IMG/VR virus record: IMGVR_UViG_3300035663_000128
Coordinates: 1-20,863 of that record
Source of the DNA: a virus
Length of the DNA: 20,863 nt
Reading direction: 5' to 3' (one strand)
Every line of letters begins with the position of its first letter. The stretch's first letter is position 1. Shown here one piece after another: positions 1-20,863 of this stretch. A program made the translations under genes and the position numbers. The notes beneath the pieces were generated by a model. That model was not told the origin of the DNA. It did not search any database and saw only the letters and a list, made by a program, of their open reading frames with translations.

Positions 1-1344
1 GACTGGTAGCGTGCCGGTCACGCCCGTTGTCAGAGGCAGACCCGTGCAGCTCGTCAGCGTGCCGCTGGACGGTGTGCCAAGAACCGGCGCGGTCATCGTC
101 GGGCTCGTCAGGGTCTTGTTCGTCAGCGTGTCCGTGGTCGCACGTCCCACGAGCGTGTCGGTTGCGTCGGGAAGAGTGACGACGCGGCCGGCTGTCGAAA
201 CGGCGTCAATCAGCGTCACCGCGCTTGCGGCGCTGGATGAACTGCGGAAGCGGATTCCCTTGTTGAAATCCGTGCCGTCGCTGATCGTGAAAAGTCCGCT
301 GCCCTTCGGCTGCAAGTGCACGCCGATATTCGTGCTCGCGCCCTCGGCCAGAACGTGGAGCGGGTTGCCGACGCCGGTCCCGTTCTTAATCTCAATGTAA
401 TCAGTCGCGCTCGCCACGCCGGTCAGTCGCACGACGTCGTTGCCGCCGCCGACGATTCCCACCGTGTCCGCTGCCGGGCGATACATGCCGGTGTTCGTGT
501 CGCTGACGAAGAAGAGGGACGGCGCTGCCTCGGTTCCGTCCTGCAACTCGATTTGTCCCTCGTCGCCGGTAATCGTGATCGTCGTCGGCGTCTCGGTGAT
601 CGTGATGTTACTGCCGGCCACTAAGTTCTTCGGCACGTAGTTCGGCCCTTCGCTGCCGAGGATTTGCCCGCTCGTTGGGATCGGCAGAAGATCGGTCAGC
701 GTAGTAATGCCGCCGCCGCCGCCATTGTTTCCACGTGCTGCGTTCAGCGTCCAGTTCTCCGCGTTCCGGCCCGGACGCTCGCGGTTGTCGTTGATGTTCG
801 AGACGAACGAATCTCCGTTGAACGTCACGAGGTCCAGTTTTTGATAGGTGTCGTTCGGCGTCCACTTTCCGCGAGGGTTCAGCCCGCGAGGTTCGGCAAA
901 TTCCTTCCGCAGTTGGTCGATTTCGCCGGCACGCGGAAAGCGTGAGAGTTCGTCGGTCACGATGCCCTTGACCGCGCTCGGCAAGGCGGACGCCGCCTCT
1001 GCGATGCGTGCCTCGGCTTGCGTCAACAGCGTGGCGTTCTGCTCGCGCTCGGCCATAAGCACGGAATAACGCGCCGCCGTCGTGGATTCTAGGCTGCGAG
1101 TAATGGCGTCAATCTTCGCAGAAAGCTCCGAGCTGATCTTGGTCTGTGCGTCGGTCGCTCGCGCCGCGATAAAGATTTCCAGCTCCGACCGAATCGCCGG
1201 TTCGATCTCTTCGAGGCTGCGCTCGATCTCGCCGGACAAGTGGTCGCGCAAGATCGGGAAAAATTCGAGGATCTGCTTGAGTTCCGCCTTTTGCGTGACG
1301 GCCATCTCGATGAGGCTGTTGATTTGCTGTTGTGGGTCTTGCAT
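1..1344 (-). CDS. Tail fibre-like protein, C-terminus cut by the window edge
   Basis: The frame opens with ATG at 1344 and stays open for 448 codons to base 1, so the C-terminus is missing. Residues 1-150 are charged and helix-prone, probably a coiled-coil trimerisation stalk. Residues about 155-202 ([19 protein letters not shown], then a W) resemble the small aromatic carbohydrate-binding module (CBM5/12-like) found in phage fibres. A Gly-rich hinge (GNNGGGGG) follows, then beta-type segments such as [14 protein letters not shown] and [10 protein letters not shown], and [20 protein letters not shown] near the edge, all typical of phage fibre shafts. The likely role is host-surface recognition from the virion. 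It starts 4 bases after the preceding 62-residue gene. The fibre class is clear from composition and motifs; receptor and attachment point are unknown. Confidence 0.8.
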
Positions 1345-1348
1345 GGTG

Positions 1349-1537
1349 TCAGAGTTGGCCGTTGCGGTGGTAGATCAAAAGCGTGGTGGCAAAAATTTCG
1401 AGCGTCTCCAAGTCCTCTTCGTCAATTTTTCGGACGCGCTGTTGTCTCGTGGTGCCGATAATCACGTCGGACTCGTCCGGTGTCGGCGGCGGTGGCGGTG
1501 GCGGCGTGCCTTGGAAACTGAGCAGCGTCAGCAGCAT
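1349..1537 (-). CDS. Small proline-tract protein, unknown function
   Basis: A 62-residue reading frame that I do not recognise. Residues 12-18 are seven consecutive prolines, encoded by a GGC/GGT-type repeat on the plus strand around 1488-1507. The rest is acidic and helix-prone ([13 protein letters not shown]). It fits tightly between its neighbours: its ATG follows the stop of the 55-residue gene after 3 bases, and its stop lies 4 bases before the fibre ATG. That packing is the main reason to believe it is translated. It may be a small virion or chaperone-like accessory for the fibre, but this is only positional inference. Confidence 0.55.
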
Positions 1538-1540
1538 CGT

Positions 1541-1708
1541 TTATTCCGAGAGCGTTTGCAGTTGATTAAGCGTTGTCTGCGTTTCTGCGATTTCGGAATC
1601 AATCCGCTCCATCGCGTCGGTGTCTCCGGTGAGGTCGGCACTAACGCGATCTTGCTCCAGTCGAGCAATGCGGCGCTGTGCAAGCTGAATGAGTTTTGAA
1701 ACGGTCAT
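1541..1708 (-). CDS. Short coiled-coil protein (55 aa), unknown function
   Basis: Starts MTVSKLIQLAQRRIARLEQD and ends NQLQTLSE. Nearly the whole chain has a heptad-like pattern (LIQLAQRRIARLEQ, then IDSEIAETQTTLNQL), suggesting one long helix or a coiled coil. The ATG at 1708 follows the stop of the 586-residue structural gene by 4 bases, and its stop is 3 bases before the next ATG, so it sits inside a continuous structural operon. Small helical proteins often lie between tail and fibre genes in phages, but I cannot name this one. Confidence 0.6.
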   Translation of the reverse strand: MTVSKLIQLAQRRIARLEQDRVSADLTGDTDAMERIDSEIAETQTTLNQLQTLSE

Positions 1709-1712
1709 TTGA

Positions 1713-3473
1713 TTAAGCGTGAGAAGTAAAGCCGGTTACGTCGCCGAGGGTGATTCCAGTGTTGTTGGTCAGACCCTGCCCGCCCGTGACCATAATCGTG
1801 ATGCCTGTCGCAAAGCCCGCACCGCCCTCAAGCGACCAGTTAATTGTGCGGCCCGCGCCAATGCCGATTTCCGTCGTTGCCGCCGTCGTGCCGGGAGTGA
1901 CCGAGGCGGAAGCTAGATTAAAAATCTTGAGCCACCGCGTTGAGGCAGAGGTGTTAGTCACGAGGATGCCGAGCAATCTGCCTGCGCCGGATTTGAGCTG
2001 CTGCGCGACTGGCGTGGCCGGGCTGTTGACGTTGGTCAGCGTGGCCGCGCCAGTCGCGCTGCCACGGTATTGGATGCCCACGTCGCCGATTAGTGCCGAG
2101 CCTGCGACCAGCGCCGGTTGGGTGAATGACGTTGCGACTGTGCCTTGCACCGCCACCGGCAACGGAGCCGCATTGCCAGTTGGACGAACGCCAGCGATAT
2201 ACGTCGGCACGTTCACGTTGTCCTCAACGGCGATAAAGCCGAGCGTCCACGTCGTCGTGCTCGCGGGTGCGCTCGTGCCGTTGTAGCTCCACAAATAGAC
2301 GTAAAGGTTCACGTCGTCGTCCGGCAGAGATTCAACGCGACTGCCGCGAGTCGTTACGGTTGGCGTCGTTGCGCTGGCGACTAGCGCGTCCGACCAAGCG
2401 ACATTTCGCCCGTCCGCGTAAGTTTGCATCACGTGCCCCGGCGCGGCGGTCGTGTTAATCGTTGCCGTCGTCAGGCCCGAGTTCCACCCGCGGCGCTGCG
2501 CGTCAATGCTGGCGTTGGTCGCCGTGGTGCCGGAATATTGCGTCCAGAGGTAGTTCCAGCCAAACAAATCCACCGTGCAGCTACCGGAAGCCGGCCAGCC
2601 CGCGACCGTGAAGTTGATCGTGTCCACCGATGGGATGGACGCGATGGCGTAGCGATTCGGCACGCCGTTTGCGCCGGTAATCGCGCCGATCATCATAAAC
2701 TGACCGACGTTGATCGTCGTGAAACCATGCGCCGCTTTTGTGACGGTGATTGAGGTCGCGCTGTTGATCGTGCAGGCCAAGCCCTCGCCGATCATGTCCG
2801 CCATCATCACGGCAAAGTTATTTTGCGCGATGCGCTGCGAGAGAATCGTTTTGTGGCGAGCCGTGAACGCGCCCTTGAACGCGGTCGTGCTTCGCGCCAG
2901 AAATTCACTGTTCGCGGTGGTGCCGGTTGTCACCAGCAAGTTGCTGCTCCCCTGCGTCACGCCCATGCCTGTGCCGAGACGCCGCTGCGTGAATTCGGAT
3001 GCAAGCAAGCCAGATCCGCTGTCAGCAAAACCGACCGACCAAATATCAGCCGGAGCCTGACGCACGACAGCGCCGCGACTGCCAAAAGTCGGATGCGTTG
3101 TCATCACGTCCGGCTGCAACGCCGACGTAGCTGCGCCGGTCGGGAGCGGGAGACTTGCCGCGCTTACCGGCACCGCTGCGGCGCGAAGCTGAGCGTCGGT
3201 TAGCGGTTGCGACAATCCGGTGTTTGCTGTGACCGTTCCAGAAACCGGAACCGCGCTCGCCCGAAGTTGCGCGTCGGTCAGCCCGATCTGCGCCGGGAAA
3301 TTTCCCACCGTGACCGAGCCCGTAACCGGAACCGGATTTGCTGCGCTGACGTCGCCGTCGTTCACTCCGTCCGCGCCGAGCGCGAGTTTCACGCGCTGAA
3401 AGAGGTGCCCGCTGATGTCGTCGGCTGCGACGCTTGCGCCTTCGCCCGGTGTATATCCTACGTTGTCGGCCAT
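1713..3473 (-). CDS. Virion structural (tail/fibre-type) protein, 586 aa
   Basis: A Gly/Ala/Thr/Ser-rich beta-type protein of the kind common in tailed-phage virions. The N-terminus has the recurrent phage motif GASVAADDISGHLFQRVKLA, followed by DVSAANPVPVTGSVTVGNFP. Two near-identical short repeats occur at residues 65-80 and 91-104 (LTDAQLRASAVPVSG and LTDAQLRAAAVPVS). The middle (about 200-430) is a larger Trp-containing domain and the end is again beta-rich (TEIGIGAGRTINWSLEGGAG). No enzymatic motif is seen. The ATG is preceded by ACACACAAAAAAA rather than a Shine-Dalgarno sequence. It lies downstream of the portal and a 132-residue gene, where lambda would have its head protease. It is not an evident major capsid protein; tail or decoration functions are both possible. 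Confidence 0.7.
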   Translation of the reverse strand: MADNVGYTPGEGASVAADDISGHLFQRVKLALGADGVNDGDVSAANPVPVTGSVTVGNFPAQIGLTDAQLRASAVPVSGTVTANTGLSQPLTDAQLRAAAVPVSAASLPLPTGAATSALQPDVMTTHPTFGSRGAVVRQAPADIWSVGFADSGSGLLASEFTQRRLGTGMGVTQGSSNLLVTTGTTANSEFLARSTTAFKGAFTARHKTILSQRIAQNNFAVMMADMIGEGLACTINSATSITVTKAAHGFTTINVGQFMMIGAITGANGVPNRYAIASIPSVDTINFTVAGWPASGSCTVDLFGWNYLWTQYSGTTATNASIDAQRRGWNSGLTTATINTTAAPGHVMQTYADGRNVAWSDALVASATTPTVTTRGSRVESLPDDDVNLYVYLWSYNGTSAPASTTTWTLGFIAVEDNVNVPTYIAGVRPTGNAAPLPVAVQGTVATSFTQPALVAGSALIGDVGIQYRGSATGAATLTNVNSPATPVAQQLKSGAGRLLGILVTNTSASTRWLKIFNLASASVTPGTTAATTEIGIGAGRTINWSLEGGAGFATGITIMVTGGQGLTNNTGITLGDVTGFTSHA

Positions 3474-3489
3474 TTTTTTTGTGTGTTAA

Positions 3490-3888
3490 TTATTCCAGCT
3501 CGGCAACGGCTTCGGCCATCCGGCCAAGTCCGTCGCGTTTCGTGACGCGAAAGACGATTCGCGATTTGTTTTCTGGCTTCGGCCATTCCGGAAAAACGAT
3601 TGCCGGCGCGGTTGGCGCGTCTGGCAGTTTGATTTCGGGAATGGTCACGTTGATCTCGGGAGCTTGCGGCGGTTTCGCCAAAATTCCCTGCAACGCGGTG
3701 ATGATTTGCGCGAGGTTCGCGACGGCGGAAACCATGCTCGGAGAATCGGCCAGCGATTTCCGTTCGTGCTCGGCGACGGCCAGCGCCGTGCGAAGCTGCG
3801 GAATCTCCGCCGCCATGCGCTGCAGTTCCTCGGCGTGATGGAGTATAATCGCGCCCAACTGTTCTTCGTGGTCGGTCTTTGTGCTCAT
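3490..3888 (-). CDS. Small coiled-coil protein next to the portal
   Basis: A 132-residue protein of unknown function. Residues 1-75 are strongly helical (EEQLGAIILHHAEELQRMAA, then LRTALAVAEHERKSL), consistent with a coiled coil. Residues 75-110 form a Pro-rich linker (KPPQAPEINVTIPEIKLPDA), and the end (SRIVFRVTKRDGLGRMAEAV) looks like a short beta-hairpin plus helix. It starts one base after the portal stop codon, so it is probably translated with the portal. A scaffold or connector-associated role is possible by position, but nothing in the sequence proves it. Confidence 0.6.
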   Translation of the reverse strand: MSTKTDHEEQLGAIILHHAEELQRMAAEIPQLRTALAVAEHERKSLADSPSMVSAVANLAQIITALQGILAKPPQAPEINVTIPEIKLPDAPTAPAIVFPEWPKPENKSRIVFRVTKRDGLGRMAEAVAELE

Positions 3889-3889
3889 C

Positions 3890-6058
3890 TTAGTTGGTGC
3901 GATTTTTCAACGTCTCAAAAATCTCCGAAACTTTGCGGTAGATTTTAACCACGCGTTGCTGCTTGTCGATTTCTTCGAGCGTCGGCGAAGCGGTCTTGCA
4001 GAATGTCTTAAACACCTCGGCGGCGTCCTTGTTTTTGAGCAGAGCCTCACGAATCACGAACGGTTCAGCGTTAAGTTCCTTCGGCACTTCTTGCTTGTTC
4101 AAACGCTCAACGATGGCCGTCGCCCACGAATAGCCCTCGTCGCCTCCCCAGCCGTGCCACGCCTGCCAGCCCTTGCCTTGGTCCTTCCACGTCTCGCCCT
4201 GCTTGTCGGCTTGGTGGCGGTCGAAAAATGCCTTCATCCGGCGAACGGTGTCCTCGGACATTGGCCGCTTGTTCATGAGGTCGCGAGCGCGAGCAATGCC
4301 GATACTCGTCATGCCGCGCTGCGAGATTGGCTTTTGCTCGCGCACGTCGAGAGCGCGGCGAGCGTTTTCCGCCATCGCGTTTGTCGGAATGTAGGAGTCG
4401 GTCGCGAAGTTGATCGTGACGAGATTTGCGTCGTTCTGCACTTGTTGAACCGGCTCGATTGCAGCGGGTGCCGCCGCGACGCTCGCCGCCTGCGCCTCGG
4501 CTGCGCTTGCTCCCACCGCATCGCCTGCTGCGGCTGCGGCGGCTGGCGTGCTCGGGAGTGAGGTCGTCGTGAGGCGTATCGCCGTCTCTGGCACGCCGTA
4601 TTTGACCGCGAGTTCCTTCACGAATCCCGCTTCGATTGCGATCTGCTCCAGCCGCGAGAAAGCGTCGGTGCCTTCCTCGGCCGCGATCTCTTGCAGCGAC
4701 TTCGCGCCCTGCCGGTTCTCGTTCATGTTCGCGGCGCTCTCGCGGCCGACATCGATGCTGAGCTTGGCTGGGAAACGCCACTCGCCCTTGGTCGCCCGGC
4801 GCAGTGCCTGCACCATTGTCTCGCCCGCGAGCAGCGGAGGCGGTGCGATCTCGCCGCGTGCGATGGCGTCCAGAATCACGGCGTCCTTGATCGGGTCCAA
4901 AACCTTGTCGGTCAGCACGCCCTGCTGACGGGTGAACACGCGGTCAGCTGCTGCGAACTCAGCCCGAACGCTTGGGCCTTTGAAGTCGCTTGTGCCGAAC
5001 AAGACTCCCTCGGGTATGCCCACCGAGAGACTTATCTCGTGCATTAAGTGCTGCACGAATCCGGTGAAAGCCTGCGACGGCCTCGACGGCATTACTTCCA
5101 CGCGGTCGCTGTTCTGGAAATATCGAATCATGCCGACCTCGGTCAGCTCGTTCTTCTGCGTCTGACCGCTCGGCAATCCCATCGTCGGATTCGGCTGGAA
5201 AAGGTTGCGCGGGTTGGCCGTGCCTCGGTCGTTGAAGATCAGCGCCGCCTGCTGCGACGAGAAACGAACGCCGGCCTTTTCCGCCTGCAAGATTTCGTGC
5301 AGCATCCGCGCCGTTTGAATCCCGCTAGCCAGATCCGACACGCCTCGGTATTGGTCGCTGCGATTTGGATCAAAATAATGGCAGAACTGATTCGCCGGAA
5401 TGTCCTCGGCTCCGAAGTAAACGCCGTCTCGCGTGAGTCGGAAAATGCGGTAAGCGACGGGCTGGCCGAAGTCATTCGTGATAATCCCTTGGTAGTAATT
5501 GTTCGAGGCAACGGCTGACTCGTTCGGATTGCCGATGCGCGTCGCCGGCACGAGTTGCAGTTTCAAACCCTCGCCGCTGCGTCGGATCACGAAACCGCAG
5601 TCGCCGTCAATCGGACGTTCCTCGGCTGCGAGCTGCACGAGCTTTTTGAAGCTGTGCCGGTTCGTCACGTCGCAGTTTTTGCACCACGCGTGGAAATAGT
5701 CGTCGATTACGCGGTTGTAATCGCGGTCTCCGGTCGTCGGTGAGTATTCGTGCGGCGTCAGGTAGAGACCAAATTTGCGCGAGACTTCACGAATCTCCGG
5801 CGCGTTGTCCACGAGGTCCCGAGCTTCATACATGAGCACCACGCGGTCCCGCTGATTCTGCGAACTTTCGGCTGGCTGCGTGTATTGCTTGGGAGAATAC
5901 ATCCGGTTTGTCCGCGCCGCGTTATACTCAAACAGCGACTTCTGCACGCGAGCTTCGAGGCGACGCAACGCCCACGTCGGCGCGATGTTTTCCAGCGCAC
6001 GGTCAATCCACGGTTTATTTGCGACCAGTTTTGACGCGTCGAAAAAGTCGGTGCTCAT
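3890..6058 (-). CDS. Lambda-family portal protein with C-terminal extra domain
   Basis: Forms the dodecameric portal ring through which DNA enters the head. Residues 1-480 match the lambda gpB/Phage_portal_2 pattern: ARTNRMYSPKQYTQPAESSQ near residue 50, LVDNAPEIREVSRKFG near 82, ERPIDGDCGFVIRR near 147, and the HLMHEISLSVGIPEGVLFGT region later. An Ala-rich linker follows (about 505-545). Residues about 550-655 form a separate domain (SYIPTNAMAENARRALDV, GIARARDLMNKRPMSEDTVR, GWQAWHGWGGDEGYSWA), which I recall from phage head-maturation and structural proteins. At 722 residues it is well above lambda gpB (533 residues); the extra length is this tail. Its ATG is one base past the gpW-like stop. 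Portal identity is secure; the role of the tail is not known. Confidence 0.93.
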   Translation of the reverse strand: MSTDFFDASKLVANKPWIDRALENIAPTWALRRLEARVQKSLFEYNAARTNRMYSPKQYTQPAESSQNQRDRVVLMYEARDLVDNAPEIREVSRKFGLYLTPHEYSPTTGDRDYNRVIDDYFHAWCKNCDVTNRHSFKKLVQLAAEERPIDGDCGFVIRRSGEGLKLQLVPATRIGNPNESAVASNNYYQGIITNDFGQPVAYRIFRLTRDGVYFGAEDIPANQFCHYFDPNRSDQYRGVSDLASGIQTARMLHEILQAEKAGVRFSSQQAALIFNDRGTANPRNLFQPNPTMGLPSGQTQKNELTEVGMIRYFQNSDRVEVMPSRPSQAFTGFVQHLMHEISLSVGIPEGVLFGTSDFKGPSVRAEFAAADRVFTRQQGVLTDKVLDPIKDAVILDAIARGEIAPPPLLAGETMVQALRRATKGEWRFPAKLSIDVGRESAANMNENRQGAKSLQEIAAEEGTDAFSRLEQIAIEAGFVKELAVKYGVPETAIRLTTTSLPSTPAAAAAAGDAVGASAAEAQAASVAAAPAAIEPVQQVQNDANLVTINFATDSYIPTNAMAENARRALDVREQKPISQRGMTSIGIARARDLMNKRPMSEDTVRRMKAFFDRHQADKQGETWKDQGKGWQAWHGWGGDEGYSWATAIVERLNKQEVPKELNAEPFVIREALLKNKDAAEVFKTFCKTASPTLEEIDKQQRVVKIYRKVSEIFETLKNRTN

Positions 6059-6059
6059 G

Positions 6060-6296
6060 TCAGTTTCCGTTGAAGCTCACGAAGGTCGTATCGGTTGACG
6101 TTCCGGCTGCGTCGGTCAAGGCGTCTTGCAAGTTGCCGAGCATGTTGTTGAGCGCGGTCAGGTCTGCCCGGCTCACGCTCTTGCCGTTGAGCGAGTAGCT
6201 TTGGTTCAGGAGCACGGCTTGAATCGCGTCAATCGTCTTGGTCTTGAGCGCGGTAAGCGTCGCGGTGTCCAGTCCGAGAAATGGGTTGTCGAGCAT
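6060..6296 (-). CDS. gpW-like head-tail connector
   Basis: A 78-residue protein between the large terminase and portal, exactly where lambda carries W. The pattern of two helices around a short hairpin is visible: TLTALKTKTIDAIQAVLLN, then SYSLNGKSVSRADLTALNNM, which matches the family pattern of a basic NGKSVSRADL hairpin followed by a second helix. gpW joins filled heads to the connector and tail. The assignment rests on size, position and this weak pattern, so the family call is likely but not certain. Its stop (TGA) is one base before the portal ATG. Confidence 0.75.
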   Translation of the reverse strand: MLDNPFLGLDTATLTALKTKTIDAIQAVLLNQSYSLNGKSVSRADLTALNNMLGNLQDALTDAAGTSTDTTFVSFNGN

Positions 6297-6323
6297 ACCA
6301 AGGCTCGAAACGTCAAACCGGCC

Positions 6324-8114
6324 TTATTCCTTCGGAGCTGCGTAGCGAATCACGTTCGCAATCGTCGCCATGCAGAGCAGCATCGCCGAGGTGTCGAGAC
6401 CGTGATTCGGCGCGTTGCTCTTCACTTCCTTCCACTCCCAGACGCCGGTGCGGATCTCCACCTTGGACTCGCCTTTGAGATGTTCGAGGTAGAGCGGATT
6501 TACGTCCTTCGGAAGCAACCATTTCAAATCGCCCTTGGCCTCCAGCGCGTTCGCAAGCAGGTCTTTGAAATAGTCGCCGCTCCAGTCGTAATAAAACACG
6601 TCTCCGCCCCGGTAGTCGCTCACTCGTGGTTCCGAGAACGGGAAGTTGATCAGCTTGTCGGTCGCCTCGTCGCGCATCGTCCAAGTCTTTCGAGCGTGTC
6701 CGCGCATCCCGCGCCAGCCGAAGTCCGCGCAATCCCGGTCCACGTCGGCCGGCCGGTAGCCGCGATCTTGGGCAACGCATGAATCTTGCACCTTGTAACG
6801 GTGCTGAATCTGGCGCAGTTGGTCCCGCGTCTCGACTCGCCCGAAGTAGAGCTGCCGGTAGGTCGGACCGGTCGCCGAGCTGAAAGCGCCGATTTCGACC
6901 CACCAGTGGTCTTGTTGCCGGTCCACGGCCATGAAGCGAATGACCTCGCCGTCGATTGCCTCGCCGTTGCTGAACTGAGCGACGGTGTAGTCGCTCGCCT
7001 GCACGAAGAGGTTGACGACCTTCTTCTCGACAATCCACGGCCGCGCCTCGCGCTTCGTGCGAAACTCGATCTTCATTTTGTCGTCACCTTGGCGCACGAA
7101 ATGGTTGTCCGCCTCGCAGAATTCTTCGACCAGAAGCCGCATCGGCCGACTGACAAGCGACTCGACGCGGAAGCTCTGGATCTCCGCCGGCGCAGCCTCG
7201 TTCAGCGAAACGAACCGCCCGGCCCGCTTCCAGCCGGTCCGCGTCGTGTCGGTGTCCGGTGACTCGTGGCCGCAATGCGGACAACGGAATCGGCAGGACT
7301 CGACGGCTCGCGCAACGTCCCACGTCTCGTCATCGCGCCGCGCCGCTGCATCCCAGACCACGCCGCCGCGAAGCCCGGTCTCCTCGTTCTTGTGCAGCGC
7401 GAAGGCAAGCGGGTGCACCTTGTGGCACGCCGGACACTCGGTGCTCCACTCCTGCTGCGTGCCTTGGCGGAAGCTCGTGTCCTCGACGTTGCCGGTTTCG
7501 AGGTCCATAATCGGAGCCTGCGAGGTGTTGTAAATTTTCGAGCGCCCGACCTCCTCGAAACGCGAGACGCGGGCGACGGCGTGGCCGTAAACCTCCTGCC
7601 ACTTCGGAAGCCAAATCTCGTCGTTGATCTTGTAGCGGATGGACTGCGACTGTTGGCTCGAAAGGTTCGCCGGGTTTAGCAGGAAAAAGAAGCCGCCGAA
7701 GTAAATTTCGGTCGTCGTCCGGTGCGGTCCGACTCGCGGAAGCATCGCTGCCACCGGCTTGCACGACTCGAAGATCGGGTTGAGCCGTGACTTCGCGTGC
7801 CGGTCAATCATCTCGTCGGTCTGCATGGTCCACGAAATCGGCCCGGCGTCGTTGCAGATTAGCCACGGAACCCAGATGTCCGCCACGAGCGTGCCGCCGA
7901 TTTGCACGGCCTTGCGGAAGTGAACGCGGCGGACGAGCGGATTCTGGAGCGCATCGAAGATCGGAATCAGCCACGGCGAGATGCGGACGTTGAACGGTCC
8001 CGGCGTCGCGTAGCTCTCCGGAAGGACGATGTGCTTCCGCGCCCATTCGTAGATCGGCGAGCGGTCAGGCTGCGGAAGGCGCAGCGTGGTGAGGAGTGCG
8101 TCGGAGGCGGTCAA
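6324..8114 (-). CDS. Terminase large subunit, GpA family
   Basis: The ATP-driven packaging motor and nuclease. Residues 67-75 (RKAVQIGGT) align with the deviant lambda gpA Walker A (KSARVGYS), with K68 in place of the usual P-loop lysine. Residues 163-168 (INDEIW) are the Walker B, D165/E166. Two CxxC pairs (CPAC 227-230, CPHC 278-281) suggest a zinc site typical of this family. The C-terminal RNase H-like nuclease shows MAVDRQQDHWWVEI (D398), AQDRGYRPADV (D450) and GLDTSAMLL (D574). Length (596) fits the family (lambda gpA 641). The start is TTG at 8114: GAGG sits 5 bases upstream, and the frame has no ATG or GTG before the stop at 8130-8132. It begins 2 bases after the stop of the ribbon-helix-helix gene. 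Confidence 0.95.
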   Translation of the reverse strand: MTASDALLTTLRLPQPDRSPIYEWARKHIVLPESYATPGPFNVRISPWLIPIFDALQNPLVRRVHFRKAVQIGGTLVADIWVPWLICNDAGPISWTMQTDEMIDRHAKSRLNPIFESCKPVAAMLPRVGPHRTTTEIYFGGFFFLLNPANLSSQQSQSIRYKINDEIWLPKWQEVYGHAVARVSRFEEVGRSKIYNTSQAPIMDLETGNVEDTSFRQGTQQEWSTECPACHKVHPLAFALHKNEETGLRGGVVWDAAARRDDETWDVARAVESCRFRCPHCGHESPDTDTTRTGWKRAGRFVSLNEAAPAEIQSFRVESLVSRPMRLLVEEFCEADNHFVRQGDDKMKIEFRTKREARPWIVEKKVVNLFVQASDYTVAQFSNGEAIDGEVIRFMAVDRQQDHWWVEIGAFSSATGPTYRQLYFGRVETRDQLRQIQHRYKVQDSCVAQDRGYRPADVDRDCADFGWRGMRGHARKTWTMRDEATDKLINFPFSEPRVSDYRGGDVFYYDWSGDYFKDLLANALEAKGDLKWLLPKDVNPLYLEHLKGESKVEIRTGVWEWKEVKSNAPNHGLDTSAMLLCMATIANVIRYAAPKE

Positions 8115-8116
8115 AG

Positions 8117-8296
8117 CTACCTCGATTGGTTAATCCATGCCGTCAACGCAAGCGACTGGCTCACGCCCGCCCGTTTACATAAATCACGAAACCGCGCCGC
8201 GACTTGCGGACGCAGGCGCACCGTCACGGCGACGGAGCGCTGTTCGGGCGCGAGCGGCTTGCGGCCTGCGCCTTTGCGTTTGCCGCCGGCGGTCAT
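8117..8296 (-). CDS. Ribbon-helix-helix DNA-binding protein
   Basis: A 59-residue basic protein starting MTAGGKRKGAGRKP. The KRKGAGRKP head followed by SVAVTVRLRPQVAARFRDLC and AGVSQSLALTAWINQ is the standard pattern of small phage RHH (CopG/Arc-like) proteins: one strand for dimeric DNA contact, then two helices. It probably binds an operator as a dimer. A second ATG at 8308 is possible; a much longer TTG-started frame to 8470 is considered unlikely because the extra residues are unlike the family. It lies between the small and large terminase genes, an unusual place, and its stop is 2 bases before the TerL start, so it may regulate late genes or assist cos/pac recognition. Both are inference. 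Confidence 0.75.
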   Translation of the reverse strand: MTAGGKRKGAGRKPLAPEQRSVAVTVRLRPQVAARFRDLCKRAGVSQSLALTAWINQSR

Positions 8297-8442
8297 ACCG
8301 TTACCCATCCTTCCAAGTCTTCGCGCTGAAGAAAAGAACTGGTCCAGCCAGCTCCTACCCAAAAAGAAATCGTGCGATAGTTGCAGCGATCTTGACCTTT
8401 CCATTGAGAAGAAATGCGTGGTGCTTTTGAGTTCATGCGCTA

Positions 8443-8470
8443 ACTCTATCCCCCGTTTGATTGATTGCAA
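8443..8470 (-). promoter_or_regulatory. Candidate sigma-70-type promoter before RHH-terminase-portal genes
   Basis: On the minus strand TTGCAA (8470-8465) and TAGAGT (8448-8443) are 16 bases apart; each matches 4 of 6 consensus positions. It lies in the 195-base gap (8297-8491) between TerS and the RHH gene, which is visibly richer in A/T than the genes around it. The match is modest and the host's promoter consensus is unknown. Confidence 0.25.
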
Positions 8471-8491
8471 GCACTATTTCAAACAATCTCT

Positions 8492-9121
8492 TCACTCCCT
8501 CGACCGGTCCAGCGCCTCGGCCTCAAACGTCGCGATATTCGCGTTCACGACCTCGCGGATCTCGCTCAGAATCACGCCGCCCTCGACGTTTAGCTCTGCC
8601 GCGTTCATCCCGACGCCACGAGGACCGAGTTCGATTGTCAGTTTGAGCCGGAGGAGCAGGTCGAGCTTCTGGCCGAGCGTGACGAGCATCGCTTCGACTA
8701 CCTCCCGGTCAATCACGTCGCCGGCCTCGCGTTCGTTCTTCGACCGGGCGAGGCGGATTTGCTCGCGCATCAGCTCGGCTTTTAGGTCGGCGAGGTTCTT
8801 GGTCGCGGTGTCCTTGCCGATCAAGTGCTCGGCGCAAAACGCTTGCCACGCGGTTAAGTTCTCGCGCTTGCCGTCCTCGTGCTTTTTCGGTGCGTCTGGG
8901 AAGCGATTGCGAACGTCGTAAATGCCCTGACGCGACATCCCGAGCTCCTTCGCCAGTGCGCTAAGGTCTTTGACCCATCCGCCCGTCTGCTCGGCTTGAA
9001 ACTCGTTCAGCGCCTTGCGCTCGGAGGTCGTCAGCGTCTTGCCGGCCTTGAGCTTGACCGCGATGTTTTGGACGTTGCGGCGGGCGAGGATTTCGCTCGG
9101 TGATTGCGCGGCGTCGCTCAT
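8492..9121 (-). CDS. Terminase small subunit (Nu1-like)
   Basis: A DNA-binding partner that recognises packaging sites and loads the large terminase. The 209-residue chain has a clear helix-turn-helix at about 50-76 (VKDLSALAKELGMSRQGIYD), then a basic helical linker (LADLKAELMREQIRLARSKN) and a C-terminal segment (LLRLKLTIELGPRGVGMNAA) as in phage small terminases carrying an N-terminal Nu1-type winged helix. It is larger than lambda Nu1 (181). Its ATG overlaps the mom stop in an ATGA junction, so packaging is translationally coupled to DNA modification. It is separated from TerL by the RHH gene. Family confidence is good from HTH position and synteny. Confidence 0.85.
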   Translation of the reverse strand: MSDAAQSPSEILARRNVQNIAVKLKAGKTLTTSERKALNEFQAEQTGGWVKDLSALAKELGMSRQGIYDVRNRFPDAPKKHEDGKRENLTAWQAFCAEHLIGKDTATKNLADLKAELMREQIRLARSKNEREAGDVIDREVVEAMLVTLGQKLDLLLRLKLTIELGPRGVGMNAAELNVEGGVILSEIREVVNANIATFEAEALDRSRE

Positions 9122-9900
9122 TCAGAAGATTGGAGCGCCGGGGTCGGTGTCGAGCCGCCCTCTCCAGTCTGGAAGACTGGCGTGTCCGTGGTGTCACCTC
9201 CGGCGCGTGATTGGATTCTCTGCTTGCCCTTATACATCCCGGCACCTCGCTTGTCAATCTCGCTGAATGGCAAGATCGGAACGGTCAGGCGAGCGCGGGC
9301 GGTCGGGTCGAGAAAGTAGATGTAGCGGAGTTGGAAGCCGGGAACCGGCATCGCTCCAACGCGCTTGCGAAAAAGACTGAAAGGCTCGCCAAGTTTATAT
9401 CCCACCCGCTTTCTTAGATTTGCGGATGAAGCGCGAAGCCCAACGTCGGCAAAAATTAATCCGTCCGGCATTTTCCACATCGTGGTATTCTGCTTGATGC
9501 CCGTAAGGGCGAATCCGCTGGCCCTATAAATAGTTCCGTCCCCACATTGCGTGCCGTCCGCGAAGCTCACGACCCATTCGATGTGCGGGTAAGCCTTACG
9601 GATGAGCCGCATAGCCACGGCGATTGCTCTGCTTTCGGAATTGCGCGGTAACCAGTCCGCGAACGCCATCCGGTTTAACTCAATAAACCCGTTCCAGCCG
9701 GTGCCGTCAACAAGCGGCTGGATCGAACTTTTTTGGAGTGACGGTCCAAACTGCATTGCCCCGCCGCATTTACCATTGAGGAAAACGCCAAAGTGAAGAC
9801 TAGCGTTGATCGCGGAGATACCAGAATAGTGACACGCCTTAACAATCCGCGCCGCGTCCTGCGAGCTGATCGGCTTCACGACAATCTCTTTTGCGGTCAC
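9118..9900 (-). CDS. mom: Mom-family DNA modification protein
   Basis: A GNAT-like protein related to phage Mu Mom, which converts adenine in phage DNA to an N6-carbamoylmethyl (acetamido) form and protects it from host restriction. The conserved core is visible: KACHYSGISAINASLHFGVF at 21-40, GGAMQFGPSLQ at 46-56, GWNGFIELNRMAF at 68-80, LPRNSESRAIAVAMRLIRKA at 84-103, and WVVSFADGTQCGDGTIYRAS at 109-128. Length is 260 against 241 in Mu. The start is GTG at 9900, overlapping the ParB-like stop as GTGA; the stop overlaps the TerS start as ATGA. Unlike Mu, no com-like zinc-finger gene precedes it. The last 29 codons overlap a tRNA-like structure (9131-9206), so the C-terminal tail is atypical and may be a late addition. 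Substrate and exact product here are inferred from the family. Confidence 0.9.
   Translation of the reverse strand: MTAKEIVVKPISSQDAARIVKACHYSGISAINASLHFGVFLNGKCGGAMQFGPSLQKSSIQPLVDGTGWNGFIELNRMAFADWLPRNSESRAIAVAMRLIRKAYPHIEWVVSFADGTQCGDGTIYRASGFALTGIKQNTTMWKMPDGLIFADVGLRASSANLRKRVGYKLGEPFSLFRKRVGAMPVPGFQLRYIYFLDPTARARLTVPILPFSEIDKRGAGMYKGKQRIQSRAGGDTTDTPVFQTGEGGSTPTPALQSSE
9131..9206 (-). tRNA. tRNA-Gly(UCC)-like structure inside the 3' end of mom
   Basis: Read on the minus strand, 76 bases fold as a cloverleaf. The acceptor stem is a perfect 7 bp (GCGCCGG with CCGGCGC), followed by T and an encoded CCA. The D-arm has a 3-bp stem (GTG/CAC) with GGA in the loop. The anticodon stem is a perfect 5 bp (CCAGT/ACTGG) around CTTCCAG, giving anticodon UCC. 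The T-arm pairs at 5 of 6 positions around CTCGACA. G1-C72, C2-G71, G3-C70, U73, C35 and C36 agree with known bacterial glycine identity elements. Weak points: A at position 8 instead of U, C at 54 instead of T, a short variable loop, and an extra base pair in the T-arm. It may be functional, decayed or a captured tRNA end. Confidence 0.5.
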
Positions 9901-10493
9901 GGATTTGCCCGGTTGAATGATTGGCAGACGAACGCAAGACCGTTGCCGTTGCTGTTTTCGTTCACGCCGGATTCGCCGTGGCCCATTTGCTTCGCCTTGG
10001 CAATCGCCGCGTCAACGTCCTCGGCCTGCTCATCGTGAAGCGTGAACGTCTTTTGCTGGAATGGCTGTTTGTCCCCGCTTGCCAGTTCCGGCATCCCGAC
10101 CGCGTTGGCCGCAAATTGACCAAGGTCTTCCGGCGAGTAGCCAAGATCAGCCAAGTCAACGCCCTCGTCTTGTAGCGATTTCAAAACGTCGTTCAGCGAG
10201 TCCTCCCACTCCGCCAGCTCCGCCGTCCGATTGTCCGCAATGGCGAAAGCCGTAGCCTCAACGCCCGCCAGTTCGGTCCGCACGATCTGGATCTCGGTCC
10301 AGCCGAGTTCCTGCGCTGCGGTCAGCGTGCCGTTGCCGGCGAGGACGATGCCCTTGGCGTCCACGACGATTGGCTTTTGCTGCCCGAATTTGCGCAGGCT
10401 GGCTTTGATCGCGTCGAGATTCCGGCGCGAGTGTTTGCGGACGTTAGACGGGTCGAGCGAAAGCTCGGTGATTTTGGTCGTTGTTAGTTTCAT
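9897..10493 (-). CDS. ParB-like nuclease-domain protein
   Basis: A 198-residue protein with the ParB/Sulfiredoxin-like fold at 5-75: LDPSNVRKHSRRNLDAIKAS, FGQQKPIVV, GIVLAGNGTLTAAQELGW. GNGTLTAA corresponds to the GxGRxxA nucleotide-binding motif and is typical of the phage subgroup. Next comes IADNRTAELAEWEDSLNDVL, the linker that in many phages joins ParB to a DNA methyltransferase; here no methyltransferase follows. The C-terminus has TFTLHDEQAEDV and NENSNGNGLAFVCQSF, also recurrent in phage ParB proteins. It overlaps mom by GTGA, so the two products are made together. It may bind or target DNA for Mom, but this is inference. The ATG lacks a clear Shine-Dalgarno and follows a G-rich leader. 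Confidence 0.85.
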   Translation of the reverse strand: MKLTTTKITELSLDPSNVRKHSRRNLDAIKASLRKFGQQKPIVVDAKGIVLAGNGTLTAAQELGWTEIQIVRTELAGVEATAFAIADNRTAELAEWEDSLNDVLKSLQDEGVDLADLGYSPEDLGQFAANAVGMPELASGDKQPFQQKTFTLHDEQAEDVDAAIAKAKQMGHGESGVNENSNGNGLAFVCQSFNRANP

Positions 10494-10546
10494 GTGTCAA
10501 TGTGGCTCAAAAAACGAAATGGGTTTTTTTGCTCTAGGTCACTTAA

Positions 10547-10601
10547 CCCGCGCCCCTACCGCCCCCCTAGAAGTCTCCTACCTCCCCCGCGCCCCTCCCC
10601 C
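10547..10601 (-). promoter_or_regulatory. G-tract leader, possible G-quadruplex, before parB-mom
   Basis: The transcribed (minus-sense) strand carries six G runs of length 5, 4, 5, 6, 4 and 3 within 55 bases (10601-10597, 10595-10592, 10588-10584, 10567-10562, 10556-10553, 10549-10547), with loops of 1, 3, 16, 5 and 3 bases. Four runs of at least three G can fold as a quadruplex in RNA or single-stranded DNA. An 11-base direct repeat, CCCGCGCCCCT on the plus strand, occurs at 10547-10557 and 10586-10596. It lies 54 bases upstream of the ParB-like start in a 200-base non-coding gap. Confidence 0.55.
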
Positions 10602-10622
10602 TGTGTCTTGACCCTCAAAAGC

Positions 10623-10662
10623 CGCCAAATCGCCTAAAATCGGCCTTAAACGGCGTTTGGCG
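10623..10662 (-). terminator. Candidate terminator hairpin after the HTH gene
   Basis: On the minus strand CGCCAAA (10662-10656) pairs with TTTGGCG (10629-10623), extended inward by GCC/GGC with a small internal bulge, and is followed by GGCTTTTGA. It lies about 30 bases past the stop of the 136-residue HTH gene. The T run is short, so it may be a weak terminator, a processing site or an antitermination target. Confidence 0.4.
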
Positions 10663-10693
10663 AGGCATCCTGAGCACGCTGCAAACCGCGGTT

Positions 10694-11104
10694 TCACTCC
10701 CGCCCCTCCGGTTCCGGCCTGTCCGCCTCGTCCGTCGCCTGCCGGTAATCGGTCATAAGCTGAGCCAAAGCCGGGAAGACCAGCCTAACCCGCTCGATCT
10801 CGTGGGCCCACTCGTAATGCAACGCCTGCCTCGTCCTGCCGGTCTTGGCCGCCATCTCGCCGAACGACTGCCTGACCGCCGACACATCGCCCGAGCCCAG
10901 CCGCAGCGTCACGAGAAACATCGTCGGCGAAAGGTCCGCCAAAGTCCCGAGCCTGCGGCATAGGTCCGCCGCGCTCGTCATGCGCAGCTCGTGCAGCTCA
11001 ACCAGCCTTTCCATGATCTCAGCCGAAAGCCGTCCCGCGTCCGACCGTGCGCCGTCATAGGACGCCTCGTAGGTCGTTGCGCGGTCGTATGTCGCGGTAA
11101 TCAC
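10694..11104 (-). CDS. HTH protein, candidate late-gene regulator
   Basis: A 136-residue protein with a helix-turn-helix at about 79-110 (VRQSFGEMAAKTGRTRQALH, then YEWAHEIERVRLVFP), similar in pattern to sigma region 4 or phage HTH regulators; the leading helices (LSAEIMERLVELHELRMTSA) are of unknown role. The GTG start overlaps the preceding 90-residue gene as GTGA. It is the last gene before the hairpin and G-rich leader and then the ParB, Mom and terminase genes, the place where lambda carries Q. A role in late transcription is therefore plausible but inferred from position and the HTH alone. Confidence 0.65.
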   Translation of the reverse strand: MITATYDRATTYEASYDGARSDAGRLSAEIMERLVELHELRMTSAADLCRRLGTLADLSPTMFLVTLRLGSGDVSAVRQSFGEMAAKTGRTRQALHYEWAHEIERVRLVFPALAQLMTDYRQATDEADRPEPEGRE

Positions 11105-11373
11105 GTCAGGTCACCGACCGGGTTGTGAATCAGCTTCCGCAGCTCCGGCGAAATCTCAACGGCGTCAATGCCTTGAATCCCGAGCTGCCCGATGCTCTCC
11201 CGCTGTTGCAAGATCAGGATGAGCGCCCGAATCTTTTTTATCCGCTCGCCGTATTCGCGGGTGATGGTTTTTCTTTGCATCTCCAGCGTCGTAATGGCTC
11301 GCGCCGCCCGTGCAGAGAAGCGCAAAGCCTCAAGTTCTCGTTGGTCCTGATCGTGTGTTTGGGTCGTCGTCAT
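11101..11373 (-). CDS. Small helical protein, unknown function
   Basis: A 90-residue protein that I do not recognise. Residues 8-62 are rich in charged, helix-forming residues (LRFSARAARAITTLEMQRKT, then YGERIKKIRALILILQQRES), suggesting a coiled coil. The C-terminus (ISPELRKLIHNPVGDLT) is more polar. The ATG is preceded by GGTAACAC, without a good ribosome site. Its stop overlaps the HTH gene start by GTGA, so the two may act together, for example as a regulator and a small partner. Confidence 0.6.
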   Translation of the reverse strand: MTTTQTHDQDQRELEALRFSARAARAITTLEMQRKTITREYGERIKKIRALILILQQRESIGQLGIQGIDAVEISPELRKLIHNPVGDLT

Positions 11374-11414
11374 GTGTTACCCCATCGCTTTTGACGGATT
11401 GCGCTGCGAGTCAA

Positions 11415-11981
11415 TCACGAACGCGTTTCTGCCTCGCGCTCAATCACCGTCAGCCCGTTGTTCCGGTGCGTCCGGTAAACCACGCGCCACTGCGGCTCTA
11501 ACACCAGCCACTCGTCAATCGCCCGATTGATGCCCTCGCCGCCGTCGTCTCCCGTCACGCCGAACGTCTCGGTGTCGTGAAACACAATCCAGCGCCGTGC
11601 CGCGTCGCCGTGCAGCGCCAGCTCTTGCCGCACTTGGTCGTAGCGGTGCAGCGTGTCGATAAATAGCAGGTCGGTCGGCTCAATCTGCGAGATTGCCAGC
11701 GTGGAGCAGATGGAAAACACCCAATCCGTCGTCGTGTACGGGCGCATCGTCTTAAACACGCCGAACTGGTCGTTGATGTCGTAGCTGCGCAGCGTTGCTC
11801 GCTTCGTTCGCAGTCCGTGCAGAAACGCAAGCGTGCTGCACCCGGTCCGCACGCCGAATTCCGTCACCTGCTGGCATTGCGCCGCGAGTAGCGAGAGCAA
11901 AGGCAGATGCTCGTTGATGTCGCTCGGCATCCGCGTTGCGTGTTCGAGTGCCGTCGTTAGTTGGTCGTTTGTGTTTTTCAT
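11415..11981 (-). CDS. Class I SAM-dependent methyltransferase
   Basis: A 188-residue protein resembling the Methyltransf_24 family. Motif I is TEFGVRTGCSTLAFL at 40-54, the acidic residue of motif II is D68 in SYDIN, and the family signature DLLFIDTLHRYDQVRQEL at 104-121 is followed by IVFHDTETFG at 132-141. Members methylate varied small molecules or sugars; none of the DNA-methylase motifs (DPPY or PCQ) is seen, so a direct DNA methylase is not supported. The ATG at 11981 overlaps the helicase-loader stop as ATGA, which is why the longer upstream start at 12062 was rejected. Its substrate is unknown. Confidence 0.8.
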   Translation of the reverse strand: MKNTNDQLTTALEHATRMPSDINEHLPLLSLLAAQCQQVTEFGVRTGCSTLAFLHGLRTKRATLRSYDINDQFGVFKTMRPYTTTDWVFSICSTLAISQIEPTDLLFIDTLHRYDQVRQELALHGDAARRWIVFHDTETFGVTGDDGGEGINRAIDEWLVLEPQWRVVYRTHRNNGLTVIEREAETRS

Positions 11982-12844
11982 GGTTTGAATTGTTCTGGCA
12001 GTTTGAAAGTAACGCCTGAGCAAAGCTCGTTCAGCCGGCGCATGATGTCGTCGCCGAGACATTCCTCACCGAAGCGTCCACGGAGCTCCGCGCCTGTGAA
12101 TCGGGTCGAGAGCACGACTGGAAGCCCGCGCCCATAGCGCTTGTCGAGCACCTCCCAGAACAGCGCGGCCATCGCCGGCGTGCTCTTTTCCTTCCCGAGG
12201 TCGTCAATCATCAGCACCGAGCAGCCGCAGAGCCATTCGACCTGCTCGATGTCGCGTGCCGCCTTGCTCAAGATTCGGCCCAGCTCGACCGCGTTGAGCG
12301 TGACGGGTGCCCGGCCCTCGCGCTCCAGCTCCCGCGCAAGTGCCCAGTAAGCCGTCGTCTTGCCGCTGCCGCTCGGCCCTTTCATCGCGATGCCTTTGCC
12401 GTTGCTCGGACGCCACGCCTTGACCCGCTCGAACGCCGCCCTGTCCACGTTCGCCGGCAGCGCCCCAAAGATCGCGTCTCGTAGCTTGGCCGGGCAAGCC
12501 TCGTCCCATTTCGGCGTCGCGCTCGTGGCCATCTGCTCGTGTGCGGCGCCGTCGTAGTGGATTCGGACCAGCTCCATGCAGTCATCGCAGACCGAGACGG
12601 GCAACGTTACGACCGACCCCAGCAGTTCGTGCTGCGTCGGCGTCGCGTCGAGATGCTGAGCGCAGCCCCGGCAGACGGGTTGGCCGAATTCCCATTCGGC
12701 GCGAGTTCCCGAGCCCCACGTGTTCGCCAGCCGCGTCTCCCAGCGCGTGCGCTGAGCCGGGTTGAATTCGCACTTCAGCCCAGTAAGCCGGGCGACGTTG
12801 CGAGCCTGCACCTCGCCGAATGGCGTTTCAGAGCGTGTAACCAT
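11978..12844 (-). CDS. DnaC/IstB-like replicative helicase loader
   Basis: An AAA+ ATPase that would load the host or phage DnaB-type helicase at the origin, equivalent in role to lambda P. Walker A is GPSGSGKT at 156-163, Walker B is VLMIDDLGKE at 210-219, sensor 1 is LSTRF at 245-249 (R instead of the common N), and the conserved DDIMRRLNELC at 265-275 carries the arginine box. The N-terminus has paired cysteines (CRGC 58-61, CDDC 86-89), likely a zinc-binding module for helicase contact, as in DnaI/DnaC relatives. Length is 288. The gene overlaps the initiator gene by 17 bases, so initiator and loader are made together. Confident as an ATPase loader. Confidence 0.92.
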   Translation of the reverse strand: MVTRSETPFGEVQARNVARLTGLKCEFNPAQRTRWETRLANTWGSGTRAEWEFGQPVCRGCAQHLDATPTQHELLGSVVTLPVSVCDDCMELVRIHYDGAAHEQMATSATPKWDEACPAKLRDAIFGALPANVDRAAFERVKAWRPSNGKGIAMKGPSGSGKTTAYWALARELEREGRAPVTLNAVELGRILSKAARDIEQVEWLCGCSVLMIDDLGKEKSTPAMAALFWEVLDKRYGRGLPVVLSTRFTGAELRGRFGEECLGDDIMRRLNELCSGVTFKLPEQFKP

Positions 12845-13676
12845 GTGCGCGTGCCTCCAGTTCGTAGGTTGAGGTTCCGCCCGGTTTCTGACCGGAGTTC
12901 AAAAACTGATTCGGCTTGTCGCAAAGCGCCCAGTTCTTTGCGAGAGCGTTCGGCGTAAGAACGCTTTCGCGCATGTGGGTCCGGTAGTTCTTCGCCCGGC
13001 GCGTGATTTCGTCTGGGCTTACGTCTGGGCAAACTCCGCGAATTTCTTCCAGCGCTTTGCCGATGCCTGACCAAGCCGAGGCGACCACTTGCAGCGGGTC
13101 AGCGCCTCCGCAGCCAGCGAGAGCGTCCATGAGCAGATTGCGACTCGGCTTTGATTTTGCGGGTTTTTCAGGCGGAAGCCCCGGCAAACCTCCTTGCAAC
13201 TGAAAGTCGGAGCCGGGAACCGGCATCTCTGTTTTCTTTTCTATTACTCTTTCTCTTTCTATTACTATTACGTTAGGTTCCTGCTTGGGTTCTGCTTGGG
13301 TTCTGCTTGGGTTATGCTTCGCTCCGTTGGCCTTCGATGCCTCAATCTTTGCTTGGGTTCGTGCTTGGCCTCCCTTGCGACCAGCCTCGCGCTTGCGTTT
13401 GATTTCGTCCTCCAAGTCAGACGGATAACCCCAGACTCGAAGATCGTCGTCTTGCCAACCCATGAGGCTTTGCGCCCCGTCGATTTCCTCACGCGTTACG
13501 CCGCAGACCTGTTGCCACTGTCGATCTTTCCACGTCTTGCAGCCGGCGATGAGTCCGCCGTTTTCTTGCTCGTAGCAATAGCCGAGCACGGCCACCCATG
13601 TCCCGCGAGCCGTTGGGTCGGAGCCGATAAATTGCGGAGCGCGAAGGTCCGACGTTTTGATATTGATCCAATTCAT
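12828..13676 (-). CDS. Replication initiator-like protein (lambda O position)
   Basis: Starts MNWINIKTSDLRAPQFIGSD and contains TWVAVLGYCYEQENGG and WKDRQWQQVCGVTREEIDGA, a winged-helix-like N-terminal DNA-binding domain seen in phage replication proteins. Residues about 88-155 are a basic, low-complexity hinge (KRKREAGRKGGQARTQAKIE). The C-terminal part contains EITRRAKNYRTHMRESVLTP, resembling the helicase-loader interaction regions of phage initiators. It lies directly before the DnaC-like gene, as O precedes P in lambda. Direct repeats and an AT-rich tract occur within its hinge-coding part (13231-13368). A GTG at 13715 with GAGG 6 bases upstream is an alternative start adding 13 residues; ATG 13676 is preferred because MNWI is the typical family beginning. 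Function is inferred from position and pattern. Confidence 0.75.
   Translation of the reverse strand: MNWINIKTSDLRAPQFIGSDPTARGTWVAVLGYCYEQENGGLIAGCKTWKDRQWQQVCGVTREEIDGAQSLMGWQDDDLRVWGYPSDLEDEIKRKREAGRKGGQARTQAKIEASKANGAKHNPSRTQAEPKQEPNVIVIERERVIEKKTEMPVPGSDFQLQGGLPGLPPEKPAKSKPSRNLLMDALAGCGGADPLQVVASAWSGIGKALEEIRGVCPDVSPDEITRRAKNYRTHMRESVLTPNALAKNWALCDKPNQFLNSGQKPGGTSTYELEARAHGYTL
13231..13368. other. Candidate replication origin inside the initiator gene
   Basis: An AT-rich tract (31 of 40 bases A/T at 13231-13270, strongly pyrimidine on the plus strand) adjoins direct repeats at 13281-13368. Both lie within the initiator coding sequence, and the next gene is a helicase loader. This is the arrangement of lambda ori, where iterons and an A/T-rich unwinding region are inside O and P follows. 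The location and composition are seen directly; origin function is inferred. Confidence 0.6.
13281..13368. repeat. Iteron-like direct repeats
   Basis: Three perfect, contiguous copies of an 11-base unit, CTGCTTGGGTT, occupy 13281-13313. The 10-base core TGCTTGGGTT recurs at 13350-13359, and a 7-base partial copy TGCTTGG is at 13362-13368. The 11-base period is about one helical turn, so bound proteins would face the same side. Eleven is not a multiple of three, so the repeats are read in three different frames, which argues for selection on DNA rather than protein. Confidence 0.8.
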
Positions 13677-13829
13677 AAAAAAAACCCGCCCAGCTTTTGC
13701 GGTAGAAATTGGCACACGATGCGCCTCGCAAAAACTGAACGGGTAAATTGTTGGTTGATAATCATCGCACTTCGGCTTTCTACGGCCTGCTCCTTGTTTA
13801 CGCTTTGCGCTCGCCGGGTAAAGGCAAAT
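13677..13829 (-). promoter_or_regulatory. Leader/control region of the initiator gene
   Basis: A 153-base gap between the resolvase and initiator genes. It contains GTTGATAATCA (13754-13764 on the plus strand), an 11-mer also present at 20030-20040 before the early operon. CGGGTAAA occurs twice (13740-13747 and 13815-13822). On the minus strand AGTTTTTGCG (13736-13727) can pair with CGCAAAAGCT (13701-13692, one mismatch), followed by GGGCGGGTTTTTTTT directly before the ATG. This looks like a leader hairpin or attenuator, but no promoter with a good consensus is obvious. Confidence 0.4.
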
Positions 13830-14291
13830 CTACGTCGCCGCCTCCACCCCGAATCGCTCCACGCTCACATAGACCCCAATCCTCGCGTCGGTTATGGCCC
13901 AGAACTTGTCAACGCGTAGTAGTGCGACCTGCGAATCATCCCGCCAAATCCGCCCGCTCCGCGTGATGCGGTCGAGCACCAGCTTGGCAAGATTGTCCGC
14001 GTCCGGCTTGCTGACGTGGCAAATGGGTGCGCTGGCTTTGACGTGTCCGCCCTTGCCATAGTGCGACTTCGGCCGCCGGAAAAAGAACGTCAGCTTGCAC
14101 TCGAACGCTCCGACCGGATCGAGTGCCCCCGCCGCCTTTAGCTCGCGCTCAATCCCGATGTCCACCGCCCGCTTCCACGCGTCGGCCACGTCGCTGTCAT
14201 ACATCCGCGCAACGTGCTTCGCGCCCATCTTCCGAGCGAAGGCTCGCGCTCGCGGTTGGCCCTTCGGGTCGCCGAAAATAAACGTGTTCAT
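13830..14291 (-). CDS. rusA: RusA-family Holliday junction resolvase
   Basis: Cuts four-way DNA junctions made during recombination and resolves branched DNA before packaging. The family signature KPDADNLAKLVLD at 95-107 supplies D97 and D99, and WRDDSQV at 116-122 supplies D119, matching E. coli RusA D70, D72 and D91. The N-terminus (FIFGDPKGQPRARAFAR) has the expected beta strand and basic loop. Length 153 is slightly above RusA (120). The ATG has GGAGGA 7 bases upstream and overlaps the preceding 101-residue gene as ATGA. Placement between the RecT/RecE block and the initiator suits a recombination-dependent replication programme. Confidence 0.93.
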   Translation of the reverse strand: MNTFIFGDPKGQPRARAFARKMGAKHVARMYDSDVADAWKRAVDIGIERELKAAGALDPVGAFECKLTFFFRRPKSHYGKGGHVKASAPICHVSKPDADNLAKLVLDRITRSGRIWRDDSQVALLRVDKFWAITDARIGVYVSVERFGVEAAT

Positions 14292-14593
14292 TCGTCATCC
14301 TCCCATTTGCCAATCGTGCGGAGAAAAGCCTCGGCGCGTTGGGCGGCGGTGGCGTCAATCGGATGTTGCTCGTCGCATACCTCCGCTAGTGCCGTTTTGT
14401 ATCTACCGAATCCGCCTGTCTGGTTGTAATGTTCACCCCGGCTCAGCACCATCTCCGCTTGGTGCATGGCGTTCAAGTCGTTGAGGTAGTTGGGGGTGAA
14501 CTCCGCGACGAGTTGCCCCAATTCGTCCGAGTATTCGCTCCATTTGAAGCCACACGCTTTCGCGATGGCTATACGTTGTCGATGGGGTTTCAT
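14288..14593 (-). CDS. Conserved phage protein of unknown function
   Basis: A 101-residue protein starting MKPHRQRIAIAKACGFKW. The pieces PNYLNDLNAMHQAEMVLS and ATAAQRAEAFLRTIGKW are familiar from early regions of many phages, where this small protein has no assigned function. It appears to be a compact helical protein. It is in a run of 4-base overlaps, ATGA with the gene before (14590) and with rusA after (14288). The function cannot be stated; its position suggests an accessory role in replication or recombination. Confidence 0.75.
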   Translation of the reverse strand: MKPHRQRIAIAKACGFKWSEYSDELGQLVAEFTPNYLNDLNAMHQAEMVLSRGEHYNQTGGFGRYKTALAEVCDEQHPIDATAAQRAEAFLRTIGKWEDDE

Positions 14594-14805
14594 TTCTTCG
14601 CTCCCTTCCGCAGCCAGACGAGATGGTCCCGCTCGGCCGGCGTGATGCGGTGCAGCGCCAGTCCGAGCCGCCGCGCCCGTGCGTGGACATTGCTCAACGT
14701 GGCGCCGCGTAGGTTGCGAACGATCTCGCTCGGTGACTGCATTTCCATTAGTCGCCGGTCGATCTCAGAATTCGTTTTTTGGTGCTGTGATTTTGACCTT
14801 ACCAT
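14590..14805 (-). CDS. Small basic protein with possible HTH
   Basis: A 71-residue protein with MEMQSPSEIVRNLRGATLSN and VHARARRLGLALHRITPAER, which looks like a single helix-turn-helix or a small basic DNA-binding unit (SPSEIVRNLRGATLSNVHARARRL pattern split by a turn). The ATG at 14805 has AAAGG about 6 bases upstream. It overlaps the upstream membrane-protein gene by 41 bases, longer than the other junctions, so an internal start at 14748 is a possible alternative. The stop overlaps the next gene as ATGA. Confidence 0.55.
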   Translation of the reverse strand: MVRSKSQHQKTNSEIDRRLMEMQSPSEIVRNLRGATLSNVHARARRLGLALHRITPAERDHLVWLRKGAKK

Positions 14806-14998
14806 ATTGTGCCTTTCGTTTTTTGAACCGTCCGAGCTTGTCTCGTCCGGCCTGTGTTTTGCGTTCGTTCGCGAGGTAGTTCTCGACCCATTGCTCGTCT
14901 CGGCCTCGGCGCTTGCCGAGCCTATATCCGAAATAAGACGCGATGCCAGCGCAGAGCGTAAGGGCGAGAACCGAGAGCGTGATCAGTAGTTCGTTCAT
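14765..14998 (-). CDS. Single-pass membrane protein (77 aa)
   Basis: MNELLITLSVLALTLCAGIA continues to a tyrosine/glycine end of one hydrophobic helix (residues 4-25), followed by a strongly basic tail (YRLGKRRGRDEQ, then GRFKKRKAQYGKVKI). The order suggests N-out/C-in topology by the positive-inside rule. It could be a holin- or spanin-like membrane protein or a host-interaction factor; it lies far from the lysozyme-like gene, so a lysis role is only a guess. The ATG at 14998 overlaps the 55-residue gene stop as ATGA, which rules out the longer upstream start. Confidence 0.65.
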   Translation of the reverse strand: MNELLITLSVLALTLCAGIASYFGYRLGKRRGRDEQWVENYLANERKTQAGRDKLGRFKKRKAQYGKVKITAPKNEF

Positions 14999-15162
14999 GT
15001 TTCGCGGGTGATGCCGATGAGAGTCACGAGCCAATCCACTTCGGTCTCAAGTTCGTCCGCCGCAAGCAAAGCCTGTTCTAGCGTGCAATATTTGATCGCG
15101 CTGATGGAGTGCCCCGGTGCGCTGAGCGTGATGCGCCAGTTGTATTTAAGGTTCGATTTCAT
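14995..15162 (-). CDS. Small protein (55 aa) after the RecE-like gene
   Basis: Starts MKSNLKYNWRITLSAPGHSI and ends LVTLIGITRET. It appears to have a beta-strand pair followed by one helix (LEQALLAADELETEV). Both ends are fixed by ATGA overlaps, with the RecE-like nuclease stop at 15159 and with the membrane-protein ATG at 14998. It is too short to recognise, but the double coupling makes it very likely translated. Confidence 0.65.
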   Translation of the reverse strand: MKSNLKYNWRITLSAPGHSISAIKYCTLEQALLAADELETEVDWLVTLIGITRET

Positions 15163-15986
15163 TTCAGATACCACGCTGGCAGTTTCAGTTCGTGAATCGT
15201 CGGCTCAATGTTCGGCCAATCGTTCGTCTCGAGGCTGCGCTTGAGCCGCACGAGGTCCGCGATGTTCTCGTCTTGTCCTCGCGCAATCGCGTCGTCGCTC
15301 AGCTTGTAAACCGCGACGCCGAACGGCTCGACCTTTTCGACGGCGACGTAATACATCCGTGAAACCGGATAGCCCAAGATTTCGTTGATCAGTGGCAGAT
15401 AGAATCCCGCCTGCCGGTGGTAACCGTAGGAGAACGCAGCCCGCTCGAAGTTGCGGAACGCGTCGCTGTCGAGGCTCTCGACCGTCTTCACGTCCAGCGC
15501 GTAAGGGTGAAACTCGCTGATGTCGCAGCCGCACGGGTTGAAATGGTCCGTCCGACATTGCAGAGCGCCCAAAGCGTTTGGCTGCAATTTGCGCCAAGTC
15601 ATTTCCGGCGTTCCTTCCGCGAGTAGCCGCGACGCGATTGGATGCGCCGCCACCGCCTCGCGCATCGCCACGACCTGCGCCATCTCGTCGGCGTCGAGCA
15701 AGGTCTTGTCCGCGTGCTGTGCCGAGAACTCGGCGAACTGGATCTTGCCCTCCTTCGTGCGTCGGTCGCAGTCCGGCCGCAGAATATAACGCTTGGCGAA
15801 TTCCTTTTCCTCCAAGATCGCGCAGTGCACCGCCGAGCCGAGGCGAAACGCGCCCGTCTCTTCCGGCTGAGGCAACGTCTTGGCGACATATTTCTTGAAG
15901 TAGAGCGCCGGCCTGCGACGGTAGCACTCCAGCTTCGAGTGACTGATTGCCGGGTTGGCGTGGTAGGCTTCGATGGTCTCGCTCAT
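15159..15986 (-). CDS. RecE/DUF3799-type PD-(D/E)XK exonuclease
   Basis: A 5'-3' exonuclease expected to generate single strands for the RecT annealing protein. RecB-family motifs are in order: GSAVHCAILEE at 50-60 (H54), CRTDHF at 144-149 (D147), ALDVKTVESL at 163-172 (D165, K167), and the QxxxY motif in YHRQAGFY (Q192, Y196). This set is the catalytic core of the PDDEXK exonucleases annotated as DUF3799/RecE C-terminal domain. Length 275 matches a stand-alone nuclease rather than the long E. coli RecE. The ATG at 15986 has GGAGG 7 bases upstream and overlaps the previous gene as ATGA. It is separated from RecT by three small genes. Confidence 0.9.
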   Translation of the reverse strand: MSETIEAYHANPAISHSKLECYRRRPALYFKKYVAKTLPQPEETGAFRLGSAVHCAILEEKEFAKRYILRPDCDRRTKEGKIQFAEFSAQHADKTLLDADEMAQVVAMREAVAAHPIASRLLAEGTPEMTWRKLQPNALGALQCRTDHFNPCGCDISEFHPYALDVKTVESLDSDAFRNFERAAFSYGYHRQAGFYLPLINEILGYPVSRMYYVAVEKVEPFGVAVYKLSDDAIARGQDENIADLVRLKRSLETNDWPNIEPTIHELKLPAWYLK

Positions 15987-16210
15987 TGTTTACCCTCCCG
16001 TGCGGCCAGCATTGCGTCGGCAAATTCATAAATTTTTTTAGCTAACTCGATTGGAGAGAGATCGCAGGTAGGGTCAGCTAATGCACCAGCCAACGCCTGC
16101 CCCGCGAACCAGTCGCGCAGGGTCATGCCGGGGGCCGAATAACTAGGATTCCCGAATCCTTCGCCAACCGATGGAAACGCCGGCCCTCCGTCGTTGATTG
16201 GTGCGCTCAT
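15983..16210 (-). CDS. Conserved phage protein (NDGGPAFP type)
   Basis: MSAPINDGGPAFPSVGEGFG and GMTLRDWFAGQALAGAL are the hallmarks of a very widespread small phage protein of unknown function, usually encoded next to recombination or replication genes. It is 75 residues, close to the usual length. ATGA junctions connect it to both neighbours (16207 and 15986). No catalytic motif is visible. Confidence 0.85.
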   Translation of the reverse strand: MSAPINDGGPAFPSVGEGFGNPSYSAPGMTLRDWFAGQALAGALADPTCDLSPIELAKKIYEFADAMLAAREGKQ

Positions 16211-16503
16211 GATTGCACCTCCAGCCCCAGCTTCGATTGCAGCGGGTCAATCTCCGTTTCCGACTCGTCCTTGAACCGGACTGACCAGCCGACTTTCACG
16301 CTGACCGTGGGAGCCATTGCGAGCGCGTCCCATTCGACGGCGAACGTGGCTTTGGCCTTCGGCTCGGTCTGGTCCTCGTCGTCAGTGAATCCGTCCTGCG
16401 CCGCCTTGGCGATGCTGCGGAAGTTGGTTTCGAGCAGGCTTCGGAACTGTTCCGTAGCTGCGTTGATGATAGCTGTCTGTTTTGTGTCGTTGTCGTTGTT
16501 CAT
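16207..16503 (-). CDS. Unknown 98-residue protein in the recombination block
   Basis: Starts MNNDNDTKQTAIINAATEQF at 16503, where it overlaps the upstream gene as ATGA; GGAG lies 9 bases ahead. The first half is helical (FRSLLETNFRSIAKAAQDGF), then an acidic linker (DDEDQTEPKAKA), then a beta-rich half (FAVEWDALAMAPTVSVKVGW). It is probably a small nucleic-acid or partner-binding protein, but nothing identifies a family. The upstream M of a 106-residue version was rejected because the overlap fixes the start. Confidence 0.65.
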   Translation of the reverse strand: MNNDNDTKQTAIINAATEQFRSLLETNFRSIAKAAQDGFTDDEDQTEPKAKATFAVEWDALAMAPTVSVKVGWSVRFKDESETEIDPLQSKLGLEVQS

Positions 16504-16718
16504 GTTAGTTTTCTCCGCGAGTTCCAAAAATGTGCCGCGCCCTTTTCGATGTCGCGCCGCCCGATGAAGCGCCCGCGACTGTCCACCGCGATGCCGAGTT
16601 TGTTCCGGCTGTGCGTGGTTTCGTCTGTGACCTGACGGCGCTTCGGCTTTGCGATTTCGAGATGCACGTCCTTGCGACGGGTCGGCACGCCTGTTTGTCT
16701 CTCGGGTATTTTTCTCAT
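16500..16718 (-). CDS. Small basic protein, unknown
   Basis: A 72-residue, very basic protein (MRKIPERQTGVPTRRKDVHL, then KPKRRQ and GRFIGRRDIEKGAAHFWNSR). The composition suggests nucleic-acid binding. It is coupled by ATGA to RecT upstream and to the 98-residue gene downstream. No recognisable domain; existence is supported by the exact overlaps. Confidence 0.6.
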   Translation of the reverse strand: MRKIPERQTGVPTRRKDVHLEIAKPKRRQVTDETTHSRNKLGIAVDSRGRFIGRRDIEKGAAHFWNSRRKLT

Positions 16719-17359
16719 TGGTTGATTGCCTCGCTCAATCCGCCCGCGAGCTTGTCGGCCAGCGGCGTGACGTTGATCTCGGCTGGGATGTCCCGCGCTT
16801 CTTCGGCGGTCCTCAAGCCCTTGAGGATGTCGCCAAATTGGTCACGCAGCAGGAATCCGCGTGCGCGGAATTTCATCATGCGCTTGGGGTAGTCCGTCCA
16901 CGGTCCGGCCTTGCCCCAAAGTTTCGCGGCCTTCGCGTCGCCCATCGTGAACGTCTCGCTGGCTGCATCGAATCCTTTGCGCTGCACCGTGACTGTGAAG
17001 CCGTGCGTGTCCTTTCCCGGCTCGCCGACCTCGGTCTCTTTGTAGCTCACGAGCAGCCCGCTGGAGCGAACCAGAGCGAGCGCCGCGTCTCCGTAGATTG
17101 CCGGCCTGCCATTGATGACGGCCATGTTTTGGAGCGCCGCCATCGGCGTCAGCCCGATCTCCATGCCGAACTGGATGGCGATCATTACGCTTTCGGGTTT
17201 CTCCATGCCCTTCGGTGCCCAGCCCGAGGCGACCACCGCGCGAGCGAAGCGAAAGGCCTCGTCGATTGATTGGAGCTGCACGCCGTGTTGGCCGAACTGA
17301 ATCGGTGCTTTCGTAGCGGTCTCTGCGACCGCGATCTCTGTTTTAACGTTGGTGTCCAT
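16715..17359 (-). CDS. recT: RecT-family single-strand annealing protein
   Basis: Anneals complementary single strands and works with the RecE-like exonuclease in the same operon. The core is clear: MIAIQFGMEIGLTPMAALQN (59-78) and NGRPAIYGDAALALVRSSG (83-101), then WGKAGPW (148-154) and MMKFRARGFLLRDQFGDILK (161-180), ending in EEARDIP. These match the RecT/Red-beta superfamily motif in which a conserved R and the D in RDQFGD are invariant. Length 214 is shorter than E. coli RecT (269). The ATG lacks a strong Shine-Dalgarno and follows a 148-base leader with a stable hairpin. Its stop overlaps the next gene as ATGA. Confidence 0.92.
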   Translation of the reverse strand: MDTNVKTEIAVAETATKAPIQFGQHGVQLQSIDEAFRFARAVVASGWAPKGMEKPESVMIAIQFGMEIGLTPMAALQNMAVINGRPAIYGDAALALVRSSGLLVSYKETEVGEPGKDTHGFTVTVQRKGFDAASETFTMGDAKAAKLWGKAGPWTDYPKRMMKFRARGFLLRDQFGDILKGLRTAEEARDIPAEINVTPLADKLAGGLSEAINQ

Positions 17360-17389
17360 GTTGTATCGTTGTGTGTGTTTCGTGTGTTG

Positions 17390-17415
17390 CCCTCCGGTCG
17401 TCGTTGGCCGGAGGG
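17390..17415. terminator. Stable hairpin in the recT leader
   Basis: CCCTCCGG (17390-17397) and CCGGAGGG (17408-17415) form a perfect 8-bp stem with a 10-base loop. On the plus strand it is followed by TTTTCCTTTT, terminator-like for rightward transcription; on the minus strand, the direction of the genes, it has no T run and lies 31 bases before the recT ATG. It may stop convergent transcripts or act as a leader structure. The other 120 bases of the 17360-17507 gap show only an ACACACA tract near the start codon. Confidence 0.45.
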
Positions 17416-17507
17416 TTTTCCTTTTGGGAAAGTGTTGCTCGCGTATTTTCGCACCGGCACGAGCGCCGTCGTAGGGTTCTGGTTTACGTCGATACCGGCG
17501 ACAAAGA

Positions 17508-17918
17508 TCAGAACGGCACTTGCTCGCCGTCGTCTGCCGGCTGAGTAGCTGGCACTATTGGTGCGCCGCTCTTGCGCTGATGCCAGAGGGTGCGGCACGC
17601 GTTGAGAAGCTGAACGTCCGCCTCGCGCGGAGCGAATGGCGTCCCGTCTTTCTTGAGCTGCGCCGGGCGCTCGGTGCCATACCAGAGGAGTTGCTTGTCG
17701 CTGAGTGCCGAGAGCGGCACGCCAGCGTTTTTGCCGAAATGGACCTGCACGCTGCCCGCGTCCGCAATTGCAAAGACTGGCAGTGGCAGAGTGTCCGGCG
17801 TCGGAGTCGGTGCGGTCGCAGCCGTCAGACTAAGCATCGGCGCGGGCTTCGGCTTTTCGAGAGCGGCGCGGATGGCGCGAAGCTCGGTTAATAGTTCGAC
17901 GTGTTGTTCGTTGGTCAT
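17508..17918 (-). CDS. Protein with SSB-like acidic tip, next to recT
   Basis: A 136-residue protein. Residues 1-23 form a helix (EQHVELLTELRAIRAALE), followed by a Pro/Thr linker. The folded part is VHFGKNAGVPLSALSDKQLL then WYG (59-81), resembling the small C-terminal module of ExoX-like proteins, and DVQLLNACRTLWHQRK. The last residues, ADDGEQVPF, look like the acidic C-terminal tip of bacterial SSB (DDDIPF), used to recruit repair proteins. No OB-fold is visible. It lies directly upstream of recT, where many phages place an ssb gene. It may mimic SSB or recruit it; this is inference. Confidence 0.65.
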   Translation of the reverse strand: MTNEQHVELLTELRAIRAALEKPKPAPMLSLTAATAPTPTPDTLPLPVFAIADAGSVQVHFGKNAGVPLSALSDKQLLWYGTERPAQLKKDGTPFAPREADVQLLNACRTLWHQRKSGAPIVPATQPADDGEQVPF

Positions 17919-17922
17919 AAAG

Positions 17923-18348
17923 TTATGGCGTGCCTTTCATGGCGGCGTTGATGGCGGCGCGAATTGTTTCTGAGAGCGCGGCGGCAACGGTTTTCCACCG
18001 CTCCACCTCGGCGCGGAGGCGGTCGATTGCTTCGCCGGTTTCGTGGCTGTGTTCTTCCGGGGTGATGTCGCTGACGTTGCGAACAGTCAGGTTGAGTTGT
18101 GAGCGAATCGTGCCAACAAGGGCGCGGAGGCGGGCGAGTTCGGCGTAAGCTGAAACAATTGAATCGTCGCTCATGGCGTAAGGGCCAGCAAGAAATCTCA
18201 ACCTCTCGCACTCCGCTTTCGCGGCGGCGAGTTCGCGTTCGAGGGTGCGGGCGAAGTCAGACCAAACAACCGTCTCGGAATCTGGACCGCAGCCTGCGGT
18301 CCATTCTTCTTTATCTGTGCGTGGCGTGGGTGATTTGGGTGGGTTCAT
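17923..18348 (-). CDS. MNPP-type coiled-coil protein, copy 1
   Basis: Starts MNPPKSPTPRTDKEEWT at 18348 (ATGA overlap with the next copy). A short acidic head is followed by FARTLERELAAAKAECERLR, which is a coiled coil, and by a second helical part near the end (AIDRLRAEVERWKTVAAALS). The head TPRTD plus FARTLEREL is recurrent in small phage proteins without a function. It is a paralogue of the gene at 18345-18635, with similarity mainly in the first 60 residues. It probably forms helical oligomers. Confidence 0.7.
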   Translation of the reverse strand: MNPPKSPTPRTDKEEWTAGCGPDSETVVWSDFARTLERELAAAKAECERLRFLAGPYAMSDDSIVSAYAELARLRALVGTIRSQLNLTVRNVSDITPEEHSHETGEAIDRLRAEVERWKTVAAALSETIRAAINAAMKGTP

Positions 18349-18635
18349 GTTTTTGCCTCCGTCGCGGCGAGACCTGCGAGAAATGCCTGTTCGTGTTTGG
18401 TGAAGATCGCCACCGAGTCGGGCGATAGCTTGTCGCCCCATACCATTTGCCAAGAGCGTGCGACCATAAGAGCCTCAATGCCGTGCTCCCGCAGCACGCG
18501 CACCTTTTCGCGCTCGGCGGTGAGTTCGCGTTCGAGGGTGCGAGCGAAGTTTGGACAAACGGTGTTGTGACCTGCGGCGACGGTCAGCTTGACCGCTGCG
18601 TCGGTTCGTGGCGTCGGTTGGTCGGGTGGGTTCAT
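18345..18635 (-). CDS. MNPP-type coiled-coil protein, copy 2
   Basis: A 96-residue protein starting MNPPDQPTPRTDAAVKLTVA, then FARTLERELTAEREKVRVLR, a coiled coil. The head and the FARTLEREL segment match its neighbour at 17923-18348, so the two arose by tandem duplication and then diverged. The C-terminal part (WQMVWGDKLSPDSVAIFTKH) is unlike the other copy. Overlaps (ATGA) fix both its start and stop. Function unknown. Confidence 0.7.
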   Translation of the reverse strand: MNPPDQPTPRTDAAVKLTVAAGHNTVCPNFARTLERELTAEREKVRVLREHGIEALMVARSWQMVWGDKLSPDSVAIFTKHEQAFLAGLAATEAKT

Positions 18636-18829
18636 TTTGTCCTGTGTTGTTTCAAGAGTTTAATTTCCTCAGCGTTCACGAGCCGGGCGAGGTAGCCCAA
18701 GTCTTGCGCGATCTTGTATGCGTACCCGGTCGAGATTCCCAGCTCGCAGGCGACGCCTTTGATTCCCTCGTCAGCGTTGATCGCCGCGACGATGCGCGTC
18801 TTGTATTCGGGTTTGGTCTTTCGGCTCAT
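18632..18829 (-). CDS. Small HTH-type DNA-binding protein
   Basis: Starts MSRKTKPEYKTRIVAAINAD at 18829, in an ATGA overlap with the lysozyme-like gene. Residues about 22-46 (GIKGVACELGISTGYAYKIA) match a helix-turn-helix of the type in transposon/phage regulators. It is 65 residues, basic at both ends (EIKLLKQHRTK). It could regulate the operon or bind the nearby repeats; the operator is unknown. Longer upstream start at 18940 rejected because the overlap defines the start. Confidence 0.65.
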   Translation of the reverse strand: MSRKTKPEYKTRIVAAINADEGIKGVACELGISTGYAYKIAQDLGYLARLVNAEEIKLLKQHRTK

Positions 18830-19206
18830 CGGGAAAGCGCCTTGACCTTCGCTGCGTAGCCCTTGGTCGCCTGCTTGAGGTGGCCTTTGGGTCCGCCGTT
18901 GTGCACGCGTGCGAGCGTCTCGACATCGCCCGCCTTCCACGCTGCCGGAGCGTGACGCTTGAGATAGGCGGTTGCGACGCGTTTCGAGTAGTCGAGATCG
19001 GCAACGCGTGAGTAGTCGCCGGCAACGCGACTGTCCGCGTGGTAGGCGCGGTGAATCTGGAGCGGCCCGAGCGCCTTGCCACCGTCGCCGAGGATTGGCC
19101 CGGTGCGGCCGGAGGTCTCGACGAGGTGCAAAGCCCGCCAGAAGCCAGCACTAGGAGCCGCGTGGCAGCTTGCGCAGAGCGCGAGGAGGATGAGCGTGGA
19201 TTTCAT
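18826..19206 (-). CDS. Secreted lysozyme-like enzyme (i-type/destabilase-like)
   Basis: A 126-residue protein with a clear signal peptide (MKSTLILLALCASCHA, cleavage likely before APSAGF). The mature part carries FWRALHLVETSGRTG with E30 as a likely catalytic acid, then GDGGKALGPLQIHRAYH at 40-56, and LARVHNGGPKG near 98-108. GPLQI and RxHNGGPxG are the hallmarks of i-type lysozymes, though the usual cysteines are missing. It probably cleaves peptidoglycan after export by the host Sec pathway, as an endolysin that does not need a holin. It lies in the early operon rather than with late lysis genes, so a non-lysis role is possible. ATGA junctions on both sides. Confidence 0.75.
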   Translation of the reverse strand: MKSTLILLALCASCHAAPSAGFWRALHLVETSGRTGPILGDGGKALGPLQIHRAYHADSRVAGDYSRVADLDYSKRVATAYLKRHAPAAWKAGDVETLARVHNGGPKGHLKQATKGYAAKVKALSR

Positions 19207-19367
19207 TTGGTGAGCTTCGAGGCGTTACGCTTGGCAGTGGCAATCTGCTTCGCCGTGCAGCCCGCGCCGATGGATTCGGCGAGAGCGATTGCGCGGTCGG
19301 CGCGTGCTTGGTCGGGTGCGGTGATCGCGAGGATCAGTGCTTGGGTGAGTGCTTCGGTGGTGTTCAT
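19203..19367 (-). CDS. Small conserved phage protein (54 aa)
   Basis: MNTTEALTQALILAITAPDQ and ARADRAIALAESIGAGCT show a pattern repeated in many phages: a short helical protein of no known function. The ATG at 19367 overlaps the upstream gene as ATGA and its stop overlaps the lysozyme ATG in the same way, so both ends are certain. The longer start at 19505 gives residues with no family resemblance and was discarded. Confidence 0.7.
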   Translation of the reverse strand: MNTTEALTQALILAITAPDQARADRAIALAESIGAGCTAKQIATAKRNASKLTK

Positions 19368-19630
19368 TCTGCGAGCGCCTCCTCGATGTTGATTCCGTAT
19401 TCTGAGACGAGCGCCGCAAAGTCGTTGCAGTTTGAGACCTCCCAGACTGCATCGCCGTTGGTGGCAAACACCAGTTCGTCGCAGACGCTGTAAAGGCTGA
19501 TGCACCAGTCCTGATTTTCAGAGTGGTCTGGGTGGCGGAACGTCCCGAAGAATTCGGCGTGATTGCAATGAGCTGCGAGATACTCGTTGCGGATGCTGAC
19601 TGATTGAACGCTGTCGATGCTGATTTTCAT
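19364..19630 (-). CDS. Unknown 88-residue protein in the early operon
   Basis: Starts MKISIDSVQSVSIRNEYLAA at 19630. The body (HAEFFGTFRHPDHSENQD, ISLYSVCDELVFATNGD, WEVSNCNDFAALVSEYG) suggests a compact mixed alpha/beta fold with strands and an acidic C-terminal helix. No domain is recognised. It follows a terminator-like hairpin (19682-19708), so it may be differentially expressed from the first gene. The stop overlaps the next ATG. Confidence 0.65.
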   Translation of the reverse strand: MKISIDSVQSVSIRNEYLAAHCNHAEFFGTFRHPDHSENQDWCISLYSVCDELVFATNGDAVWEVSNCNDFAALVSEYGINIEEALAE

Positions 19631-19681
19631 GTGGTTGATTGCGCGCTTCGGCGTTAAATCGCTTCGGCTGGCACCGGAAAA

Positions 19682-19708
19682 CCCCGCGCCTCTGAAGAGG
19701 TAGCGGGG
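19682..19708 (-). terminator. Terminator-like hairpin in the early operon
   Basis: On the minus strand CCCCGC and CCTC pair with GAGG and GCGGGG, with a TTCA loop and small bulges, followed by TTTTCC. It separates the 63-residue first gene from the 88-residue second gene. The T run is short, so it may attenuate rather than fully stop transcription; it could be a target of antitermination, as in early phage operons. Confidence 0.5.
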
Positions 19709-19730
19709 TGGTTTGCGGTGGTGGGTTTGC

Positions 19731-19922
19731 TCAGCCCATCTCGGCCATCCGAGCCATTCCGTCGTTGTATTCGCGCTCTTGCTCCGGCGTGGCGTAGAAT
19801 CCGCAGAATTGGCCCGTTCCCGAGTCATCCATCACGCTCGCGGTGTGAATGAATCGTGTTCCTTCTGGTGCAGCGGCTTTCAAGGCTTCGAGGCTTTTGA
19901 TCTGGGTCGTTTTGTTTTTCAT
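19731..19922 (-). CDS. First gene of the early operon, small (63 aa)
   Basis: MKNKTTQIKSLEALKAAAPE, then GTRFIHTASVMDDSGTGQFC and ATPEQEREYNDGMARMAEMG. It is small, basic at the start and acidic at the end, with no recognised domain. The ATG is preceded by CAAAAACAAAAC with no Shine-Dalgarno; the nearest GGAGG is about 33 bases further upstream. Its position directly behind the control region suggests an immediate-early product. It is the only early gene separated from the rest by a terminator-like hairpin. Confidence 0.6.
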   Translation of the reverse strand: MKNKTTQIKSLEALKAAAPEGTRFIHTASVMDDSGTGQFCGFYATPEQEREYNDGMARMAEMG

Positions 19923-20079
19923 GTTTTGTTTTTGTCGTCGGGTTAATTCCCTCCGATGCGAAAAATCTACACATCCGCCCCGCGATGTGAAGAAAAATGT
20001 GCGCGAAGTATCGCACGCAATCCGTGAGCGTTGATAATCAACGACTTACGTCTGAACAAAAAACAGACTCAGCGCGGAA
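19923..20079 (-). promoter_or_regulatory. Early control region
   Basis: A 157-base gap between the tail gene and the early operon, both on the minus strand. It holds a near-perfect palindrome GTTGATAATCAAC (20030-20042), an inverted repeat GTCTG/CAGAC (20050-20068) and GTGCG/CGCAC (20000-20016). A weak promoter reading leftward is TTGTTC, 17 bases, TATCAA, the latter inside the palindrome. The palindrome core recurs before the initiator gene. Operators for a regulator and an early promoter are likely, but the regulator is not identified. Confidence 0.45.
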
Positions 20080-20863
20080 TCACTGCACGAAATGAATCGT
20101 AAAGCGCCGCAAGCCTGCGGAGATGTTTGAGCCGTCAACGGTGGCGACTTGAAAAACCGTGTCGTTCGAGTTGTTGCCCGCCGCCGAATAGTCGTGCGCG
20201 ATTAACAGCTCGTTTACCGGCGAGACGCACGCGGCGAGCACGTAGTCTTGTGTCGTGCCGAGCGAGTGCGTGAACGTGAACGTCTCGGTTGGTGCGCCGC
20301 CTGTGAGGTTTTCAACGTGCGAGAAACGATTGATGCCGAGGTTTGCGCGAGCGGTGGACGGGCTGGCAACGTCCGAGAGGTTCGACGCTTTCTGGGCTGC
20401 GCCGGTGATTCGGGAGTCGTCGCCGGCTGCGATTGTCTGCGTGGCCGTGCCGAAGTTTAGACCAAGGTTGCTGGATGAATTCGCGTTGCCGATGCGAACA
20501 AAAGCGGAAGCGACGCCAGAGCGATTGACCGAGCGCACGCGAACGTAGCCGACTCCGTTCGTCAGATTGTAAAGCGCACACTGAGCTTCGTAAATGATCT
20601 CAAGTCGGTTGGATACTCCGTTGACTGCCCATGAGAAATCGGTTGCCGCATCGCTGTCTGTTATCGTGGCTTTGATCTCGTAGTGGCTGAAATCTGCTTC
20701 GGTGTTCAGGTTCCATTTCGCAATGACTCCGAAGGCGAACACTCCGGTAATCAAAAGCGGTTTCACGCCGTCCGACGATAGACTTGTCGAAGCTGGCGCA
20801 GCCGGCGCGGTCGTGTTGCTCGTAGCGATTTGCGTCACGGTCGCCGATATTGTGCTGCCGACC
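20080..20863 (-). CDS. Tail protein, C-terminal part (N-terminus outside window)
   Basis: The frame is open to the right edge (at least 260 residues), so the GTG at 20838 need not be the real start. A fibronectin type III-like segment (FGVIAKWNLNTEADFSHYEI, then VGYVRVRSVNRSGVASAF) is followed by the typical fibre motif AAQKASNLSDVASPSTARAN and LGI, and a beta-rich end (ETFTFTHSLGTTQDYVLAAC). Such C-termini occur in lambda J-like host-specificity proteins and tail fibres. It is the last structural gene before the early operon. Class is clear; the exact tail position is not. Confidence 0.75.
   Translation of the reverse strand, partial: VGSTISATVTQIATSNTTAPAAPASTSLSSDGVKPLLITGVFAFGVIAKWNLNTEADFSHYEIKATITDSDAATDFSWAVNGVSNRLEIIYEAQCALYNLTNGVGYVRVRSVNRSGVASAFVRIGNANSSSNLGLNFGTATQTIAAGDDSRITGAAQKASNLSDVASPSTARANLGINRFSHVENLTGGAPTETFTFTHSLGTTQDYVLAACVSPVNELLIAHDYSAAGNNSNDTVFQVATVDGSNISAGLRRFTIHFVQ

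Follow-up and report, generated by a model that had tools for sequence, protein, structure and literature searches.

A candidate replication origin embedded in the linker-coding region of a phage initiator gene

The linker between the two domains of a phage replication initiator very probably contains, in its coding sequence, the replication origin of the phage, as judged from the arrangement and conservation of the DNA. The window is an IMG/VR phage record of 20,863 bases. Within its initiator gene, the stretch coding for the linker carries 11-bp AACCCAAGCAN repeats with an AAGC every 11–12 bp, followed by a strand-asymmetric, purine-rich tract.

Iterons and purine-rich tract in the initiator gene

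The initiator gene lies on the minus strand at 12828–13676 and encodes 282 residues from an ATG start, comprising a winged-helix N-terminal domain, a linker with the origin-like DNA and a C-terminal domain. A profile search matched residues 1–156 to phrog_3926 ("replication initiation protein", E 9.4e-7); the C-terminal half is left uncovered, and the family name is silent on an embedded origin. The next gene downstream (11978–12844, minus strand) encodes a DnaC-like helicase loader, an AAA+ protein of the IstB_IS21/DnaC type (E 4.1e-11; phrog_50, E 1.9e-19), so that the gene calls made from the letters alone, an initiator-like gene followed by a DnaC-like loader, hold. On the upstream side, the neighbouring gene of the operon (13830–14291, minus strand) encodes a RusA Holliday junction resolvase (PF05866, E 4.4e-19). 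Pfam searches with the initiator and ten relatives returned no informative family. The scan of 12500–14600 for promoters and terminators, with the sigma-70 consensus as the only promoter model, gave nothing above chance, and single-strand folding of the region revealed no structure beyond chance (z −0.06). Elsewhere in the window, a Mom-like DNA modification protein is encoded at 9118–9900 (minus strand; phrog_1384, E 7.6e-46) by a gene that overlaps by 4 bases with that of a ParB-like protein (9897–10493), with the small terminase adjoining.

The AlphaFold2 model of the N-terminal domain (pLDDT 92) has the helix-helix-helix-beta-wing order of a winged-helix domain, and the linker is predicted to be disordered, with pLDDT under 50 for residues 134–164. 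The folds ranked best for the N-terminal model are the N-terminal domains of the RepA_N initiators 4pql, 5kbj and 4pt7 (Z 4.9, rmsd 3.4 over 78 residues), a weak match that is tied with unrelated winged helices and is therefore taken as a hint only. Foldseek searches with the full-length and N-terminal models yielded nothing with an E-value of 0.001 or lower, and no RepA_N Pfam domain matched the initiator at E 0.1.

The repeats and the tract fall at residues ~104–149, between the confidently predicted N- and C-terminal helices. Three perfect tandem copies of the 11-mer CTGCTTGGGTT, all of which the sequence-only reading had placed at 13281–13313, are present at 13281–13291, 13292–13302 and 13303–13313, and a search of the whole window found perfect copies at this site only. 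Given the minus-strand orientation of the gene, the repeat reads AACCCAAGCAG on the coding strand, where the tract is purine-rich. An upstream iteron, AACCCAAGCAA (13349–13359, minus strand), is a copy with one mismatch (TTGCTTGGGTT) and has its AAGC at coding nt 322; a degenerate iteron, GGCCAAGCAC (13361–13370, minus strand), includes the partial copy GTGCTTGG at 13361–13368 and has its AAGC at coding nt 310, with the next AAGC 12 bp away. Both of these had been listed in the sequence-only reading as a fourth copy and a partial one, but a further core in register, GGAGCGAAGCA/T at 13314–13324 (minus strand), had been overlooked; it is recognizable as ATGCTT at 13314–13319 and places an AAGC at coding nt 357. 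AAGC cores are found at coding nt 310, 322, 357, 368, 379 and 390 (within nt 310–401), the last three belonging to the perfect 11-mers. The repeats exceed chance: TRF reports a period of 11 with 3.9 copies and a 93% match, and the lag-11 self-match of 30/33 was reached by 0/2000 codon shuffles (maximum 23 at the best lag of 7–30) and by 0/2000 synonymous recodings (maximum 27).

On the coding strand the iterons continue into AACGTAATAGTAATAGAAAGAGAAAGAGTAATAGAAAAGAAAACAGAG. A junction element, GGAACCTAACG (13271–13280, minus strand), leads from the half of the last iteron into the tract, and the tract itself, GTAATAGTAATAGAAAGAGAAAGAGTAATAGAAAAGAAAACAGAG (13224–13271, minus strand), is purine-rich on the coding strand and A+T-rich, and forms the putative unwinding and strand-loading region. 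It ranks first among the 40-mers of the window for AT-richness, low stability and purine/pyrimidine asymmetry alike, and the AT block at about 13230–13270 is 77.5% AT within a window of 60% GC.

Conservation among relatives and selection on the DNA

A protein-only search of viral contigs found 99 relatives of the initiator, of which 80 were kept, giving 47 non-redundant genes. The N-terminal domain is well conserved among them, with an invariant WKDRQWQQ region, and is followed in all of them by a KRxxGxxGG motif, after which come the repeat-bearing linker and then the purine tract. Related phages with the same initiator and neither repeats nor tract at this position had been named as the finding that would speak against an origin; in the 47 relatives, phased repeats and a purine tract are kept between the N- and C-terminal domains.

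The repeats at the linker position are AAGC iterons, either 11-bp direct or 12-bp palindromic, with other repeats in a few genes. Class A, with 11-bp direct AACCNAAGCAN repeats, accounts for 24/47 genes, and class B, with palindromic AAGCNNNGCTT at period 12 or with AAGCAAACGCTT, for 15/47 by a loose automatic rule; the remaining 8/47 are a mixture of degenerate forms and others, including the ACCAACGTTGGT type of L077, which is found in Akkermansia phages too. The iteron type designated class C is ACCNACGT. AAGC is common to classes A and B, and the 11-mer units keep their AACCNAAGC core in every codon phase, with the last base variable. Spacings between neighbouring AAGC in the linkers peak at 11 bp (85), 12 bp (56) and 23 bp (20), and the phasing of 11–12 bp holds where the intervening bases differ. 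The linkers contain 256 AAGC, versus a mean of 131 and a maximum of 149 after synonymous recoding.

Searches of viral contigs with exact motifs recruit by the motif itself and for this reason were kept out of the frame statistic described below; 60/75 and 50/53 of the matches listed belong to the initiator family, and the rest are in some cases truncated or out-of-frame family members and in others chance matches in unrelated genes. At the DNA level, the initiator–loader region matched nothing among the annotated phage genomes. Another phage contig, L190, carries at ~3780–3900 an array of TAACCCAAGC(A) 11-mers without a long open frame, which may be a non-coding origin that uses the same site. 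At ~1490–1690 of L162, an initiator-like gene has a linker with a long ACCCA(C/T)GGGATACCCA-type array plus copies of AACCCAAGCA.

In six long relatives (37–39 kb; 6/6 records), the tract leads all 40-mers of the record in purine/pyrimidine asymmetry, but it is rarely the most AT-rich or the least stable one. Comparison of these records indicates that the conserved property is purine strand asymmetry and not maximal AT content. The term AT-rich tract used in the sequence-only reading thus fits the block in the window gene, at 77.5% AT, but for the family "polypurine-polypyrimidine tract of lowered GC" is the better term.

Since the repeat unit is 11 bp, every iteron gained or lost shifts the downstream reading frame. 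An anchor consisting of ACG plus GAA, TAATAG, AAATAG or AAAAG could be set in 40/47 relatives, and the junction element (AACGGAAAGGAAAGG type), whose AACG anchor keeps the iteron register, is distributed over the three codon phases in 16, 14 and 10 of these 40. The same DNA consequently encodes EPNVIVIERERVIE, STQRNSNSNSNSNR, NPTEREREWEE or LERKGKERN, and the peptides at the junction and tract read ...PNGKER..., ...PTERKG... or ...LERKGK... depending on the frame, with VIVIERER in one case versus NSNSNSNR in another. With the anchor columns excluded, cross-frame DNA identity is 0.514, versus 0.341 (sd 0.008, maximum 0.357) in synonymous recodings, and peptide identity between frames is only 0.23, which excludes a purely protein-level cause. 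The argument previously made for the repeats, that an 11-base period is out of step with the codons and makes a protein-level cause unlikely, is extended by the occurrence of the downstream tract in all three frames. The frame comparison indicates that selection at the junction and tract preserves the DNA rather than the protein.

Phased, partly palindromic sites beside the gene of a DNA-binding protein would look much the same if they were operators, with the initiator or a repressor regulating its own operon and the purine tract being neutral or translational. We consider this improbable, since the sites lie ~300–400 bp inside the coding sequence and not at a promoter, the sigma-70 consensus scan of 12500–14600 found no promoter-like match, and a set of operators would explain neither why a purine tract stays attached to the last repeat whatever the frame nor why this tract ranks first in purine asymmetry in each long genome.

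Cassette exchange and proposed mechanism

The window gene and that of L006 are 96–100% identical from the start codon through the domain, the iterons and the start of the tract, and are unrelated thereafter. In the comparison with L003, the domain and iterons differ and the sequences are 86–100% identical (mostly 93% or more) past the tract. The domain of L045 closely matches that of L072 (~90% identical), but the iterons are of class A and class B, respectively. Module breakpoints are located at or just after the tract in the pairs formed by the window gene with L006, L003 and L010. The genes downstream across the family encode DnaC-like loaders (the largest group), DnaB-type helicases and Toprim primase-helicases; L006-type genes precede a DnaB-type helicase, the neighbour in L007 matching Pfam DnaB_C with an E-value of 8.7e-50. 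The breakpoints, taken with the differing downstream genes, indicate that the DNA-binding domain brings the origin-like DNA along with it and that the two are combined with various helicase-recruiting modules. The alignments show the N-terminal winged-helix domain, iterons and tract moving together as one cassette and the C-terminal domain being exchanged along with the downstream loader or helicase. The product of the window gene at 11415–12062 (minus strand) has weak similarity to a DNA methyltransferase profile; in the L015 group, a gene resembling it directly follows the initiator, and no DnaC-like loader is found there.

Breakpoints at or just after the tract in these three pairs are also what would be seen if the tract, together with the iterons, were mainly a recombination joint for swapping the C-terminal helicase-recruiting module. 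We regard this as very unlikely, since any origin cassette would have breakpoints there and the iterons of L045 and L072 have changed while the domain stays ~90% identical, and since neither the phasing of the iterons nor the fact that the swapped unit is always the DNA-binding domain plus its repeats is explained by a joint. It is highly improbable that the linker grew by replication slippage as a hydrophilic, low-complexity spacer of the protein, with the DNA repeats as a by-product, as its predicted disorder, its KGKERKGKE-like tracts resembling slippage products and the seemingly homogenised units within one gene (all CAG in the window gene, mostly CAC in L002) might suggest, because the pattern is lost in synonymous recodings, the same DNA in three frames gives peptides as unlike as VIVIERER, NSNSNSN and TERERE, and the 11–12 bp phasing of AAGC persists despite differing bases in between.

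For the linker as an initiator-embedded origin, we infer binding, melting, helicase loading and the start of replication at this site. The N-terminal winged-helix domain would bind AAGC-centred sites one helical turn apart (11–12 bp), and several copies of the initiator would assemble into a phased complex on the iterons. This complex would open the adjoining purine/pyrimidine-asymmetric A+T-rich tract, aided by transcription through the gene; a pyrimidine-rich template and a purine-rich transcript favour stable hybrids. The C-terminal domain would deliver the helicase, via the DnaC-like loader in the window phage and as the phage-encoded DnaB-type helicase in some relatives. A more speculative proposal, which we put forward only tentatively, is that the tract, far from being passive AT-rich DNA that unwinds, is a sequence-specific single-strand element with repeats of 5–6 nt (such as GTAATA, GGAAA and GAGAAG) in fixed register to the last iteron, and that the initiator or loader captures it as DnaA captures its own repeats at bacterial origins. 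The domain, iterons and tract would then constitute a mobile origin cassette which, among Verrucomicrobiota phages, has been combined time and again with different helicase-recruiting modules.

Cumulative GC skew, which had been suggested as a further check, lends no support. In the window, its extremes are several kilobases away from the gene, and in the six long relatives they are not consistently near it; GC skew was rejected as origin evidence.

Known initiator-embedded origins and phage hosts

In lambda ori, too, iterons are followed by a purine-asymmetric, A+T-rich tract midway through gene O, between its DNA-binding and loader-recruiting halves (PMC5043065, PMC6022878), and a review describes the A+T-rich part as strand-asymmetric in purines (PMC5043065). 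The coding strand is the purine-rich strand in both systems, and a helicase-loader gene is directly downstream in both, the DnaC-like AAA+ protein here being the functional counterpart of P and not a P homologue. Lambda has four 18–19 bp inverted repeats, whereas the repeats in the window are 11-bp and direct, AAGCNNNGCTT 12-bp palindromes occurring in relatives only; the loader of the window phage is, unlike that of lambda, a DnaC/IstB-like AAA+ protein. The purine asymmetry of the tracts is 0.875–0.975, versus 0.80 in lambda, and they are usually less AT-rich than that of lambda; the value of 0.80 is the score of the best 40-mer in O and is exceeded at four other places in the lambda genome. 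When the N-terminal profile was compared by hhalign with lambda O, represented by a single sequence, the probability was 0.2%. The initiator locus would appear to work like lambda O/ori, but membership in the lambda O family is not supported by the hhalign comparison. Of the lambda-like origin first proposed, what stands is the layout, with iterons and tract inside the initiator gene and the loader next to it.

In RepA_N plasmids (pSK41 Rep), the initiator has a winged-helix N-terminal domain and a modular C-terminal domain, and the ori boxes are located where rep encodes the linker (PMC5703833). Origin-like DNA within the region coding for an interdomain linker is thus common to these plasmids and the window phage, which differs from them in having an operon with its own loader or helicase. 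Phage initiators of the Lin1244/Lin1753 type (PF14297) have an N-terminal domain of another family; in a single case, L163, the linker carries AACCCAAGCAAAACCCAAGCA after a GRKGGKSR motif. The initiator-like gene of L163 (Lin1244_N, PF14297) contains the 11-mer AACCCAAGCA twice in its linker, at ~nt 1150–1190 of the reverse complement, and the recurrence of this 11-mer in another family may represent convergence or a shared site. A search of the openly accessible literature found no paper describing this origin.

The protein search of annotated phage genomes found the initiator gene in only three, the cultured Akkermansia phages Chantilly, Chambord and DTMo-2021a. The gene is annotated as "hypothetical" in Chantilly and Chambord, where it lies directly before a DnaB-like helicase and has RusA upstream as well, and the order RusA, initiator, DnaC-like or DnaB is recurrent in Akkermansia phages. 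The search of genome contigs found only two relatives, one of them in a betaproteobacterial MAG and probably misbinned. The initiator is present in 15/388 genomes of the phylum to which an Opitutales MAG belongs; in that of the betaproteobacterial MAG it is present in 1/386 genomes, namely the same MAG. The linkers of the relatives in Verrucomicrobiota genomes keep the layout with repeats that are different again; L230 and L241 have quite different 12-bp repeats (CGTCACGCAATG; GATGCAAATGCA) at the same linker position. Because the relatives are concentrated in Verrucomicrobiota, a host from this group is likely for the window phage.

The conservation of the junction and tract in three frames is an unusual natural experiment that separates selection on the DNA from selection on the protein without recourse to the bench. 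That strand purine asymmetry, and not AT content, appears to be the conserved property of the presumed melting tract bears on the open question of how origins of this kind are opened. A candidate origin can now be assigned in a large group of phages, most of them uncultured, to which the cultured Akkermansia phages with their "hypothetical" gene also belong.
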